Shown piece by piece: positions 1 to 64,000 of a stretch of DNA of 64,000 nt (within the stretch, counting starts at the first letter, position 1; every line of letters begins with the position of its first letter). The notes under the pieces are model-generated. The model worked only from the letters and a program-made list of their open reading frames with translations. It had not been told where the DNA came from and did no database searches. The position numbers and the translations under genes were made by a program. This stretch comes from a virus: positions 62,001-126,000 of IMG/VR virus record IMGVR_UViG_3300027754_005796. One strand, 5' to 3'.

Positions 1-315
1 TTTTTGTGTGTCGATGAGCGTTCAAGATATGCGGGCACCAAAGAATTCGAGATAGATGATTTGTGTGCAGATAAGTTACCACATCAATATATTTTTACTT
101 TTTCCACTATCTTAACTGAAGGAAAACTATCTTTCTGGGAGCAGGATATTTTTCCTACCATCAAGCGAAAGTTGGATGGTTTTCTTCCCGGTTTGAACAG
201 GGACGCTTTGCCCCCTACGGCAGAATCACATGAGTTGGTGCCATATCACCATTTCGTGCAGCCTAAGAAGAAAAAGAAAATGGGTATGCGATTTATTAAA
301 ATTACACATGATTGA
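1..315 (+). CDS. Hypothetical protein, 5' end outside window
   Basis: The reading frame is open from the first base, so the true start lies upstream and only the last ~104 residues are seen. The C-terminus has a lysine run followed by a short tail (FIKITHD). I do not recognise a family. It lies 9 nt before the bS21 gene in the same direction and is probably co-transcribed with it. Confidence 0.6.
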   Translation, partial: FLCVDERSRYAGTKEFEIDDLCADKLPHQYIFTFSTILTEGKLSFWEQDIFPTIKRKLDGFLPGLNRDALPPTAESHELVPYHHFVQPKKKKKMGMRFIKITHD

Positions 316-324
316 GGATTTGAA

Positions 325-615
325 ATGGCTTGTAGAGTTGAACTAAGAGATTTGCCTCCCAACCCCAGTTGGTATGAGCGTGAAGTTGCTTTTAAGAAGA
401 TGTTTTCTGCTTTTAAGAAGCAGGTTGCAGAAGCTGGCATTTTGCACGCCTATAAGGAGCGTGAGTTTTACGAGAGTCCCGGTCGGGAGCGCCGTAGAAA
501 GAGCCGTGAGGCCGAGAATCAGCGTATGAAAGAGAAGTTGCGTGAGAACTTCCCAGAGCGTAGAAAGCCCAAGAAGAGCGACAATAAAAAGCCCAAAAAG
601 CAAGGTGAGGCATGA
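325..615 (+). CDS. rpsU: Ribosomal protein bS21 homologue
   Basis: The 96-residue protein carries the bS21 core. An amphipathic helix with the FKK..AEAGIL pattern (about residues 30-40) is followed by the hallmark EREFYESPGRERRRK segment (45-59) and a very basic tail rich in Lys/Arg. Cellular bS21 is about 60-70 residues, so this copy has an extra basic C-terminal tail. bS21 sits near the anti-Shine-Dalgarno end of 16S rRNA and helps mRNA binding. Phage copies are known in huge phages and are thought to enter host 30S subunits. It overlaps the next gene by 4 nt (ATGA) and is followed by peptide deformylase, which suggests a translation-takeover operon. Confidence 0.88.
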   Translation: MACRVELRDLPPNPSWYEREVAFKKMFSAFKKQVAEAGILHAYKEREFYESPGRERRRKSREAENQRMKEKLRENFPERRKPKKSDNKKPKKQGEA

Positions 616-872
616 GTAAGAAAGGCACGATTATGAGTCTTTCAATCGATTCTGACATTCAGGAGCGAATGAAAGCTGTTGCAAAAAAGAGAAACATCAG
701 CGTTTCTAAGTTGATTCGTGATTTGGCTGAAAAAAATCTTCCTGTTGATGAAAACGAGGAAACCGATACTGTTATTTTTAAGATTCCCGCTGCTGCCAAG
801 GTAAGTACAGATGTCTTAAAACAATGGTTTCATATTCGTGTGGACGCTGTAGTAAAGGCTTTGATTTTATAA
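612..872 (+). CDS. Ribbon-helix-helix (CopG/Arc-like) DNA-binding protein
   Basis: The 86-residue protein has an N-terminal beta strand (TIMSLSIDSDI) followed by two helices with the ISVSKLIRDLAEK pattern typical of ribbon-helix-helix repressors. The C-terminal half is unassigned. RHH proteins dimerise and bind operators. The target here is unknown; autoregulation of the bS21-deformylase operon is possible but only inferred. The start is an ATGA overlap with bS21. Confidence 0.6.
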   Translation: MSKKGTIMSLSIDSDIQERMKAVAKKRNISVSKLIRDLAEKNLPVDENEETDTVIFKIPAAAKVSTDVLKQWFHIRVDAVVKALIL

Positions 873-1364
873 ATGGCAGAACCTCTTGTAATTTTGCCTG
901 CTGAAGAGATTCCAAAAGCTAAGGATGCGCTTTTGGATGATCCCATGTCCTTATTCCGTCTCGCAGCCAATATGGAGCCTGTCTGTGAAAGGGAAGAAGG
1001 AATCGGCTTGTCAGCAGTTCAGGTCGGGGTGCCTTTAAAATTTTTCATCATCAAAGTGGGTCGAAATTTTGAATATTTTGTAAATTGCGAATATGATGGT
1101 GTTGGTGAAAAACAAAAATCTATTGAAGGATGCTTGTCTTTGAAAAAAGAGGATGGATCGTTCAGGCGATTTGAAGTAGATCGTTTTTCTGCTATAAAAT
1201 TGACAGGCAAGCAGTTGAAAATCACAAACACACCATCTGTTGTTTTAGAAGATGTATCAAGGTTGGAGATTGGACTGCGAGCTATTGTTTTACAGCACGA
1301 AATTGATCATGGCAACGACATTTTGATTAGTCAAATAGGCAAAGAAATTGAATTTTTAATGTGA
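873..1364 (+). CDS. def: Peptide deformylase
   Basis: All three active-site motifs are present: GIGLSAVQVG (43-52), EGCLS (85-89, metal-ligand Cys) and HEIDH (142-146, two His ligands and the catalytic Glu). The enzyme removes the formyl group from the N-terminal Met of nascent proteins and should be active. At 163 residues it is within family range. Its start follows the stop of the RHH gene directly (TAAATG), so translational coupling is likely. Phage deformylases are known in marine phages and are thought to speed processing of phage proteins late in infection. Confidence 0.93.
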   Translation: MAEPLVILPAEEIPKAKDALLDDPMSLFRLAANMEPVCEREEGIGLSAVQVGVPLKFFIIKVGRNFEYFVNCEYDGVGEKQKSIEGCLSLKKEDGSFRRFEVDRFSAIKLTGKQLKITNTPSVVLEDVSRLEIGLRAIVLQHEIDHGNDILISQIGKEIEFLM

Positions 1365-1373
1365 GGTCTTTCG

Positions 1374-1649
1374 ATGTTGAGTTTGAAACAACTTAAAGAT
1401 GTTTGCTTGTTGGACGACAGCACAAGTGATCGCTGTAAGTATTTGTCTCAGGACGAAAACGATTCCTCAAAATATTTTTGCCTCAAGCTTTCTAGCAAAG
1501 GTAGGGAAATTGATGAAGAAATCGAGTCTTATTTGAATGATATTCGCAAGAGAGGCAAAGATCCAAGAAAAGATAATTTGCCGCTTAGTGACAATTGTCC
1601 CGGCTATCCTGTTCTCAGAAATATAGAGCAGGGATACGATTACGATTGA
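1374..1649 (+). CDS. Hypothetical protein
   Basis: This is a 91-residue acidic protein with a good ribosome-binding site (GAGG about 8 nt upstream). No family is recognised. It is the last gene of the bS21 operon and its end overlaps the convergent adenylate-forming gene by 10 nt. Confidence 0.55.
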   Translation: MLSLKQLKDVCLLDDSTSDRCKYLSQDENDSSKYFCLKLSSKGREIDEEIESYLNDIRKRGKDPRKDNLPLSDNCPGYPVLRNIEQGYDYD

Positions 1650-2680
1650 ATTTCACAAACAAATTCCTCGTGTTTGTAATTTGTGAAACTTCGTTGATGT
1701 CTGACTTCAACATGAATAGATGTTTGTAGCATTTTTTGAACCTCTAATTTCAGTTCATTTTCTTTTTCTGCTGTGAGCGGAGGAGATACGATTTGAAGCT
1801 CAAGAAAATCCAGTTTTTTCTGTATGGCTTTGAATTGTTTAATTCCGTATTTTTCATTGAAGGTAAGACTGCCTAGTAGGGGCCATTTCTTTTGCCCATT
1901 GGGCATGACAAAAAAGTTTCTAACTCTGCCATAAATTTTTGTGATGGTTTGTAGTGATCGGCCACAAGCACACGATCCTAGCAATGCAACATCTCCATTT
2001 TTATATCTTTTAATATAAGGATTTGTCATGGTGGTTAGAATAACTTCGTCGTTATCGGTCGTCTCAATTACTTGATTTTCCATGACATGGTAATTCTGCT
2101 TGTTTGATGGGCATTGTATTGCGATATTTCCACATTCTTCGCTGGAGTAGGCAGCAGCCCCGTTTTCGCCTGTGCCTTTGGTGTCGATGAGATTTGTTAA
2201 TCTGGTCAAATCCAATTGTTTTAGAATGCTAGGAGTACAATGGATGTAATGGGGATTCTTTTTCTCTAGCCATGTTTGAATTTCATCTAGTGTTTTATAT
2301 GGAAAATGATAGCACTTGCCTTGATTGCTTGCCAAACTCAGAGGAAATCCCCAAGTTTCAGATTCTTTTTCCTCGAAAATATTTGGCTTGATAATGGCAA
2401 GTGTTTTTGACAAATCCCATTTGCGCCACTTTAGTTCTCGCAAGTTTGTGGCAATATACCAAATGTAATCATCGATAGTTTTTTCAACGGTAACGGGTTC
2501 ACCGGTCGAACCAGAGCTTCTTGTCTGATAAAACAAGCTCTGCATTTTCATGTTTCTAAGATCATCTCTAGTGATTATCGGCAAGTGTTGAAGTTTTTCT
2601 ACATTTGGAATGTAGTTGTACTGCGTTGTTTCAAAAGCCTCTAGTAGCTTTTTTGCTTCTACTGCAACATCAATCTTCAT
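1640..2680 (-). CDS. PaaK/CapK-like adenylate-forming enzyme
   Basis: The ATP-binding loop SSGSTGEP (about residues 55-62) and a later CxCGR...YGR block match the phenylacetate-CoA ligase / CapK / coenzyme F390 synthetase branch of the AMP-forming superfamily. These enzymes activate a carboxylate as an acyl-AMP. The ATG at 2680 is chosen because it overlaps the end of the upstream methyltransferase-like gene by 11 nt; a longer reading frame to 2776 would overlap it too far. At ~346 residues it is shorter than full PaaK (~430), as in CapK-type members. CapK relatives occur in polysaccharide loci, so a role in modifying surface sugars or peptides is possible. Confidence 0.75.
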   Translation of the reverse strand: MKIDVAVEAKKLLEAFETTQYNYIPNVEKLQHLPIITRDDLRNMKMQSLFYQTRSSGSTGEPVTVEKTIDDYIWYIATNLRELKWRKWDLSKTLAIIKPNIFEEKESETWGFPLSLASNQGKCYHFPYKTLDEIQTWLEKKNPHYIHCTPSILKQLDLTRLTNLIDTKGTGENGAAAYSSEECGNIAIQCPSNKQNYHVMENQVIETTDNDEVILTTMTNPYIKRYKNGDVALLGSCACGRSLQTITKIYGRVRNFFVMPNGQKKWPLLGSLTFNEKYGIKQFKAIQKKLDFLELQIVSPPLTAEKENELKLEVQKMLQTSIHVEVRHQRSFTNYKHEEFVCEIQS

Positions 2681-3134
2681 TTTGAAAATCCCATATGAAA
2701 AAACTGTACTCTGCAAATTTGATTGTTTTGGACGGTTTGATTGATAAAGTGTTTTCGTCTGCAAAATAATTTGCAATTTTCATGGTGGGCAATTTAAAGT
2801 TAAATGACCGGACAATCAATCTTTGGCAGCGATTTTGAGCCATTTTTAATACACCGTTGGCAAGTTCTTCTGTGAAATTAAGAACTCCATCTCCAATAAT
2901 GTTTGTATAGTTTTCCGTATTCAATCTCCAATCTAGCTTGATTACCGTGGGAGAAGCAAACCACGGATCGTGATCCATTTGTTTATCGCTAAGTTTCAAT
3001 AATAAATGTGTGCAGCCCAACAGTAAGGTTGTGCCTGCAATTTTGTTTTGATAATAAATTTCAACATCGTGTTGATTTGGAGAATATGGAGGAGTCAATT
3101 GAGTCCTCCAATATTCTTTATCGACATAGTGCAT
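2670..3134 (-). CDS. Putative class I methyltransferase-like protein
   Basis: The 154-residue protein has an order of short motifs suggesting a Rossmann methyltransferase: a hydrophobic strand ending in LLLGCT (motif I-like), DWRLN, IIGDGVLNF (motif IV-like) and a late strand. The glycine-rich SAM loop is poor, so activity is uncertain. It overlaps the PaaK/CapK-like gene and may supply or modify its substrate. Confidence 0.45.
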   Translation of the reverse strand: MHYVDKEYWRTQLTPPYSPNQHDVEIYYQNKIAGTTLLLGCTHLLLKLSDKQMDHDPWFASPTVIKLDWRLNTENYTNIIGDGVLNFTEELANGVLKMAQNRCQRLIVRSFNFKLPTMKIANYFADENTLSIKPSKTIKFAEYSFFIWDFQNED

Positions 3135-3140
3135 GTTGTT

Positions 3141-3623
3141 TTATTCTATGTATTTCTTTAAAAGGGAATAAACCTGTTTTGCATTATTTGTTTTAATAGC
3201 CTCTTTTAAAATAGCGTCATTTAACTCAGGATCATTCAATTTAGCTATTTCTTTGGCCATGACCTCTGCGGTCTTTTCGGATTTGACAGCCCTGTCTCTG
3301 TACCAGAAAAGAAGCATGGCGATGACGATAATTGAGAAGACAAAAATTAAAGCTCCGTCTCCTTGAATGATTTGAACACCTGTATTTTCATTCCTTGAAA
3401 TTGCTGCGTTAATGTTCAGCATTCCATTTTGAATTTCTTTCAGTTTGCTGTTTTGCACTTGGACATCTTGTCGCAATTTTCCTATTTCAGCTATAATGCC
3501 ATTTTGGTTGGTTTTCATATCTTCTATTTTACCGTTATTGTCTATTCTGGGCTGATTTCTCGGATTGAAATTTGAACATCCAGACAACAAAAGTAAACTG
3601 CACAATATGGCTAATTTTCGCAT
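3141..3623 (-). CDS. Lipoprotein with coiled coil and transmembrane helix
   Basis: The N-terminus is a clear lipoprotein signal peptide: a basic start, a hydrophobic stretch and the lipobox LSGC, which would make Cys16 the lipidated residue. Then come a coiled-coil-like region (about 30-75), one strong membrane helix (about 91-108) and a charged ~50-residue helical tail. A lipid anchor plus a C-terminal membrane helix resembles unimolecular spanins, but those have a very short tail, so the tail argues for another envelope role. Confidence 0.6.
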   Translation of the reverse strand: MRKLAILCSLLLLSGCSNFNPRNQPRIDNNGKIEDMKTNQNGIIAEIGKLRQDVQVQNSKLKEIQNGMLNINAAISRNENTGVQIIQGDGALIFVFSIIVIAMLLFWYRDRAVKSEKTAEVMAKEIAKLNDPELNDAILKEAIKTNNAKQVYSLLKKYIE

Positions 3624-3712
3624 CGTACCCCCGATTTATGTATTTACGATTAGTTTTTTTTGTGTTAGATTGGTCTGCCACTTTAATCCTTAACCCGTTG
3701 GAGGACGAAAGC

Positions 3713-4153
3713 ATGGAAGTTTGCGATGCCGATGTCATGGATGATGAAGAGTGCGGAAATGGCGACTACCTCGGCCAATTGACTCTTGATCCTGTTAGAG
3801 AGAATAAGTTTTTTTACCAAAATCGTGAAATTGAAAAGGCCAAACATCACACGGATCGCTTTTTTGCCAATCATCGTTTGCACACGGGAGGCAAGATATC
3901 CAAGACTTTTTTGTATAATGAACGCAGAATGTACATGATTATGAACTATGATATCATGAGGGGAGTTTCTCATGCCTACAATCAGTTGGAGGCCGAGTTT
4001 GGATCGCCTCCCAAGAGCATAGCAGAGATAACTCAAGACATTCGGCTTGTGTTGGATGTTCTTAACATGCTGTCTCGTTCTGGTGTGCCTCAGGAGTATG
4101 CCGGGGGTATGCTTTGTGTTTATTTGGAATTAGTTGAAGGTGTAGCGTTTTGA
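3713..4153 (+). CDS. Hypothetical protein
   Basis: The ATG at 3713 is preceded by GGAGG with good spacing and is preferred over an in-frame upstream start. The 146-residue protein begins very acidic and then has a mixed helical region. No family is recognised. It is the first gene of a co-directional run to about 8.7 kb and overlaps the next gene by 4 nt. Confidence 0.55.
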   Translation: MEVCDADVMDDEECGNGDYLGQLTLDPVRENKFFYQNREIEKAKHHTDRFFANHRLHTGGKISKTFLYNERRMYMIMNYDIMRGVSHAYNQLEAEFGSPPKSIAEITQDIRLVLDVLNMLSRSGVPQEYAGGMLCVYLELVEGVAF

Positions 4154-4452
4154 ATCGTGATTGGCTGTTTCTCTCTAGGCAATATGAAACTTATCAGTTG
4201 CCTAGAGAGAAACTTTATTTGTTAAAATATTTTGATTCGCCAATTCAGGAGGCATTTCTTAAATATTTTTTTCTTTTTGGTGACACGGAAAACTTTGTAG
4301 ATCACACAGGCTTTTATTGCCAAGAGCGTTGGGTAAAGCTTCTTCACAAAAAGCTTCGTATTTTGCAAACCGCCAACGCCAAAGCCCGAGCAGAAATAGA
4401 CTTGGCTGGATTGGTTCTTATTGAAACAGGTAAATTTAAATATAAGCTCTAG
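4150..4452 (+). CDS. Hypothetical protein
   Basis: The 100-residue protein probably starts at a TTG that overlaps the preceding TGA stop, a usual coupling arrangement. It is rich in aromatic residues and helices. No family is recognised. It ends in an amber codon and the next gene is in the same frame five codons later. Confidence 0.5.
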   Translation: MNRDWLFLSRQYETYQLPREKLYLLKYFDSPIQEAFLKYFFLFGDTENFVDHTGFYCQERWVKLLHKKLRILQTANAKARAEIDLAGLVLIETGKFKYKL

Positions 4453-4467
4453 AGCGCTAAATATGGT

Positions 4468-4698
4468 ATGGCACTCATATCATTTAGCGATTACAGGAAA
4501 AAAATTGACGAGGCGAGCCCAACAACTCGTCTTCGCAATGGCATCATGATGGGAGCTTATCCCATGACTGCTGCTGGAATGTCTCGTTCAACTCCAAGTC
4601 CTGCCTTTGTTCAAAAGGCAATTGACACATTCGGAGCTCCAGAGCACCCTAATAAGAAAAAGCGCAGGAAGAAAAAACACAAGAAAAAACAGGACTGA
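4468..4698 (+). CDS. Small basic protein with FSDY-type N-terminus
   Basis: This 76-residue protein has an amphipathic N-terminus (MALISFSDYRKKIDEAS) and a C-terminal lysine/arginine tract. The basic tail suggests nucleic acid binding. No Shine-Dalgarno sequence is visible before the ATG. It lies in frame with the amber stop of the upstream gene, so it could also be made as a readthrough fusion. No family is recognised. Confidence 0.5.
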   Translation: MALISFSDYRKKIDEASPTTRLRNGIMMGAYPMTAAGMSRSTPSPAFVQKAIDTFGAPEHPNKKKRRKKKHKKKQD

Positions 4699-4699
4699 G

Positions 4700-5131
4700 A
4701 TGAAGTTGTTCAGCGAATGGTTGGTTGACAAGTTTGATGAAGCGGTTCGTCGTAAAAAGCGCATCGGTTTTAAAAAGCGTTTGCCCTCTGCTGATATCAG
4801 CATGGATGCTTGGATCAAAGCTGTAGAGGCTTTGGCCAAAGACCTTGAAGAGTACAAGAAAGCCAAAAAGATTGCTGATCAGAAGGCTAAGGAGCAAAAG
4901 CAAAAAGATTTGCAGAAGGCTAAGGAGCAAAAGCAAAAAGATTTGCAGAAGGATAAGGAATTGGCCAAAAAACCTAAGCCTGAAACTGTCAAGGGTTTAA
5001 AAAAGCCTGAAAGCGAAAAAGATACACAAACTGTTGGAAAAGATAAGCTGGAAAATAAAGATAAGAAGCAGCTTCCCAAAAAAGCTCCACGCAGCGCTTA
5101 TAATAATAAAGGACGGCGTGGAGATCGGTAA
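4700..5131 (+). CDS. Lysine-rich repeat protein
   Basis: The 143-residue protein begins MKLFSEWLVDKFDEA, has a helical segment, and then a low-complexity Lys/Glu/Gln region with an exact tandem repeat of the unit KAKEQKQKDLQ. The ATG at 4700 follows the previous stop by 1 nt. High charge and repeats suggest a nucleic-acid-associated or internal virion protein, but there is no family match. Confidence 0.5.
   Translation: MKLFSEWLVDKFDEAVRRKKRIGFKKRLPSADISMDAWIKAVEALAKDLEEYKKAKKIADQKAKEQKQKDLQKAKEQKQKDLQKDKELAKKPKPETVKGLKKPESEKDTQTVGKDKLENKDKKQLPKKAPRSAYNNKGRRGDR
4883..4948 (+). repeat. Tandem repeat, 2 x 33 bp
   Basis: Two adjacent identical 33 bp copies (4883-4915 and 4916-4948) are followed by the start of a third, diverged copy. 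They encode the KAKEQKQKDLQ unit. Base-perfect identity points to recent slippage duplication. Confidence 0.9.
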
Positions 5132-5596
5132 ATGTCAGAAGAATTAGACAGATTAATGGGTTTGTCTGAAAATGTCGTGATCTCCGATGATATGCTTCAA
5201 AAAGCGTCAAAAGATTCCCACCGTAAACTTATTGTAAAGCACTCCCAACAGAAAACATATGTGATTGTGGTTGCTGTTGACCAAGATGTCGCTAAGAATT
5301 TCATCAATAAAATAAGCTGCAAAAGAGGCGTGCCTTTGGGTGGTTATGTCTATGATGCTCAGTCCGATGCCTATTACATAGACTGTGCTGATTATTTGCA
5401 TTTGGGATATGTTCCTTTTTCTTTAATTGTAACTATGTCTGAAGTGGATGATTGGGAATTGCAAATTCCTATGCCAGAAATTGTCATCAAGAAGTATTTG
5501 AGCTCCTTGCAAAAAAAAGAACTTCGTAATTTTAAAAATCATTTTAAATCTGAAAATTTTTCTATCCATTACATTCAAATGGTTGATCCCAATTGA
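5132..5596 (+). CDS. Hypothetical protein
   Basis: The 154-residue mixed alpha/beta protein starts directly after the preceding stop (TAA-ATG). No family is recognised. It overlaps the next gene by 4 nt if that gene uses its TTG start. Confidence 0.5.
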   Translation: MSEELDRLMGLSENVVISDDMLQKASKDSHRKLIVKHSQQKTYVIVVAVDQDVAKNFINKISCKRGVPLGGYVYDAQSDAYYIDCADYLHLGYVPFSLIVTMSEVDDWELQIPMPEIVIKKYLSSLQKKELRNFKNHFKSENFSIHYIQMVDPN

Positions 5597-6030
5597 AAAA
5601 AAATATGCTACAAATTGATAAGCATGACTATTGGATGGCGATGTGTTGCTTGTTTGCTTCACGGTCGCCTACTAGCCATTCTGCTTTAATTGTTGAATTC
5701 GACGGCAATTTGATATCAGTAAGCGATAACAGACCATCAATTCCCGATCTTTTTTTGGTGTCGAGTGAATTTACCGCTATTCTCAACTGCAATTCTAATT
5801 TGCAAACCGCCACATTGTACACCACTAGACCTCCAAGTCCTGCTGTTGTTGAGCTTGCGGTTGCCAAGCAGGGTTTAAGGAAAATAGTTTTCTTGTCTGA
5901 TGGAACAGATTTAGTTTTTCCCGATAATTTTAAAAATGGCACTTATTTTGAAGTTATCAAATTTGAAGGAAATCTCAATTGGGTCAGGGATTATGTTGAT
6001 TCTTTCGATTATTTGTCGAATATGACATAA
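5593..6030 (+). CDS. Deaminase-fold protein lacking the zinc ligands
   Basis: The architecture follows the cytidine/dCMP deaminase family: a first strand-turn, an SSEFTAIL segment (57-64) where the family has HAExNAIL, then TLYTTRPPSPAVVELAV (74-90) where it has TLYxTxxPCPxC, and a final strand (LRKIVFLSD). The zinc ligands are replaced: His by Ser57, and the PCxxC cysteines by Ser82 and Val85. Glu59 aligns with the catalytic Glu. The protein is therefore probably inactive as a deaminase and may bind nucleotide or act as a regulator. The start is TTG 5593 or ATG 5605. Confidence 0.6.
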   Translation: MKKNMLQIDKHDYWMAMCCLFASRSPTSHSALIVEFDGNLISVSDNRPSIPDLFLVSSEFTAILNCNSNLQTATLYTTRPPSPAVVELAVAKQGLRKIVFLSDGTDLVFPDNFKNGTYFEVIKFEGNLNWVRDYVDSFDYLSNMT

Positions 6031-6037
6031 ATAATAT

Positions 6038-6859
6038 ATGAGTTGCAATTCACCTATTTCTTGTTCATCTACAACTCCCTCTGGTTGTGCCGATCAGTAT
6101 GGATGTATCAGCGGAATTTGTCCAGATTTTACGATCCGTAGGCATGATACAAAGCCAGAATTCAAAGTTCGTATTGATGATTGCGATGGTCCTTTGGATT
6201 TGGAAGATTTAGTTCTTGAGGCCTCAATGTGGGCCAAGGGTAAGTTAAAAATATCTTTGGATACGGACGATACTGTAATTGCTCTTGCCGATGGTATTGG
6301 TTTCAATCAGATAATGGTAGACGATGTCATTTATATGGATCAAGCTAGATTGCCTGAGAAAATGTTAGTGACTGGCTTTGATGAACCTAACAGGTTGGTT
6401 CATGTAGAAAGAGGCTATGGTGACACTTCAGTTCAGGCATGGAAAAAAGGCACTCCTCTTCGCATCATGAAGTTTGTCAATAATTCCGCAAGCACAGAAA
6501 TGGTTTATCAAGATATCTTAGAAATTGATGGAACCACTACTTCAGATGTTTTAACTGATAGTTTTTTGATTTATACTTGGTCTGCAAACGATACTTGCCT
6601 TCCCGGTTGCTATTACATGGAATTTAAGTTAATGAAAATGGTGGAAGCCTTGATGAGGGCTCAGGTTTCTGTGCCAGATGATGAAATACCTGAAGAAATT
6701 GCAGCAAATGATGTAGTGCCCAATTTTACTGATCCTAGCCTTACTCCTACTGACTTTGGATGCGATAAGGCAGCGGAAATTGAATGGATAAGAAGATTTC
6801 CAGTTGATTCCGAAGGATTTTATATTAAAATATATAATTCACCCACCGTGGATGATTGA
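6038..6859 (+). CDS. Putative virion structural protein
   Basis: The 273-residue protein has a Cys/Ser/Thr-rich N-terminus, and a middle built of short beta strands with motifs common in phage structural proteins (MDQARLPEKM, VHVERGYGDT, IMKFVN). No exact family is assigned. A virion role is inferred from style and context. The start is 7 nt after the previous stop. Confidence 0.45.
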   Translation: MSCNSPISCSSTTPSGCADQYGCISGICPDFTIRRHDTKPEFKVRIDDCDGPLDLEDLVLEASMWAKGKLKISLDTDDTVIALADGIGFNQIMVDDVIYMDQARLPEKMLVTGFDEPNRLVHVERGYGDTSVQAWKKGTPLRIMKFVNNSASTEMVYQDILEIDGTTTSDVLTDSFLIYTWSANDTCLPGCYYMEFKLMKMVEALMRAQVSVPDDEIPEEIAANDVVPNFTDPSLTPTDFGCDKAAEIEWIRRFPVDSEGFYIKIYNSPTVDD

Positions 6860-6911
6860 TTCTGACTTGTAAATAAAATTATAATTAACTGGGAGTTTGA
6901 CCAAAAGATAT

Positions 6912-7475
6912 ATGATGAATAACCCGAATTTTGGCAAAAGGCTTAGCAGGGACTCACGGCAGGAAAATGAACACAGAATAAATTGGCAAATCAGAGTGCC
7001 ACAGGTGCGAGTTGTTCGTGAAGAGGAACAACTCGGATTAATGTCTACCGATCACGCACGAAGGTTGGCAGAGGACGAAGGATTGGATTTGGTTGAAATT
7101 GCTCCGACAGCAAAACCGCCAGTTTGTCGCATCATGGATTATTGTCGATACAGATACGAACAAAACATCAAGAAGAAGGAAAATGCTAAAAAGCAGAGAG
7201 AATCTCATGTGCAAATGAAAGAGATTCGTTTGCGACCCTTGATTGCAGACCATGACACCGAGACAAAAATCAATCAAGCCAAGAAGTTTTTGTCTGATGG
7301 TTGTAAAGTCCAATTTAATTTGCAATTCAAGGGCAGACGGGAGTTGAGCCATAAAGAACAAGGTTTTGTGGTGATGCATAAAGTTATGGAATCTCTTGAA
7401 CAAGCAGGTGTCTGCGAAAAAAGACCTACTATGGAAGGAAACAGGATAGTTTGCTTCTTCACGCCTAAAGTTTGA
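6912..7475 (+). CDS. infC: Translation initiation factor IF-3
   Basis: Both IF3 domains are present: the N-terminal region with EHRINWQIRVPQVRVV, LAEDEGLDLVEIAP and PPVCRIMDY, and the C-terminal domain with VQMKEIRLRP, DHDTETKINQAKKFL and KVQFNLQFKGRRE. IF3 binds the 30S subunit, checks the initiator codon and keeps subunits apart. Its length (~188) fits the family. The start is uncertain: ATG 6912 is given, ATG 6915 or TTG 6897 are possible, and the GGGAG at 6891-6895 fits none ideally. Together with bS21, the phage encodes two proteins acting at the 30S platform. Confidence 0.92.
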   Translation: MMNNPNFGKRLSRDSRQENEHRINWQIRVPQVRVVREEEQLGLMSTDHARRLAEDEGLDLVEIAPTAKPPVCRIMDYCRYRYEQNIKKKENAKKQRESHVQMKEIRLRPLIADHDTETKINQAKKFLSDGCKVQFNLQFKGRRELSHKEQGFVVMHKVMESLEQAGVCEKRPTMEGNRIVCFFTPKV

Positions 7476-7482
7476 GGTGTAT

Positions 7483-8730
7483 ATGTTTGATGATGCAATC
7501 AGTTATGAGGCAAGAAGCTTTCAAGCTGAATTTTTAAAGAGATTGCATCGAGTTGGTGGTTATCGCCATGATCCCCAAATTCCCGCATTACTAGAAAAAT
7601 TACAGAATACGGAAAGCACTATCCTTGAATTTGCCTTAGGCGATTACGGCAAAGTTTTGTCTGGTTTTTGTGAAACCTTGGACCTAGAACATCCAGATAT
7701 TGCATCTTTTTTTGATGGGTTTTTTTGCGATGACAATCTGTTTGCTCAGCGATGTATGGAATTGATTGAATTGGCCAAGATCGCTAAAGATGCTAATTTC
7801 AAAACTATTTTCCCATTAATTGGGAAAATGTTGTTGGAAGAATCGATTGAAAAAAATATCTTGAAAAGATTAGATGCTACCAATCAATGCAAGTTTCATG
7901 TGCGCTTGATAAAAGATTCTGCTCGGCGTGAAGAAATCAGATGCACTAAGAAGATGCAGGTAATTGATTTGCAGGCTTTGCAAAAAAAAGGTGAAGAAAT
8001 TTGGAATTCACAGCCCTCAGACTTCAAAAAATTTCTTAGATTTGATGCAGCTTACACAGCCGAATTGCGTCAGGCAGAAAGAAAAATGCGTCGATATGAG
8101 GAATTGGGTTGTTCCTCATTAGCAACCGAAATTAAAAAGAGCATAGCTTCATTTCGTGACAACATGGACCAGTCTTACTATGGTTTCAACCGTATCACGA
8201 TGACCAACATATCGATCATTCTTGCTAAGTCTTTGGGATTTCGCTACAATCCCAAGAATTTCGATTCAGTTAGTTATATGACTCGTTTTGAACCGATGAT
8301 TTCTGTTCCAAAAAGTTTTTTCAATGGGTATAATTTTGATCCTATAACGACCCCTGAGTACATTCCTGTCAGTACATCAACAATTTATTGGCAATCTAGG
8401 TCTGATTTTTATGCGTATGAACCTAGGGTTTATCCTTTGCATGAGTTGCAATCGGTTATGCCCAAGTCTGCATCCGAAATAATTGATACTCTGGAAAATT
8501 TTCCAGATGCTGAAGGTAGACCTATTTTTGATCATTTTGGAATTATTGTGCCGGGCATATCATATATCTTTCATCATTTTGTTAACACAGAAGGCTGTCT
8601 TGAGTCTTACAACTCGTCCGAAGAATGCTGTAAGGCTATGGACAGATTGTTCATTCAGAACAAATTTTTTTATCCTGTCATAGTTGGCGAGAAAGACGGG
8701 AAATGTTTTTTTGTGTCGTATTGGATGTGA
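7483..8730 (+). CDS. Hypothetical protein, 415 aa
   Basis: ATG 7483 has GAGG at the right distance. The N-terminal half is helical; the C-terminal half contains many aromatic residues and paired cysteines (EECC). No family is recognised. It follows IF3 by a few bases and is probably in the same transcript. Confidence 0.55.
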   Translation: MFDDAISYEARSFQAEFLKRLHRVGGYRHDPQIPALLEKLQNTESTILEFALGDYGKVLSGFCETLDLEHPDIASFFDGFFCDDNLFAQRCMELIELAKIAKDANFKTIFPLIGKMLLEESIEKNILKRLDATNQCKFHVRLIKDSARREEIRCTKKMQVIDLQALQKKGEEIWNSQPSDFKKFLRFDAAYTAELRQAERKMRRYEELGCSSLATEIKKSIASFRDNMDQSYYGFNRITMTNISIILAKSLGFRYNPKNFDSVSYMTRFEPMISVPKSFFNGYNFDPITTPEYIPVSTSTIYWQSRSDFYAYEPRVYPLHELQSVMPKSASEIIDTLENFPDAEGRPIFDHFGIIVPGISYIFHHFVNTEGCLESYNSSEECCKAMDRLFIQNKFFYPVIVGEKDGKCFFVSYWM

Positions 8731-8737
8731 GGGATTT

Positions 8738-8995
8738 ATGAAATACGAATTTACCCGTGATCAGCTTTTGGAATTTTCAAAATTGGTTTTTGAGAAAGCA
8801 ATCAACAGTTATCTTGATTTAAAAGAAGTGACTTGCGAGTCATTGCTGGACAAGTTTTTGGAAGATAAAAAAAGTATCATGCCTCTTACTCATTTGAGTA
8901 TGAGCCCCATAGTCACGGTTGATGGAACCTATTTCTATAGTGGCACAAATGTAGTGGTTACGAATTCGCAGGATTCGATTTTTTCGATACCCTAA
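8738..8995 (+). CDS. Hypothetical protein
   Basis: This is an 85-residue protein starting 7 nt after the previous gene. The start chosen is the MKYEFTRD methionine rather than an earlier in-frame one inside the upstream gene. It has a helical N-terminal half and a beta-rich C-terminal half. No family is recognised. Confidence 0.5.
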   Translation: MKYEFTRDQLLEFSKLVFEKAINSYLDLKEVTCESLLDKFLEDKKSIMPLTHLSMSPIVTVDGTYFYSGTNVVVTNSQDSIFSIP

Positions 8996-9014
8996 TAAGA
9001 AAGGTTTGGTAGAG

Positions 9015-9386
9015 ATGGCTAAGAGCAAGATTTTGACTCCTTCCGGTGAGATTTTTGGCACGGATTTGGTTCCTGTAGGCTCCAGAATCCCCAAGCTTAG
9101 TGAGTGTGTGCCCTGTGGCGCTCAAGTGCTTGTTGAAATTCTCACTCCTCAAGAAATGATGGGAACGGATTTGACCGTATCTGATAAGTTGGATTTGAAA
9201 GTCCCTCTTCAAGGTTATGTTCGTGCTGCTGGTCCTAGCTTCAATAGTGAAAGTTGGGGTTTTTGCATTGGTAATCGAGTTTTGATTTCCGGTGGTGGCG
9301 TTATGGCTCCCAATTATGACGGTTGCCACAGAGACCGATTCTTCATGGAACCTCACGCAATCAAGGCTGTGCTGGTTGAAGAATGA
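9015..9386 (+). CDS. GroES-like co-chaperonin
   Basis: The pattern matches the Cpn10 fold: a first strand (GAQVLVEIL), a mobile-loop-like stretch, then GYVRAAGP, IGNRVLISGGG, a roof-like insertion and the final strand IKAVLVEE. GroES caps the GroEL folding chamber. Phage versions such as T4 gp31 adapt GroEL for large capsid proteins. At 123 residues it is longer than GroES (97), as gp31 is. No GroEL is present in the window, so host GroEL is the likely partner. It overlaps dnaJ by 4 nt. Confidence 0.75.
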   Translation: MAKSKILTPSGEIFGTDLVPVGSRIPKLSECVPCGAQVLVEILTPQEMMGTDLTVSDKLDLKVPLQGYVRAAGPSFNSESWGFCIGNRVLISGGGVMAPNYDGCHRDRFFMEPHAIKAVLVEE

Positions 9387-10441
9387 AAGACCTGTACGCA
9401 GTCCTTGGAGTTTCAAGAAATGCTACCAAAGACGAAATTTTAAAAGCTTATCGCAAAGGGGCAAAGACGCATCACCCGGATGTAAATCCGGGTGACCCCG
9501 ATGCGCCACGCCGTTTTGGCGAGATACAAGAATCTTACGATATTCTATCCGACCCGAAAAAACGGGCGGAATATGATGCAAGTGGCAGCAGGATGAACTT
9601 TCGTCGTCGTGATTCGGGAATGGGAAACCCGTTCAGCGATGTGATGAATGATTTTTTCGGTAACAACACATTCCGTGGTAGAAATGTACAGATAAGGTTA
9701 GAGATTGATTTAGAAGAAGCCTATACAGGCTGCAAAAAAATCATCAAAGTCAAAAGCAAAAATAAATGTGAAACCTGCAAGGGACAAGGAAGCGTCAGTA
9801 CAGATGTGTGTCAAGCCTGTAAGGGCGAAGGTTTCATCAAGGTGCAAAATGCTCCTTTTGAGTTTAGAAAAAGCTGTGGCGATTGCGACGGTAGTGGCAA
9901 GGTCGATTTAAAACCTTGTGACGATTGTCAAGCCACAGGAACCAAAGCAGGCTATGTAGAGCGTGAAATCGAAGTCGAAGTTCCTATGGGCATGGATAGC
10001 GGTATGCAAATCCGCTTGCCGGGATATGGCGAAGAGTCTATCAAGGGTGGAAAACCGGGCGATTTGGTTGTTTTTATAGTCGTCAGGGATCATGCTCTTT
10101 TTCAAAGAGATGGAATTGACTTGATGATTGATATTCCTGTTTCTTTTACACAGTTAGCTTTGGGTTGCGAACTTGAAATTCCCACTTTGGCAAATGAGCG
10201 TTTAAACATCAAAGTGCCAGCCGGTACGCAATCCCATAGTAAATTTAAGCTTAGAGGTAAGGGTTTGCCTGTTCCCCAAGGATTTATTGGCGATCTTATA
10301 GCAACCGTCAAAGTTGAAATTCCGAAAAATACAAACAAGGATTACGAAGACGCTTTAAAAAATCTTGTAAATTTTGAGCAACAAAATATTGGCCCCAAAA
10401 AAGAGCTTTGGCTAAAAAATATGTCAAAAGCCAATAGATAA
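9383..10441 (+). CDS. dnaJ: Chaperone protein DnaJ (Hsp40)
   Basis: A complete type I DnaJ: a J domain with the HPD motif at 31-33, a short linker, four CxxCxGxG-type zinc repeats (C129/C132, C143/C146, C165/C168, C179/C182; the last is CxxCxATG) and two C-terminal substrate-binding domains. The Gly/Phe linker is much shorter than in cellular DnaJ. It should stimulate host DnaK. An intact type I DnaJ is uncommon in phages. It is coupled to the GroES-like gene by an ATGA overlap, forming a folding module. Confidence 0.95.
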   Translation: MKDLYAVLGVSRNATKDEILKAYRKGAKTHHPDVNPGDPDAPRRFGEIQESYDILSDPKKRAEYDASGSRMNFRRRDSGMGNPFSDVMNDFFGNNTFRGRNVQIRLEIDLEEAYTGCKKIIKVKSKNKCETCKGQGSVSTDVCQACKGEGFIKVQNAPFEFRKSCGDCDGSGKVDLKPCDDCQATGTKAGYVEREIEVEVPMGMDSGMQIRLPGYGEESIKGGKPGDLVVFIVVRDHALFQRDGIDLMIDIPVSFTQLALGCELEIPTLANERLNIKVPAGTQSHSKFKLRGKGLPVPQGFIGDLIATVKVEIPKNTNKDYEDALKNLVNFEQQNIGPKKELWLKNMSKANR

Positions 10442-10473
10442 CCGTAAAGGATTTTCTTCATTCAGGGGTAAAA

Positions 10474-10677
10474 ATGAACAATATAAACAACAAGTTTTTT
10501 TGGGTTGTCGTTGCCTTGACCGGCTTTATGCTTGTCGTGGGCGTTGGTGGCAAGTTTTTTGTTGACAGAGTTGCTGATGTTGTTGTGGAAAAACTTAAGA
10601 AGAAATATAGCCCTTCTCCCTATGGTCCGGGGCTTGATCCAGACAAAATCGATGTTTCCAAGCTTCAAGGCAACTAG
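10474..10677 (+). CDS. Small membrane protein
   Basis: The 67-residue protein has one strong N-terminal membrane helix (about 8-28) followed by a basic helix and a Pro/Gly-rich tail. GGGG lies upstream of the ATG. The function is unknown; a single-helix inner membrane protein is all the sequence supports. Confidence 0.55.
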   Translation: MNNINNKFFWVVVALTGFMLVVGVGGKFFVDRVADVVVEKLKKKYSPSPYGPGLDPDKIDVSKLQGN

Positions 10678-11021
10678 AAGACCTGACAACTTTGTATTGG
10701 CGACGGCTTGTCCGAGTGATCTTGTGGCAATCTGAATAGTTTGGCTACCATCGTTTTACCAATTACCGGCACGCCTTTTATTCTTTTGAATTCATCGTTT
10801 GTAAAAAACAATTTTGAACCATCATCCAACTGCACAAAGATTGGATTTTTTTTGTTAATCAAAATAATTATTTTACCTTTTTTGGTTACCGATGGAATAT
10901 CGAGTTCCATATTAGGAATTTGAAACTCTTTTGCCCAAGAATAATCTTCGACGCAAATTGCCCCATATTTGACAAGTCCGTCTTTAATATTCACATATTC
11001 TTGAAAATTGTTAATCATCAC
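10674..11021 (-). CDS. Hypothetical protein
   Basis: This lone minus-strand gene encodes 115 residues, mostly beta strands (KIIILINKKNPIFVQLDDGSK). It overlaps the end of the small membrane protein by 4 nt. No family is recognised. It is divergent from the gene at 11066, so the 45 nt between them probably hold promoters for both. Confidence 0.5.
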   Translation of the reverse strand: MMINNFQEYVNIKDGLVKYGAICVEDYSWAKEFQIPNMELDIPSVTKKGKIIILINKKNPIFVQLDDGSKLFFTNDEFKRIKGVPVIGKTMVAKLFRLPQDHSDKPSPIQSCQVF

Positions 11022-11065
11022 TACTCTTTTAAATATATTATCTTACAGGGTTATTTAGCAGACAA

Positions 11066-11368
11066 ATGGAAAGAAAATACAATATTACATCCGGTTCAGT
11101 AGTTATGTCGATGGTCTTTACGGTCCAAAAGGTTGATACTTCTGACGAGTTGCTGACCATACATGCAGCAGTTGATATGGGCAATGAAAAAGTGTACTTT
11201 GTTGGTGATCAAATACCGGATATCGATTACAAGGATTTAGAGCTTGAGATTTTGCATTTTATTCAACCACAATTGACCGAGGGTCCAGAATTATCGCCTG
11301 ATATTCTTGCTCGAGTCGCTGAAATTCGTAGTGGGCAGTTTGAAGGTAAGAATATTCGACAGTTTTAA
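11066..11368 (+). CDS. Hypothetical protein
   Basis: The 100-residue protein begins a new co-directional run that ends with the 2OG oxygenase. It has alternating strands and a C-terminal helix. No family is recognised. Confidence 0.5.
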   Translation: MERKYNITSGSVVMSMVFTVQKVDTSDELLTIHAAVDMGNEKVYFVGDQIPDIDYKDLELEILHFIQPQLTEGPELSPDILARVAEIRSGQFEGKNIRQF

Positions 11369-11375
11369 GGAAAAC

Positions 11376-11744
11376 ATGGCTACAAACAACACAGAATCAG
11401 TAAATTTCAAAATTACCGCTACAGGCAATTCAGATGCCGATGAAAGAAAGCCCTGCAACCTGCACAGGTTGACTTTGGAAAAAGTCCATAAATGGCTGGA
11501 TGCTAGAGAATTAGACGAGGCGACTAGAAAGCGCCTCAAGAAAATGTGCAGTACATATCCAGAAGAGGCATTGGAAAATTGGTTGAATAATTTTACAATT
11601 CATTTATCCAGAGCTCGTCAGTATCTTGCCAAAAACACCAAGCCTAAGACTGTAGAAGAAAGTTTTGAGGATGTTTTTCCAGAATTGATTAAAGACAATC
11701 ACACAAACCCCGGTGCAGTCCCACATGTCGAAGAATTTGAATAA
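11376..11744 (+). CDS. Hypothetical protein
   Basis: The ATG at 11376 follows AAGGA and the previous stop closely. The 122-residue protein is helical in its second half (LDARELDEATRKRLKKM). No family is recognised. It overlaps the dUTPase start by 20 nt. Confidence 0.5.
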   Translation: MATNNTESVNFKITATGNSDADERKPCNLHRLTLEKVHKWLDARELDEATRKRLKKMCSTYPEEALENWLNNFTIHLSRARQYLAKNTKPKTVEESFEDVFPELIKDNHTNPGAVPHVEEFE

Positions 11745-12216
11745 CAGATTACACGGTCACAAAGTGGATGTTCAAATTGTGGCTGATAGTCCAGAATTTA
11801 TACCAGAATACAAAACAGTTGGTAGTGCTGGCTGTGATTTAATGGCCAATATCCCAGCAGATGATACGGGTCGTCGTGTTGTCATGGTAATGCCAAACCA
11901 AGTTGAATGCGTAGATGCGGGATTCAGAATGGTTTTGCCTTTCGGTTGGGAGGCTCAAATTAGACCCCGTAGTAGTTTGTCTCTCAAAGGTTTGCAAGTC
12001 ACTAATTCACCCGGAACGATTGATTCAGATTATTTGGGCAGAATCAAAGTGATCGTTAGCAACACCAGTAAAAACATCATTAACATTCAGCATGGCGAGA
12101 GATTTGCACAGATGCTTATCAAGCCTGTTTGGCAAATAAATTGGATTGCTGTTAATAAAATTGGCATCACTACAGAACGAGGCGATGGCGGTTTCGGATC
12201 AACTGGTTCAAAATAA
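11725..12216 (+). CDS. dut: dUTP diphosphatase (trimeric dUTPase)
   Basis: All five motifs of the homotrimeric family are present: AGCDLMA (1), RPRSSLSLKG (2), GTIDSDYLGRIKV (3, with the catalytic Asp), GERFAQMLI (4) and the C-terminal P-loop-like RGDGGFGSTG (5). It hydrolyses dUTP to dUMP, keeping uracil out of phage DNA and feeding dTMP synthesis. The ATG at 11725 lies inside the end of the preceding gene. Confidence 0.95.
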   Translation: MSKNLNNRLHGHKVDVQIVADSPEFIPEYKTVGSAGCDLMANIPADDTGRRVVMVMPNQVECVDAGFRMVLPFGWEAQIRPRSSLSLKGLQVTNSPGTIDSDYLGRIKVIVSNTSKNIINIQHGERFAQMLIKPVWQINWIAVNKIGITTERGDGGFGSTGSK

Positions 12217-12224
12217 GAGGAAAC

Positions 12225-12434
12225 ATGAAGATATTTGCTATTTTAAGCGTGGCTAGGCAGGTTCAAGGAGAATATGTTTGCATAAAAGCCGAAAAGGCTT
12301 TTTTGACGGCAACCAAGGCCGAAGAACATGCAAATAAGTTGTCAAAACAATTTGCCGAGACTATTTCTACGCCTGTTGGGCCTATAGAATGTGTTTGTGA
12401 GCGTGGCGTATTTGAATTAGATGTTGAGGAGTAA
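12225..12434 (+). CDS. Hypothetical protein
   Basis: A 69-residue protein with an AGGAAAC ribosome-binding site. The sequence suggests a beta-alpha-beta fold. No family is recognised. It lies 2 nt before the glycosyltransferase. Confidence 0.5.
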   Translation: MKIFAILSVARQVQGEYVCIKAEKAFLTATKAEEHANKLSKQFAETISTPVGPIECVCERGVFELDVEE

Positions 12435-12436
12435 AA

Positions 12437-13174
12437 ATGGCCGATCCTATTTCCGTACACAACCCTCTTGAGGGTGAGCGTCCTGAGTTAACTGTAAAAC
12501 TGCACGAAAACACCGATGATCATATTTCAATCATCGTTGTTCACAAAGACAGACCAGAATATCTGAATATTTGTTTGCAATCAATTGCAGTAACAAGCTT
12601 CAATAACAATTACGAAATCATAGTTGTTGACAATGCTAGTGGCAAGGATTCACAGGAATTCCTCAAGGACATTCAGACTGAAGTCAAAGTTGTTCGCAAT
12701 GATAAAAACCTCTTTTGGTCTGCTGCCTGTAACTTGGGCGTTCAAGCTGCCGACAAGAATAGCAAATATTTTCTGTTTTTGCATTGCGATGTTGTTGTAC
12801 TCAATCCAGCATGGATTGATCTTTTGGTAAATGTCTCCGAGGCACAGCAAAGTGGTTTCGTGGGAATTGATACCCAAAGTTACATGATGGGAAATCAGAA
12901 GGTTGATTTCTTGCAAGAATATGTGTTGTTGATGACCCGTGATTGTTGGAATGATATTGGTCCTTGGCCCGAGCAATTACCGCAAGTCGGTCCTTGTTTC
13001 ATTATGACCATGAAAGCACAACAAAAAAACCATAAGCCTCAGATCATGAAGAACCAGATCGTTCATCATTATAGAATTTTTAGCATGGACATTTCCGAGT
13101 ATGAGAGGATGACCGAACAGGCTATGGTGACCTTGCCAAAGTTGCTTACCGATATTCAGGCAAAACCAGTATGA
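12437..13174 (+). CDS. Family 2-like glycosyltransferase
   Basis: A GT-A fold is indicated by the nucleotide-binding start (ISIIVVHKDRPEYL), the EIIVVDNAS strand, an asparagine-containing segment and FLHCDVVV, where the DxD metal motif is replaced by HCD. It would transfer a sugar from a nucleotide donor to an unknown acceptor. It overlaps the 2OG oxygenase by 4 nt, so the two are probably made together, hinting at hydroxylation followed by glycosylation of the same target. Confidence 0.8.
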   Translation: MADPISVHNPLEGERPELTVKLHENTDDHISIIVVHKDRPEYLNICLQSIAVTSFNNNYEIIVVDNASGKDSQEFLKDIQTEVKVVRNDKNLFWSAACNLGVQAADKNSKYFLFLHCDVVVLNPAWIDLLVNVSEAQQSGFVGIDTQSYMMGNQKVDFLQEYVLLMTRDCWNDIGPWPEQLPQVGPCFIMTMKAQQKNHKPQIMKNQIVHHYRIFSMDISEYERMTEQAMVTLPKLLTDIQAKPV

Positions 13175-13863
13175 AAGCAACATTTAAGAATGAAGTAGCT
13201 GCGGTATTTGACGATGTCTTTGAGCCAGACATCTACAAATACTTCATCAGTTTTTTCAATTCACAGAATTTTTCATTTCGTAGCTCTGGGCCTTGGCATA
13301 AAATTTGGAAAATTAATGACGGTGAATTTTTAGCTGGTCAGGAAGTTTCCAGCACGCAGATGCCTTTGAACAATCCTTATGATTGGCTCTACACTCAGAT
13401 TCACGGACTTGCCACTAATCACCTTAAAGACATCGTTGGAGAGGAAGGCAAAGATTGGTGTGAGATCGCAATTAGACCTTACATTTATCCCGCTGGAACT
13501 AAAATTTCTTGGCATGATGATTACGGTTATACTGCTGCTTGTATTTTTTATTGCCACCAAGAGTGGAATCCATTCTGGGGTGGTGAATTGATGTTGGCCA
13601 ATACTCCACCTCATGATGTTCTTGATACAACTGTTGGAAACGATGACAGTATCAATCGTTTATACAGCAAGCAGTTACTAAATCACTATGGCTTTGGAAT
13701 GTATTTTTCACCCAATCCCAATCGTTTGCTTTTCACCAAGGGTGGCGTTTGGCACGCAATTAATCGTGTAGATCAGTCTGCTGGCGACAATATTCGTGCA
13801 TCCGTGGTTGCTTTTTTCAGGAAGACTCCTTGTCAATCAATGGAGCAACCTTCTCAGTCATAA
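13171..13863 (+). CDS. 2OG-Fe(II) dioxygenase, prolyl-hydroxylase-like
   Basis: The iron site is visible: HDD in SWHDDYGYT, then a distal His in GGVWHAINRV and a 2-oxoglutarate-binding Arg in IRASVVAFF. The EWNPFWGGELML segment between them is typical of the prolyl 4-hydroxylase-like branch. Such enzymes hydroxylate protein side chains or small molecules. The gene is coupled to a glycosyltransferase (ATGA) and its end overlaps a convergent metallopeptidase by 47 nt. Confidence 0.82.
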   Translation: MKATFKNEVAAVFDDVFEPDIYKYFISFFNSQNFSFRSSGPWHKIWKINDGEFLAGQEVSSTQMPLNNPYDWLYTQIHGLATNHLKDIVGEEGKDWCEIAIRPYIYPAGTKISWHDDYGYTAACIFYCHQEWNPFWGGELMLANTPPHDVLDTTVGNDDSINRLYSKQLLNHYGFGMYFSPNPNRLLFTKGGVWHAINRVDQSAGDNIRASVVAFFRKTPCQSMEQPSQS

Positions 13864-14308
13864 ATTTGTGCCACTCTGGATTGTTCCAGATGACCGGCGC
13901 ATGATTTGAGTATGTTGCTGCATAACTCATGCAAAAAACTTCTTCGTCATTTTGTTTCAAGGCCTCTTTTTGAGCTTTTTTATCAAATTTAGACATTTGT
14001 TCTTTTTTGGTTCTCGCAACTAATTCCGACCACTCTTTTCGCAATTTTGCCGACATCAAATATTCCCAGACTAAATGTGCAATTTCATGAAGAGTGGTGA
14101 AGCTACGACTGTAGTTCCAAGGGGCTGCTACAACGATTTTATCTTTGTGAATATATCCTATGTGTTGGTTGTCACCATTGAGTGTGTTGCCGGGGGTGTA
14201 TCTAAATTTGTAACCTTGCAATAGTTTTCTGTGTCCAGCGGGTAAGATGGATAACAGCTTTTCAACATTGCGTTTTTCTTCAGATTCTAAAAATTGTTTA
14301 AAATTCAT
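13817..14308 (-). CDS. Putative zinc metallopeptidase (HExxH)
   Basis: The motif TTLHEIAHLVWEYL gives a zincin HExxH site, and a downstream NDEEVFCMSYAA could supply the third acidic ligand. The N-terminus (MNFKQFLESEE) resembles amphipathic leader peptides of T4-like internal head proteins. The 163-residue protein has no signal peptide, so it acts inside the cell or is carried in the virion. The substrate is unknown. Confidence 0.6.
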   Translation of the reverse strand: MNFKQFLESEEKRNVEKLLSILPAGHRKLLQGYKFRYTPGNTLNGDNQHIGYIHKDKIVVAAPWNYSRSFTTLHEIAHLVWEYLMSAKLRKEWSELVARTKKEQMSKFDKKAQKEALKQNDEEVFCMSYAATYSNHAPVIWNNPEWHKFMTEKVAPLIDKESS

Positions 14309-14659
14309 CCCTGCCCCTTTTTATTTTAAATTATTTATACAAATTTGTCACTAAATTTATAATATCATGGGCCGTGAGGCGGGAACCGATTGCCCTAATT
14401 ATCGGGATTTTTTTGTGTTTCTACTAAAAACACAACGCTTGTCTCCCTGCGAATGGGTGTCGGGTAACGAAAATGACCCTAATAGTACGGAAAGCCTTGA
14501 AAGAGCAGCAATCTTTCAACTGTGATTTGAATGAAAGTCGTCCATGATTTGTAAAATCAGCCTTGTGCCGGAAAGTTTCTGTGGACTGTCAATAATTCAA
14601 AGGAGCCTTGTGGCAACACAAGGCTCTTTAAATTAAATGTTCTAAACTATAGATAAAGC
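14309..14659 (+). ncRNA. Hairpin-rich non-coding stretch, possible structured leader RNA
   Basis: These 351 nt have no convincing ORF but several clean hairpins on the + strand. CCGAT/ATCGG (14386-14390 with 14401-14405) precedes a T7 run. TTGTGTTT/AAACACAA is at 14413-14435, TTGAAAGA/TCTTTCAA at 14497-14519, TGATTT/AAATCA at 14545-14559, and a strong GCAA-capped hairpin at 14600-14629. The 9-mer AGCCTTGTG occurs at 14559-14567 and 14604-14612, and both copies can pair with 14617-14625, so alternative folding is possible. It lies directly upstream of phoH. I could not match it to a known RNA family. Confidence 0.4.
14600..14629 (+). terminator. Strong GCAA-capped hairpin upstream of phoH
   Basis: A 10 bp perfect GC-rich stem (14603-14612 with 14617-14626), extended by a G-U and two A-U pairs, closes a GCAA tetraloop and ends in only three T. 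It may be an intrinsic terminator/attenuator or the final helix of a structured leader. Confidence 0.5.
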
Positions 14660-16426
14660 ATGGCAAAACAAAAACCAAAAAGAGTTGTAAAGCAAGAAAA
14701 ACCAGCACCAGAGGCAGGCAGCAGAAGACCCTTCCATCTTGAGTTCAAAACACCGGCTCAAAAGATGGCGTGGGCAGCATTCGATCAACACGATGTGTTG
14801 TTCTTGCTGGGCGCTCCGGGTACGGGAAAGGCTTTAACATTAAATTCAAAGCTTTATACTCGTAATAGATACATTTTGATGAGAGATGTAAAAGTTGGCG
14901 ATGAAATTGCCAATCCAGATGGTAATTTTTCTAAAGTAACAGGTGTTTTTCCTCAGGGAAAAAAGCAAGTTTGTCGAGTTCATTTTAGCGATGGTACTTA
15001 TGTAGATTGCTGCGAGGAACACCTGTGGACGATTTCTCAGACAGCTAGTAGAGGCTGGAAAAATCAGGTCAAGACAACTGCATATATTGAAAAAAATCAT
15101 TTAAGAAGCGATGGTCATAGAGCATTTTCTGTTATAGCCACTAAACCATTGAATTTTGATAGGCAAAAATTTTTGATAAATCCTTATTTGCTGGGTGTTT
15201 TTATTGCTGAAGGAAATTTGACTAATGCAAATGTAGTCTTTAGTTCTTGTGAGTCAGAAATTGTTTCGAGGATTGCAAATTCACTTTGCGAAGGTTATGT
15301 TTGTAAATCAAAAACAAAATTTAATACAGAAGCTGCCGATCATCGGATTGTAAAAAAGAATAGAAGTAGCTGTAAGAACATCTACAAAGAGAACTTAAAA
15401 GATTTGGGCCTTTGGGGTAAAAAGTCTTACGAAAAGTTTATACCGCTTGAATATCAATATTGTGCTGTCGATCAAAGAATCGCCTTGTTGCAAGGACTTA
15501 TGGATGGTGATGGCACAATAGATAAAAACGGTTCTTGTAGTTACTGCACAACTTCATACCAATTGGCTCAAGATTTTTGTCAATTGATATATTCTTTGGG
15601 TGGATCGACAAAAATAAAGATAAAAAAAGGTTCTGCTAAACCCGATGGTACTCGTCACAGAATTTCCTATAGATGTCATGTGAATCTTCCGGCAGAAATA
15701 GAAATTTTTTTCTTGAATAGAAAAAAAAGATTGGTAAAAGCAAGGTCCAAGTATTTCCCCAAAAGAATGATCGACCGTGTGGAAAGATTGAATTACGAAG
15801 ACATGCAATGCATTACTGTTGATCATAAAGATTCTTTGTTTTTAACTGACAATTTTACTGTGACTCACAATTCACATCTGGGTTGTGCTTTTGCAATCAG
15901 CGAGGTACTTGCAAAAAGAAAACAAACAATTGTTCTAACAAGGCCGACTGTGGAGGCTGGAGGGGAAAGCCTAGGATTTTTGCCGGGAAATGCAGATGAA
16001 AAAATCCATCCTTACATGCTCCCACTTTTTGACTGCATGGACAGGTGCTTGGGGAAATTTTCGCCTCAGAGAGAAATAATTAACAAAAGCGTTGAACTGG
16101 CTCCCATGTGTTTCATGAGAGGTCGCACATTCCACGATTCGGTGTGTATTTTGGACGAAGCTCAAAATTGTAATTTTACTCAGTTGAAATTATTCTTAAC
16201 GAGATTTGGAGAGAACAGCAAAGTCATCATCACGGGAGACCCGATGCAAAGTGATTTGCATCCTAGGGACAGAGCTTTGATGAATGTTGTTGATAGGCTT
16301 TCTACATTGAAGGGTGTGGGTGTTATACAGTTCAAATCCAACGCAATCGTGCGACATCCGCTAATTGCTGGTATTCTCGAAAAATTGGAAGCAAAGGAGG
16401 AGCATGGCTCTAGTAGTACCGAATGA
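14660..16426 (+). CDS. phoH: PhoH-like ATPase interrupted by an intein
   Basis: The exteins (residues 1-57 and 405-588, 241 aa in total) form a PhoH-family P-loop ATPase. The Walker A sequence GAPGTGK is completed by Ser405 after splicing, followed by LTRPTVEAGGESLGFLPG, the Walker B strand CILDEAQN and VIITGDPMQSDL. PhoH proteins are widespread in phages and related to RNA helicases/NTPases; their role is unsettled. The intein splits the catalytic P-loop exactly, so ATPase activity requires splicing. It is followed with overlap by a putative structural gene. Confidence 0.92.
   Translation: MAKQKPKRVVKQEKPAPEAGSRRPFHLEFKTPAQKMAWAAFDQHDVLFLLGAPGTGKALTLNSKLYTRNRYILMRDVKVGDEIANPDGNFSKVTGVFPQGKKQVCRVHFSDGTYVDCCEEHLWTISQTASRGWKNQVKTTAYIEKNHLRSDGHRAFSVIATKPLNFDRQKFLINPYLLGVFIAEGNLTNANVVFSSCESEIVSRIANSLCEGYVCKSKTKFNTEAADHRIVKKNRSSCKNIYKENLKDLGLWGKKSYEKFIPLEYQYCAVDQRIALLQGLMDGDGTIDKNGSCSYCTTSYQLAQDFCQLIYSLGGSTKIKIKKGSAKPDGTRHRISYRCHVNLPAEIEIFFLNRKKRLVKARSKYFPKRMIDRVERLNYEDMQCITVDHKDSLFLTDNFTVTHNSHLGCAFAISEVLAKRKQTIVLTRPTVEAGGESLGFLPGNADEKIHPYMLPLFDCMDRCLGKFSPQREIINKSVELAPMCFMRGRTFHDSVCILDEAQNCNFTQLKLFLTRFGENSKVIITGDPMQSDLHPRDRALMNVVDRLSTLKGVGVIQFKSNAIVRHPLIAGILEKLEAKEEHGSSSTE
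14831..15871 (+). mobile_element. Class 3-type intein with LAGLIDADG homing endonuclease
   Basis: The intein is 347 residues, beginning with Ala (ALTLNSKLY) instead of Cys/Ser and ending THN before extein Ser+1. It has the features of class 3 inteins: no N-terminal nucleophile, Trp66 after the block B His (HLW), Cys327 in block F (QCITV) and Thr345 before the final HN (WCT set). Two LAGLIDADG-type motifs, LLGVFIAEG (120-128) and LLQGLMDGDG, mark a homing endonuclease. In this class the block F Cys starts splicing. The insertion in the P-loop of an ATPase is a classic intein site. Confidence 0.85.
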
Positions 16427-16826
16427 GGGAGAATTAGAACTCCTTAAAAAACTTTTGATCAATGCGACAGATAGTGAAAACTATTTAGTTCGTCTTTACC
16501 AGAATGATCCAACTTTGGATGATGCTACAACTCTGACAGATTTTACTCAGACTACCTTTACAAGCTACGCTGAAACAACTATGGTTCGTGGCGTTGCTGG
16601 AAACTGTTGGGCCACTCCATCTACGGTTTCAGACAAGGCCCAATCTAGCGGAACTGCACAATCATGGACTTGTGGCGCAACAGGAGACACCATCATTGGT
16701 TACTATGTCGTAGGAAGTTCAAGTAATAAGGTTTTGTGGGCTGAGAAGTTCAGTACGGCTAGAGTTCTCGCTTCAGGCGACATTCTCAATCTTACTCCAC
16801 AATTCACTCTGAACAGCGCAAACTAA
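16404..16826 (+). CDS. Putative virion structural protein
   Basis: A strong AAGGAGG precedes ATG 16404, which lies inside the end of phoH. The 140-residue Thr/Ser-rich protein begins MALVVPNEGELELLKKLL and continues with beta-rich segments, a style common in phage particle proteins. A perfect terminator follows it. No family is assigned. Confidence 0.45.
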   Translation: MALVVPNEGELELLKKLLINATDSENYLVRLYQNDPTLDDATTLTDFTQTTFTSYAETTMVRGVAGNCWATPSTVSDKAQSSGTAQSWTCGATGDTIIGYYVVGSSSNKVLWAEKFSTARVLASGDILNLTPQFTLNSAN

Positions 16827-16839
16827 TTTTTAATATCAT

Positions 16840-16876
16840 AAAATCCCCGGTCTTTGGCTGGGGATTTTGTTTTTTG
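16840..16876 (+). terminator. Rho-independent terminator
   Basis: AAAATCCCC (16840-16848) pairs with GGGGATTTT (16860-16868), with an 11 nt loop, followed by GTTTTTT. It ends the phoH/structural transcript and lies just before the 555-residue protein. Confidence 0.9.
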
Positions 16877-16893
16877 TCAGAGTACATATTTAC

Positions 16894-18561
16894 ATGCCTG
16901 AAGAATTTGATGAATATGCTGATGGTGGTGTACTCGCCGGAGGATCATGGGGGACCACTTTCCCCATCACGGGTTCCGGTGGAGTTACAATTGCTGGTAA
17001 TTCCACATCTAATATAAGTGTAGCATTTGATCTTGAAGGTGAATGGTATGTAAACGCCTATGTATTCTTTGATTTGGAAGCCAATTGGGGTTTAGGCGAA
17101 CAACCATTAAGTTGGTATAGGGTACAAGGATGCTGCAATTATCCAACCGCTGCTGGAAGTGGATTGCCAACAGGTCCACAATATCCCGGCGGTTGCGATG
17201 TAATGGGCATTCAGACCGATGATGCCAATTGCGTTGGTGCGATAGGAAAGCAGCAGTTTATTCAAAATATTCTTGCAAGAAGCGTAATCGATGTTTGCAA
17301 CGAATTGACTAGAAGCAAGTTGCGATGGCAGATTTGTAGTATAAAAAAGTGGAGTCGTCCTGCTGATCCCACTTATATATCTGCCGAAGATACCTGCAAT
17401 ACTCTTACTGAAGTTCCTTATTCTTCGATACCAGAGTGTATAGAATTTGTTCTTCAGACCAAAGCCACGGTTATGATTGGCGTAACCATCACTTTATACG
17501 AAGATTTTCAGGTAGCCTCATCTCAAAGCGGAAAAACACGGCTGTCATATGTCGGTGGCAGTTATTTGGACGGTATGCAAAATATCGTTACCGGTCCAAC
17601 AACAGTTCAAACCGTGAGTGTTTTTGGAAATGCAGCAACGATTATCCAAAGTGGTGGTACAACTCCGACCACAAATGAATACTTTTTTGGGAGCAATGGC
17701 GGTGCTAAATGTGGTGGAGTAGCAGTAGTTGCCCACTTGTCTCAAAGCGGTGTCTCTAAAGATTTGGCAGAATATCTCGTAAGTATTGACTGTAAAGTAT
17801 TCATTCCAGATAATCCAAATACAGGTTTGCCATTTGAAGAAATTATCTTTGGCGAACCGACAATTACCACCGCTTCTTTGATTTTGCCTACAGGTATTGT
17901 GACAACAGCTTGCGGATCATGTGATGCAATGCCGTTGAACATTTATATGCAACACAATTTGGCAAATGCTGGTGTGTTAAATAATTTCTTGATCAGAAAT
18001 GGTTTGACTTTTGCAAATGTTTTGCAATTAAGCTACAACAGTAATTTAAGCATGTGGGTTGCTGTTCAGCATTTCAATGGGATTGCCGATGATAATGCTA
18101 ACACAGAAGCTTGGCGATTTACATTTGATCTAGATTGCACAAATGAAGTTGCAGGAGATTCAACGGGTGCTTCTGTAATTAAATTTGGTGTGACGGTGAC
18201 GAGAAAAAACAACTTCACAAATGTTGTTTATGACAGCAGAATTATGATTCTGTTGCCTTCGATTGACACATGCAATTTCATCAGAAATTTTTATACAGAC
18301 TTGAACATATCATTAAATACAAAAACTAATTACATTTTGAATGACGCTCAAGTTGTCCCAGATACTGTTATCCTTTATGATAAGATAGGAATGTTTGCCA
18401 CGACTTACTGGAACAAAAGCCCTGAAATATTGTTAAGATTTTCAAGGCAAAACATGGAAATTAAGTACGATAGGCGAAACATCGGAAGCCTGTTCCCGAA
18501 GGCTGTGAGCTATCGAGGAGTCGGTTCTCAGGTCAGTCCGACACCCACGGCAATTGCTTAA
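16894..18561 (+). CDS. Large putative virion protein, 555 aa
   Basis: The ATG at 16894 (MPEEFDEYADGG) is taken as start. The protein is rich in Gly, Thr, Asn and beta strands, with scattered cysteine pairs (GCCNYP, CGSCD), and has no membrane segment. Composition, size and position after another structural-like gene suggest a tail, fibre or capsid-surface protein. I could not place it in a named family; tail-sheath motifs were looked for and not seen. Confidence 0.45.
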   Translation: MPEEFDEYADGGVLAGGSWGTTFPITGSGGVTIAGNSTSNISVAFDLEGEWYVNAYVFFDLEANWGLGEQPLSWYRVQGCCNYPTAAGSGLPTGPQYPGGCDVMGIQTDDANCVGAIGKQQFIQNILARSVIDVCNELTRSKLRWQICSIKKWSRPADPTYISAEDTCNTLTEVPYSSIPECIEFVLQTKATVMIGVTITLYEDFQVASSQSGKTRLSYVGGSYLDGMQNIVTGPTTVQTVSVFGNAATIIQSGGTTPTTNEYFFGSNGGAKCGGVAVVAHLSQSGVSKDLAEYLVSIDCKVFIPDNPNTGLPFEEIIFGEPTITTASLILPTGIVTTACGSCDAMPLNIYMQHNLANAGVLNNFLIRNGLTFANVLQLSYNSNLSMWVAVQHFNGIADDNANTEAWRFTFDLDCTNEVAGDSTGASVIKFGVTVTRKNNFTNVVYDSRIMILLPSIDTCNFIRNFYTDLNISLNTKTNYILNDAQVVPDTVILYDKIGMFATTYWNKSPEILLRFSRQNMEIKYDRRNIGSLFPKAVSYRGVGSQVSPTPTAIA

Positions 18562-18572
18562 AGGTTGATCAC

Positions 18573-18914
18573 ATGGAATTTTATGGAATTATTTTTATTT
18601 TGATTTTAGGTTTTTTAAATTTAACCCTACTTTTCTTTCTTGGAACATTTATTGTTCGCATGAACGAGAGGCTTAATTCAATTCTGACCGATCTTGTTGA
18701 TGTGATAGGCTCGAGCATGACTACGGTTCCTCCAGATGATTCGGATGTACAGCAAAAAACATGGGATCAGAAATTTGAAGAGCAAATAGATGCTGCTACT
18801 CGGCGCATGAGGGCCACATCAAATCTGAAGGATTTGCCTGTTGGAGCAACCTATGAATCGCAGAATACTTTGAACAAAAAAGCTAATGATGGCTTGATTA
18901 TTATTGATAAATAA
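18573..18914 (+). CDS. Membrane-anchored protein
   Basis: One long N-terminal hydrophobic helix (about 3-29) is followed by a hydrophilic, mainly helical 80-residue domain, probably cytoplasmic by the positive-inside rule. The function is unknown. It lies between structural-type genes and the amidoligase. Confidence 0.55.
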   Translation: MEFYGIIFILILGFLNLTLLFFLGTFIVRMNERLNSILTDLVDVIGSSMTTVPPDDSDVQQKTWDQKFEEQIDAATRRMRATSNLKDLPVGATYESQNTLNKKANDGLIIIDK

Positions 18915-18940
18915 TTTAATTTTGTGGCATGGGGGTTATC

Positions 18941-19966
18941 ATGACGCAAAGGCGATTGAAGTACAAGAAATTTGATTCTGGGCGCAGGTTTGGTGTTGAA
19001 ATTGAGGTCGGTAGCGACATCAAGAAAAAAGAAGTCCAGCAGGCAATTAAGACTGTTTCAAATTTGCAAGTTTATGTTTCCAGATATTCCCTTACAACAA
19101 ATAATATTTATTGGCATGTCAAGGACGATTCAAGTTGTGGAAACAGGGGAAGAACTGGTCCCAAAGGTGTTGAAATTGCATCTTTTATTGGAAGAGGAGT
19201 TGCGGATATCAACCACATCTGTGAAGTTGCTGCAAAACTCAAGGAAATAGGTTGCAAGGTAAATGATTTTTGTGGTTTGCATATTCACGCAGAAGTTGTT
19301 GATCTTTCAATCAAACAAGTGGCTACGATTGCGGCCTATTGGATGAAGATAGAAAATGTTTTGTCCATGTCTCTTCCTCCAAGAAGAATTAGAAATCACT
19401 TTTGTCAGTTCATGTTCGATCCCAGAAGTATTCATCTTTTTAAAGAAGGAGTGGAATCATTTGGTCAAATCTTAAGTCGCCAATGTCGTTACAGTCCAGA
19501 AATTTTTTGGACTGTAATTTGCCCGAAAGACATATCTTTTTATGATAATGCGGAGCGTAGGTTTAATTTAAATCTTGTCAACTTCGTCAGAGCAAGAAAA
19601 TATCCGGCTTCAGCCCGTGGCACTATTGAATTGCGGTGGCCAGAGGGCACTCTTGAACCACTAGACATCCGTTGTTGGATCAAATTATTTTTAAATTTCA
19701 TCGAATCGTGTAAAAATAAGCCTATGCCCAAGAATCTTTTGCCATGTGATTTGAAGACAGCACTTGAGTACCTTGGGTTGCATCACAATAAAAAATCATT
19801 TTTTGTTCTTAGTTCTGGCATTCATGAAACCAAAACTTGGTTTCTAAACAGAATATTACAAATGCCACCAAGTGATCAACTCAATGAGTCTGTTCAAGAG
19901 GAAATACGGTTGGATGCAACTAGTATTCTGAACGACATGTGGAGTCCCATCAAAAAATACTCTTGA
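18941..19966 (+). CDS. Putative amidoligase (glutamine-synthetase-like fold, Amidoligase_2)
   Basis: Motifs fit the COOH-NH2 ligase family described by Iyer and Aravind: FGVEIEVG at the start, WHVKDDSS, GVEIASF, CGLHIHAEV, then FNLNLVNF and GTIELRWPEGTLEP late. These enzymes use ATP to join a carboxylate to an amine, making peptide-like bonds in small molecules, cell-wall material or protein tags. ATG 18941 has GGGGG 5 nt upstream and is preferred to the ATG at 18929. At 341 residues it is full length. No partner gene (peptidase or carboxylate donor) is obvious nearby. Confidence 0.75.
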   Translation: MTQRRLKYKKFDSGRRFGVEIEVGSDIKKKEVQQAIKTVSNLQVYVSRYSLTTNNIYWHVKDDSSCGNRGRTGPKGVEIASFIGRGVADINHICEVAAKLKEIGCKVNDFCGLHIHAEVVDLSIKQVATIAAYWMKIENVLSMSLPPRRIRNHFCQFMFDPRSIHLFKEGVESFGQILSRQCRYSPEIFWTVICPKDISFYDNAERRFNLNLVNFVRARKYPASARGTIELRWPEGTLEPLDIRCWIKLFLNFIESCKNKPMPKNLLPCDLKTALEYLGLHHNKKSFFVLSSGIHETKTWFLNRILQMPPSDQLNESVQEEIRLDATSILNDMWSPIKKYS

Positions 19967-20023
19967 ACCACTATCATACATTGACTGTTTAACTTTAACT
20001 TTAAAAACCACAAAAGGAACTTT

Positions 20024-20557
20024 ATGAAACTCACAGACCGTAATCAATTGATTTCAGGGAACATGGACTTGGCGAGAAAGGTTGCTCGCTACAAAAAAAA
20101 GAGTCTTTTCAATGTTTACTTAGAAGACTTAGAGGCAGCAGCTTTTCTGGGTCTTGTTCAGGCAGCAGGGTCTTTTCAACCGGAAAAATGCGAAGACTTT
20201 CAGGCTTTTGCTGTTCGTCGCATAATTGGCGCAGTTCAAGATTATTTGCGGGAATTGTCTTGGGGCAAGAGAAGCAATTGCTGGAATCGTGAAGATTCAG
20301 ATGAACTGTTGAAGTTGGAATATGAGCCACAAAGACAACATGATTTTGAAATTTTCGAGACAATAATAAGCTGTTTGCCGCATCGTTGGAAAATAGTAGT
20401 CAGAAAGTATTATCTGCACGGCGAATCATTAAAAATGATTGCAGAATATTTGGGCATCACAGAGGGTAGAGTTTCGCACTTGTTGTCACAAGCCAAGATG
20501 AAAATGCAAGTTTTTTGGGAAAAAGACAACATTCAATTATGGGAGTCTGTGGCTTAA
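20024..20557 (+). CDS. Phage RNA polymerase sigma factor
   Basis: Sigma-70 region 2 (about residues 15-85: LEDLEAAAFLGLVQAAGSF, then FQAFAVRRIIGAVQDYLRE) and region 4 (about 118-163: LPHRWKIVVRKYYLHGESLKMIAEYLGITEGRVSHLLSQA) are clear. Regions 1 and 3 are absent or reduced, as in FliA/SigB-like or ECF-like factors. It would redirect host RNA polymerase to phage promoters, probably late ones. AAGGA precedes the ATG. Confidence 0.88.
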   Translation: MKLTDRNQLISGNMDLARKVARYKKKSLFNVYLEDLEAAAFLGLVQAAGSFQPEKCEDFQAFAVRRIIGAVQDYLRELSWGKRSNCWNREDSDELLKLEYEPQRQHDFEIFETIISCLPHRWKIVVRKYYLHGESLKMIAEYLGITEGRVSHLLSQAKMKMQVFWEKDNIQLWESVA

Positions 20558-20582
20558 ATACAGCATAGAAGCGGAGAGCATT

Positions 20583-21446
20583 ATGAAAAAATATCTAAGC
20601 ATTTCTTTGATTATGTTTTTGCTTGTTCCGACATATGCTCAAGAGCCAGCAACTGAAACGCCTCCCGTTGATCCAGAACTAAAAGATTTGTCTTGGAACA
20701 GGTATGCAACAAAAAGTTTCACAATTCTCAGCATAGACAATGAAAAGGGCAAATGGCTTTCGGAAAATGTTGAGGAAATCAAAGCCTCCTCTTTAACTCG
20801 ATGGGGATTCCCAGATGTAAAATTCAGCAAGGAATGTCGTCTTTTTGCTGTGCCTAATTTTAGCTTGTTGCAAAAGCTTTTTAATTCGACTGCTCCAAGA
20901 GTCCAGTTTAGAAAAGAACTCAATGCAGCATGGTTGGTTGTTGATGATAAACCAAATAAAACCGTTCTTCCATATGTGACTCAGGTGGCTCTGGCAGAAT
21001 ATGAAAATGGACACAACACCACGCTGCCTTGGTGGTTTAAAAGAGGGGCAATCAACCTCAACTCTTCGGTTGTTGATGTGCGACAAAGTTTAAAGAATTT
21101 CTATGATTTGGCAAGAAAAGAGCAGTTTTCTTTTACGACCGAGCAGATGTTGCAATTCACCGAAGATGATTACAACAAGCAAAACATGGACAACAAGAAG
21201 ATTTTTGATCAGCAGTCCATGTGTCTGTGTCTATTGCTTCGCAAGGAGTTTGGCGAAGCCAAGTTGCAAGGTTTTTTAAGAATGCAAAGTAAGAATAAGC
21301 CCGAAGATGTTTTGAATGTCGTGTATGGCTTTAAAAGTTACTCTCAGTTTGAAAAAAGTTATATTCAATTTATGAAGGACCTTACTTCCGATGTTGACGA
21401 CAACGATTGTCCAGATGCCTATCTGGAAATAATCGCTGCTCGATGA
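20583..21446 (+). CDS. Secreted peptidase-MA-like protein, catalytic residues lost
   Basis: A typical signal peptide (about 1-19, cleaved after TYA) precedes a ~265-residue domain. The spacing of LPYVTQVALAEY (129-140) and LPWWFKRGAINL (148-159) recalls the LPHExxH...LPxWxxEG pattern of gluzincin peptidases (peptidase MA / DUF1570 type, abundant in planctomycetes). The zinc-binding HExxH and the third Glu are missing, so it is probably inactive. A periplasmic binding or decoy role is possible. The assignment is by pattern only. Confidence 0.5.
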   Translation: MKKYLSISLIMFLLVPTYAQEPATETPPVDPELKDLSWNRYATKSFTILSIDNEKGKWLSENVEEIKASSLTRWGFPDVKFSKECRLFAVPNFSLLQKLFNSTAPRVQFRKELNAAWLVVDDKPNKTVLPYVTQVALAEYENGHNTTLPWWFKRGAINLNSSVVDVRQSLKNFYDLARKEQFSFTTEQMLQFTEDDYNKQNMDNKKIFDQQSMCLCLLLRKEFGEAKLQGFLRMQSKNKPEDVLNVVYGFKSYSQFEKSYIQFMKDLTSDVDDNDCPDAYLEIIAAR

Positions 21447-21464
21447 CAAAGGTTAGGAGAACAA

Positions 21465-21761
21465 ATGCTATTGATTTTATCTTGGTTATTATTTGGTTTG
21501 CTGGTAGGATATTTGTCCAAGTTGCTACATCCGGGTGATGACCCTGTTGGATTTCTACCCACTTTGGGAATTGGAGTTGTTGGTTCATTTATCGGTGGTT
21601 TTATCAATTGGTTATTGAGTTTTGGGAATGGCCCATTTCAGGCATCTGGATTGATAATGTCTGTACTTGGCGGTGTTGTTTGTTGCGTGGCTTACCGATA
21701 TTATCGATTGAAGATGAAGTCGGATGGTCCCAGAAGTTTTATAAGTGGCAAAAAGCTCTGA
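21465..21761 (+). CDS. GlsB/YeaQ/YmgE-family membrane protein
   Basis: The sequence has the transglycosylase-associated protein signature: LLFGLLVGYLSKLLHPGDDPVGFLPTLGIGVVG... is represented by three membrane helices with Gly-rich turns and a PG(D) loop after the first. The family comprises small bacterial inner membrane proteins of stress-related, poorly known function. It is unusual in a phage. It follows the secreted protein by 18 nt with a GGAGA site. Confidence 0.75.
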   Translation: MLLILSWLLFGLLVGYLSKLLHPGDDPVGFLPTLGIGVVGSFIGGFINWLLSFGNGPFQASGLIMSVLGGVVCCVAYRYYRLKMKSDGPRSFISGKKL

Positions 21762-21799
21762 TAACTTGAATCATCGCCAGCATTTGGATAAAATTTGAT

Positions 21800-22021
21800 A
21801 TGTTAGACCAAAATGTTGTATCTAAACTAAAAGAAAAGTATTTGCACTTGCATCCGCTGCTTTTTGCACGGTCTGTTGAACGAGCACGAAGCAACGGCGA
21901 TCTTTTCGATATTGTCGATACTGTTCCAAAAAATTTTCCTATTGTTTGGAATGAAAAAGAGCGTCGATGGCATTCCTTTTCTGACTTGTATCTCATCAAA
22001 GAACTTCATGAGCTCCAATAA
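21800..22021 (+). CDS. Hypothetical protein
   Basis: A 73-residue protein with no recognised family. The C-terminal part contains a short NEKERRWHSF segment. It is followed 5 nt later by the next gene, so an operon is likely. Confidence 0.45.
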   Translation: MLDQNVVSKLKEKYLHLHPLLFARSVERARSNGDLFDIVDTVPKNFPIVWNEKERRWHSFSDLYLIKELHELQ

Positions 22022-22026
22022 TAAAT

Positions 22027-22674
22027 ATGCGTTTATATGAAGAGTACCTGCAAAGGCATCAACTAACTGATATTCCAGTAGTTCATCATTGTCAAGCAGC
22101 ATCCGTGTTGCTGAAAATTAATGATATGGATTTGTTTTCAAGCGCACTCGAAAGAGACTTGTCTTCAAACATGCCTCCGTATGGTATCTTAAATTTGAGA
22201 TGGGAATATAACGATCATCATCCGGGTCATTATGAAATATTTTTTAGCTATCCTATTCATGATGGCTATAAAAACAATCCTTTTTCCACATGTTTGATAT
22301 CTACCATAAAATGGCATGAGTACGAGTCTTTTGTTCTTGGTTTTTGTGATAGGGTTAATGGTGTGACACCCGTAAGGGATCAAAAAATCATAAGTCTTGC
22401 TGCTTGGGAAATGTTTGTTTACTCTTATGATCATTGGTTTTTTAGTCAAAATGGCGAAATAAAATATTTGTTGTTTGAAAGTCTTGACAAAGACAACGAG
22501 TATGAAAAAAGATTAGGTTTTTGTCAAGAACTGGTCAGAAAATTATCTATAAACAATAGTCCTATCGTGCGTGTTTGGAAAAACGAGGTGTGTAATAAAG
22601 TCCAATATCATGCAGACTGGCTTGCAAATTTGATTGAAAAAAAATGTCAAAAAAATATTCTCCTGTTAGGCTAA
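22027..22674 (+). CDS. Hypothetical protein
   Basis: A 215-residue aromatic-rich globular protein with no recognised family. Its end overlaps the next gene by 31 nt, and it is the first of three overlapping unknown genes (to 24139) that probably act together. Confidence 0.5.
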   Translation: MRLYEEYLQRHQLTDIPVVHHCQAASVLLKINDMDLFSSALERDLSSNMPPYGILNLRWEYNDHHPGHYEIFFSYPIHDGYKNNPFSTCLISTIKWHEYESFVLGFCDRVNGVTPVRDQKIISLAAWEMFVYSYDHWFFSQNGEIKYLLFESLDKDNEYEKRLGFCQELVRKLSINNSPIVRVWKNEVCNKVQYHADWLANLIEKKCQKNILLLG

Positions 22675-23480
22675 GAAACCCTAACACAAAAAATCATACT
22701 GTCCGTCTCTTGTCTGGCCAAAAACTACATTTGGTTTTTGACGGGGAAAAATTTCTGGAATACAAACTTGACTTAAAAAGCTCATTCTTGGTTATTGAAG
22801 AAATTACGGAAATATCAAACGGTTGGATGGCATTTGTATCACAGGAATCCGTACCAAACTTTGATGAAAACACTCTCTTTCTTGGCGAGATTGACCTGTA
22901 TAGCGACAAAAACGAGATTGATGCATCTTTGTGCATCCTGTCTCAAAATCAAAACAATGATTTTTTAAGAATAATCAATCCAGTAAGCCAATCTTGTGTG
23001 CTCGAGCCAAATCAAGTTTTGGATGTTGTGTTCCAATCAGACGACTTATCAAAAAAGTTTTATCCCATAGTTGCCGGTAGCGATCTAGAACTTGAACTGA
23101 TTCAGCATCTGGTCCGAACTCCAAGAGTTCCTTTAAGCAATGCAGCCTGTGTTGAAAACTTTTTCAGGTTTAGATTTACATCTGAAAGCATTCATTATAT
23201 TTCCGAACAGCCTTACGCAAAATATAATGCTGGTATGATTCAGTTTGCGACAAATAAAAACGATGCTCATGAATTGAAAGTTGTTTGTTCATGGCGTGGC
23301 AAGCCATCCGTGTACAAAGCTCTTTTGTTGCCAAAAATTCCAAACTGCGATCTTGGTCAAGTGCGGAAATGTAAAAGGCAGATGATGCAGTCAAATGTGG
23401 TAGTTAAAAATGTAGATAGTGATAGTTTGGAAGACGGTTGTAATGTTTTGCTTTCAAAAAGCAATAGAGGCTTTTTATGA
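22644..23480 (+). CDS. Hypothetical protein
   Basis: A 278-residue mostly beta protein with no recognised family. The start ATG (MSKKYSPVRLRNP) lies inside the previous gene. The end overlaps the next by 4 nt. A particle or adhesion role is conceivable from the beta-rich style but unsupported. Confidence 0.5.
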   Translation: MSKKYSPVRLRNPNTKNHTVRLLSGQKLHLVFDGEKFLEYKLDLKSSFLVIEEITEISNGWMAFVSQESVPNFDENTLFLGEIDLYSDKNEIDASLCILSQNQNNDFLRIINPVSQSCVLEPNQVLDVVFQSDDLSKKFYPIVAGSDLELELIQHLVRTPRVPLSNAACVENFFRFRFTSESIHYISEQPYAKYNAGMIQFATNKNDAHELKVVCSWRGKPSVYKALLLPKIPNCDLGQVRKCKRQMMQSNVVVKNVDSDSLEDGCNVLLSKSNRGFL

Positions 23481-24139
23481 CGGCTGTCCTGCTTCCATCA
23501 AGAAATGTCATTCTTGCCTATTGTTCACCGCCCACCGGCAATTTTGGACTAGAGGCGGATGTGGCAGATAGAGTGGCAACTTGGGATCATTGCCGTGAAC
23601 AATTTGCAGCCAAGTTCAACGATAAGACCAAGGGTTTTTTCTTTTCACACAAAGATTGCAAAACTCAGGAACTTGCTGATTTTATCATTAGGTTTGAACA
23701 AATTGCACAGAGCAGTCGGAAAAATTTCCGCTTCAAATATTCGCAGTTTTCCCCGACATCATCAGTTAATATCACATACATTCAGCCGAGTAAATTTTGG
23801 CTTGATTGTTATTTTAAAAGGTCTTTGTTCACAATCTTATGTAGATGTGCAATCAATTACGAAGCAACTACAAGAAAATTTGAAGATGTTTTGTTTGACT
23901 CCAGAGTCAAAGATTCGGCATATTTAGTCGAGACTAAACCTGCGGTTTTACGATTTATGTTTGGTTTTACCAAATATGTGGGAATAAGTCCGGTTTTGGG
24001 AGAAAGCACCGTGATTAAGCATGGTTGGGTTGAAGAATTTCAAAAGTTAGATATACAAGCAATTAGAAAAAGGTTGGTTTTGCCAGACAATATGAAAAAA
24101 TACTCAAATATAGTTGGTACTGACTCTCTTTGGAATTAG
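23477..24139 (+). CDS. Hypothetical protein
   Basis: A 220-residue protein with no recognised family, coupled to the preceding gene by an ATGA overlap. It has several cysteines (LCRCA, DHC). It ends in an amber codon, with the next gene in frame nine codons later, but that gene has its own strong ribosome-binding site. Confidence 0.5.
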   Translation: MTAVLLPSRNVILAYCSPPTGNFGLEADVADRVATWDHCREQFAAKFNDKTKGFFFSHKDCKTQELADFIIRFEQIAQSSRKNFRFKYSQFSPTSSVNITYIQPSKFWLDCYFKRSLFTILCRCAINYEATTRKFEDVLFDSRVKDSAYLVETKPAVLRFMFGFTKYVGISPVLGESTVIKHGWVEEFQKLDIQAIRKRLVLPDNMKKYSNIVGTDSLWN

Positions 24140-24166
24140 CTATCATACATAACGAAGGGAGGCATT

Positions 24167-24721
24167 ATGGAAGATAGCAACTTGGATGTGGTCAACATAC
24201 AAGTAAGAAAAAAAGACAAAGATCACGATGATTTTGCGCCAGTTTGGATCAAAATTTTTGGCGGTTCCATACTAAGCGTGTCTTTTCTTTGTGCGATTAC
24301 TGTCACAGGTTATATTGTAGCCAATTTAAATAGTCTGCAATCTCAGATCAACACTCTGAATTCCCAGATGGTTACTAAAAGCGAACACAACGAGCGACAA
24401 AAAATACTATGGGATGGTTATACAAATCAGACAAAACAGTCTTTGGATGTTTTTTCCTCAGCTAAAGAAAGAATTAATTTTTTGGAGCAAGGATTGAAAG
24501 ATAGGCAAGCCTCTATTGAAAAAATTGAGATAAAACTAACAGTTCAAGAAAAAGCATTAGAATCTGCCAACAAGGAATTGGCTGGGCAAAAAGAGCGGTC
24601 CAACAGCTTGGAATCGAACAATTTGCAATTGCGAGATGAAATTAAAAGTGTTCAAAAGGATTTACAAAATTTTCGTGAGAGAGTTGCCAGCATCGAGGCA
24701 AAACTTGGCGAAAAAAAGTAG
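24167..24721 (+). CDS. Membrane protein with long coiled coil
   Basis: After a ~28-residue charged N-terminus there is one membrane helix (about 34-52), then about 130 residues of heptad-like coiled coil (LNSLQSQINTLNSQ to the end). The topology suggests a cytoplasmic N-terminus and a periplasmic coiled coil. It might be part of a lysis or envelope complex; no family is assigned. GGGAGG precedes the ATG. Confidence 0.6.
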   Translation: MEDSNLDVVNIQVRKKDKDHDDFAPVWIKIFGGSILSVSFLCAITVTGYIVANLNSLQSQINTLNSQMVTKSEHNERQKILWDGYTNQTKQSLDVFSSAKERINFLEQGLKDRQASIEKIEIKLTVQEKALESANKELAGQKERSNSLESNNLQLRDEIKSVQKDLQNFRERVASIEAKLGEKK

Positions 24722-24732
24722 GATCATAACAA

Positions 24733-25530
24733 ATGTCTTGGTTTTTCACAGCCGATACCCATTTTAGTCACGGCAATATTATCAAATATTGCAAAAGACC
24801 TTTCCTTGATTTTGTCGATCAAGGAATTTGCGATCTCATCTCACTAGGAACAATTCCAGCCCGAGAATTTGTTGTTTCGGAACAAACTGTGGCTGAAATG
24901 GATTCTTGTATCATTGATAGCATCAATTCATTAGTTGATAAACATGATAATTTGGTTATTGTAGGAGATTTTTGTTTTGCTAAGGGCAGAAGCAAAGTTG
25001 AGAAAGCTAGGAGTTACAGAGAAAGAATTAATTGTCAAAATGTGTATTTGATATTGGGAAATCATGATAATCGTGATGTATTGAAGCCTCTATTTAATGC
25101 AATTTACGAAAACTATCTATTTCAGATTGATGGGCAACAAATATTTGCAAGTCATTATCCTGCAAGATCATGGAACAGGGCAGCTTATGGAAGCTGGATG
25201 GTTTACGGCCATGTACATAATTCATTGCATTCTGAGGACAATGGAGAATTGTCACGATACAAAAAAAAGATTTATGGAGAGGGATTTGCCAAAGTTCTTA
25301 GGGAAAAGCTTGATTTACAGGTAGATGATGCCTTGATTAATGCTCTTTTGGAGGTATGCGCCTCAACTAATGGCGTTGATTTAACAGTCGATGTGGGAGT
25401 TGATAATCATCGTGCTGGTACTACATTTGGCACCCCTTGGAGCATGGATGACCTCAGAAAATACATGTCTCAAAAGCGTGTACTATGGGGAATTAGAAAC
25501 AAAATTTTTCAAGAATTGAAAAGATGTTGA
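24733..25530 (+). CDS. Calcineurin-like metallophosphoesterase
   Basis: The metal-site motifs appear in order: TADTHFSHGN (DxH), IVGDFCF (GD), LILGNHDN (GNHD), FASHYP (H) and YGHVHN (GHxH). The family hydrolyses phosphomono- or diesters; the substrate here is unknown. Phage members are thought to act in nucleotide or DNA-end processing. At 265 residues, the last ~100 residues form an extra region after the core. Confidence 0.88.
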   Translation: MSWFFTADTHFSHGNIIKYCKRPFLDFVDQGICDLISLGTIPAREFVVSEQTVAEMDSCIIDSINSLVDKHDNLVIVGDFCFAKGRSKVEKARSYRERINCQNVYLILGNHDNRDVLKPLFNAIYENYLFQIDGQQIFASHYPARSWNRAAYGSWMVYGHVHNSLHSEDNGELSRYKKKIYGEGFAKVLREKLDLQVDDALINALLEVCASTNGVDLTVDVGVDNHRAGTTFGTPWSMDDLRKYMSQKRVLWGIRNKIFQELKRC

Positions 25531-25555
25531 CATGCGACAACATTCGTGCAATATT
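25527..25555 (+). promoter_or_regulatory. Candidate sigma-70 promoter
   Basis: TTGACA (25527-25532), 17 nt spacing, then AATATT (25550-25555; 4 of 6 to consensus). It overlaps the stop of the phosphoesterase and faces the secreted Gly-rich gene at 25637. Confidence 0.45.
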
Positions 25556-25636
25556 GTTTTCTCTGGCGCACACTTGGTTTCAAGTTGCAGGTATAAGGAT
25601 GCGTCACCTTAACCTGAAGTTTGTGAGATTCGACAG

Positions 25637-26029
25637 ATGAACAGGAAGTTTGTTGCTCTTGCTCTGGTTGTTGTCGTCGCTTCTTCTGCATCTGCTGGTC
25701 CTTTCGGGCTGCTTGGCAGACGGGGTGGAGGTACGACAGCCACAAGCAATCAAAACACTCAAGGAGGAACTGTTTACCAGCAATCTAGGTTTACAGTAGC
25801 CAACGCTTTTCTGGGATCGGCTCAGGGCGTGGCAAATCATCTCGCCTCTCTGGGCAGAATTGGGCACTTTGGTGGCAATTCTTACGCTTATGAAGGTGTA
25901 GGAATGGGAGTTTCCCCCGATCACGCTCTTCATAATTGCTGCAACAATGGTGGCGCAGTTGCAGACTATGGAGTGTGCCAAGGGGTCAATGGCATGTGGT
26001 ATGCGTGTAAACGCTATCACAGTAGATAG
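25637..26029 (+). CDS. Small secreted Gly/Cys-containing protein
   Basis: A clear signal peptide (about 1-20, ending ASA) is followed by a Gly/Thr/Gln-rich linker and a compact domain with GHFGGNSYAYEGVGMG, ALHNCCNNGG and a final WYACKRY. I recall this combination from small exported proteins in planctomycete genomes, of unknown function, so it may have been taken from the host. It is a single-gene unit, with its own candidate promoter and a strong terminator. Confidence 0.6.
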   Translation: MNRKFVALALVVVVASSASAGPFGLLGRRGGGTTATSNQNTQGGTVYQQSRFTVANAFLGSAQGVANHLASLGRIGHFGGNSYAYEGVGMGVSPDHALHNCCNNGGAVADYGVCQGVNGMWYACKRYHSR

Positions 26030-26055
26030 TTTCGCATTTTTAGCATTTTTGCTTA

Positions 26056-26089
26056 GGGAGACCGAATTCAATTCGGTCTCCCTTTTTTT
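26056..26089 (+). terminator. Rho-independent terminator
   Basis: GGGAGACCGAAT (26056-26067) pairs perfectly with ATTCGGTCTCCC (26071-26082) around a TCA loop and is followed by seven T. It ends the secreted-protein transcript. Confidence 0.95.
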
Positions 26090-26186
26090 GTAATCACACT
26101 ATTTTAAATACAAGCTTGTTTTTTTTAGTTCGACTCTCAATAACTCTCGTCTTATAATTTATTGCCCATAATAAAAGGAACATAAT

Positions 26187-26996
26187 ATGCAGTATCGATT
26201 TTTTGTTGGTCAGGATTTGGTGTTTCAGAACCAGAAGGTCGTGGTTCGTAGACTTGGCGCAACAACGAATGGTCAACCAAAATATTTTTGCGAGGTTGGC
26301 GAAGCATCCCTTACAATGTGGATTCCCGAGCCACAACTGGATGTTGGTCCTGCGGTTGGGCCAGCAGCGGTCTCGTATAACAGGCGTATGCCTCATCTTT
26401 GCATCGTTGATAATTTCTACAAGAATCCCGATGAGATTCGTGCATTCGCACTTGAGCAAGAGTATGAAAGCGATCTTCGCTTTTATAAAGGCAAAAGAAC
26501 TAAGGACAGGTTTTTGTGGGGTTTCTTGAAGGAGGAGTTTGAAAGGCTTTTAGGCCGATCAATTGTTGACTGGCTTGAACAGCCTGCAAATGGTTGTTTT
26601 CAAACTACAGGATATGATGATCCTCTTGTGTACCACAGCGATGTGCAAAGCTACGCTGCTGCCATTTATCTCAGCCCTCATGCTCCAGTAAGCGCAGGCA
26701 CTAGTTTCTGGCAGGACAAGAAATATCATGCTCGTCGTCCAACCAATCATCCTTTGGAGTTTGAGCGTTATCCCAACGATCAAGCACGCATGGATGCCCT
26801 GAACGAGATTTATACGGCTTACAACATTACTCATCCAGACAACTGGGAGCTTGTTGATAAGGTAGGCGCTGTTTACAATCGATTGGCCATCTGGGATGCC
26901 CAATTGATTCATTCTGCAAGCACATACGAAGGTCTTAGTAGTGAAGTAGCTGCTCAGGGCCGTCTTGTGCAGTTGTTCTTCTTTACGGTGCGTTGA
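26187..26996 (+). CDS. 2OG-Fe(II) oxygenase-like protein
   Basis: After an ~70-residue N-terminal domain comes a dioxygenase-like core: FYKNPDEIRAFAL, the HxD motif in YHSDVQSYAA, LSPHAPVSAGTSFW, a distal His in QLIHSAS and an Arg in GRLVQLFFF. This layout fits the DUF6445-like branch of 2-oxoglutarate oxygenases. The likely role is hydroxylation of a protein or surface molecule. It opens the methyltransferase/glycosyltransferase region. A TATAATTTATT box lies 24 nt upstream. Confidence 0.72.
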   Translation: MQYRFFVGQDLVFQNQKVVVRRLGATTNGQPKYFCEVGEASLTMWIPEPQLDVGPAVGPAAVSYNRRMPHLCIVDNFYKNPDEIRAFALEQEYESDLRFYKGKRTKDRFLWGFLKEEFERLLGRSIVDWLEQPANGCFQTTGYDDPLVYHSDVQSYAAAIYLSPHAPVSAGTSFWQDKKYHARRPTNHPLEFERYPNDQARMDALNEIYTAYNITHPDNWELVDKVGAVYNRLAIWDAQLIHSASTYEGLSSEVAAQGRLVQLFFFTVR

Positions 26997-27057
26997 AATT
27001 GAGGCGTTGTCGCTGCAAGAGACCTCTTGCAGCGACACTTTTATGTTAAGGTCTCCT

Positions 27058-27630
27058 ATGTATTCTTGGCAGTCTGCACTAGAGTTAGTTGCTAATTATT
27101 ACAAAATAAATCAAGATTTGCTTAGAACTGTTTCCATTCCTCTTCCTGTTTTGGAAGACCTCAAACCATATTTTTCTGGCAATGGTTTGCAAATAGGTGG
27201 TTTCGTTGGTTTGACGCACTTGTACATTGCCAACCATTTGAAAAGCATTGGTGGCACCATTTGCACGATTGATCCAAATCTTATGCACGAAGATGTTAGC
27301 AATTGTTTTAACATAATGTCTTTCTTGACTATGAAATATAAACTTCATACAAATTCTTTGTTGGTTTGTGGATATTCTGATCCACAAATAAAAATTTTGC
27401 ATCAAATGGGTGCAAGGTGTGATTTTGTTTTAGTAGATGGATACCATGATAGAACAAATGTTGAAAGAGATGTGGAACTAGCTGATCAAATTTTGAAAAA
27501 TGGTGGCCATTTAATTTTAGATGATATTGATTTTTGGAAAGAACCAAGAGATTATTACAACAATTTCTCATTAGATGGTTACGAGAAAATCCCTTGCAAT
27601 CCCCGAGTAGGACTGCTGAAAAAACTTTAG
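27058..27630 (+). CDS. Class I SAM-dependent methyltransferase
   Basis: A methyltransferase-24-like core is visible: QIGGFVGLTHLYIANHL (motif I region), ICTIDPN (acidic end of strand 2), CDFVLVDGYHD (motif IV) and GGHLILDDID. ATG 27058 is chosen for its position after AAGG. At 190 residues it is a minimal catalytic domain. The gene ends in TAG and the same frame stays open through a small membrane peptide. Confidence 0.72.
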   Translation: MYSWQSALELVANYYKINQDLLRTVSIPLPVLEDLKPYFSGNGLQIGGFVGLTHLYIANHLKSIGGTICTIDPNLMHEDVSNCFNIMSFLTMKYKLHTNSLLVCGYSDPQIKILHQMGARCDFVLVDGYHDRTNVERDVELADQILKNGGHLILDDIDFWKEPRDYYNNFSLDGYEKIPCNPRVGLLKKL

Positions 27631-27660
27631 GAGTGGAAGTTGACCAGATCGGAGGAGTGG

Positions 27661-27744
27661 ATGATAACTCTGATGCTGATTCTGGTAACCATCATAGGTC
27701 CACTAATTTACCTGTTTATTTGGAAAAAATACATAGACGATTGA
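27661..27744 (+). CDS. 27-residue single-helix membrane microprotein
   Basis: The peptide is a hydrophobic helix of about 20 residues (MITLMLILVTIIGPLIYLFI) with a charged WKKYIDD-type end. GGAGG at 27651-27655 is placed 5 nt before the ATG, which supports independent translation. The frame is also continuous with the upstream methyltransferase after its amber stop, so readthrough would give that enzyme a membrane anchor. Confidence 0.55.
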   Translation: MITLMLILVTIIGPLIYLFIWKKYIDD

Positions 27745-27774
27745 TTTCTGCATAAATTTTGCATTTTTAACACA

Positions 27775-28017
27775 TTAGACAAGTTCAAGCACTTTTGGCT
27801 CTTTTCCAATATATGTCTCATAGCAAGCTATGGCTTTCGAGCCCGTGAGTGTAAAAACATCTCCGTGACGCAGAGGATTTTTCCAGTAAGGAATTAAAAC
27901 CTCTGCGCTTTGCAAAGCAAGTATGATGTTTTCCATTGAGTTGGGCAGAGTTTGGCTGCTCAAAGCTATTGGATCGATGGTATTGACCCGAAATGTGTAT
28001 TTCGGGTGATTGTTCAT
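27775..28017 (-). CDS. Paralogue of the neighbouring protein's C-terminal domain
   Basis: The 80-residue protein matches the C-terminal ~85 residues of the upstream gene: PKYTFRVNTIDP against PKITFKVKTYDP, MENIILAL against LDNIIKAL, LRHGDVFTLTG against LKHDDTFVLYG, and a final VLELV/VVEIV. It appears to be a standalone copy produced by partial tandem duplication. It is probably part of the same particle structure. Confidence 0.6.
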   Translation of the reverse strand: MNNHPKYTFRVNTIDPIALSSQTLPNSMENIILALQSAEVLIPYWKNPLRHGDVFTLTGSKAIACYETYIGKEPKVLELV

Positions 28018-28030
28018 GTTTTGTATCAAC

Positions 28031-28885
28031 CTACACTTCCTCTTCTGGGACAATCTCAACTACACTCCATCCGCTGTTCAATTGTGGCAATTGATTTTTT
28101 AGGTCAAGTGCCGTTTTGCCATAAAGAACAAAAGTGTCATCGTGCTTCAAAGCATAATCAACATGAGGTAGCCATACTGTTTGTTCTTTTAGAGCTTTGA
28201 TAATATTGTCTAAATTGCCGTCTGGGGACAAAGTGCCTGCGAGCAATGATGGATCGTAGGTTTTGACCTTGAATGTGATTTTCGGCAAAGGATAATTAGT
28301 AGTTTCTGCTTCAATTTGCAAGTATGTAAAATATCCAGTATTTGAATCATCGGCATCGGCATCAAAACCAATGCGATAGGGACCGGCTGGAAGCCTTTCG
28401 TTGAGGGTGTAGGTTGCAAGCAGAGTGTTATTTGTACTTGTTCCTTCGTACACTTCTGTAATAACTCTTGAGTTTGCGGGTGTGTAAACCACTTTAAAAG
28501 TGAATGGAACACCGCCCTCTCCTAAGTTGATACCCCCTTCAGATGTTGTTAGACCATTAACTTCAACATCATCGCAATTCATGTTTACTGAAATTCTGCT
28601 ATTGCATGGTTCAAAGTCCCAACCCGGTTCTACTCCGGTGTTGAAAAAACACATGCCTTGATCCGTGCAAGAATCTTGAATTATCGTGTAAATTACCGTG
28701 ACTAGGCTTTCAGAAGGAATGTCATAATTCAGTCTGATTGGAAATGAAACACCACCACAGTTACCGGCAGTTCCAGAGAAGAACATGCCTGTGCCATCAA
28801 ATCCGTAGTCAACTCCTACTGTGTTTTTGTTGTCAGTTGCATAATAGCTCAGCCAGTCTGGCTTAGATGTAAGATTGCTTTGCAT
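28031..28885 (-). CDS. Lectin-like putative virion/adhesion protein
   Basis: The N-terminal ~190 residues are beta-rich with a jelly-roll style (VDYGFDGTGMFFSG, FTFKVVYTPANSRVITEVYEG, YRIGFDADADD), resembling ConA-like carbohydrate-binding domains. The C-terminal ~85 residues are duplicated in the next gene. A host-binding or decoration role is inferred. Its start is close to the divergent gene at 28937. Confidence 0.5.
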   Translation of the reverse strand: MQSNLTSKPDWLSYYATDNKNTVGVDYGFDGTGMFFSGTAGNCGGVSFPIRLNYDIPSESLVTVIYTIIQDSCTDQGMCFFNTGVEPGWDFEPCNSRISVNMNCDDVEVNGLTTSEGGINLGEGGVPFTFKVVYTPANSRVITEVYEGTSTNNTLLATYTLNERLPAGPYRIGFDADADDSNTGYFTYLQIEAETTNYPLPKITFKVKTYDPSLLAGTLSPDGNLDNIIKALKEQTVWLPHVDYALKHDDTFVLYGKTALDLKNQLPQLNSGWSVVEIVPEEEV

Positions 28886-28936
28886 TTTGTACCTCAGAGA
28901 ACTTATAATTTATTTATTCAACTATTTGAGGTTTTT

Positions 28937-29494
28937 ATGGGCTGTCTGGAAACTTTGAGTGTTATTTGCTTTGATGTAGGCGCACTTAAAAATCAATACG
29001 GTTGTTCCGTCTTCGTTGAAACGGGCTGTTATCTGGGCACTTCTTTGCGATTTGCTTTGACTTTAGGCTTTAAAAAGGTGTTGAGTTGCGACATAGTAAA
29101 AGCAAATATTGATCATTGTTTGACTAAATTTCAGGACCCTTCTCTTGAAATTTATCATCTTCTTTCTGTTGATTTTCTAGAAAAAATTCTACCACAACTG
29201 GCAGACGAGCATTCGATCATGTTTTGGCTTGATGCCCATTTGCCAGACAATCGTCTTGGTCAAAAATACGATTTGCCTTTGGAAGAGGAGTTCGCCATCA
29301 TCAACAAATATCGTCCAAATCAGCCAGATGTGGTTTGTGTGGATGATTTAAGAATCTACGAGGATGGGAATTACTCGGGCGGTAGCTGGGATCGTGGAGA
29401 TTACAATAATTTAAGCTTATCTTTCTTGGAAAAATACAACTACAGCATTCAGAAGTTCTATCACGAAGAGGGTTATATGGTGATTACACGCTGA
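28937..29494 (+). CDS. Methyltransferase-fold protein
   Basis: VFVETGCYLGTSLRFALTL (motif I-like), VLSCDI (strand 2 acidic end), SIMFWLDAHLPD and DVVCVDDLRIY (motif IV/VI positions) fit the Rossmann methyltransferase fold. ATG 28937 follows GAGG. The substrate is probably a sugar or protein of the surface pathway. A TATAATTTATT box lies just upstream. The end overlaps the convergent dehydratase by 11 nt. Confidence 0.6.
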   Translation: MGCLETLSVICFDVGALKNQYGCSVFVETGCYLGTSLRFALTLGFKKVLSCDIVKANIDHCLTKFQDPSLEIYHLLSVDFLEKILPQLADEHSIMFWLDAHLPDNRLGQKYDLPLEEEFAIINKYRPNQPDVVCVDDLRIYEDGNYSGGSWDRGDYNNLSLSFLEKYNYSIQKFYHEEGYMVITR

Positions 29495-30461
29495 TTTTGT
29501 CGTACCAGTATTTCAAAAGGTCTGCGAGAGTTTTGTCGATGGAGTAACTTGCAGACCATTCGGTGTCTCTGACCAACTCAGTCGAATCGCCGTGTTGGTA
29601 GTGGATGTCTATCGGTCGGTAAAATTGTGGATTAATTTCTTTTTTTACATCTTTTAGACCGCTAATTTCGATTAGCTTATCAGTAAAGAATCCCATCTTG
29701 TGGGGTTCATCTCCGCAAACATTGTAAACATGCGAAAGATTCGAGTTCGCCATAGCCAGATAGTAGGCGTTTACCGTGTCTCGAACATCTATGACCACAC
29801 GGACTGATTCAAGATTTCCGACTTGAAGGGTCTTGTCTTGTACGCCTCTCATCATTCTTGCAATTTGAAAAGCATCGGATGAAATGCTGAAGTTTTTTCC
29901 TCGGCGTGGTCCTGTGTGGCTAAAAGCTCTGGTGATGAAGCCTTTGATTTTTTTGTTGGCAATTCTTTCTTGCATGTACAGATCGGTTGCAGCTTTGGAT
30001 ACACCGTAGGGGTTTGCTGGCAAAATTGAGTCTTTAGTGGTGATTTTTCTGCCATCAAGTCCTATGTTCCCGTACACTTCGCTTGTAGAGCAAAACATCA
30101 ACTTGCAGTTTGGTTGATAATCGGAGATGGATTGGATCAAGTTTGCAGAACCTGTGACATTTTCTTCCATAGTGCCCACAGGATCGACAAAACTAGTGGG
30201 AGGGTGTGATTGTGCAGCAAGATGAAATACCCCGTCAAATTGATTTTTCAAGAAAATTTGATTGAGCATTCTTGCATTTTTTAAATCGGCATATACAAAT
30301 TTAATTGCTTGGAAAACTTCATCTTTAACCACATCACGAATGTCGTTTTCTCGACCGTTGCTGCAACGGACTAGTCCATAGATTTGATGGTGGTTTTCAT
30401 GCAGCAAGTTGGCAAGATGCGGGCCTGCAAAACCTGTGATGCCTGTGATAAGGAATTTCAT
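29484..30461 (-). CDS. NAD(P)-dependent sugar dehydratase/reductase, GDP-mannose 4,6-dehydratase-like
   Basis: An extended SDR fold: TGITGFAGPHL nucleotide-binding motif, GVFHLAAQSHP, FCSTSEVYG (catalytic Ser/Thr region) and the YGVSKAA (YxxxK) catalytic pair, then DVRDTVNAYYLAM. These features best match GDP-mannose 4,6-dehydratase or GDP-6-deoxymannose reductase. It would make a deoxysugar donor for the neighbouring glycosyltransferases. It is the last gene of a seven-gene minus-strand block. Confidence 0.85.
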   Translation of the reverse strand: MKFLITGITGFAGPHLANLLHENHHQIYGLVRCSNGRENDIRDVVKDEVFQAIKFVYADLKNARMLNQIFLKNQFDGVFHLAAQSHPPTSFVDPVGTMEENVTGSANLIQSISDYQPNCKLMFCSTSEVYGNIGLDGRKITTKDSILPANPYGVSKAATDLYMQERIANKKIKGFITRAFSHTGPRRGKNFSISSDAFQIARMMRGVQDKTLQVGNLESVRVVIDVRDTVNAYYLAMANSNLSHVYNVCGDEPHKMGFFTDKLIEISGLKDVKKEINPQFYRPIDIHYQHGDSTELVRDTEWSASYSIDKTLADLLKYWYDKISV

Positions 30462-31177
30462 TCTTTTGCGCCTATGAGTCTTTCAAATGATTCAATATAC
30501 AGGAGTTTTCCTTTTCTGTTTTTGTAGTAGTGCTTTTCAAATGAGTATTCGATTGGTTTGTTGTCCCAGTTTGTCATACTATCTTCCCATATGACAAAAT
30601 GAGATTTATTTAGCAGGTCTGCAATATTTGATACACCTGTGAAAGTCGAAACAAAAGGCATCTCGGATTTTGCGATGATGTAAGTGTTGGTCAGTAAGTC
30701 TAAATTGAAATCGATAAAATTAAAATTTTGTAAATGCCCGAAGATTTCCGATCTTCTTCTGTTGTCAGTCTCTTGGCTCCTTGACCACCTATCTCCAACA
30801 TAAAATCCGGGTTTCACTTCGATGTTTGAATTTGGGTATTTGAGCAGAAATTCATCATCAACATCAAAATCCAACCCGTAATTATCTTTCAAAAAGTTTT
30901 CGTATCGACAGGTTTCAATCGGGCGAATATCTGAGTTTTTATCCTCACGGGTCAACGAATTGAGTTTCAAGAATTCTGTTGTTTCAATTTCATCGTCAAA
31001 GTTGACTGAGTTGAAAATATTTTGATATAACAAAAATTCTTTGATTCCTTTGAATTTCCTCATGGAATTCAATATGCAAAGATCAAGTTTGCCAATTTTT
31101 TTACTCAAGCCCGACAGCACGGGAATTGAGTTGAGAAAGTCGCCAAGATTGCCAATAGGATTAATGTATAAGCGCAT
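30458..31177 (-). CDS. Putative glycosyltransferase, GT-B/heptosyltransferase-like
   Basis: MRLYINPIGNLGDFLNSIPVL resembles the N-terminal donor-domain loop (GxxGDxxxxxPxL) of ADP-heptose and related GT-B glycosyltransferases. A later segment (FVSTFTGVSNIADLLNKSHFVI) matches the region where these enzymes contact the nucleotide sugar. At 239 residues it is short for the fold. ATG 31177 has AAGGA upstream and overlaps the previous gene. Confidence 0.55.
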   Translation of the reverse strand: MRLYINPIGNLGDFLNSIPVLSGLSKKIGKLDLCILNSMRKFKGIKEFLLYQNIFNSVNFDDEIETTEFLKLNSLTREDKNSDIRPIETCRYENFLKDNYGLDFDVDDEFLLKYPNSNIEVKPGFYVGDRWSRSQETDNRRRSEIFGHLQNFNFIDFNLDLLTNTYIIAKSEMPFVSTFTGVSNIADLLNKSHFVIWEDSMTNWDNKPIEYSFEKHYYKNRKGKLLYIESFERLIGAKE

Positions 31178-31955
31178 TGAAATCCTTGAATGCAACAAAC
31201 CAGTTTTCTGTTGGATGAATCTCAAACAATTCGGGTTGTGTCAACCAAGATTTTAAAAGAAGTGATTGATCATCATCTATCAAGTTGTTGGACATGAGTT
31301 CGTTCATGTTGTGGAAGAAGAGACGATCTAATTCTTTCCACAGCCTTTTACCAGCAACGATGCATGGTCCTGTGACATAAACTAAATTATTTGCGATAAT
31401 AGACAGATGATCGGTTCCATCATAGTCTTGAACGGTGAATAGATGTATTTTTTCAGGATTGAAAGGATAGCTCCAAGTTTTGACACCGTTTAGAGTTCGC
31501 TCATCTCGACAGTAACCGAAATCAAGCCATGCGACCAAATCGTGGCTTGTCGTGCCGAATTCTATGGCTGTTTTTGCGAATCTTGATTTCAGGGCGTTGA
31601 CAAGCACATAGTCAGGGTTCCAATACTCTGGATTGTGTAATTGATTAGGGCTTATTTTGGAAATGAAAAAATCTGATTTTTGAATTTGTTCTATTTGGAC
31701 ACGCAAATCCATACAGATTTTTTCAAATTCTATACAAATAACATTCGTCTTGCGATCCCCTCTTAGTGCTCGAACTGCTGGCGCAAGTTCTTCTGAGGTG
31801 AAGACGGTCATGTCGTTTTCAAGACGAGCAAGAATTTCAAATCTTTGAAAATATGTGTCGGTTGTTCTGTGTAGATATTCTGGCAGAGATTTTTGGTCTT
31901 TCCAAGTTCCACGACCGATGTCAAAAAAAGCCGTTACTATGCTAATTCCGTTCAT
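31161..31955 (-). CDS. HtrL/YibB-type glycosyltransferase
   Basis: The start ISIVTAFFDIGRGTW and the following YFQRFEILARLENDMTVFTSEEL are characteristic of the HtrL/YibB family found in lipopolysaccharide and capsule loci. A central VAWLDFGYCRD fits the acidic metal-binding area. It probably transfers a sugar in virion or surface glycan assembly. It overlaps both neighbours by a few bases. Confidence 0.75.
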   Translation of the reverse strand: MNGISIVTAFFDIGRGTWKDQKSLPEYLHRTTDTYFQRFEILARLENDMTVFTSEELAPAVRALRGDRKTNVICIEFEKICMDLRVQIEQIQKSDFFISKISPNQLHNPEYWNPDYVLVNALKSRFAKTAIEFGTTSHDLVAWLDFGYCRDERTLNGVKTWSYPFNPEKIHLFTVQDYDGTDHLSIIANNLVYVTGPCIVAGKRLWKELDRLFFHNMNELMSNNLIDDDQSLLLKSWLTQPELFEIHPTENWFVAFKDFNALIH

Positions 31956-32680
31956 CAGTAGTGGTCCTTATAATTGTGGAGGATTTCAATATTATCAGGT
32001 AAAGATGCTATGTCAAATGGCATCACTAAAGGAAAGTTATTGTAGAGTTTGTCGTTTTGCACTAAGGTTTTGCCACAAAGCATGTAAAACACGCACATCA
32101 TGCAATCCATCCATCCAATGGTTTTATAAATGCGTTGTTGGATAAAGTCAAAATTCGTTTTAAGAAAATGTCGCACATGAAAATAATTTTCAACGAATGT
32201 TTTGGTTTTGAAGATTGATCCACCACCTGTGGTGTAGTAGTCGTGAATCGGCTTTACTCCTGAAAAAGTGTGCATGATGTTTAAAAATTCTGGTGGCATC
32301 TGTGGTACTTGCCCCTCATAAAGCCGCATTTGGCCGACGCATTCCCATTCTGGTTGGAGAGTGACGGGCCTCATTAGAATAATATCATCTTCCAGCATCA
32401 TGAAAAACTCAGTATTGAGAAGCGTGACTCCTCTGTACATCCGATCCAACCATTCAATAATTTGATTTTTGTTCCAGCCCCATTCTGTCGTTGGATATCC
32501 GATAGTTGTTGTGTTATGGTGATAAAGAACATTAAGTTCTTTACACATATCTGTGAAGTCGAAACCATTGTCGCACGAAATTACAATTGGATTGTCGGGA
32601 TAAATTTTACGAACACTCTCAAGGCATCCACGAGTGGCCTTGGGTTTTGTGTTCACATGGTTATAAAAGCCTAATTGCAT
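31955..32680 (-). CDS. GT-A glycosyltransferase-like protein
   Basis: FFMMLEDDIILMRP contains an EDD metal-binding motif in the usual place (about residue 95), preceded by a Rossmann-like half (NPIVISCDNGFDF) and WGWNKNQIIEWLDRM. A late YTTGGGSIFKTK fits the acceptor side. The donor and acceptor are unknown. It shares a base with the next gene's stop/start, so translation is coupled. Confidence 0.65.
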   Translation of the reverse strand: MQLGFYNHVNTKPKATRGCLESVRKIYPDNPIVISCDNGFDFTDMCKELNVLYHHNTTTIGYPTTEWGWNKNQIIEWLDRMYRGVTLLNTEFFMMLEDDIILMRPVTLQPEWECVGQMRLYEGQVPQMPPEFLNIMHTFSGVKPIHDYYTTGGGSIFKTKTFVENYFHVRHFLKTNFDFIQQRIYKTIGWMDCMMCVFYMLCGKTLVQNDKLYNNFPLVMPFDIASLPDNIEILHNYKDHY

Positions 32681-32696
32681 GGAATATTTCCTTTAA

Positions 32697-33272
32697 CTAT
32701 TTTTTCCAAATAGCAAATATATTGCTGTCGGTGTGTTTTGTATGGTTTGAATTATACTGATGTGTAAATGCGTGATCTTTGCAAAAGTTTTTGAATAGAT
32801 CGACAAAACTTGGATCTTGTATGTCTTCTATGACCAATACTCCACCATTTTTCAATTTGGGTAAATAAAGATCCAAGCATTTGATTTGGTGTTCGACAAG
32901 ATGCGATCCATCATCTATAATGATGTCAAATTCTGGAAGTCCTTGCGCAAAAACATTTTGATAAGCATCTGCTGCAAAAATGTAGCAATTTTTAATATTT
33001 TTGTGCACATCTTCGACGGAATCTTGTATGTCAACGCCATAGATTTCCGCTAATGGAAAGTAGTCTCTCCAAAGAGCAAGGCTGCTCCCGGCAGCAATTC
33101 CTATTTCAAGAAGTTTAATTCTTTTGTTGTGAAATTTAAAAAAGCAAGGATCGTAAAAGGTTGAGCAGTATTGATGCCTAGACTCTTTGTCACAGCCTAC
33201 ATGATTTTCGGTTTTGTAGTTTTCATTAGCCAGCAAAAGCTCCACAAGAGTCACATCAACCTCTCTTTCCAA
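32697..33272 (-). CDS. SAM-dependent methyltransferase
   Basis: KLLEIGIAAGSSLALWRDYFP (motif I), IYGVDIQDS (strand 2), FDIIIDDGSHLVEHQ (motif IV) and GGVLVIEDIQD are clear. It is a paralogue of the C-terminal half of the protein at 54812-56086. It probably methylates a sugar made by this gene block. Confidence 0.75.
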   Translation of the reverse strand: MEREVDVTLVELLLANENYKTENHVGCDKESRHQYCSTFYDPCFFKFHNKRIKLLEIGIAAGSSLALWRDYFPLAEIYGVDIQDSVEDVHKNIKNCYIFAADAYQNVFAQGLPEFDIIIDDGSHLVEHQIKCLDLYLPKLKNGGVLVIEDIQDPSFVDLFKNFCKDHAFTHQYNSNHTKHTDSNIFAIWKK

Positions 33273-33315
33273 ATTTTTGGAGTGAGTTTGTTCATGATTT
33301 CAATGTATTCGACAC

Positions 33316-34317
33316 TCACAGCAATCTATCCTTCCAAACTTTCGGCGTTAGATCATTTTGAATTTCGAGAGGGTATGTGTAGTCAAATTCCTTTACGCCA
33401 CGATTTTTGATATATTTTATTGTTTCTTCAACTCCTGTTGAAAGTAAAGTTTTAGTTTCATAGCCCAAATACTTTTTGGCTTTGTCGCTGCTGCAAGTTG
33501 CATATTTAACTTCTCTTGGACGATCAGGCATGTATATGGCCGTGCCTTGAAAACCGGTTTTTTCCATAATTATTTTTGCTAGTTCGTTAATTGTGGTCGC
33601 TTCTTCGTCTGGTCCTATATTGAAGATATCATTTTTTATATTATTGTTAAAAGCTAATTGTTCCAAACAATATACACAATCATCAATATAGGAGAAGCAG
33701 CGCATTTGATTGCCATCTCCATAGATGATCGGAGGCTTTCCTTGCAGGCACCTGTTGATCATAATACTCATAACATTTCTAAAAGGATCGTCGTACCTTT
33801 GTCGAGGTCCTACGATGTTGTGAGGCACAGCAATATTCCATTCAATTCCGTTGAGATTGCAAAGATTCTTAAGAACATCTTCTCCAGCAACTTTGGCTAT
33901 TCCGTATGGGTCTACGGGAGCAGGATTCATGCTTTCTGAAAAAGGATGTGCTTGTGATCCATATCTTGCCATTGATGAGCAATAAACAATCTTTTTTACT
34001 TTGTTTTGAATTGATGCTGAAATCACACTTACAGTAGCTTGAAAAACATTTTTGGTGATAAAGTTGGGACTAAATACAGACAGTCCTTCATGAGCGGTCG
34101 CAGCAGCATGATAGACAATATCACAATCTTTTATTGTGTTTGTCATATTTTCTAAATCACAACAATCAATGGCGTGAAACTTTACACCTTGAGGGACATT
34201 GTCTACATATCCCCCGATCAAATTGTCATTGCCTACGACCTCGTGTCCCAGAGCAATCATGCGGTCGGCTAAATGACTTCCCAAGAAACCTGCTACGCCT
34301 GTTATAAAAACCTTCAT
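33316..34317 (-). CDS. NAD-dependent sugar epimerase, UDP-glucose 4-epimerase-like
   Basis: Extended SDR with FITGVAGFLGSHL, IVYHAAATAHEG, VYCSSMARYG and the catalytic YGIAK, plus late motifs IYGDGNQMRCFSYIDDCV and DRPREVKYATCSSDKAKKYLGY. This is the epimerase/dehydratase class that interconverts UDP-hexoses or their acids. Full length (333 aa). It overlaps the glycosyltransferase upstream by 4 nt. Confidence 0.87.
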   Translation of the reverse strand: MKVFITGVAGFLGSHLADRMIALGHEVVGNDNLIGGYVDNVPQGVKFHAIDCCDLENMTNTIKDCDIVYHAAATAHEGLSVFSPNFITKNVFQATVSVISASIQNKVKKIVYCSSMARYGSQAHPFSESMNPAPVDPYGIAKVAGEDVLKNLCNLNGIEWNIAVPHNIVGPRQRYDDPFRNVMSIMINRCLQGKPPIIYGDGNQMRCFSYIDDCVYCLEQLAFNNNIKNDIFNIGPDEEATTINELAKIIMEKTGFQGTAIYMPDRPREVKYATCSSDKAKKYLGYETKTLLSTGVEETIKYIKNRGVKEFDYTYPLEIQNDLTPKVWKDRLL

Positions 34318-35303
34318 TTAAGAAAAACCTCGTTAAACTTTTTCATCACTTTTACTGGCGTATACTCCTTGAAGCAGTTCCAGTCTTTGTTGACAATTTC
34401 TTTTTTTTCTATATTCATCAAGATATTCAACAATTGTTCGTGATTATCATAGTAGATGCCTTTTTTTCCTAGCGTTAAAATGTGGTTTTTGCCCGGATGT
34501 TCCCACCAAAAGTCATAAAACTTTTCCGTGTAATTGTATCTAAGAGTGTCTTTGAGGCTGTAGGTGATTACTGGTTTATTTTTGCTTGAAAACTCACCGA
34601 TTGCCAAGCCGAAGGTTTCTCCCATGCTCCTTGCGTGCAGCATCACATCGCAAGTGTTGATAAAACGCACTTTTTCGTATGGATCGTAAGAGACAGGTAA
34701 AAAAACTACATTAGGTTCAGAACAAAAAGGTTCTTGATTCATGAATAGGAAAAAAGCGTCTTTTCTTGTTCTGGCACATTGAATGACAGCTTTTTGGGCA
34801 AACTCGATTTCAAAGTTTCTGCCACCGTACCATCCAAAAACAAATTTGTCGTGAACTTTAAAATAGTCTTTGTAATTTGCTCCATCGTTCGGCAAATTAA
34901 TCATATGGGGAACAAATGGTGATTTTTGTCCATATTCACGGGACAACCATTCAGAAACATACGCATAAACATCACCATGAGGTTCATAGGAAGGAAAAAC
35001 CACATGGACGCAATTAAAGATTTTTTCTAAGACTATTCCGTCATTGAATCCGTATTTGAGCGTGTAGAAATATTGACATTCCAGTTGATTAGCAATCTTT
35101 TGAATTTCGTTCATGTTTTCCGACATCAAAGTTTCAAATCTTTTAGCAAACTTTTTGTAGTTTGTGTTTTCGCCTTTTTTACTTCCGACAATAAAAGATT
35201 GATTTTCAAGAATGGTCTCGTTGTAGTCGGCGTAGTCATAAATCGCAGAACTGGTCCCACGCTCGTTCATGTTGGGGTCATAAAACAGCACTCTCTTTGA
35301 CAT
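34314..35303 (-). CDS. GT4-like glycosyltransferase
   Basis: A GT-B arrangement: the C-terminal half has FVFGWYGGRNFE (domain-start strand), FLPVSYDPYEKVRFINTCDVMLHARSMGETFGLAIGEFS, the EX7E-like donor site of family 4 enzymes, and then KPVITYS. It is the first gene of the minus-strand surface-sugar block, and its promoter probably lies in the 114 nt shared with the divergent lectin-like gene. Confidence 0.75.
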   Translation of the reverse strand: MSKRVLFYDPNMNERGTSSAIYDYADYNETILENQSFIVGSKKGENTNYKKFAKRFETLMSENMNEIQKIANQLECQYFYTLKYGFNDGIVLEKIFNCVHVVFPSYEPHGDVYAYVSEWLSREYGQKSPFVPHMINLPNDGANYKDYFKVHDKFVFGWYGGRNFEIEFAQKAVIQCARTRKDAFFLFMNQEPFCSEPNVVFLPVSYDPYEKVRFINTCDVMLHARSMGETFGLAIGEFSSKNKPVITYSLKDTLRYNYTEKFYDFWWEHPGKNHILTLGKKGIYYDNHEQLLNILMNIEKKEIVNKDWNCFKEYTPVKVMKKFNEVFLK

Positions 35304-35417
35304 TTTTAGACTCTTTTGGAATTGTTTTTGCTTTAATTCAAGGCTTAGATCGATCCTTTCAAGGCGGAAAGATTATATACCTATGAACGGATTTTCTTTA
35401 TTCTATAGGAGTAAAAA

Positions 35418-36119
35418 ATGGAAAACAAAAACGAAATTGAAGCACAAGGTATGCTTATTCACAATAACCCTTTTCAACAAGTGTCAATTGGAGACACCAC
35501 GATTAACTGGGTTGCTAGTGATGGTGATCCTACCGATGTGAGCGATGCTGTGCTCCAAGGAAATCAAGGGGCCGCTTACTTTGACGATATCGATCAAGGA
35601 GTTGTTTTGACTCCTGCCGCAGATGCAAAGGCTGGTTATCTTTATTGGAATAGAGACTACGATTACACCAGAAGCATTCTAATTGCTGCCACAACCCGTG
35701 CTGGTGGTGGAGATGGTGCTGATGGCATCACCATTTTCTTTGGTGGCGATGATGTATCAAGTATTGACAGCAATGAAGGTGGCATTTCTATTTATATCGA
35801 TGAGTATAATGCCGATGTCATCAAAATATTTAAGTCAGGTTCTCTACTTAATAGTCAGAGTTACCTTGCTCTAAAAACTTTGGATGACAACACTTACAAC
35901 AATTGGGAAGTTGTTTACGAGTATAAAGACTCAGCTAGTATCATCCTTCATCTCAAGATGAATGGCAATTATGTTTTCCGTAAAAACATTGCCACATGGA
36001 CACCAAATGGAACTTTTATTGGTATTTCTGGTGTTTGTGGCAGTAATAACAATGTCCACAGCGTAAAGGCATTCCAAGTGAAAAGTGCAAATGTTTGGCT
36101 TGCTACCAACAAATATTAA
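35418..36119 (+). CDS. L-type lectin-like beta-sandwich protein
   Basis: The 233-residue protein has DGADGITIFFGGDDVSS, GGISIYIDEYNADVIKIF and NNWEVVYEY, a pattern typical of legume-lectin/ConA-like jelly rolls with Asp-rich loops. It has no signal peptide and no membrane segment. It is probably a carbohydrate-binding virion decoration or fibre protein. AGGAG precedes the ATG and a strong terminator follows, so it forms its own transcript. Confidence 0.6.
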   Translation: MENKNEIEAQGMLIHNNPFQQVSIGDTTINWVASDGDPTDVSDAVLQGNQGAAYFDDIDQGVVLTPAADAKAGYLYWNRDYDYTRSILIAATTRAGGGDGADGITIFFGGDDVSSIDSNEGGISIYIDEYNADVIKIFKSGSLLNSQSYLALKTLDDNTYNNWEVVYEYKDSASIILHLKMNGNYVFRKNIATWTPNGTFIGISGVCGSNNNVHSVKAFQVKSANVWLATNKY

Positions 36120-36140
36120 GATTTATACCAAATTACACAG

Positions 36141-36169
36141 AACCCGCTGATTAAATCGGCGGGTTTTTT
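36141..36169 (+). terminator. Rho-independent terminator
   Basis: AACCCGCTGAT (36141-36151) pairs with ATCGGCGGGTT (36155-36165), with one T-G wobble and a TAA loop; the T run continues to 36169. It terminates the lectin-like gene. Confidence 0.93.
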
Positions 36170-36189
36170 CGTAGATATTTCAGAGCATT

Positions 36190-36295
36190 CGTGCTTCGAC
36201 ACGCCAAAGACAACCAGAGAAGTTAAGGACGACAAACCCTAAGTTGCGAGGAGCTTCGGCTCATTGCAATCTGGTCGAGGCGGTCCATTTTTTTT
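36190..36295 (+). ncRNA. Candidate structured RNA ending in a T8 run
   Basis: Between the terminator and the next gene lies a foldable segment without an ORF. CGTG/CACG forms a small hairpin near 36191-36204. ACCAGA (36213-36218) pairs with TCTGGT (36270-36275) and encloses an inner hairpin TTGC/GCAA with a GAGC-UUCG-GCTC cap (36244-36269). A run of eight T (36288-36295) follows. A UUCG tetraloop plus a T run suggests a small transcript. No known family is matched. Confidence 0.35.
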
Positions 36296-36307
36296 CGATA
36301 TAAGTTA

Positions 36308-36429
36308 CTCTGTTATCACAAGGTCGGTCAGGTAATGGATGGCGTTTTTATCGTTTCCTGCCACGGTATCTGTTTAACACTCAGGCGAAGATTAACGATG
36401 TCAGCCGGTGTACGACCTCTTTAACAGAG
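36308..36429 (+). ncRNA. Candidate structured 5' leader of the methyltransferase operon
   Basis: CTCTGTTA (36308-36315) pairs exactly with TAACAGAG (36422-36429). Just inside, GGTCG (36322-36326) pairs with CGACC (36413-36417). Within these lie CAGG/CCTG (36329-36332 with 36357-36360) and CACGG/CCGGTG with one bulge (36362-36366 with 36405-36410). This gives a multibranched fold closed 6 nt before the start codon at 36436, where it could hide or expose the start. No Shine-Dalgarno other than within the fold is seen. Confidence 0.4.
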
Positions 36430-36435
36430 ACATTT

Positions 36436-37131
36436 ATGATAGACATCGATTATTGGTTGAAACAGCAAATTGATGCTAATGGCGATATTTCTCAACATTT
36501 GTTGACACTTAAAAAATATGCGGAGAAATGCGATACTGTTACAGAGCTAGGTTGTAGATTTGGTTCAAGTACGGTGGCTTTTTTATCGGCCAAACCCAAA
36601 AGACTGCATAGTTTTGATCTTTTTCATTTTGCCAAACTCGTAAATCCCGTACCACCCATTGAGGAGGCAGCGGAGCAAGAGGGGATAGAATATAGATTTT
36701 ACGAGGAAAATGTTTTAATTAGTCAAAACATAGTTGATACCGATCTTTTATTTATTGACACTCTTCATACCTATAAGCAGTTGAGCATGGAATTTTTTTT
36801 GCACGCACACAAAGCAAAAAAATATATAATATTACATGATGTTTTTTTATTCGGACACAGTAATCAATTTTTTCTTGAGCATGAAAGTTTTTTTGAGAAT
36901 AAACTTGTTGATAACCACGAGTGTTTGAGTGGCGTTGCAGAGTCTTTTTCTAAAAATCTTCAGGATCGCCAAGGACTCATGCCAGCGATTCATGAATTTC
37001 TGGCATCACACCCTGAATGGAAAATGATTGACTTGAATGTGTTTAACAATGGATTGATGGTTTTGGGTCGTCGTGGCCACACCGATGTTTATCACGGTTT
37101 TTCAAATGATTTTTTGGAAGTCAACAAATGA
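36436..37131 (+). CDS. Methyltransferase-fold protein
   Basis: VTELGCRFGSSTVAFL (motif I), LHSFDLFHF (strand 2), TDLLFIDTLHTYKQL (motif IV) and KYIILHDVFLFG fit a class I methyltransferase resembling the cephalosporin-hydroxylase/methyltransferase-24 group. It overlaps the following glycosyltransferase by 4 nt. It may methylate a sugar or glycoprotein in the same pathway. Confidence 0.65.
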   Translation: MIDIDYWLKQQIDANGDISQHLLTLKKYAEKCDTVTELGCRFGSSTVAFLSAKPKRLHSFDLFHFAKLVNPVPPIEEAAEQEGIEYRFYEENVLISQNIVDTDLLFIDTLHTYKQLSMEFFLHAHKAKKYIILHDVFLFGHSNQFFLEHESFFENKLVDNHECLSGVAESFSKNLQDRQGLMPAIHEFLASHPEWKMIDLNVFNNGLMVLGRRGHTDVYHGFSNDFLEVNK

Positions 37132-37793
37132 TCGATGTCATAGTTTTAACTTATACCAAAAACTTGCACTTTTATGGTTTAACTTGCAGGACTATCAACA
37201 GTCTTCTTGCAAACAATCAACTTGATTTCAATATCATTGTTGTGGAAACAAATAAAACTGATACAACATATCCTTACCCTAATTGCACAGTTTTAGTTCC
37301 TACTGAAGAATTTAACTACAATAAGTTTTTGAATATTGCTTTACAATTTTGCAAAAATAAGTATGTTTTGATTTGCAACAATGATTTATATTTCGCTCAG
37401 AATTCCGTGAAAAATCTGATTGATGCTATGGAATTATACGATGTGCCCTCTGCATCTCCTCACGAACCCAATTGGCACGCATCAAGATTAACTGAGGAGG
37501 AAAAATCAAAAGAAATTGTTTATGGTTTTGAGGTTGAGAAAATTGTTACTGGTTGGTGCATCTGTATGCGCCGTGACCTGTTGCAAACAATTGGTTCTTT
37601 TGATGAATCATTTAAATTTTGGTATCAAGACGATGATTATGCGATGAGTTTGCAAAAACATGGACTGAAACACATCTTGGTAAATTCTTCGCATGTCTAT
37701 CATGAACTTTCTCAATCACATGGATTGATTGAAAACAAAGATGGGATGACCCACAATTTGAAAAAAATCTTTTTTGAAAAATGGCTCCAATAA
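37128..37793 (+). CDS. Family 2 glycosyltransferase
   Basis: GT-A features: MIDVIVLTYTKNLHFYG, LICNNDLYF (NND at the metal-binding position), ASPHEPNWH, GWCICMRRDLL and FWYQDDDYAMSL (acceptor-side acidic motif). It is a clear paralogue of the C-terminal half of the 500-residue protein at 59498-61000, sharing NYNKFLNI, CKNKYxLICNNDL and YQDDDYAM. It is coupled to the upstream methyltransferase. Confidence 0.85.
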   Translation: MIDVIVLTYTKNLHFYGLTCRTINSLLANNQLDFNIIVVETNKTDTTYPYPNCTVLVPTEEFNYNKFLNIALQFCKNKYVLICNNDLYFAQNSVKNLIDAMELYDVPSASPHEPNWHASRLTEEEKSKEIVYGFEVEKIVTGWCICMRRDLLQTIGSFDESFKFWYQDDDYAMSLQKHGLKHILVNSSHVYHELSQSHGLIENKDGMTHNLKKIFFEKWLQ

Positions 37794-37805
37794 CTCTGCT
37801 ACTGC

Positions 37806-38147
37806 ATGGTAAAGATTTGCCGTGCTTGCAAGGAAGAAAAAGGCATCGAGGAATTTCCACGCTTCTCAACTAGTGAGGCGGGCAGAAAGAATACTTGTAA
37901 AACTTGCACCAATCGATTGTCGGCTCTCAGGGCGCAACTCAAAAATCAAAATCCAGCACCTGAAGCAGGACCTTGTCCTATTTGCAAAAACTATACTGAG
38001 AACTGGATTTTAGACCATTGCCATTTTACGGATTGTTTCAGAGGATATATTTGCAATAGTTGTAATTTGGCTATAGGAAGATTCAATGATGATATAGAGA
38101 TTCTTGAAAATGCTATAAATTATCTTAAAATAAATTTAGTTTCTTGA
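37806..38147 (+). CDS. Recombination endonuclease VII-like nuclease
   Basis: The endonuclease VII (T4 gp49) fold is indicated by a zinc-binding CxxC pair (CRACKEEK and CKTC at the N-terminus), then CPIC, ILDHCHFTDCFRGYICNSCN (HNH-type active site) and the following AIGRFNDDIEILENAINYL helix. T4 gp49 resolves Holliday junctions and debranches DNA before packaging. At 113 residues it carries the catalytic domain but lacks gp49's long C-terminal dimer region. Family members in phages are also homing nucleases, so a resolvase role is not certain. Confidence 0.85.
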   Translation: MVKICRACKEEKGIEEFPRFSTSEAGRKNTCKTCTNRLSALRAQLKNQNPAPEAGPCPICKNYTENWILDHCHFTDCFRGYICNSCNLAIGRFNDDIEILENAINYLKINLVS

Positions 38148-38247
38148 GCAAGTTTTTTGGGTTATGGGAACAATCCCAATTTGAGTAAACATTCGACTGA
38201 ATTCATGTCATCTTATCTTGGAGTCATTCATCGCCAAGGAGTTTACA

Positions 38248-38556
38248 ATGAGTGCGGCAACTGTTGAAGAAACATCGACTACTACCAAGAAGCAGCCCCC
38301 ATATAATGTTGTTTTGCTCAATGATGATGATCATTCGGTAAAGTATGTAGTTAATATGTGCAGCAAGGTCTTCGGCTTTAATGAAAAGCGGGGCATCGAT
38401 GTTGCGACTGAAGTTCATTTTACAGGCAGATGTATTCTGTTCACGGGAAGTTTAGAAGTAGCAGAATTAAAACAAGAACAGGTGCACTCTTTTGGGGTAG
38501 ATCCCCTTGTTCCTAATTGCAAGGGCGGTATGACGGCAATAATTGAACAGGTATAA
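38248..38556 (+). CDS. clpS: ClpS adaptor protein
   Basis: The ClpS core is clear: PYNVVLLNDDDHSVKYVVNMC (N-degron pocket residues Asn and Asp), then GFNEKRGIDVATEVHFTGRCI and the final strand. The C-terminal tail PNCKGGMTAIIEQ resembles the longer ClpS versions of planctomycetes and actinobacteria. ClpS delivers N-degron substrates to ClpAP/ClpCP. A phage copy could redirect host proteolysis. The ATG at 38248 gives 102 residues. Confidence 0.88.
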   Translation: MSAATVEETSTTTKKQPPYNVVLLNDDDHSVKYVVNMCSKVFGFNEKRGIDVATEVHFTGRCILFTGSLEVAELKQEQVHSFGVDPLVPNCKGGMTAIIEQV

Positions 38557-38560
38557 AAAA

Positions 38561-39334
38561 ATGGACCGCAACAAGTTTTTATCGCAAACCACAAACATAG
38601 GAGTTGATACTTACCAAAACAGGTCGAATCTTCTTGATCGTTTCGATTTTGTGCATAGCGAAGAGAGTGGCATTCGTTGCGAACATAGTTTTGCAGATGC
38701 GTATTACATGGCAGATTACATACTGAAAAATCAGTTCTTGCCCGGAAATCTTGCTGAGTTTGGTTGTTTCCAAGGTGGCATGACGATCAAACTCAGCCAT
38801 GTCGCTAAGCTTCTTGGCAAGAAGCTTTTTGTGTTTGATACATTCGAGGGATTGCCAGATTCGGCAGACTATGAACTGCATGACGGTGAAAACCTTTACC
38901 GTAGCGATGGAACCAAAGGATCAGAATTTTATAAAAACCAGTTCGCTTGTTCTCTCGACCAAGTCAAATCTAATATATCCACACATGGTTGTATAGATTC
39001 TTGCGTTTTCCTTAAAGGGTTGCTGGAGGAAACTCTTCCTCTTTTTCACGCAGAACTTTGTTTTGTTTTTATAGATGTCGATTTAATTGAGCCTGCAAGA
39101 TTCGTTGTGAAGCAACTTTGGAATAAAATGACTGGTCATGGCATTTTCACACATGAGGCATGTGTGGTTGAGTATATGAGGGCTATTTGTTGCAAAAAAT
39201 GGTGGCGTGAGAACTTTAGTCAGTATCCACCTAGTCTTGCAAGTCAAAAAATGCAGTATGGCTACGGTTTATTCAGTTCGCATTGCTTAGATTTTCTATT
39301 TAAAAAAGAAATAGATCAAGGAGTTTTTCATTGA
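38561..39334 (+). CDS. TylF-like macrocin O-methyltransferase family protein
   Basis: LAEFGCFQGGMTIKLSHVA (motif I), KKLFVFDTFEGLPDSADY and CFVFIDVDLIEPARFVVKQLW match the TylF/macrocin O-methyltransferase family, which methylates sugar hydroxyls. This supports methylated glycans. ATG 38561 is used; a TTG at 38543 would overlap clpS. The end overlaps the 2OG oxygenase by 4 nt. Confidence 0.78.
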   Translation: MDRNKFLSQTTNIGVDTYQNRSNLLDRFDFVHSEESGIRCEHSFADAYYMADYILKNQFLPGNLAEFGCFQGGMTIKLSHVAKLLGKKLFVFDTFEGLPDSADYELHDGENLYRSDGTKGSEFYKNQFACSLDQVKSNISTHGCIDSCVFLKGLLEETLPLFHAELCFVFIDVDLIEPARFVVKQLWNKMTGHGIFTHEACVVEYMRAICCKKWWRENFSQYPPSLASQKMQYGYGLFSSHCLDFLFKKEIDQGVFH

Positions 39335-40041
39335 TTAATCTCAGTTTGTCAAAGCAGCTAAAGACTCAATATACAAATGGTATCCCATTTCCTAATATTG
39401 TTATTGATAACTTTATCAATGATGATATTTTTTTGAGTAATGTTCTTGAGGATATCAAGAATTACGAAGGATGGGGTTATGATCATCTTACGGGAAAGCA
39501 TCAAGTCAACAAGTTCTTTAGTCCTTGGTGTTTGGATAATATCAAAAACATGCCAGCATCTGTTCTGAGCGTGTTGGAATATTTTAATTCTTATGAATTT
39601 TTGATGTTTCTTGAAGAATTAACAGGAATCCCCAACCTAATTGCCGATCCCACTTATGCAGGTGGAGGAATTCACAAAATTCTTCGTGATGGCAAATTAA
39701 GCGTCCATGCTGATTATTCACTTCACCCAGATTTTCCACATCTTCACAGAAGACTGAACTTATTGATTTATTTGAATAAAAATTGGGAAAAGGAATGGGG
39801 TGGTTCATTGCAGCTTTATGACATGCCCACTAAAAGTTTATTTCATGATATTTTACCCGTTTTTAATCGTGCTGTTATTTTTTCAACAACTACAGATGCT
39901 CTTCACGGACATCCTCATGCTTTAGCTTGCCCAGAGGATGAAGCCCGCTATTCTTTTGCCTTGTATTATTTCACATTGGAAAAGCCCGAGAAGGGGGCAG
40001 GTACTAATCTTTCGGCAACTTGGTATGAAATAAATTCCTAA
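39331..40041 (+). CDS. 2OG-Fe(II) dioxygenase, prolyl-hydroxylase superfamily
   Basis: The iron site and fold are clear: GGGIHKILRDGKLSVHADYSLHPDF (HxD), LNLLIYLNKNWEKEWGGSLQLYD (core strand and GG turn), then RAVIFSTTTDALHGHPHAL (distal His) and ARYSFALYYFT (Arg for 2-oxoglutarate). The start is a TTG overlapping the previous stop. This is the third such enzyme in the window. It again sits beside a sugar methyltransferase. Confidence 0.87.
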   Translation: MINLSLSKQLKTQYTNGIPFPNIVIDNFINDDIFLSNVLEDIKNYEGWGYDHLTGKHQVNKFFSPWCLDNIKNMPASVLSVLEYFNSYEFLMFLEELTGIPNLIADPTYAGGGIHKILRDGKLSVHADYSLHPDFPHLHRRLNLLIYLNKNWEKEWGGSLQLYDMPTKSLFHDILPVFNRAVIFSTTTDALHGHPHALACPEDEARYSFALYYFTLEKPEKGAGTNLSATWYEINS

Positions 40042-40072
40042 ATGTCACGATTCTGTGTCATTTCCTATGAGA

Positions 40073-40270
40073 TCAAGTAGTATTTGCATTGCCACCATAT
40101 GGATCGGCGGGTTCGTGATGCTCAAGAATAATCGACCACTCTTCGACCACTCTCTTGCCTTTTTTGTAAAGGGCTGGATATGCTGACCCGTCTGTGTTTT
40201 CTACCCAGCGAATGCATATGTTTGCATCAATTTTTGTTTTTATTCCATTGATCAAAAGTTGATTTTTCAT
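40073..40270 (-). CDS. Hypothetical protein
   Basis: A 65-residue protein with two predicted strands and CIRWVENTDGSAYPALYKKGKR in the middle. No family is recognised. It is isolated on the minus strand between a plus-strand oxygenase and HNH gene. Confidence 0.45.
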   Translation of the reverse strand: MKNQLLINGIKTKIDANICIRWVENTDGSAYPALYKKGKRVVEEWSIILEHHEPADPYGGNANTT

Positions 40271-40404
40271 TTTGAGATTTTAAATTAAATTACCCGAAAT
40301 TTGCTTTAGTCACTTTGGCATTATGCACATATTATAGCATCAAAAATATTTTTTGGTAGGACAATAATACATATAATAGTATGTCCTACTATTGGTGTCT
40401 CATG

Positions 40405-41148
40405 TATAGAAGTAAAATCTGGTCTATTCCAACCGAAAAATTCAATGAACTTGTTTCAAACTCCACATCTATTGGTCAAATATTAAAGCATTTTGGACTT
40501 AGCAATAAAGGTGGGAATAGCAAGACGGTTCAGAGAAGGGCGCAAATTGAAAATATTGACATCTCACATATAAAGCTAGGTATTAATTCAAACAAAGGAA
40601 GAGTTTTTGGTCATAGAAAAAACCATGATGAAATTTTCAAGGAAAATTCGTCTACTTCAAGAGGAAGTATAAAAGCAAAATTAATAAAATATAACTTGAT
40701 ACCATATGTTTGTAAAATTTGTGGACTTGGAGATAAATGGAATGGTAAAGATATTGCATTACAACTAGATCATGAAAATGGAATTCCAAATGACAACAGA
40801 ATAAAAAATTTAAGGTTTTTGTGTCCTAATTGCCATAGTCAAACTGAAACATTTTCCGGCAAAAGAAATCATGAGTTTATCATTCGTAAAAACAAAGAAT
40901 TGTTAAACCTCAATTGTCAGTATTGCAATATTGTTTTTAAAACATCAAATAATAAGAAAAAATATTGTAGTAAAAGTTGTGTTTCAAAAAAAAGAAAAAA
41001 TAATATTTGTTTAGATAAAAAAACACTAGAGAAAGAAGTTGAGGTGTGCTCAAATATAAAAATTGGAGAAAAATATGGGGTTTCTGAAGCTACTGTAAGA
41101 AATTGGTTAAAGAAATTTGATATTGATCGTAAACAAAAAATTAAATAA
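40405..41148 (+). CDS. HNH endonuclease with C-terminal helix-turn-helix
   Basis: The central HNH domain reads CKICG, LQLDHENG, FLCPNCHSQ (His-Asn-His with two CxxC zinc knuckles). It is followed by a second CxxC pair (CQYCNIVF, KYCSKSC) and a C-terminal helix-turn-helix (IGEKYGVSEATVRNWLKKFDI). This domain order is typical of free-standing homing endonucleases. The region is more AT-rich than its neighbours, a sign of separate origin. It lies next to the tRNA genes, and a related fragment sits at 41445-41660. The start may be ATG 40381 instead. Confidence 0.85.
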   Translation, partial: YRSKIWSIPTEKFNELVSNSTSIGQILKHFGLSNKGGNSKTVQRRAQIENIDISHIKLGINSNKGRVFGHRKNHDEIFKENSSTSRGSIKAKLIKYNLIPYVCKICGLGDKWNGKDIALQLDHENGIPNDNRIKNLRFLCPNCHSQTETFSGKRNHEFIIRKNKELLNLNCQYCNIVFKTSNNKKKYCSKSCVSKKRKNNICLDKKTLEKEVEVCSNIKIGEKYGVSEATVRNWLKKFDIDRKQKIK

Positions 41149-41152
41149 GAAA

Positions 41153-41296
41153 ATGCCCGAACAGGACTCGAACCTGTACAAAGAGTGCCATTCCGGGCTA
41201 AAGGAATCGAACCTTTATTTCTTGCTTAGAGCAGGCGTTTTGACCGCTTTAAACTAAGCCCGTAAAACTCTTGTGCTACCATTACACTATCGGGCA
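41153..41296 (-). tRNA. tRNA-Gln(UUG) with its anticodon loop interrupted by a nested tRNA-like gene
   Basis: On the minus strand the outer cloverleaf is complete except for the loop. Acceptor TGCCCGA/TCGGGCA pairs 7 of 7, D stem GTGT/GCAC 4 of 4 (one wobble) with AATGGTA loop, anticodon stem AGAGT/ACTCT 5 of 5, and T stem ACAGG/CCTGT 5 of 5 with TTCGAGT. The loop reads TTT, then a 73 nt insert, then TGGC; joining gives TTTTGGC, a normal 7 nt loop with anticodon TTG. A U1-A72 first pair also fits Gln. The 5' half is 41264-41296 and the 3' half 41153-41190. No CCA is encoded. Confidence 0.8.
41192..41263 (-). tRNA. Nested tRNA-like gene inside tRNA-Gln, possible CUA (amber) anticodon
   Basis: The 72 nt insert folds as its own tRNA. 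Acceptor ACGGGCT/AGCCCGG pairs 6 of 7 with A as discriminator, T8-A9 are normal, D arm is GTTT/AAAC with GG in the loop, T stem AAAGG/CCTTT is perfect and the T loop is TTCGATT. The anticodon arm is weak. A 7 nt loop CTCTAAG would give anticodon CTA (reads UAG); a better-paired alternative (CCTGC/GCAAG with one C-A mismatch) leaves only a 5 nt loop. It may be a suppressor tRNA or a tRNA-derived processing element. Confidence 0.65.
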
Positions 41297-41304
41297 GTCA
41301 TTAA

Positions 41305-41334
41305 ATTGTAAGCGTTAGCTTGACAAATTATCAA
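41305..41334 (-). promoter_or_regulatory. Sigma-70 promoter for the nested tRNA gene
   Basis: On the minus strand TTGATA (41329-41334) and TACAAT (41305-41310) are 18 nt apart, each 5 of 6 to consensus. Transcription would start close to the tRNA 5' end at 41296. It overlaps the opposite promoter for tRNA-Arg. Confidence 0.7.
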
Positions 41335-41348
41335 CAGTAATTTATACT
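41320..41348 (+). promoter_or_regulatory. Sigma-70 promoter for tRNA-Arg
   Basis: Perfect -35 TTGACA (41320-41325), exactly 17 nt spacing and -10 TATACT (41343-41348, 5 of 6). The tRNA begins 15 nt after the -10 box. It is the best host-type promoter in the window. Its -35 overlaps the spacer and -35 area of the divergent tRNA promoter. Confidence 0.82.
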
Positions 41349-41362
41349 TTTTTTTGTTAGCT

Positions 41363-41444
41363 GTCGCTGACTCAGAATTGGATACTGAACTGGTCTTCTA
41401 AACCAGCGGTGAAAACCATGTGGGTTCGAGTCCCACCAGCGACA
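41363..41444 (+). tRNA. tRNA-Arg(UCU) with enlarged variable region
   Basis: Acceptor GTCGCTG/CAGCGAC (7 of 7), D stem TCAG/CTGA, anticodon stem CTGGT/ACCAG with loop CTTCTAA (anticodon TCT) and T stem GTGGG/CCCAC with TTCGAGT are all perfect. The variable region is 13 nt and contains GGT..ACC, which could form a short arm. Position 8 is A and 9 is C instead of the usual T8. It reads AGA/AGG codons. No CCA is encoded. Confidence 0.88.
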
Positions 41445-41642
41445 TTATTCAATGATTCCATAGTGTTTAGCCCACTTGCGAATTGCGTTATCAGAAACAT
41501 CGTACATTTTTGCAATTTGCGTGTATGCAGTAGTGGCTATAAGTTGTTCAAGTTCATTTTTTGTAGGCAGGTTCGGAATTTTGCTCTTGCACTTTTTGCG
41601 AGAAATGTCAAAGTAACGCCTGTCACAGCAGGAGTTAGTCAT
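41445..41642 (-). pseudogene. Remnant of an HNH-family protein (C-terminal helix-turn-helix)
   Basis: The minus-strand frame encodes about 65 residues ending in LIATTAYTQIAKMYDVSDNAIRKWAKHYGI-type sequence (given here as its motif YTQIAKMYDVSDNAIRKW), which matches the C-terminal helix-turn-helix common to HNH homing proteins, including that at 40405-41148. The N-terminal HNH part is missing. It abuts the 3' end of tRNA-Arg and overlaps the start of the gene at 41641, so it looks like a decayed fragment. A short functional DNA-binding protein is the alternative. Confidence 0.55.
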
Positions 41643-41901
41643 GTCCGAAGAGCAAATCAAATTAAAGGCTGTTTGTCAATTTGCTCAAAGGAAAGATTAT
41701 TCAACGCTTTTGCGTCGAATAGATTCTCATGGGGCACATGCAGACGATCCTAGCTATGTGTATTGCGACTTTTGCGGTACTCCCACCGAAGCTCTGACTG
41801 CGGATTCGGTTTTTAAGACTCATTCTGTGTGCAGTCAATGCTCTGGTTTGCAGGAAAAAGGTTGGTTGGAAGATGCAATTGCTCACCACGAGGGACTGTG
41901 A
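41641..41901 (+). CDS. Small zinc-ribbon protein
   Basis: An 86-residue protein with CDFCG and CSQCSG CxxC pairs 30 residues apart, a likely zinc ribbon, plus an acidic helical C-terminus. The function is unknown. It overlaps the following membrane gene (ATGA-like) and starts inside the HNH remnant on the other strand. Confidence 0.55.
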   Translation: MSEEQIKLKAVCQFAQRKDYSTLLRRIDSHGAHADDPSYVYCDFCGTPTEALTADSVFKTHSVCSQCSGLQEKGWLEDAIAHHEGL

Positions 41902-42137
41902 TGGCTGACGCAAATAAAATTCAACAACAAGCTTTCTATATTATTGGAATCGTGACGCTCCTTCTTGTTATAATGGTGCTGGCTTGGCCTATTCAGTTTT
42001 TGTGGAATTCTGTATTGATCAGCGCATTGTCTTGTTGCCGAGAAATTACCTACTGGCAAGCTGTGGGATTTGAGGTTTTTGTATTCATTTTGGGCCGTAT
42101 TTTTAATATGAATGCAAATATTCCGAAAAATGATTGA
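41901..42137 (+). CDS. Small two-helix membrane protein
   Basis: The 78-residue protein has two membrane helices (about 12-30 and 52-68) and the loop pattern LWNS..ITYWQAVGF, which recalls a conserved family of small phage and bacterial membrane proteins of unknown function. Holin activity cannot be excluded from size and topology, but no lysis gene is adjacent. Confidence 0.55.
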   Translation: MADANKIQQQAFYIIGIVTLLLVIMVLAWPIQFLWNSVLISALSCCREITYWQAVGFEVFVFILGRIFNMNANIPKND

Positions 42138-42221
42138 TATTTCGTTGGTGGCATGCTTTCTGACCGAAAATAATTTTTAAATACTGTCCATGAAAAACTC
42201 TGCAATTTTCTATATAATTTA

Positions 42222-42638
42222 ATGGATAAAATCCCGTCTTTTGAGCAATTTGTTTTATTGAAAGAAGGCAACACTCGTAGTGCCTTGAAAACTTTGCTGT
42301 ATCCACTTGGATACGGCGGTTTGGGCAATTATCCTCCGTTGCACTTTATTCCTAAAGCTGCCGATGCAATTTTGTACATTTCCAAGGATGAACGCCTGTT
42401 CTGTAACGGCGATGGTCCCCCTTGGGATATCAGTCATCTTCCCGGTCATAAACAATACGGCGACAAGATTAACAACGGCGAGGGAGAGCCCTACGACATC
42501 CGTGACCTTCCCGGCAAAACTATTGAACCCAAACCCACAGATGTCCCCGGCAATGTCGTTGCTCCCCGTGGGTTTGTGCGGCTGATTCAAAAGGTGAAGT
42601 GCCTTAAAGAAAAACCTCAAAGATTGATTCCAGACTGA
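42222..42638 (+). CDS. Hypothetical protein with FEQF-type N-terminus
   Basis: A 138-residue protein starting MDKIPSFEQFVLLKEG, similar in style to leader peptides of T4-like internal head proteins. The remainder is Pro/Gly-rich (HLPGHKQYG, RDLPGK). It directly follows a TATATAATTTA box. It precedes the three giant paralogues. Confidence 0.5.
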   Translation: MDKIPSFEQFVLLKEGNTRSALKTLLYPLGYGGLGNYPPLHFIPKAADAILYISKDERLFCNGDGPPWDISHLPGHKQYGDKINNGEGEPYDIRDLPGKTIEPKPTDVPGNVVAPRGFVRLIQKVKCLKEKPQRLIPD

Positions 42639-42702
42639 TGTTAAACTTCAATGATTACATCGAGGCAAGTTATAGGGATCAGCCGCCTAAAAGGAGAAGA
42701 AG

Positions 42703-45606
42703 ATGAATATTGACTGGTTGTTCAATGAGTTTCGTGGCGACAGAATCGAAGGTTATCAACTTCTAGATGAGAAGTGGGAAAATCTTGATAATCCTGATAA
42801 AATGGCCAAATTCCTCTTCAATGTTGAAAAAACTGATTCAACAACTGGTCAAAAAGTAAAAGATCGTTGTTCTTCAGGGGGAGGTGATCATCATGTGTAC
42901 GGAGTAACATTTAACGGTTCTGATTTTAATAAAGTTAGCATCGCATTCAATCGTTGTGGTTCATATAGTGATTTTGATGGCGGGTATGGTGCACAAGTTT
43001 TTATGGGTGTGGCAAAAGCAATCAGCAAGTACGCTCAAGTTCGTAAACCTGCAAGGTTTTCTTGGTCTCCTGTGCCTAGATCGACTCGTCAAAAGCCCGG
43101 TCAAGCTCAAACTAGAGAGGCGAGAAAAAATGTTTATGAGCGCATGGCTGTTGGCAACATGTTTCCAGAAAAATATGTTTCTATTGAAGAAAATGAATGG
43201 TTGCGCAGGGATTTATACGACAAACATTATGTCCCTGCTGGCTACCCAGAAGTTCCCGAGGATATGACTAGCTCCTCGCATAACAAGTTAAAAAAACAAG
43301 CAGTAGATGATTTAAGGCAAAAGGCAAGTCAACTTCCTTATACTGCACAAAATGCTGCCGAAGGCAGTTACAGACTAGAGAGGGAGAGGCTAGAGAAAGA
43401 ACAAAGAGAAAGACTTGAAAGAGAAGCTTCAGAGAGATTGCGTGCAGAGATAGACAGTCCAGATATGAATCCCGAAGGATTAAATTTAGACGACAAGGTG
43501 TTTTTGACTCATGAATTAAATGACTTGCAAAAACAGATGCTTCAAAATTTTATGAATTTAGAGAGTTACCAAAGATTTATTGTCAATGGTCAAGATGAAG
43601 GTAAAATATTTGCTTTCAATCTCAGAGACGACCCTAGTAATCAAGGCGGTCGTATTTTAACCGCAAAAGTCAAACTGCGTACTGATGAAAATGATGATCA
43701 ACATTTAGGACAACAATTTGAATTTCCTGTCAAGTTTTTGCAAAAATTTGACAGCACCGCTTCCGACAGTCGAAAGCGCAATAGAGATGCTTATTATGAC
43801 AGAATTACAGCACAGGGAAATATAAATCCGAATCAACTAAAAGTTGGAGAAAAGGTTGTTTTGGTTTTACCTGTAGATAAAAACCTTCGGCAAGACTATG
43901 GCTCAGGTAAAGTTGGTTTTGGGGCGGTTGGCAAAATTGTTCGTCGTCAACTTGATTATGGTTACAGAGACCCTGAATTAATTTTTCAAATCAAGTTTGA
44001 TGACAATGTAATCCCAGAGTCTGAAAGAGACTCCGGTGATGCTGGAAATTTTGAGTTTGAATCTAGGGATGAAACCATTCCTTTAAACGCAAAAAATACT
44101 TTCTTGCTTCCTTACAATGATGAAAATGTGTCTAATGCTAAAAATATGTACCAACGCCATAAAAATCGTTTAAAGGATGCTCTCGAAAACATGGAGCTTA
44201 ATCCTCAACAATTAAATGTTGGCGATGAATTTTTTTTAATGCCTGATCAAATTCGTAGAAATTTAAGGAGAGATTACAACACACAAGATCAGGCTTTTGG
44301 CCAGATTTATAAAATTGTTGCAGTAAAATTTGATGATAGATCGTATCGTGGTGCGAGATTAACCTTTGAAACTAAAATACAAAATGCAAATGTTCTTGGT
44401 TCTGAAGTCATAGACAGTTTAAATGTAGTTGAAAAAAATGATTTTGTCGATAGTGGAAATGAAGATAAAAATTTTCCAAGTAATTCTAATTTTATCAAAA
44501 AAGTGTCATTAACTAATGTTCGGCAGGCCAAGAATTTTTATGAGACTTATGAAGAAAATAAAAAAAACTTTCTTCAAAACCCAAGCACTAATCCACATGG
44601 ATTAGTGCTTGGGTTAAAATATATTTTAACTCCAGCTACTGATGAAAGGTCGTATGTTTCGCTCCTTTCTTCAATAGTAGGCTATGTCGGAGATTTTGTG
44701 GGATTAATTCAAAGTAAAACCTCTCCTAATCAGATGAATTCTTATGGTTTTTTGTTTAAAACAGATCAGAGCAAGTCGTTAATGCTGTCTGATCGTAGTT
44801 CTAAAGATATTGTTTTTGTCTCTGATAATTTTATTCATGATAAGCCACAAGCTTATACTGAAGAGATTCACAGGAAAATACAAAAACTTGTCAGAAAAAA
44901 ACATATTGAGGATGAGGCAAGTTCTCATAAAAAAGATATTGTAAAAAACACTCCTCAGCAGTATAAATTTACAAGCCGAAATGATCCTGTTCAACAGCAG
45001 TTGATGAGTGATAGACGCAATCCTCTGGGAATAGGAATTGGCGACAAAGTAAAAATCAAACCAAATGACCAACTGCCTGTTGATAATCGGATTTCTTGGC
45101 GTATAGACAGGTCAAAAGAGTTTGAAGTTACGCTGGTCTCGACAAACTCTGGCACCCTCTCCACACAAATTGTTCTAGCTAGATTAAAACCGGGAAATGC
45201 ACATGTTGATGTTCAATATTTGCAATTGATAAAATCTTTCGCTACTCCTCAACTCCAAAAGAAAATGGAAAAAACGACCAGAATGCGTGGTCTACATCAA
45301 GCTGAAACGAGCCACAACGACCGCAGGATTGGCGATGAAGTGACCATCACGGGAGGTCCTTCTCGCAACAGAACAGGACACATAATTGGCTGGAAGATGA
45401 GCGGCAACAATGTTGTCGCTCAGGTTTTGTTAGACCCTCAAGACCCACAAAACATTATACATTCGACCTATCCAACTGAGAGGGCTAGCGTTGCTTTGAA
45501 GTATTTAAGACCAGTCGTTGCCAATGCTTCAGGAGTTTCCGAGTTGCGTCCTGAGTCTATGAACTACATGAATTACTTGTTAATGAGCAATTCTTTTTTT
45601 GGATGA
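42703..45606 (+). CDS. Giant paralogous protein A: N-terminal conserved domain plus repeated SH3/KOW-like segments
   Basis: The first ~190 residues form a domain shared with the next two genes: YGVTFNGSDFNKVSIAFNRCG, a GGYGAQVFMGVAKAI helix, RKPARFSWSPV and LRRDLYDK. The order of elements resembles the acetyltransferase-like domain of other phage particle proteins, but no catalytic site is evident. A charged coiled-coil-like linker follows. Then come at least five segments beginning NPxxLxxGD and ending in a GxI strand, such as MNPEGLNLDDKVFL, NPNQLKVGEKVVLV and NPQQLNVGDEFFLM, and a final KOW-like IGDEVTITGGPSRNRTGHIIGW. The 967-residue protein may be an internal or tail protein. Confidence 0.6.
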   Translation: MNIDWLFNEFRGDRIEGYQLLDEKWENLDNPDKMAKFLFNVEKTDSTTGQKVKDRCSSGGGDHHVYGVTFNGSDFNKVSIAFNRCGSYSDFDGGYGAQVFMGVAKAISKYAQVRKPARFSWSPVPRSTRQKPGQAQTREARKNVYERMAVGNMFPEKYVSIEENEWLRRDLYDKHYVPAGYPEVPEDMTSSSHNKLKKQAVDDLRQKASQLPYTAQNAAEGSYRLERERLEKEQRERLEREASERLRAEIDSPDMNPEGLNLDDKVFLTHELNDLQKQMLQNFMNLESYQRFIVNGQDEGKIFAFNLRDDPSNQGGRILTAKVKLRTDENDDQHLGQQFEFPVKFLQKFDSTASDSRKRNRDAYYDRITAQGNINPNQLKVGEKVVLVLPVDKNLRQDYGSGKVGFGAVGKIVRRQLDYGYRDPELIFQIKFDDNVIPESERDSGDAGNFEFESRDETIPLNAKNTFLLPYNDENVSNAKNMYQRHKNRLKDALENMELNPQQLNVGDEFFLMPDQIRRNLRRDYNTQDQAFGQIYKIVAVKFDDRSYRGARLTFETKIQNANVLGSEVIDSLNVVEKNDFVDSGNEDKNFPSNSNFIKKVSLTNVRQAKNFYETYEENKKNFLQNPSTNPHGLVLGLKYILTPATDERSYVSLLSSIVGYVGDFVGLIQSKTSPNQMNSYGFLFKTDQSKSLMLSDRSSKDIVFVSDNFIHDKPQAYTEEIHRKIQKLVRKKHIEDEASSHKKDIVKNTPQQYKFTSRNDPVQQQLMSDRRNPLGIGIGDKVKIKPNDQLPVDNRISWRIDRSKEFEVTLVSTNSGTLSTQIVLARLKPGNAHVDVQYLQLIKSFATPQLQKKMEKTTRMRGLHQAETSHNDRRIGDEVTITGGPSRNRTGHIIGWKMSGNNVVAQVLLDPQDPQNIIHSTYPTERASVALKYLRPVVANASGVSELRPESMNYMNYLLMSNSFFG
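44578..44615 (+). repeat. Perfect 18 bp inverted repeat inside a coding region
   Basis: The 18 nt arm at 44578-44595 is exactly the reverse complement of 44598-44615, with a 2 nt CA centre. It encodes NPSTNPHGLVLGL at a repeat-unit boundary of giant protein A. Such a long perfect palindrome in a coding sequence is unlikely by chance. Confidence 0.93.
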
Positions 45607-48320
45607 AAAAACTGATGAGAAATCCTTTTTTACCACAAAGTTTGATTTTTGAAACCATAGCCACCGAAGATTTGGCAAATGTTGAAATTTTGGATGGCAA
45701 ATGGGAAAATCTTACGGATACTGAACGACAGGCAGTATTTAGATTTAATGTTCAAACACCCTCCACAGATGGTTCACCGCCACAAAAAGATACTTGCGAG
45801 TATGATAGATATCATGTTTACATGGTTTCTTTTGGTGGGTGGGATCGTAAAGCTAATGGTGTCAGCATATCCTTTTACAGATGTGATAGCACAGCAGATG
45901 TCGGAGGAGGTTTTGGTAATCAAGTGTTTCTTGCTGTGCAGAAAGCAATTTATGATTATATCAAAGCAAGAAAACCTTATGCATTGTCGTGGTCTCCTGT
46001 AAGAAAATCAAGCACACAAGAAAAAATGAGAAAAGAAGGAGGCAATGCAAGAGGGAGAGTGTATGAAATGCTTTCGAGAGCCCATCTTTTTCCCGAGTAT
46101 GTTTCCTACAAGGAAAACCATTGGATAAGAAAAGATTTGTATGACAAGTTTGCAGTACCTGAAGGTCTTCCAAAGTTAAGTGATGATATATCTAAATCTT
46201 CCACTATGCTCAACAAGGTCTCTGAAATTAAAAGAATGAGACATGAATCAAAAAATGTTTCGCATGAAACAATTTCAAATATTAACGACAAAATATATAA
46301 TTTTGGCATCGAAGACCTCGCAAGAGAAAAAGAAGAGCTTTTAAAAAATGTGATTGATGATCCAGAGCAAAATCCAAATAAATTAAGAATTAATGATTTG
46401 GTACATTTAGATACGAACTATCCCACAGAGTATCAAGATTTTGTCAATGATGAATCATCTCACATTTCTTTATTAAAATACATTAATTCAGGAAGAGATT
46501 ACGGAAAAATCGTTGACATGTCATTGAGATCAGTACCGTGGACTGGTGGTAGTAAAGAGATGTTGCTAGGCAAAGTTTTTCTTGTAGATCAAGGTGATGA
46601 TGCATTCGATAATTATTCTAATTTTACTAATTATTATGTTCAGTTACCGCTGCGAATTTTAGAAAAATTTAAACCAGAAATAAAGTCTGAAAGAACAAAA
46701 CAACGCTTCAAAAAATTATTGGATGATGCGATTAAAAATCCTCTGGGGCTTGACTACGGCACCGAGGTGATTTTTTTACCAATTAAAATTATATTACAGG
46801 AAGACAGGGCTTTTGGCGATATTTTTAAAATTAAGAGATTTTATGATTCTTCTGGAAGCCTTTATTATGAAGCCGAATATGTTAAAAATTATTTTATCAA
46901 TCAAGACATAGACGAAAATTTTAAAAAGTATTTTGCCCCCACAGACATTCAAACTCTTCGTATCGATGAAGATATTACAAATTACGGCAACACTTGGAAC
47001 GGGAGGTTTTTGCCACTAATTCCTTCTACCATTGATAAAGCTGAAAGAAAATTTAGATCATTTATAGAAACTGCAAAATCCGCCCTTGAAGGAGATAATT
47101 TTTTTAAACTCAAAAAAGGAGATCAAGTCGTTGGTATAAAAGGAGACCTGCTTGGCAAATCTAAAATAGGCTTTCGATATGGACAAATTGGTCGGGTAGC
47201 TGATTTAGTGATTGACGACGGTGTACAAGTGCATATTAGCTGGAGAGATGAAAATGCTTTAAAGGATATGGAGTTATATCAACAAGTTTATAAAAACACT
47301 CCTGCTCTCTCGGTTACAAGACGGTATCATGAGCAAGATTATGACGACGCAGTCGGTATTGGTTTAACTTTCCAAAAGTTAAGCGATGAAGCAGTTGAGA
47401 AGGCAAAATCCAATTTGAAAAATGAATATCAAAAAGAGTATTTGGATTTTGTTGAAAATCCTGCATATAATCCAGAGAAAATTAAAGTCGGAGACACGGT
47501 TTTTGCGACTTACAAAACAACTAATTTCGCAAGATGTATGACCGTATCTTATTTTGGTGTGGTATCCAAAGTAGAATCTATTGATGTTTATCCAGATCAA
47601 AAAGTAGTGACTTTTAATCTTGTTGTTGACAAAACAAAAACAGCAAGCTTGATGCCTCAGGAAATTTCATTGAGCGGTTTTAGCATTTCTTCATATGATT
47701 TCTGTATAAAGCTTATGCATTATAATCCAGCGAATGTGTTGCTGCATAAGAAATTGGCACATATGTTTGACATCGGCAAAGATGTATTTACAAGTCGAAG
47801 TGATTGGCAAAAGCGTTTTCAATCAAATTTAGATGGTCAACAGTTCCAACAAAATCAAAAAGTAAAAGTTGCTGCTGGCTGGAAAACTGATGGCACAAGT
47901 GGTCAGCCATTTGTGGGTTATTTCTATCGTATGATTAGCAACAGATTAGCACGAGTTATGAATCCAGACGGAGATTTTGAAGGAGTGCGTATCGAAAAAA
48001 TGTCACCCGTAGGTAAACCAGATTTAAGACGCAATTTATTGCAGCAAATTCAATCCTCGTCCTTATCGATTGGAGATGCTGTTAAAGTATCAAAAGGTAT
48101 GCATGTCAACAAACTCGGGCATATCGTGAATTATTCGCCTAAGAAAGGATTTGCAGGCTATTATGTCATTGTTAAGACCATGCCCAGCGACAATGCTCAT
48201 AGTGAGAGAATAGTGGTAAATGCGGACGATCTTGTTCCAAGCGATGAAGTATCAAAATTGGAATCATACAAAACCATCTTAAATCGCATGAATAGATATT
48301 TTGAATGGAAAAAATTATGA
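45603..48320 (+). CDS. Giant paralogous protein B: N-terminal conserved domain plus repeated SH3/KOW-like segments
   Basis: The protein of 905 residues starts with ATGA overlap. It shares the N-terminal domain (VYMVSFGG, GVSISFYRCD, GGGFGNQVFLAVQKAI, LSWSPV, HLFPEYVSY, IRKDLYDKF) and the repeat pattern: NPNKLRINDLVHL, NPLGLDYGTEVIFL, LKKGDQVVGI, NPEKIKVGDTVFAT and a final IGDAVKVSKG...LGHIVNY. It is closer to protein C than to A, including an almost identical 21 nt stretch near the start codon. The function is unknown. Confidence 0.6.
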   Translation: MKKLMRNPFLPQSLIFETIATEDLANVEILDGKWENLTDTERQAVFRFNVQTPSTDGSPPQKDTCEYDRYHVYMVSFGGWDRKANGVSISFYRCDSTADVGGGFGNQVFLAVQKAIYDYIKARKPYALSWSPVRKSSTQEKMRKEGGNARGRVYEMLSRAHLFPEYVSYKENHWIRKDLYDKFAVPEGLPKLSDDISKSSTMLNKVSEIKRMRHESKNVSHETISNINDKIYNFGIEDLAREKEELLKNVIDDPEQNPNKLRINDLVHLDTNYPTEYQDFVNDESSHISLLKYINSGRDYGKIVDMSLRSVPWTGGSKEMLLGKVFLVDQGDDAFDNYSNFTNYYVQLPLRILEKFKPEIKSERTKQRFKKLLDDAIKNPLGLDYGTEVIFLPIKIILQEDRAFGDIFKIKRFYDSSGSLYYEAEYVKNYFINQDIDENFKKYFAPTDIQTLRIDEDITNYGNTWNGRFLPLIPSTIDKAERKFRSFIETAKSALEGDNFFKLKKGDQVVGIKGDLLGKSKIGFRYGQIGRVADLVIDDGVQVHISWRDENALKDMELYQQVYKNTPALSVTRRYHEQDYDDAVGIGLTFQKLSDEAVEKAKSNLKNEYQKEYLDFVENPAYNPEKIKVGDTVFATYKTTNFARCMTVSYFGVVSKVESIDVYPDQKVVTFNLVVDKTKTASLMPQEISLSGFSISSYDFCIKLMHYNPANVLLHKKLAHMFDIGKDVFTSRSDWQKRFQSNLDGQQFQQNQKVKVAAGWKTDGTSGQPFVGYFYRMISNRLARVMNPDGDFEGVRIEKMSPVGKPDLRRNLLQQIQSSSLSIGDAVKVSKGMHVNKLGHIVNYSPKKGFAGYYVIVKTMPSDNAHSERIVVNADDLVPSDEVSKLESYKTILNRMNRYFEWKKL

Positions 48321-51241
48321 GAAATCCTTTTTTACCAATTACTTTCGATTATTTTGAGACAGTTGCCACCGAGGATTTGCCCAAAATAAAGCCTTTGAAT
48401 GGGGAATGGAAAAATTTAGATAATCCTAATGCATATTCTGTTATTTACAATTTTGATGCCACAAAAACCGATCCAAACGATTCCACCAAAATTATAAAAG
48501 ATGTCTGTGGAACAGATCGTCCCGCATATGATGTAAGATTCAGCGGTAATGATTATGGTCATGAAGGAATTAGCATCTCCTTTTACAGATGCGGAAGAAC
48601 AGCAGATCATCCAGAGGGATTTGGGGGATCGGTTTTTCAAGGGGTTCAAAGAGCAATTTATGATTATGTTATGGCCAGAAAGCCATTCGCTTTGAATTGG
48701 ACTCCTGTGTCAAGATCAGATGGACAGGCACGAGAAAGAGAGAGACAAAAGAGCACAAGTTCAAGACATAGAGTTTATGAAATGTTGTCCATAAGTCATT
48801 TGTTTCCCGATTATGTTTCTTATAAACCCAATCATTGGTTGAGAAGAGATTTGTATGAAAAGGTAGCAGCACCAGAGGGTATGCCTCCAGTTGAAGATGA
48901 AATAAAAGTCAATAGTCCTCTTGCCAAAAAAAAAGCAGCGATTAATGATATGCGACAAAAAAGTTCGCAGAAGCTATTGGCAAATGCCAATCTTGCTTCA
49001 GATATAGTAAGTAAAATCAACGAATTTGGAATTCAAATAAAGAATAAAGCTTTAGAGGATATTAAAGCCAAGAGATTAGAAGCTTTGAATTTACAAATAA
49101 ATGACCCTCAACAGAATCCTCATCGCTTAAAAGTTGATGATTTGGTGCATGTCAGTTTGGATTACCCAGAGGCATATAAATCCTATTTAAATGTCGAATC
49201 TAGTCATAGTTCGGTGCAGAAGATGGTGAATTCGGGTCGGGATTACGGCAAAATTGCTGATTTTAAATTTGAAAGTGTGCCTTGGGAAAATGGCAATAAA
49301 GAGATGTTGTTGGCAAAAGTTTTTCTAGTTGATTCGAGTAATGAAGAGCACCATGATGATTCTCAATTTACAGATTATTATATTTGGTTGCCAGCAAACC
49401 TTTTGGAAAAATACGGTCACGAAAAGCGTGAAGGCAAAAGAATGTCACGCTTACAGAAATTACTTGATAACGAAACAGAAAATCCAAAAAGGTTCCAAAT
49501 AGGTCAAGAAATCATTTGTGTTCCAGATGGTAATTATGCTTATAAAGTTAGGAGAAACGCTGATGGTTTCCAAAATGCTGGCGTAGGTGAAAAGTTTAAA
49601 ATTACTGATGCATACATTGATCCGATTAGTGGTTCAATAGATCTAAAAGCAAAATTTTTAGAAAATGTTTTAGAAGCCGAAGTTCCTGATTGGTTAAGCG
49701 CAATAATAAATCCATCTGATGTTGGTGTTTATAGTGATCGGACCATAGGATTTCATCCTAAAGACCGTGCTGTAAAACATGCAAATAGCACATCAATTGC
49801 AAAAGTAAAGATAGACTATAAAAAAGTTTATGACGCACTCAGTCGTCTCGTGGTAGGAGGTGAAAACCGTCTTGGTTTAAAAAAAGGCGACCAAATTGTT
49901 TTTGTAAAATCAGTAGATATTTCAGAAATTGCAAAAAACCTACCCATTGGTCAAATTGGAAAGGTTCATAAGATTATATTAGAAAGTAGCCTAGTTCCAG
50001 ATCAGATAGAAATAGACAATGTCGAATTTATAATTAATTGGACTAACAAAAACATACTTGAAGATGACTCTAGATTTATAGATGTATACGCCGGAATAGG
50101 AAGAACATTAAGTTTGGCGAAAAGCAATGGTAATAAAGACGAAAAATATTCACAAGATGATGTGAGAATTAAAAAACTAAATGAAGAATCGCAGGCTCTT
50201 GTCAAAAATAATTTTGAAAAGATGTATAAGAAATATCAAGAAATTATCAATCAAGAAATGACCAATAGTGCCAACAAATATGGTTTGAAGCCGGGGGACG
50301 AAGTAATTGTGACTTCCAAGAAAAATCCTAAATTTATTTATAATTTTTGTCAACAATATTTAAAGTACATAGGTGTAGGTAAGCTGCTTTCTTTTAAACT
50401 TCAAATTTCATACGATTTTTTAGAAGACCAAAATTACACAAGCGTAAAAGCAGATATCGAATATGATGTAGAAAAAACACAAGCTTTGACTGGACAGAAG
50501 TCAAACAGCAATCGTGGGCTTATCGATGTTGGTTTAGAAGATTGTTTAGATGTCGTGCCTTACAATCCAGCACAAATTCTCAATGTGAAAAATCTATTGC
50601 ACAACATCCAAGTTGTTACAAAAACCAGTAAAACCAAAGACTTTATTGACAGGCAAGTCAACAAATATTATAGTGATGCAGGTGCTTTCCACACAACCGA
50701 TGGCGACAAAATATTTCCTAAGGATGCTATTTTTTACAATGTGAATGATGAATGGCATCGTGGAATATATATTGGAAATAAAAATGAACGCTTGGCGTAT
50801 GTGGCTAAAAATACAAACACACAGTTTGAAGAGGTGCCTTATGAAGACATCAAGTCTGTTAATCCTCAAAAATCAAAAGCAAAAAAATCTTTTTTGAAAC
50901 ATGGCGGTACAGCTTTTCTTCCTACTTCTTCCCCGGATGCAATTTTTGGGATGGTTGGTCTAGCATTAGGAGATCCGGTTGATGTGGTTGCTGGAGAGCA
51001 CGCAAACAAATCTGGACACATTGTAAGCTGGAGGCGTTTACGGGGAGTTCCTTTTGCCAGCCCCTCTGATGGTCGTGGAGATATGGGTGCAGTCATTTCA
51101 ACTTATCCATCGCCTGACAAGCCGAGCGAAACTATCGTTGTCCCAGCATCTTCTCTCAAAAAGAGCGAAACCCTACATAGATTTGAATCTTTTAGCGGTT
51201 TTCTCTCCCTGCTCAACCGTTTTCTTGTTGAAAGACTCTGA
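48305..51241 (+). CDS. Giant paralogous protein C: N-terminal conserved domain plus repeated SH3/KOW-like segments
   Basis: 978 residues with the same plan: GISISFYRCG, GFGGSVFQGVQRAIYDY, RKPFALNWTPV, HLFPDYVSY and LRRDLYEK at the N-terminus. Then NPHRLKVDDLVHV, NPKRFQIGQEIICV, LKKGDQIVFV, LKPGDEVIVT and LGDPVDVVAGEHANKSGHIVSW. A linker of charged helices joins the two parts. The ATG overlaps gene B by 16 nt, so all three are translated from one message. A phage-internal, injected or tail-associated role is guessed from size and tandem copies. Confidence 0.6.
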   Translation: MEKIMRNPFLPITFDYFETVATEDLPKIKPLNGEWKNLDNPNAYSVIYNFDATKTDPNDSTKIIKDVCGTDRPAYDVRFSGNDYGHEGISISFYRCGRTADHPEGFGGSVFQGVQRAIYDYVMARKPFALNWTPVSRSDGQARERERQKSTSSRHRVYEMLSISHLFPDYVSYKPNHWLRRDLYEKVAAPEGMPPVEDEIKVNSPLAKKKAAINDMRQKSSQKLLANANLASDIVSKINEFGIQIKNKALEDIKAKRLEALNLQINDPQQNPHRLKVDDLVHVSLDYPEAYKSYLNVESSHSSVQKMVNSGRDYGKIADFKFESVPWENGNKEMLLAKVFLVDSSNEEHHDDSQFTDYYIWLPANLLEKYGHEKREGKRMSRLQKLLDNETENPKRFQIGQEIICVPDGNYAYKVRRNADGFQNAGVGEKFKITDAYIDPISGSIDLKAKFLENVLEAEVPDWLSAIINPSDVGVYSDRTIGFHPKDRAVKHANSTSIAKVKIDYKKVYDALSRLVVGGENRLGLKKGDQIVFVKSVDISEIAKNLPIGQIGKVHKIILESSLVPDQIEIDNVEFIINWTNKNILEDDSRFIDVYAGIGRTLSLAKSNGNKDEKYSQDDVRIKKLNEESQALVKNNFEKMYKKYQEIINQEMTNSANKYGLKPGDEVIVTSKKNPKFIYNFCQQYLKYIGVGKLLSFKLQISYDFLEDQNYTSVKADIEYDVEKTQALTGQKSNSNRGLIDVGLEDCLDVVPYNPAQILNVKNLLHNIQVVTKTSKTKDFIDRQVNKYYSDAGAFHTTDGDKIFPKDAIFYNVNDEWHRGIYIGNKNERLAYVAKNTNTQFEEVPYEDIKSVNPQKSKAKKSFLKHGGTAFLPTSSPDAIFGMVGLALGDPVDVVAGEHANKSGHIVSWRRLRGVPFASPSDGRGDMGAVISTYPSPDKPSETIVVPASSLKKSETLHRFESFSGFLSLLNRFLVERL

Positions 51242-51264
51242 TACAACATCGGAGGTATTTGATC

Positions 51265-51483
51265 ATGGATAAATATTTAAAAATACTTGCAGCCTTTGAA
51301 CAGGCTGGTGCTTTTATGCAAGTGGTGGCAAGTTTTCTTGCTACCTACCACAAAAGCTTAATTGAAAACGGCTTCCAGCGAGATGAAGCCCTGAAACTCG
51401 TCTCGGCACTTCAAAGAGAAATGATTCGTGAAGGTTTGCGCATGAACGATGACGATGAACCCGAAGAGCAAAGTGAAGAATAA
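51265..51483 (+). CDS. Hypothetical protein
   Basis: The ATG at 51265 has GGAGG upstream. The 72-residue protein is helical with an acidic C-terminus (DDDEPEEQSEE). No family is recognised. The next gene begins immediately after its stop. Confidence 0.5.
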   Translation: MDKYLKILAAFEQAGAFMQVVASFLATYHKSLIENGFQRDEALKLVSALQREMIREGLRMNDDDEPEEQSEE

Positions 51484-51888
51484 ATGTCTGTCAAGCAAGT
51501 CATAATTTGGAGGCACGATCTTAAGTGTCGTCTGGGTAAAAAGATGGCGCAAGCAGGTCACGCTGCTCTTGCACCCTTCTTTGAAACATTTCAAAATAGT
51601 ACAGATGCAGATGGAAATGTCGTTTTTAAAATGACACTATCCCAGTTCGAGTGGTATTTGGGAAATCAAAAGAAAATTGTTTTACGGGTGGATACTGAAG
51701 CTGATTTGTTGTTTTTGTATCAAAGGGCCAAAGAGTTGCGAATTCCTGCTTATTTGATTGTTGACAGCGGTTTGACTGAGTGGGATGAGCCCACCAAGAC
51801 TTGCATATCACTTGGTCCATCTGAAGAAAAGATTATTGATGAATTGACAGGAGAGAAAGGACCTTTGGGTAAGTTGCAACTCCTTTAA
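51484..51888 (+). CDS. Peptidyl-tRNA hydrolase 2 family protein
   Basis: PTH2 motifs are present: QVIIWRHDLKCRLGKKMAQAGHAAL (conserved RxDL, GK and AQxxHA), KKIVLRVDTEADL, IPAYLIVDSGLTEWDEPTKTCISLGPS and a final GPLGKLQLL. The fold is that of archaeal/eukaryotic Pth2, also found in some bacteria and phages. It cleaves peptidyl-tRNA dropped by stalled ribosomes and so recycles tRNA. With bS21, IF3 and deformylase it extends the phage's translation set. Confidence 0.87.
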   Translation: MSVKQVIIWRHDLKCRLGKKMAQAGHAALAPFFETFQNSTDADGNVVFKMTLSQFEWYLGNQKKIVLRVDTEADLLFLYQRAKELRIPAYLIVDSGLTEWDEPTKTCISLGPSEEKIIDELTGEKGPLGKLQLL

Positions 51889-51920
51889 AATATGCTCCAC
51901 ATAGAAGTAGATACTTTTAT

Positions 51921-52547
51921 ATGGAGGTGCGGGTGTCTGTTGCTCATAGGAAAGTTCTGGTTTTGAATAAATCGTGGCGACCAGTTGGTGTCATCACGGT
52001 CGAAAAAGCTTTACAAAAAGTATTTTCAACATATATTGATGGCACTCCAAAAGCCAAAATCGTTGATGCCGTTAATGATTTTGCCACATTTACTTGGGAA
52101 GACTGGTCTAAATTAATTCCCAAAGATGATGAACTTAAACTAAGGACAGTAAATGCTGTTTTCCGTGTGCCTGAAGTAATTCAATATACCCGTTATGACA
52201 AAGTGCCTAACCATAAGGTGCATTACAATCGAAGAACTATTTATCGGCGTGATAATTTTCGCTGTCAATATTGCGGCAAGCGGAAAACCACCAGCGAATT
52301 GAGTCTTGATCATGTGATCCCAAGATGTCAGGGAGGTCTGACAAATTGGGAAAATATTGTGGTGGCATGCACAGACTGTAATAGTCGCAAAGCTGGCAGA
52401 ACTCCGAAAGAGGCTGGTATGAAGCTGTTGCGACCACCTTTTAAACCCAAGCATGATTTCCTTGTCGAAGATATTCGTGTTGATTCTTGGACCGCTTTCT
52501 TAGGAGAAGCATATTGGAATGTTATGTTGGAAAATGACATAAAATAG
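51921..52547 (+). CDS. HNH endonuclease
   Basis: A widespread bacterial/phage HNH type: an N-terminal domain beginning VLVLNKSWRPVGVITVEKAL, then CQYCGKRKTTSELSLDHVIPRCQGG, NIVVACTDCNSRKAGRTP (HNH site plus two CxxC zinc pairs). The biological role of this family is not firmly known; some act near DNA packaging. ATG 51921 is given, but a GTG at 51933 fits the GGAGG site better. Confidence 0.85.
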   Translation: MEVRVSVAHRKVLVLNKSWRPVGVITVEKALQKVFSTYIDGTPKAKIVDAVNDFATFTWEDWSKLIPKDDELKLRTVNAVFRVPEVIQYTRYDKVPNHKVHYNRRTIYRRDNFRCQYCGKRKTTSELSLDHVIPRCQGGLTNWENIVVACTDCNSRKAGRTPKEAGMKLLRPPFKPKHDFLVEDIRVDSWTAFLGEAYWNVMLENDIK

Positions 52548-52579
52548 CTTAAAATTGATTATTTAAAGGAGTCCTGCGA

Positions 52580-52768
52580 ATGTGGTTGAAATTATCGACG
52601 CAATGGATTAATATGGCGCACATGGTGCGTGTAGAGATTAAGGTTGAAGGTGGCAAGAAAATTGCCACCTTTTATTCTACAAAAACTGGTGGTCAGGACC
52701 GCACATTTGTTGAAGGTGCTGACGCAGAGGTAGTTGAAAAACACCTCTCCCAAAACAGCTTTGCTTAA
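52580..52768 (+). CDS. Hypothetical protein
   Basis: A 62-residue protein with AAAGGAG upstream. It has MWLKLSTQWINMAHMVRVEI followed by a strand-turn-strand. The style resembles small host proteins that sense membranes or bind RNA, but no family is assigned. It precedes the AAA ATPase by 16 nt. Confidence 0.5.
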   Translation: MWLKLSTQWINMAHMVRVEIKVEGGKKIATFYSTKTGGQDRTFVEGADAEVVEKHLSQNSFA

Positions 52769-52784
52769 TGAAAGCGAGACGGGG

Positions 52785-53936
52785 ATGTTGTCTATATTTT
52801 TAACATTTGCAGCATCCTTCGTTGGTTTGTGGGCGTTCTTCAAATATATTTTGTTGATTGAAATTCGAGTTGATGCCAACACATTCAAAACTTTCTATGA
52901 ATATTTCAAAAATGACAGGATGTTTCTATTACATGAGGAATTCACCTCTGAAACAAGACATCCAATTCATTACGCTGCCTTTTGTTGCCCACGCAATATG
53001 CCTTGGTTTTTTCTTTCTCACTCAGAAAGACTGATGCAGGCTGGCTGGATCAGCAAAGATTATGTGACAATAATTACCTGTTTTAGATGGCGTTATCGTT
53101 TCTTGAAAAATTTTCTGCAAACAAAATTAGTTGAGTCCAGTTTCAAGACTCATGGCATACCAGTTCAATTGTTGTTGCCATATGGTTTGGATCGTATTGG
53201 CGCATTGAAAGAACAAGCTCCTGAGCCTGTAGTCGATAGGTCGCTCTGGGAAGACTTGGAGAAAGAAGTTCAAGAAATTCTTAAGGGTTCCAGAAGAAAG
53301 ACGGGAGCTTTGCTCTACGGTCCACCCGGAAATGGCAAAACAAGTTTGGTCAAGTATATTGCAACCAAATACAGGTTGCCGATTATGATTTTTACTTTGA
53401 ATCCCGAATGGAATAATCAGGACATGCTAATGTTGTTCAGCAATATTCCTCAAGGCTGTATAGTCTTAATGGAAGATTTTGATAATTATTTTGACAAGCG
53501 TGTATGCATTGTCGGAAATGGCGATAAAGGTTGTGTTAAATTCACATATGATGTCATTTTGAATGGTCTTGACGGCGTTTACAACACATATGAGCGTGTC
53601 GTATTCATAATGACCGTCAATGATAAAAACAAAGTTGATGATGCCCTGATGAATCGGCCAAGTCGATTTAAGTTTGCTCGTGAGTTTGCTAATCCAGACC
53701 TTGCTGTGCGAATAAAACTTCTTGGAGAGGATTGGGCTGCAAGCACAGAAGGACTAAATTTGGATCAAATCTACAGACTGCAAGAGTATCAAAAACAAGG
53801 AAACAGTCTGGTTGAAGGCACCAAGAAATTAAACATCAAAGCAAACGCTGTTGAGAAAAAAGAGGCTTTGTCTGTTTTTCTCGCAAGCGCCATCTCATCA
53901 AATCAAGACATAGTCAATGAATTCAAGTTCAAGTAA
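52785..53936 (+). CDS. BCS1-like membrane-anchored AAA ATPase
   Basis: One N-terminal membrane helix (about 2-24) precedes a BCS1-type domain and an AAA module. Walker A is GPPGNGKT (179-186), Walker B is CIVLMEDFDNYF (about 225-236), followed by a VFIMTVNDKNKVDDALMNRPSR sensor/arginine-finger region. BCS1 translocates folded proteins across the mitochondrial inner membrane; bacterial and phage homologues are of unknown role. A membrane remodelling or protein translocation task is inferred. The start at ATG 52785 is uncertain. Confidence 0.82.
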   Translation: MLSIFLTFAASFVGLWAFFKYILLIEIRVDANTFKTFYEYFKNDRMFLLHEEFTSETRHPIHYAAFCCPRNMPWFFLSHSERLMQAGWISKDYVTIITCFRWRYRFLKNFLQTKLVESSFKTHGIPVQLLLPYGLDRIGALKEQAPEPVVDRSLWEDLEKEVQEILKGSRRKTGALLYGPPGNGKTSLVKYIATKYRLPIMIFTLNPEWNNQDMLMLFSNIPQGCIVLMEDFDNYFDKRVCIVGNGDKGCVKFTYDVILNGLDGVYNTYERVVFIMTVNDKNKVDDALMNRPSRFKFAREFANPDLAVRIKLLGEDWAASTEGLNLDQIYRLQEYQKQGNSLVEGTKKLNIKANAVEKKEALSVFLASAISSNQDIVNEFKFK

Positions 53937-54809
53937 ATTTCTCGGAAATTCTTCACCGGATGCAAACTTTTGATTTGCGCTATTTTTGAATTTCTCCTTG
54001 ATTCTTCGTAAAATGTTTGGATTGTGTGTGAAAAACATTTCCACATCTCTCTTTGTTTCTTTTTCGCTGAGAATTGAGTAGCCTGCTGTCTTAAAGGTTT
54101 TTTTGTAGCTTTCCTGTGGATCAAGCAATTTGTGCGAAGTTAGTGTTTTGACACCCATGTTGCCGAGTTCTTCTTCGTTAAAAATAAGATGAATAAATGC
54201 TTTGTTGTTATCAGCATGGGCACCATGTCTGGACACCCAAGGATGACATCTTAAACATATCTTGCAATCTTCGGTTTTTATAGATTTTATTTTTTCCAAA
54301 GTCTGATCAAAGTCTCCTGTGTGATCCATCACATCGTGCGCTAGGATGATGTCGTAAGGACCGTTTTTTTCCACATCTGTCCATGAATTTGTGAGTAATA
54401 AATTATTTGTGTTTTCAAATTTCCAATCTTGTTTTTTTGCGTCACATCCTACAACTTTTCTTGGTCCGTGAAGGTTGGTCATCACATACGCAACATGTCC
54501 TTCACCGCAGCCGATTTGCAGCACAGTTTTGTCAATCATATCTACTTTGATCAACTCGTGGACTATTTTTGCGCCTTGGTGCAATTTTTCATCTTCAGTT
54601 GTGCATATTTCCTCTGAAGGGATCGCATCTGGCCACACGCCTGATTTGGATAACATTCTGAGTTCTGTAATTTCTTTTAATTTTTCGTGATCAGTCTTGG
54701 GTTCAGGAGGCAGGGCTTTTTCTTCTGCAAGCAATTTTTGCATAAAATGCATCATGGCTTCCATATGGCTAATAAACTGTTTGACCGTTTGAATTTCAAT
54801 TTTCGTCAT
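53898..54809 (-). CDS. SAM-dependent methyltransferase
   Basis: TVLQIGCGEGHVAYVM (motif I), VVGCDAKK (strand 2), YDIILAHDVMDHTGDFDQTLEKIK (motif IV) and CLRCHPWVSRHG define the core, after an ~85-residue helical N-terminal region. ATG 54809 has GAGGT and follows the stop of the upstream gene. The 303-residue protein ends in a convergent overlap with the AAA ATPase gene (39 nt). Confidence 0.75.
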   Translation of the reverse strand: MTKIEIQTVKQFISHMEAMMHFMQKLLAEEKALPPEPKTDHEKLKEITELRMLSKSGVWPDAIPSEEICTTEDEKLHQGAKIVHELIKVDMIDKTVLQIGCGEGHVAYVMTNLHGPRKVVGCDAKKQDWKFENTNNLLLTNSWTDVEKNGPYDIILAHDVMDHTGDFDQTLEKIKSIKTEDCKICLRCHPWVSRHGAHADNNKAFIHLIFNEEELGNMGVKTLTSHKLLDPQESYKKTFKTAGYSILSEKETKRDVEMFFTHNPNILRRIKEKFKNSANQKFASGEEFPRNLLELEFIDYVLI

Positions 54810-54811
54810 GA

Positions 54812-56086
54812 TTACCTCTGAACCACTAAGAGTTTGTTGTTGCAATATAGACTGAATTGAACGCCTTCATTTTGTAGGTGGGCAACGATCCTATTGTCGC
54901 AATGCAGGTCTTCTATGATGTAAAGACCGTTGTTGTCCAGAAGTTTGAAGAAGTTGTTGAAGGATAATATCTGCGCATCATAAACATGAGGTCCATCATC
55001 TATAATTATGTCATATTTTTGTCCTAGTTTGACAATTTTATCGTGATCTTTTTGTTCAAACTGGTTGATCTGATGAAACCCGAAGTTCGGCATGGTTTGT
55101 TCCAAGTCTGAACAATCTGCGATGTCAAGCCCTGTGATTTCGATGTTCTGGAAGTATGAATCCCATATTTTGATTGAGGCATAAGGAAATCTGGGATCGC
55201 TGATGCCTATTTCTAGTAGCTTTGTAGGACAAAGTCTTCTGCTTGTAAACAGACTTTCATAAACCTCTGTGTAAGAATGTTTTTCACCAACTTCTGTGCC
55301 TTTATCTGAACCTATGTAATTAGTAATTTTCGTCAAAGGCATAGAGGTGGAGAGTGCCTTAAGTCTTTGAAATTTTTCGACTTGTTCATTATTCATTTTT
55401 GTTTGGAAGAACTCAGTCCAGAATTCGTCATTTAGTGCATCAAAGTTGTAATTGTAATTTGTATTTGCAATGCAATAAGAGTCGGATATGGGCGCTACCT
55501 TGCCGCAAATTGATTCTGCTGCCCATCTGCTTGTTTCGGCTGGAAGTTTCATTTCCAACATTCTCTGCGTGTTGAACCAGAAATAAGTTCCGCTGAAATG
55601 CCAGTCGCTGCAAACCCAAGGAGCGCATGAAACATCTTTTCTCAAGCATCCGGCAAAAATGTTGTAAAACATGTTCAATTCAATGTGTGGAGTAAATTCT
55701 TTTTCAAGGTTGAAGTAGTACATGGCGATGATCCAGTTCAGGCAATTTTGGTAAGTATCATCGTGAGTTGTTCCTTTGTTGTGGCAATAAAAAGTGATGC
55801 TGCGTTGGTTTTTCAGCCGATGTATTTGTTCTTGAAAATAGGCGCTTTCTCGGCACTCGGAATCATTTTTGACAAATTCAATTTCTTTGTTGGGGAAAAA
55901 ACTGAAAAGATCGATAATTCTCTTTTTATTTTTGATGGATTTATCGGAAGCCAAGTAAATTATGATTTGTCCGTCAAAAACATTGTTGTAATGTTTGAGT
56001 AGGTTGAGATGTGTCAAAAAATTCTTGTCTATGAAGTCTTCGTTTTGAAGATAGGCATAGAACATGAGATTTTTCGTAAATGACAT
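54812..56086 (-). CDS. Bifunctional glycosyltransferase-like / methyltransferase protein
   Basis: The first ~240 residues look like a glycosyltransferase-type domain (MFYAYLQNEDFIDKNFL, FYCHNKGTTHDD, GTYFWFNTQRML). The C-terminal ~170 residues are a methyltransferase: KLLEIGISDPRFPYASIKIW, ITGLDIADCSD, YDIIIDDGPHVYDAQ and GLYIIEDLH. This half is a paralogue of the protein at 32697-33272. A fused transfer-and-cap enzyme for glycans is the simplest reading. Confidence 0.65.
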   Translation of the reverse strand: MSFTKNLMFYAYLQNEDFIDKNFLTHLNLLKHYNNVFDGQIIIYLASDKSIKNKKRIIDLFSFFPNKEIEFVKNDSECRESAYFQEQIHRLKNQRSITFYCHNKGTTHDDTYQNCLNWIIAMYYFNLEKEFTPHIELNMFYNIFAGCLRKDVSCAPWVCSDWHFSGTYFWFNTQRMLEMKLPAETSRWAAESICGKVAPISDSYCIANTNYNYNFDALNDEFWTEFFQTKMNNEQVEKFQRLKALSTSMPLTKITNYIGSDKGTEVGEKHSYTEVYESLFTSRRLCPTKLLEIGISDPRFPYASIKIWDSYFQNIEITGLDIADCSDLEQTMPNFGFHQINQFEQKDHDKIVKLGQKYDIIIDDGPHVYDAQILSFNNFFKLLDNNGLYIIEDLHCDNRIVAHLQNEGVQFSLYCNNKLLVVQR

Positions 56087-56099
56087 TTGAGGCTCCGTG

Positions 56100-56132
56100 T
56101 TAATCTACTCTAATAGAGAAAACCTAGATTAA
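56100..56132. promoter_or_regulatory. Inverted repeat between divergent genes
   Basis: TTAATCTA (56100-56107) and TAGATTAA (56125-56132) are exact complements, with a smaller CTC/GAG pair inside. It sits in the 58 nt gap between divergently transcribed glycosyltransferase genes and could be an operator or a leader hairpin. Confidence 0.45.
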
Positions 56133-56144
56133 TTTGGAGTTTTC

Positions 56145-56912
56145 ATGGAAGACAAAATATTTGTTAAACGCAGCGTAACGGATCAGCCTTTTTACATGAT
56201 GCCGGTTGAAATAATTATTCCATATCATAATCAACTCACCAAAGTTGCTAATCTTTTGAATGATATATTTTCCACAGTCACCACAAATCGATATCTTGTT
56301 ACTTTAGTTGATGATGGCTCGGACAACAACACTTTACCCGATCAGATTAAAGACCGAAAATTAGATGGAATACGCATCTTGTCACATGCTAAATGCCAAG
56401 GATTTGGAGCAGCAGTCAATACTGCGCTTAAAAATCCATTTTCAGATAAAATTCCATATGTCCTGATTTTGCACTCCGATGTCGGACTCAGAGATTTGAG
56501 TTGGTTGCAAAATTTGGGGACATCTTTGATAAAAATGAAATCAGATGGAGTTAAGATGATATCTCCAACCACCAATAATCCTGTGGCAAGCTATGATTGT
56601 ATGAAAGCCACAAATTCTTTGGAAAAGCCTGATTTTATTTTAAATAATGAATATTTGCCAATGTACGCAGCACTTTGCCACCGTGAACTTTTTTCGAGAG
56701 TTGGGCTGATGACAGAGTGTCCTTATGCTGGCACGGAGGTAGAGGAGTTTGCAGATCGTATGCGGAAAAATAATTTCCGACAGGCGATTTGTGGTTCAAG
56801 TTGGGTTTACCATGAAGGAAATGCAAGTTTGTCGCATTTTTCCAAAAATAAAAAAATTCAGGAAATTATAAGCAAAACCAGACAGGAGTATTTGTCTAAA
56901 AAATTGGTTTGA
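56145..56912 (+). CDS. Family 2 glycosyltransferase
   Basis: A GT-A core: VEIIIPYHNQLTKVANLL, VTLVDDGSDNNTL, GFGAAVNTAL, YVLILHSDVGLRDL (HSD at the metal site) and later VYHEGNASLSH. The family makes diverse glycosidic bonds. At 255 residues it is a single catalytic domain. TGGAG precedes the ATG. Confidence 0.83.
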   Translation: MEDKIFVKRSVTDQPFYMMPVEIIIPYHNQLTKVANLLNDIFSTVTTNRYLVTLVDDGSDNNTLPDQIKDRKLDGIRILSHAKCQGFGAAVNTALKNPFSDKIPYVLILHSDVGLRDLSWLQNLGTSLIKMKSDGVKMISPTTNNPVASYDCMKATNSLEKPDFILNNEYLPMYAALCHRELFSRVGLMTECPYAGTEVEEFADRMRKNNFRQAICGSSWVYHEGNASLSHFSKNKKIQEIISKTRQEYLSKKLV

Positions 56913-56978
56913 CATAGTAAGTGTGAAAGGTTAGAGTCTTGGACTCTTGGCCAATCACTTCGAGTATGGAGGTAAGTC

Positions 56979-57440
56979 ATGGGTAAGATAGTGAGCGTTA
57001 TTTTTGGTTTTTTTGGGTTTTTTGCGACTTTGGTCAGTTTGTATTTTGTCTACGATGCCTGCAATGTGCATCAACGATTTGAAATGAAAGAGATTGCGCT
57101 GCAAACGGAACGATTTAGAGCAGAAAATCTATATGATGAAGTTTCTGCTCTAAGGTATAAGTTATCAGACAGACCAACATATCTGGATGGTTATCGAGAC
57201 GCTGTTTTGCGTGCTGGAGTCCCCAACAATTCCGGTTCGTACAAGGATGGATTTTACGCAGCGTTTACCATGATGGGCGAAGGATCGTTTTTGGATGGCA
57301 TGAATGTCGCAAGAGCGCAATTTGGCCTGTCTCAAATCGTTTTGCCAACCAAAGAAACCGTAGGTCCACCCACCATGATGGATAGGGTAAAGCTTTTGGA
57401 GGAATTTGAAAAAACTTCACCACTCAAAACAAACAAGTAA
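56979..57440 (+). CDS. Membrane-anchored protein
   Basis: One N-terminal membrane helix (about 4-25) is followed by a coiled-coil-like region and a globular C-terminal half with repeated LDGYRDAV/KDGFYAAF/LDGMNVARAQF motifs. The GGAGG site is strong. The function is unknown; it precedes csrA by 53 nt. Confidence 0.55.
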   Translation: MGKIVSVIFGFFGFFATLVSLYFVYDACNVHQRFEMKEIALQTERFRAENLYDEVSALRYKLSDRPTYLDGYRDAVLRAGVPNNSGSYKDGFYAAFTMMGEGSFLDGMNVARAQFGLSQIVLPTKETVGPPTMMDRVKLLEEFEKTSPLKTNK

Positions 57441-57493
57441 TTTTCGTGTTATATTGGTTCTAGAGGATGAGCAAACTACGCAGGAGGTGACGG

Positions 57494-57670
57494 ATGTTGG
57501 TACTGAGTCGTAAATTGAACGAAGCTATTATGATTGGAGATAATATCAAAATTACAATTATAGATCTTGATAAAGGTCGTGTTCGGCTTGGCATCGAAGC
57601 TGATCGTAATATCCCTGTTCATCGTATTGAGGTATACAAGTCAATACAGGTAAAAAATGAGCAATCCTAG
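57494..57670 (+). CDS. csrA: CsrA/RsmA-type translational regulator
   Basis: The 58-residue protein is a complete CsrA: MLVLSRKLNEAIMIGD, IKITIIDLDKGRVRLGIEAD and IPVHRIEVY, with the RNA-binding Leu4 and Arg6 near the N-terminus and Arg44 in the VHRxEV motif. CsrA dimers bind GGA motifs, often over ribosome-binding sites, and block or promote translation. A phage copy could reprogram host or phage mRNAs. GGAGG is 5 nt before the ATG and could itself be a CsrA target. Confidence 0.93.
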   Translation: MLVLSRKLNEAIMIGDNIKITIIDLDKGRVRLGIEADRNIPVHRIEVYKSIQVKNEQS

Positions 57671-57851
57671 ACTTTGTCCGCAATGTAGGCAAATCATCCC
57701 TACAGACTGTGGTTATCAATTTGATAGCAGTTTGAATATGATTTGTCTGCAATGTGGATCTTATGTTTTGATATCTGGACTAAACACAGAGCATTCTTAT
57801 GCAGAAAATAATCAGCAGTCTGTTTCAGCATCACAACAAGAATCTATTTAA
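57657..57851 (+). CDS. Small zinc-ribbon protein
   Basis: A 64-residue protein with CPQC and CLQC pairs 18 residues apart and a polar Ser/Gln-rich tail. Its ATG overlaps the end of csrA by 14 nt. A nucleic-acid or protein-binding zinc ribbon is likely; the function is unknown. Confidence 0.6.
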   Translation: MSNPRLCPQCRQIIPTDCGYQFDSSLNMICLQCGSYVLISGLNTEHSYAENNQQSVSASQQESI

Positions 57852-58443
57852 CAATTCACTTCAAATTCCACGAATTGAAATTGATTTTGACCGCAAATTC
57901 ATTATGCGGTGGATTGAAGATGCCATTTATATTGGTGTCGAAATTGCAACTATATCTTTGCCCGAACTGCATTGTCATGTCATTCACGAAATGGTACATA
58001 TCAGCAATGCCGAGCAAGACATAGAAGATGTCGGCGTAAATCAATATCACAACAAATTGTTTTGCAACAAATGCCTTAATTTAGGCTTTTTTGTTGTCAG
58101 ACATTGGACGCAGGGTTGGAGTTTGAACACAACTTTGCCGTTGAGAAATGTTCGTGACAAGAATATGTTTAAATCCCCCACGCAGCATGATCGTGAAAAC
58201 CTGCTCAAGGCTATCAAAGAGTTCAAAATGCATCGTGGTGAGTTCAGCAACAACATCGCCTGTGTGCGTTCGCAAATTTCTGCAAAAATTCCTAGTAAAA
58301 CCTTTTTTTTGAAGTATGTATGTCAATGCCCCTCTCCGCACAATAGCATTAGATCGGGACGCAGGCCAGACGGCAGAAACTCTCTCGATATCAAATGCAA
58401 GCGTTGCAATTGCGACTTTAGTTGTGTTTCTCCCCTAGTTTAA
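57799..58443 (+). CDS. SprT-like zinc metalloprotease domain protein
   Basis: HVIHEMVHISNAEQ gives the HExxH site of the SprT/Spartan-like family, followed by a HNKLFCNKC segment and a C-terminal zinc ribbon (CQCPSP, then CKRCNCDF). SprT-like proteins cut DNA-bound or DNA-crosslinked proteins. The 214-residue protein overlaps the zinc-ribbon gene by 53 nt in another frame, which supports a compact operon csrA-ribbon-SprT. Confidence 0.75.
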   Translation: MQKIISSLFQHHNKNLFNNSLQIPRIEIDFDRKFIMRWIEDAIYIGVEIATISLPELHCHVIHEMVHISNAEQDIEDVGVNQYHNKLFCNKCLNLGFFVVRHWTQGWSLNTTLPLRNVRDKNMFKSPTQHDRENLLKAIKEFKMHRGEFSNNIACVRSQISAKIPSKTFFLKYVCQCPSPHNSIRSGRRPDGRNSLDIKCKRCNCDFSCVSPLV

Positions 58444-58612
58444 AATCTGGGGATATTTTTTTAATTACTTTGATATAAAAAAAATATAGCAAAGCTGTAG
58501 TAATTGAAAATTCTAAAAAACCGGATGTTATTTTTCCAATTTCAAAGTCCATGTCTGTGACGGGCGTAAACACTATAGTGTGGTCTATCCTCCAGACCAT
58601 GATACAAAGCAC
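58418..58612 (-). CDS. Possible DUF2061-like small membrane protein
   Basis: A 64-residue frame on the minus strand with two hydrophobic segments and the pattern WRIDHT...GKITSGFLEFSITTALLYFFY, similar in layout to DUF2061 proteins. The start is GTG 58612 or ATG 58600, without a clear ribosome-binding site. It overlaps the end of the SprT-like gene convergently. It fills a gap otherwise without genes. Confidence 0.4.
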   Translation of the reverse strand: MLCIMVWRIDHTIVFTPVTDMDFEIGKITSGFLEFSITTALLYFFYIKVIKKISPDFKLGEKHN

Positions 58613-58729
58613 ACAAGATAAAAAGCATCAGCGACGATGAAAGAACATTGATGTTTCATATTCCAGAACTGATGGACTATAGTAAGACAGTTGTGGAATT
58701 TAAAGAAAATTCAAGACTGGAGAAACAAA

Positions 58730-59380
58730 ATGAATCCCCTTCCTCCTGAAGATTTATTGCCGCCTCAATACGAAGGTTGGAATTATGAAAATCAAATATT
58801 TGAAAATCTGGTAAAAGAAATCAATCCAAGAGTTATAATCGAAGTTGGTTCTTGGAAGGGCATGTCTGCAATAAAACTTTATAAGGCTGCTGAAAACATA
58901 AGTAAAGATTTTAATTTGTATTGTGTCGATACATGGTTGGGAGCATCTGAGCACATGGACGATATGTCTCATGGTGGTCTTTTTGAAAAGCGGCATGGAT
59001 ATCCGATGCTTTATTTTCAATTTTTATCCAACATGCAGCATCAGAACTGCTTGGAAAATCTTCACCCTATGCCAAATACCTCTGCCAATTGTGCCAGATG
59101 GTTCGGTAAGAAAAAAATCAAAGCGGATTTGATTTATGTTGATGGAAGCCATGAAATTCCAGATGTGTATTATGATTGCTGCAATTATTGGGAGCTATTG
59201 AGTCCCGGCGGCATTATGTTTGGTGATGACATTCGTTACGGACCAGTTGAAGCCTGTGTCAATAATTTTTGTGAACTTGTGAAAATCAATAAAACAGAGA
59301 TTGACAACAATTATTGGCTTGTGAGAAAACCAGCCCCGCTTTCTGCATGTAGCATTTTATCGTACTGTCCGGTTTGGTGA
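58730..59380 (+). CDS. SAM-dependent methyltransferase
   Basis: VIIEVGSWKGMSAIKL (motif I), LYCVDTWLGASEHM, ADLIYVDGSHEIPDVYYD (motif IV) and GGIMFGDDIRYG fit the methyltransferase-24/sugar O-methyltransferase group. ATG 58730 has GGAG 7 nt upstream and is preferred to an earlier TTG. 216 residues. It belongs to the scattered set of sugar-modifying methyltransferases. Confidence 0.75.
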   Translation: MNPLPPEDLLPPQYEGWNYENQIFENLVKEINPRVIIEVGSWKGMSAIKLYKAAENISKDFNLYCVDTWLGASEHMDDMSHGGLFEKRHGYPMLYFQFLSNMQHQNCLENLHPMPNTSANCARWFGKKKIKADLIYVDGSHEIPDVYYDCCNYWELLSPGGIMFGDDIRYGPVEACVNNFCELVKINKTEIDNNYWLVRKPAPLSACSILSYCPVW

Positions 59381-59496
59381 TAAAGACCAGCCAATCGAGC
59401 AAGTTCACGATTGTGGTCATTGCCAAATAGAAGTTTATTGCTTGTTATATTATAGTGATAGCTTTTACCAATATAATAAATGTGATCAGTCTGCAT
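59311..59496 (-). CDS. Possible small protein downstream of glycosyltransferase
   Basis: A 61-residue minus-strand frame starts 1 nt after the stop of the 500-residue glycosyltransferase, so it could be translated by coupling. It contains a helix-rich RELARLAGLYHQTGQYDKML segment. The end overlaps the convergent methyltransferase by 70 nt. Support is only positional. Confidence 0.35.
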   Translation of the reverse strand: MQTDHIYYIGKSYHYNITSNKLLFGNDHNRELARLAGLYHQTGQYDKMLHAESGAGFLTSQ

Positions 59497-59497
59497 C

Positions 59498-61000
59498 TTA
59501 AAGGTGTGCTTGCCACTTGTTTATAAATTTTGTTTTTAATTCTGCGCTGAGTTCTTGGATGTCTCTATCGATAAGTTCCAAAGACGCATAACATTCGTGT
59601 CTTACTTTTGAAGAATTTACAAGATGATGTTCGATGTTGTTTGTTTTTAAAAACATAGCATAGTCATCATCTTGATAATAAAGATCGAATTGTTCATCAA
59701 ATTGACCCATTTTTTCAATCACTTCTCGGGTTGTGCAAATGCACCATCCCGCTATTTCATGCATGGTGCGGTATCCCAAAATAGATTCATTTGCCAACTG
59801 TTCTGGGGTGAAAAATTTTGAATGCCAATTTGGTTCTTGTGGACAGGCGGACAAAATTTTATTTTTTTCCATATAATCAACAAGATTAACAATTGAATCT
59901 TCTAGGAAAAAAAGATCATTGTTGCAAATTAAAATATATTTGTTTTTGCAGTATTGCAATCCAATATTTAAAAATTTGTTGTAATTAAATTTTTGATCAA
60001 TCACAATAGTTGTGGTTTCTGGATATATGTAACTTTTTTCAGCAGCATTTACATTTCCTTCAATCACAGTAATGTTGAAGTTTAATGATTTGTTTCTATT
60101 TTTCATTGTCTGAATGGTGCGTTGTGTAAGTCCGTAAAAGTTTAGGTCTTTTGTATAAGTCAAAATGACTGCATCAATTATTGTGTTTTCTTTTTTTCCC
60201 CACTCATATTCTTTCGTGCCATTGAAGCTGTTTTTGTCAATTTCATTTTGACATGTTATCATTTTATATTTTTTGGGCAAATATGGATTTTCACTTGGAC
60301 TTATGAATGAAAATGAATTATCACTAAAAAATGGATCTTTGAAATTTTTGATAGAATCTAATATATTTTGTTCATTGCAGATTTTTTCGTTGTTGAATTC
60401 TTGGTGGGAGAAGTTTTGAATTTTGTTCAATATAAATTCAACGCCACCAAAGTATGAGAAATGCCACCCGCCTTTTGGCAAAGTTTTATTGCTGTGAAAT
60501 CGAGCTTGTTCAGCACATCCTATTTCTTCAAATGTTTGCAGGTCCATAATTTTGGAATGATACCATTTTTCAGAATTTTTGCAGCTTATGTTGTAATAAT
60601 AAAAATCTTGTTCTAAAGCACATGGGCCTTTTATTGGATTTTTTTTCATTTGTTTTAAGAGATCGGCATCTGGAATTTCGTCAATATCTGCAATTATGAC
60701 AAGATCATCTCTTGTCATATCACACATTTTCAAACCTTTTCCGATACCGTTTCTTTGATGTGCCTCTCTAATCCACGGATTGTCTCCATCAGGCATATCA
60801 TTTACAACAACATGAATCAGTTTTTCGCAGTTAAAAAGGTGTTTGTTTTCTTGGAAAAATAAAGGCTTTGGTTTATTATTGAAGGTTTTGTTTGCTTCCA
60901 CCAACACAAAATAATCAACAACATCGCTTAATTCTGCGATTCTAAATTTGAGCATTTTAAGCTCGTTGTAAAATGTAAAGCAATCGGCTATTTTAATCAT
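59498..61000 (-). CDS. Bifunctional glycosyltransferase: GT17-like plus GT2-like
   Basis: Residues 1-~260 match GT17 (beta-1,4-GlcNAc-transferase III-like): FYNELKMLKFRIAELSDVVDYFVLVEAN, VIIADIDEIPD (DxD) and GGWHFSYFGG. Residues ~280-500 are a family 2 domain: DAVILTYTKDLNFYG, LICNNDLFF, GWCICTTREV and LYYQDDDYAMFL. The second half is a paralogue of the free-standing protein at 37128-37793. The fusion suggests two consecutive sugars added to one acceptor. Confidence 0.83.
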   Translation of the reverse strand: MIKIADCFTFYNELKMLKFRIAELSDVVDYFVLVEANKTFNNKPKPLFFQENKHLFNCEKLIHVVVNDMPDGDNPWIREAHQRNGIGKGLKMCDMTRDDLVIIADIDEIPDADLLKQMKKNPIKGPCALEQDFYYYNISCKNSEKWYHSKIMDLQTFEEIGCAEQARFHSNKTLPKGGWHFSYFGGVEFILNKIQNFSHQEFNNEKICNEQNILDSIKNFKDPFFSDNSFSFISPSENPYLPKKYKMITCQNEIDKNSFNGTKEYEWGKKENTIIDAVILTYTKDLNFYGLTQRTIQTMKNRNKSLNFNITVIEGNVNAAEKSYIYPETTTIVIDQKFNYNKFLNIGLQYCKNKYILICNNDLFFLEDSIVNLVDYMEKNKILSACPQEPNWHSKFFTPEQLANESILGYRTMHEIAGWCICTTREVIEKMGQFDEQFDLYYQDDDYAMFLKTNNIEHHLVNSSKVRHECYASLELIDRDIQELSAELKTKFINKWQAHL

Positions 61001-61315
61001 GGGTCACCATTTTAATTTTATGTCAAATAATTGGTTTTTTCAAATTTAGTGCTAAATAATTTTAAAGTTGGAGGATATGTGCGCCGTTCAATAAACATTC
61101 GGCGACTTGATTCTGTTTTGGTACAACATAGCCATTAAATTTTTGCTATAGGCAAAATCGGCATATTGTTTGAATTCTTGTTGAATTTTGTCTTTAGATA
61201 TAAAACTTTTTTATTCCATGATATAAAGATAGCAAGTTTAAATTAGAACTCCTTGATGCAACTCTTGTTAAAAATCGTGTTAAGTTGTTTGACTGGACGC
61301 AAGGAGGTGTATTCA
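61001..61315. other. Intergenic region between divergent genes
   Basis: These 315 nt hold no convincing gene. They are very AT-rich with one small hairpin, CGCCG/CGGCG (61082-61086 with 61100-61104). They must contain the promoters for the divergent glycosyltransferase (minus) and ligase (plus), but no clear -35/-10 pair could be chosen. Confidence 0.5.
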
Positions 61316-61951
61316 ATGCGTATTTTATTTCCACCAAGACCCAAAGGAAGAATGCTTCCTACCGATTTACCTCACTATGAGGCATCCGGCAATTGGGTTG
61401 CTCAAAGAAAATTTCGTGGCAGTCGTGCTGTTCTGCACATTTCTACCGACAGGGTTGTTACGCTTGGCAATCGTCATGGTTCTCAATTTGCCAAGTTTGT
61501 TTTAGATCAAGGTTTCAAACAGGAAATACTCGATGGCTTGGATTTGAAGGACGGGTTGGAATATTGGCTTGATGGTGAATTGATGAACAAGGATATAAAT
61601 GCGACTAACGAGATTATCTTGTTCGATCTTTTGCAAGTTGGTAAGTATTTGTTCGGAGGGCCTAGCCAAATTGCCAGACTAAACATGTTGCACCAGATTT
61701 GCAGACATCCATCAAAAAATTGTCGTAATGGTCTTGCGCTGGAGGTGACTCCTCGTTTATGGCTTGCAGAGACATTTGAAAAAGATTTCGTGGTACACTT
61801 TGAAGAGGCTCTGTCTACCGAGCAAATCGAGGGTCTTGTGCTACGAAAAAAATCATCTTGTCTCGACAACTTTGGAGTTTCTGAATATGAGACTTCAAAT
61901 CTGATTCGCTGTCGCAAGCCGTTTGCGAAAGACAAGGGTTACGATTTCTGA
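61316..61951 (+). CDS. Minimal ATP-dependent DNA/RNA ligase-like nucleotidyltransferase
   Basis: Nucleotidyltransferase ligase motifs are present in order: Lys32 in QRKFRGSR (motif I, KxxG), LDGELM at 85-90 (motif III), EGLVLRKK at 172-179 (motif IV) and LIRCRKP at 196-202 (motif V-like). The protein has 211 residues and consists only of the adenylation domain, with no OB-fold or other C-terminal domain. It may seal RNA or DNA nicks. AAGGAGGTG precedes ATG 61316, which is preferred to an upstream ATG. DNA versus RNA specificity cannot be told from sequence. Confidence 0.8.
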   Translation: MRILFPPRPKGRMLPTDLPHYEASGNWVAQRKFRGSRAVLHISTDRVVTLGNRHGSQFAKFVLDQGFKQEILDGLDLKDGLEYWLDGELMNKDINATNEIILFDLLQVGKYLFGGPSQIARLNMLHQICRHPSKNCRNGLALEVTPRLWLAETFEKDFVVHFEEALSTEQIEGLVLRKKSSCLDNFGVSEYETSNLIRCRKPFAKDKGYDF

Positions 61952-62027
61952 AAGGGGGAGCGTTTTATAGCTTAATTTTTCATGGTTTCAAGGTGAATTT
62001 CAAAATCTCATCAAAGGATGGTGCATT

Positions 62028-63281
62028 ATGTCGAAGAAGACTGACATGAATTTCCCAATTGAAAAAATGCCAGCAGGCACGAAGCATCTGTTTGGCAACA
62101 TGTACATGGTGTCATTCAATAGTATAAAAACCCCTGACCCTGAGGAGGCCAAGGATGGTGAATACCAGTTTCGCAATCCTAGGCTTTTGACAGAGCGAGG
62201 GCAGGCCGATCTATTGGACCGCAGGCTCTCCACGGAGCTTCGTGAAAGCATCAAGAATCGCACTCTTTTGAACCCTTTGGTCTGTAGGTGGGTTGAGGAT
62301 GGCGATAACTTCATCCCTATGGTGATCGGTGGTGATCGCCGGTATCGTGCCCTTGAGTATCTTATCCGTAAAAAGGAAGAGGTTCTCGATCCTCGTGGCG
62401 TTAAAGCAAGTGAGGATGGTTGGAAGTACGGCAAGGTTTCAGCCGATGTTGCCTATGAGTTTGTCCCCTGCCAAATATTTGTTTGCAACAACGATTTGCA
62501 AGCTCTTGCTTTGGCTTGGGCTGAAAACAAGAGTCGCATTAATTTGACGGAGGGGCATGAGATAGCCGAAGTCGTGAAGCTTCGTGCTGCGAATGCAACT
62601 GATTCCCAGATTGTTGGAATTCTTCAGCAAGACAGCAAGTGGTTGGCCGAGACAGATCGTTTGATCAATAGTCTTGATGCCAATACCTTGTCGGACCTTT
62701 TTGAAGGAAGGATTGATCGCCAGAGCGCCATTGAGCTTGGTGCGATTGATGACGAGGAGATTCGTGAACAGGTTCGCACAGTAGCGAATGACGCTGCTGC
62801 GGAAACCTGTCAGAAACGGATTGGTCGTATCCAATCGCAGATCGAGAAGGCTTTGGATCGTAAGGAAATCGCAGAGGGCAATTTGGCTGTTGCTGAAACA
62901 CCAAAGCAGCGAAAAAAGGCGCAGCAAGAAATTGAGTCTGCGACACAAGAAGTTGCGACTATGGACAATAAGCGGAATGCGATGCAGCCGGTTGTCAATT
63001 CTCGTGATGTTCGACAGGCATCGAGGGATATTACGGGAGATGTTCCTAAGCCCAAGGGCAAGCGTGGCCCCCAAAGCGGGCCTCGCAAGATGCGTGAGAA
63101 CAAGATCAAAGAAGGCCGTGAGTATCTCACCGGCATTTTACGCAACAACGGTCGTTGCCCTGAGGATACCTTCACGGCACAGATCGATTCCATCAAGTTA
63201 GTTTTGCGTGTTTTTGAGGAAAACATCATGTCGGGCAACGATGATTGGGCCGGGACGCTTCGTCGTCATTACGGCGCATAA
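62028..63281 (+). CDS. ParB/Srx-like nuclease-fold protein
   Basis: An N-terminal ParB-type domain is indicated by LRESIKNRTLLNPLVCRWVED and MVIGGDRRYRALEYL (the GERRxxA box), a helix-turn-helix-like middle (LTEGHEIAEVVKLRAANATDSQIVGIL), then a long coiled coil and a basic KPKGKRGPQSGPRKMR segment. ParB folds bind CTP and DNA in partitioning; phage versions may organise DNA or regulate genes. No ParA lies in the window. A strong terminator follows. Confidence 0.85.
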   Translation: MSKKTDMNFPIEKMPAGTKHLFGNMYMVSFNSIKTPDPEEAKDGEYQFRNPRLLTERGQADLLDRRLSTELRESIKNRTLLNPLVCRWVEDGDNFIPMVIGGDRRYRALEYLIRKKEEVLDPRGVKASEDGWKYGKVSADVAYEFVPCQIFVCNNDLQALALAWAENKSRINLTEGHEIAEVVKLRAANATDSQIVGILQQDSKWLAETDRLINSLDANTLSDLFEGRIDRQSAIELGAIDDEEIREQVRTVANDAAAETCQKRIGRIQSQIEKALDRKEIAEGNLAVAETPKQRKKAQQEIESATQEVATMDNKRNAMQPVVNSRDVRQASRDITGDVPKPKGKRGPQSGPRKMRENKIKEGREYLTGILRNNGRCPEDTFTAQIDSIKLVLRVFEENIMSGNDDWAGTLRRHYGA

Positions 63282-63301
63282 TCGCTGCTTGCAAATTCAA
63301 T

Positions 63302-63333
63302 AAAAAAGCCTCACCAATCGGTGAGGTTTTTTT
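63302..63333 (+). terminator. Rho-independent terminator
   Basis: CCTCACC (63309-63315) pairs with GGTGAGG (63320-63326) around AATC, flanked by A6 and T7. It ends the ParB-like gene. Confidence 0.93.
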
Positions 63334-63356
63334 ATTGATCAAGAATAAATACATCA

Positions 63357-63662
63357 ATGATTCAAGTGTGTCCCTTCTGCGGTCATGAACTAGAAACTGC
63401 TTTGACAGACGGGTTGACACATTGTGCTCATTGTAACCAAAATTTAGATTCCAGCGACCTGAATCAACTTTTAGCTGCTGGATGGCAAATAAGAAAGCAT
63501 CATTACAGCTTGGAGCAAATCAAGCACATCGCCAAATTAAACGATGATTTTGCAATTCTGGTTTACACCTTTGTTGGTGAATATGGTTATTCACATGATG
63601 AGTTTTTTAAATTGCTTAGAAAGTTAGGCGTTGCGCATAAATCTTACATAAATTTTCATTAA
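63357..63662 (+). CDS. Zinc-ribbon protein
   Basis: CPFCGHE and CAHCNQN form a four-cysteine zinc ribbon at the N-terminus; the rest (about 70 residues) is helical and aromatic-rich. The function is unknown. An AATAAATAC box lies upstream. It is transcribed toward a bidirectional terminator shared with the second csrA. Confidence 0.6.
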   Translation: MIQVCPFCGHELETALTDGLTHCAHCNQNLDSSDLNQLLAAGWQIRKHHYSLEQIKHIAKLNDDFAILVYTFVGEYGYSHDEFFKLLRKLGVAHKSYINFH

Positions 63663-63674
63663 ATATGAAATTGT

Positions 63675-63709
63675 AGCCCCACATATTGTGGGGCTTAGAT
63701 ATTTTTTTT
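63675..63709 (+). terminator. Bidirectional terminator
   Basis: AGCCCCACA (63675-63683) pairs perfectly with TGTGGGGCT (63687-63695), loop TAT, followed by a T8 run at 63702-63709. It lies between the convergent zinc-ribbon gene and csrA; the minus-strand side has a weaker T tract. Confidence 0.88.
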
Positions 63710-63730
63710 GGAAACAAAAAAACCAGCTTA

Positions 63731-63946
63731 TTAGGCCGTTTCTGCGGATATTTGTCCGATGGGGAAGAGTGTTTCACCGTTCGTTGTTTCTAGTTCCGAG
63801 CGTATCACGGTAACCTTTTTATCTGCTTCAATCCCTAACCTGACTTTGTTTCTGTTGTCGATCCTAACAACTGTGATTCTGATGTCCTCTTGACCGGGTT
63901 GTTTCAGAATGATAACTTCGTCCTTCTTTCGTGACAGTACCAGCAT
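63731..63946 (-). CDS. csrA: Second CsrA-like translational regulator
   Basis: MLVLSRKKDEVIIL, ITVVRIDNRNKVRLGIEADKKVTVIRSEL contains the CsrA strand order with the N-terminal RNA-binding LSRK and the VxRxEL arginine. It differs from the copy at 57494 by a longer strand 1-2 loop (KQPGQEDIR) and a ~18-residue C-terminal tail. Both features are common in CsrA of planctomycete-like genomes. With two paralogues the phage could form mixed dimers or target different mRNAs. The sequence upstream on the minus strand has a TATAGT box. Confidence 0.88.
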   Translation of the reverse strand: MLVLSRKKDEVIILKQPGQEDIRITVVRIDNRNKVRLGIEADKKVTVIRSELETTNGETLFPIGQISAETA

Positions 63947-64000
63947 TTTTATTCCTTTCGTGCCAAAGTCCTTGTACTATATTAAAGAAGTATGTATCCT

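Follow-up and report, generated by a model that had tools for sequence, protein, structure and literature searches.

A tRNA gene that carries a second, tRNA-like element within its own anticodon loop raises the question of whether the outer gene is dead, or whether it yields a working tRNA by splicing. Such a gene is present in a stretch of 64,000 nucleotides (the window) that corresponds to positions 62001-126000 of a 172,833-bp IMG/VR virus record (G000:C1). We have examined its structure and genomic setting, the occurrence of similar genes elsewhere, and the means by which the insert might be removed.

Anatomy of the nested tRNA gene

The nested gene is read on the minus strand from 41296 to 41154, with the discriminator at 41153, and its layout is TGCCCGA-TA-GTGT-AATGGTA-GCAC-A-AGAGT-TTT-[73 nt]-TGGC-ACTCT-TTGT-ACAGG-TTCGAGT-CCTGT-TCGGGCA. 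In computed stems the outer acceptor (TGCCCGA/TCGGGCA) forms seven of seven pairs, the D stem (GTGT/GCAC) four of four with one G-T, and the anticodon (AGAGT/ACTCT) and T (ACAGG/CCTGT) stems five of five each. The initial annotation had described a tRNA-Gln(UUG) with 7, 4, 5 and 5 pairs and an anticodon loop split TTT|TGGC by a 73-nt insert, and both the sequence and the stem computation confirm every element of that description. The features of the Rfam tRNA family RF00005, namely a 7/4/5/5 cloverleaf, a T-loop and a 7-nt anticodon loop, are found in the outer gene only with the insert removed.

Default ARAGORN and Rfam searches call the inner element alone and miss the outer gene. ARAGORN run with introns allowed does recover the outer gene, as c[41153,41296] with an intron of 73 nt; once the insert is deleted, such that the loop reads TTTTGGC, it reports a tRNA-Gln(TTG) with a score of 122.8, compared to 109.4 for the inner element. 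Of the covariance scoring that had been proposed as a check, Rfam gives a score for the inner element, and the score of the spliced outer gene comes from ARAGORN. BLAST aligns the outer gene without its insert, at 77-80% identity and across 70 of 70 positions, to phage genes annotated as tRNA-Gln, and the tRNA-Gln anticodon loop of mycobacteriophage Fowlmouth, the one phage gene that was read, is TTTTGGT; comparison with phage tRNA-Gln places the insert between U34 and U35. The intact stems and the full-length match also sustain the earlier argument that the outer tRNA is not a dead relic.

The inner element is labeled 'tRNA-Pyl' (CTA) by ARAGORN and matches RF00005 with 45.2 bits against a cut-off of 29. 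It has a U at position -1, a 7-position acceptor whose first pair (A1.G72) is mismatched, and a 5-bp T stem; the acceptor-T helix is kept and three of the five anticodon-stem pairs form. The claim that the insert is tRNA-like with arms of its own stands as regards the tRNA fold and the acceptor-T helix, but the insert is not an intact tRNA.

When 2.7 Mb was dinucleotide-shuffled five times and scanned on both strands, a detector of anticodon-loop inserts gave no matches. In 300 trials that kept the real 3' half of the window locus and shuffled just what lies upstream of it, none attained the score of the locus. An ordinary tandem tRNA pair was rejected for this locus, and a circularly permuted or split tRNA is ruled out, as the 5' half precedes the 3' half by 73 nt on the same strand. 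Scanned with Rfam at gathering thresholds, the window returns two tRNA matches only and no recognizable group I intron core (RF00028); given this and an insert of just 73 nt, the view that this is not a group I intron holds. The observation of a tRNA within a tRNA in the window is confirmed, and was understated.

Table 1. Nested tRNA gene and neighboring features, in window positions.
Feature	Position	Strand	Basis
5' half of outer tRNA-Gln (acceptor 5' strand, D arm, anticodon 5' strand, loop TTT)	41264..41296	-	Sequence; computed stems
Presumed intron: 73-nt tRNA-like insert (acceptor, D arm, weak anticodon arm with CTA, T arm), plus A73 A74	41191..41263	-	Rfam tRNA 45.2 bits at 41263-41192; ARAGORN 41264-41191
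3' half of outer tRNA-Gln (loop TGGC, anticodon 3' strand, T arm, acceptor 3' strand, discriminator T)	41153..41190	-	Sequence; ARAGORN with introns 41153-41296
Sigma-70-like promoter TTGATA-N18-TACAAT, just upstream of nested gene	41305..41334	-	10/12 consensus bases
Divergent promoter-like site TTGACA-N17-TATACT, for neighboring tRNA-Arg	41320..41348	+	11/12 consensus bases
Ordinary tRNA-Arg(TCT), sole other tRNA called in the phage record	41362..41445	+	ARAGORN/Rfam
HNH endonuclease with C-terminal HTH	40381..41148	+	PHROG HNH, E 6e-47

The nested gene is oriented opposite to the surrounding genes, and tRNA calls across the entire phage record number just two (Table 1). Three sigma-70-like sites occur in the region where 1.5 are expected, and the promoter of the nested gene is weak evidence alone. 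The HNH-HTH gene ends 4-5 nt from the outer tRNA, and its product is a possible homing neighbor of the nested gene. The phage shows no TAG recoding, with 31 of 183 ORFs ending in TAG and a coding fraction of 0.850 under the standard code versus 0.853 with TAG as sense, and a suppressor (CUA) or Pyl role for the inner element is therefore rejected. A search for relatives of this phage by way of its 967-aa protein found none. Elsewhere in the genome, a PhoH-like protein frame (window 14660-16426, plus strand) holds a LAGLIDADG homing endonuclease domain and is likely to contain an intein, and a tmRNA (L291 10266-10616; G000:C1:50266-50616) encodes a tag ending in DETVHALAA.

Recurrence in phages and in a bacterial tRNA-Lys gene

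IMG/VR was searched for a signature of two T-arms closer together than tandem tRNAs permit, followed by the anticodon-loop-insert detector; because a T-arm within the insert was a requirement of these scans, a 'tRNA-like' character is partly built into the sample and T-arm-less inserts are under-sampled. These pattern scans yielded about 15 further insert-bearing tRNA families, mostly in phages, with host tRNAs that differ between families and insert sequences that are unrelated. The arrangement, which it had been proposed to seek in related phages, thus recurs independently in phages and in one bacterium, while the searches turned up nothing closely related to the nested gene of the window itself.

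The inserts take three forms: a full nested tRNA, a nested tRNA with an anticodon loop of 3-5 nt, and a bare minihelix of acceptor and T-arm. Full nested tRNAs include a Phe(GAA) tRNA that splits an Arg(TCT) gene in L196, which reads CTT|...ACCA|CTAA with an encoded CCA, and in L053, which differs by one base; others lie in Arg genes (L132/L135/L148), in probable Val genes (L127/L142) and in L021. An Asn(GTT) gene split CTGT|TAA contains an element that has lost its anticodon and has a 4-nt inner loop in L124 and three identical copies, and in L077 and L207 the gene with the same split contains only an acceptor and T arm. Minihelices are also seen in an Ile(TAT) gene (L057, with CCA) and a Thr gene (L155). 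There are two variants, one with a single extra arm and extra sequence 5' of the inner helix (Asn; L140/L144/L145/L288), and one with an extra 5' segment that forms a 5' hairpin (Thr in L106/L122/L138, and a second, Lys gene in L106). The L140 phage contig also carries a tmRNA (4139-4492, 98.7 bits).

None of twelve insert sequences had a BLAST match among 50,697 records of isolated phages, and the L196 nested gene matched only ordinary tRNAs there. Just four stretches matched a full-nest-like pattern in 257 Gb of prokaryotic genomes, and GGTARCRC-type pattern scans for Gln homologues produced no new convincing nested case. On inspection L208, L228, L094, L183 and L013 proved to be false positives arising from adjacent tRNAs, duplications of tRNA 3' ends or partial tRNA copies, and an archaeal locus with a 28-nt insert (L284) was set aside as probably a bulge-helix-bulge (BHB) intron; L068, L091, L157, L159 and L102 contain inserts and were left out of the supporting cases. 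A Parcubacteria MAG (L283, 1475-1604, minus strand) has an apparently intact Asn(GTT) tRNA inside an outer cloverleaf with perfect stems, beside aroC/trpS, for which a canonical spliced loop could not be derived. Inserts of other kinds were also noted. A phage tRNA in L107 (6969-7099) and L200 (4175-4305, minus strand) has a 58-nt anticodon-loop insert (CTTTGGGAAAA...TTTTCCGAGATTAA) with no T-arm, and one phage (L233/L232; G008:C1:103286-103405, 110845-110967 and 112304-112418) has several tRNA matches of 115-123 nt, one with a long hairpin in its anticodon loop. Such T-arm-less inserts may be a sign of a wider class of short tRNA introns.

The bacterial case is a tRNA-Lys gene (L282; G060:C346:15410-15552) on contig JACOUH010000094.1 of a Planctomycetota MAG, with a 71-nt tRNA-like insert whose inner anticodon loop is 3 nt. 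Several genomes of the same taxonomic family contain both halves as one contiguous tRNA-Lys gene, and this empty site fixes the insert exactly between U34 and U35, like the 34|35 site in the window, and fixes its 3' boundary as well. Among 54 Rfam tRNA hits in the MAG, ARAGORN assigns genes to all other amino acids but Ile and finds no other Lys, and BLAST with the contiguous Lys sequence recovers only Trp, Asn, His and Val relatives, suggesting that the interrupted gene is the only tRNA-Lys of this organism. The MAG is incomplete, with Ile, Ala(TGC) and two of the expected three CAT tRNAs also missing, and the lack of another detected Lys gene is accordingly suggestive and not proof; Ile and Ala(TGC) tRNA genes are often located within rRNA operons. 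The MAG encodes a T4 Rnl1-family ligase (67.7 bits) and RtcB, the latter (G060:C384:699-3533) split inside one 1034-aa frame, probably by an intein. In two relatives, L396 (G153:C203:45760-46180) and L400 (G149), tRNA-Lys is interrupted in the same anticodon loop; the G153 insert of ~240 nt has a weak group I match (RF00028, 22.5 bits versus a cut-off of 50).

Across these cases the inner elements are reduced and the outer tRNAs are maintained. The outer stems of nine tabulated cases are all paired except at one T-stem position. The inner anticodon loop comprises 3 nt in L282, 4 nt in L124, 5 nt in L132 and 6 nt in L127, inner position 33 is an A in L021 and L135, and the inserts of L077, L207, L057 and L155 have lost the D and anticodon arms and kept the acceptor+T helix. 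Compensatory changes in the outer stems, which had been named as a further check, were found: the Thr family (L106/L122/L138) has five two-sided changes with no outer pair broken, one of them in the anticodon stem and thus spanning the insert, and the Asn family has one in the outer acceptor. The inner acceptor and T stems of the Thr family have two such changes and the inner T stem of the Asn family one. As read from these sequences, decay inside with pairing outside is the reverse of what would be expected had the outer gene died and the inner tRNA stayed active, and the inner element looks more like a processing device than a second working tRNA.

A candidate splicing pathway and its alternatives

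We consider it reasonably probable, on the sequence features described above, that the insert acts as an intron and at the same time as a pre-tRNA-like substrate, removed by RNase P together with tRNase Z or trimming, after which the outer halves are ligated. RNase P leaves a 3'-OH and tRNase Z a 5'-phosphate, Rnl1-type ligases join such ends, and an acceptor+T helix is a minimal RNase P substrate. In a single transcript the inner acceptor-T helix would fold while held within the outer cloverleaf; RNase P would cut before inner nucleotide 1 to leave a 3'-OH on the outer 5' half, and tRNase Z or an exonuclease would cut or trim just past the inner discriminator to leave a 5'-phosphate on the outer 3' half. 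Base pairing in the acceptor and anticodon stems would hold the two halves together, and an RNA ligase acting on 5'-P and 3'-OH ends, here the T4 Rnl1-type enzyme that the phage itself encodes, would seal them to form tRNA-Gln(UUG). The sequences themselves establish how the gene is built and that it recurs, that the outer stems of related families are under selection, that the inner anticodon arm has decayed, and that a ligase gene is present; we infer every one of the cleavage and ligation steps, and the identity of the enzymes acting in them.

Cuts that take out exactly the stretch from inner nucleotide 1 through position 73 (or through the CCA) restore a 7-nt loop in five cases: CTGTTAA for Asn in L077, L124 and L207, CTTATAA for Ile in L057, and CTTCTAA for Arg in L196. 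The window, L155 and L282 each have a 3' boundary one nucleotide beyond the discriminator, and L132 has it one nucleotide beyond the CCA. For the window, a tRNase Z cut after the discriminator would give an 8-nt loop, and the cut would have to fall one base further on to give the 7-nt loop of tRNA-Gln; the 3' cut as originally predicted is therefore one base off, an offset shared by the L282 tRNA-Lys insert. Insert boundaries fall at positions 73, 74, 76 or 77. A 7-nt loop is not restored in the nested cases L021 (10 nt) and L127 (8 nt), and in the Thr/Lys (L106/L122/L138) and Asn (L140/L144/L145/L288) variants RNase P alone would leave extra sequence on the 5' half. The base preceding the 5' cut is a U in 10 of 12 tabulated cases, although U33 and U34 make this partly expected; a U before the cut suits bacterial RNase P.

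An RNA ligase of the 3'-OH/5'-P joining type, on which the original proposal depended, is indeed encoded by the phage. It lies outside the window (G000:C1:132564-133658), is 364 aa long, matches PF09511 with 59.5 bits against a cut-off of 28.3 and the PDB structure of T4 Rnl1 (2c5u) with an E value of 2.3e-23, and carries the motifs KLDGS, EGYV and KAK; PF09511 was found in 0 of 14 control genomes. Ligase genes have a modest association with insert-bearing contigs, being present in 9 of 12 that are at least 80 kb long versus 14 of 38 control phage contigs (Fisher p = 0.02), or, when each insert family is represented by a single contig, in 7 of 10 (p = 0.06). No PF09511/PF09414 ligase was found in the insert-bearing contigs L021, L077 and L122, which are of at least 80 kb and may be fragments.

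Three other explanations warrant consideration. Anticodon loops are a common site of recombination and known targets of integration, and a tRNA gene may simply have landed in that of tRNA-Gln by selfish or accidental insertion, leaving an outer gene that is dead or dying and an inner RNA that alone is made, perhaps as an amber suppressor. It is the inner element that gene finders call, and an HNH endonuclease adjoins the nested gene, yet in the window it is the outer tRNA that is perfect and the inner one that is damaged, the phage does not recode TAG, inner anticodon arms vanish across families while outer stems stay paired and covary, and the only detected tRNA-Lys of a bacterium has the same architecture; we find simple insertion quite improbable. 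Much the least credible is that a single gene serves two tRNAs, the inner one being released in working form and the outer one repaired afterwards. The inner Phe(GAA) of L196/L053 and the inner Asn(GTT) of L283 do look intact, but most inner elements could not decode, having shrunken loops, an A at position 33 or missing arms, and the inner anticodon stem in the window is broken.

It is also unlikely that the intron is excised by some other activity, be it self-cleavage or self-splicing of an RNA or a dedicated endonuclease, from phage or host, that acts in the anticodon loop, with the tRNA-like fold serving for folding, protection or recognition. This would accommodate the short phage tRNA inserts that are not tRNA-like (the 58-nt insert of L107/L200 and the hairpins of G008), the extra 5' hairpin of the Thr/Lys class, and boundaries that differ among 73, 74, 76 and 77. 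Against it, precisely the acceptor+T helix is conserved, boundaries are junction-exact in five families, and Rfam gives no ribozyme match in the window (gathering threshold) or in five insert-bearing loci (E up to 0.1).

Returning to excision by tRNA end-processing enzymes, recurrence in other phages and in the only detected tRNA-Lys gene of a bacterium suggests a kind of RNA splicing that has not been described. A broader proposal, for which we see belief and doubt evenly balanced, is that phages and bacteria have a further mode of tRNA splicing in which tRNA-like introns are cut by tRNA end-processing enzymes and sealed by 5'-P/3'-OH ligases; that these introns are born when one tRNA gene lands in the anticodon of another and then shrink to an acceptor-T minihelix; and that at least one bacterium depends on splicing for its only tRNA-Lys. 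If true, a pre-tRNA intron would represent a new intron class needing neither a ribozyme nor a dedicated endonuclease and would offer a simple route for the origin of introns, the Rnl1-type ligases of phages and bacteria would gain a role in gene expression beyond damage repair, and standard gene finders would misreport nested genes by picking up the inner element and overlooking the outer tRNA.

Relationship to known systems

The window gene is a member of a recurrent class of tRNA-in-tRNA genes that, as far as could be searched, is undescribed. A body of 5.39 million open full-text papers yielded no description of a nested-tRNA intron, and since most subscription papers and all preprints fall outside that scope, priority is uncertain. 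According to a review of tRNA gene diversity, the only notable interruptions of bacterial tRNA genes are self-splicing introns of groups I and II (PMC4033280). Like the nested inserts, group I introns (for example in bacterial tRNA-Leu UAA and tRNA-fMet) break up the anticodon loop in a tRNA that is normal in other respects, and the G153 insert with its weak group I match sits in the same tRNA-Lys loop as that of L282; their catalytic core, however, comprises ~100 nt plus helices, whereas the window insert has 73 nt, a tRNA fold and no Intron_gpI match. Archaeal and eukaryotic BHB introns, whose exon-intron junctions have two 3-nt bulges on either side of a 4-bp helix, are likewise short anticodon-loop introns removed by protein cutting and ligation, as envisaged here, but they lie at 37/38 and are cut by a tRNA-splicing endonuclease that leaves 2',3'-cyclic phosphate and 5'-OH ends, in contrast to the 3'-OH and 5'-P ends predicted for the nested inserts, which lie at 34|35, 35|36 or 36|37 in phages and bacteria.

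Theta ribozymes at the 3' ends of phage tRNAs also reflect a non-standard maturation of phage tRNAs, and RNA ligase genes are reported to be enriched alongside them (PMC10879173). These ribozymes adjoin tRNAs and do not lie inside the anticodon loop, and the window has no ribozyme family match. In phage T4, the damage that Rnl1 repairs is inflicted by a host nuclease, and Pnkp heals the ends. The repair of tRNA-Lys after PrrC cleavage, in which Rnl1 seals a break in the anticodon loop, is a close parallel in view of the Rnl1-family ligase of the window's phage, but it is a response to damage, whereas the break in the nested gene would belong to gene expression and its ends would need no healing. 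In circularly permuted tRNA genes (PMC3978253) RNase P and tRNase Z remove an intervening sequence inside the precursor and ligation takes place, as we propose for the nested genes; there the RNase P substrate is the tRNA's own mature acceptor, whereas in the nested genes the halves are in normal order and the substrate would be the intervening sequence itself.
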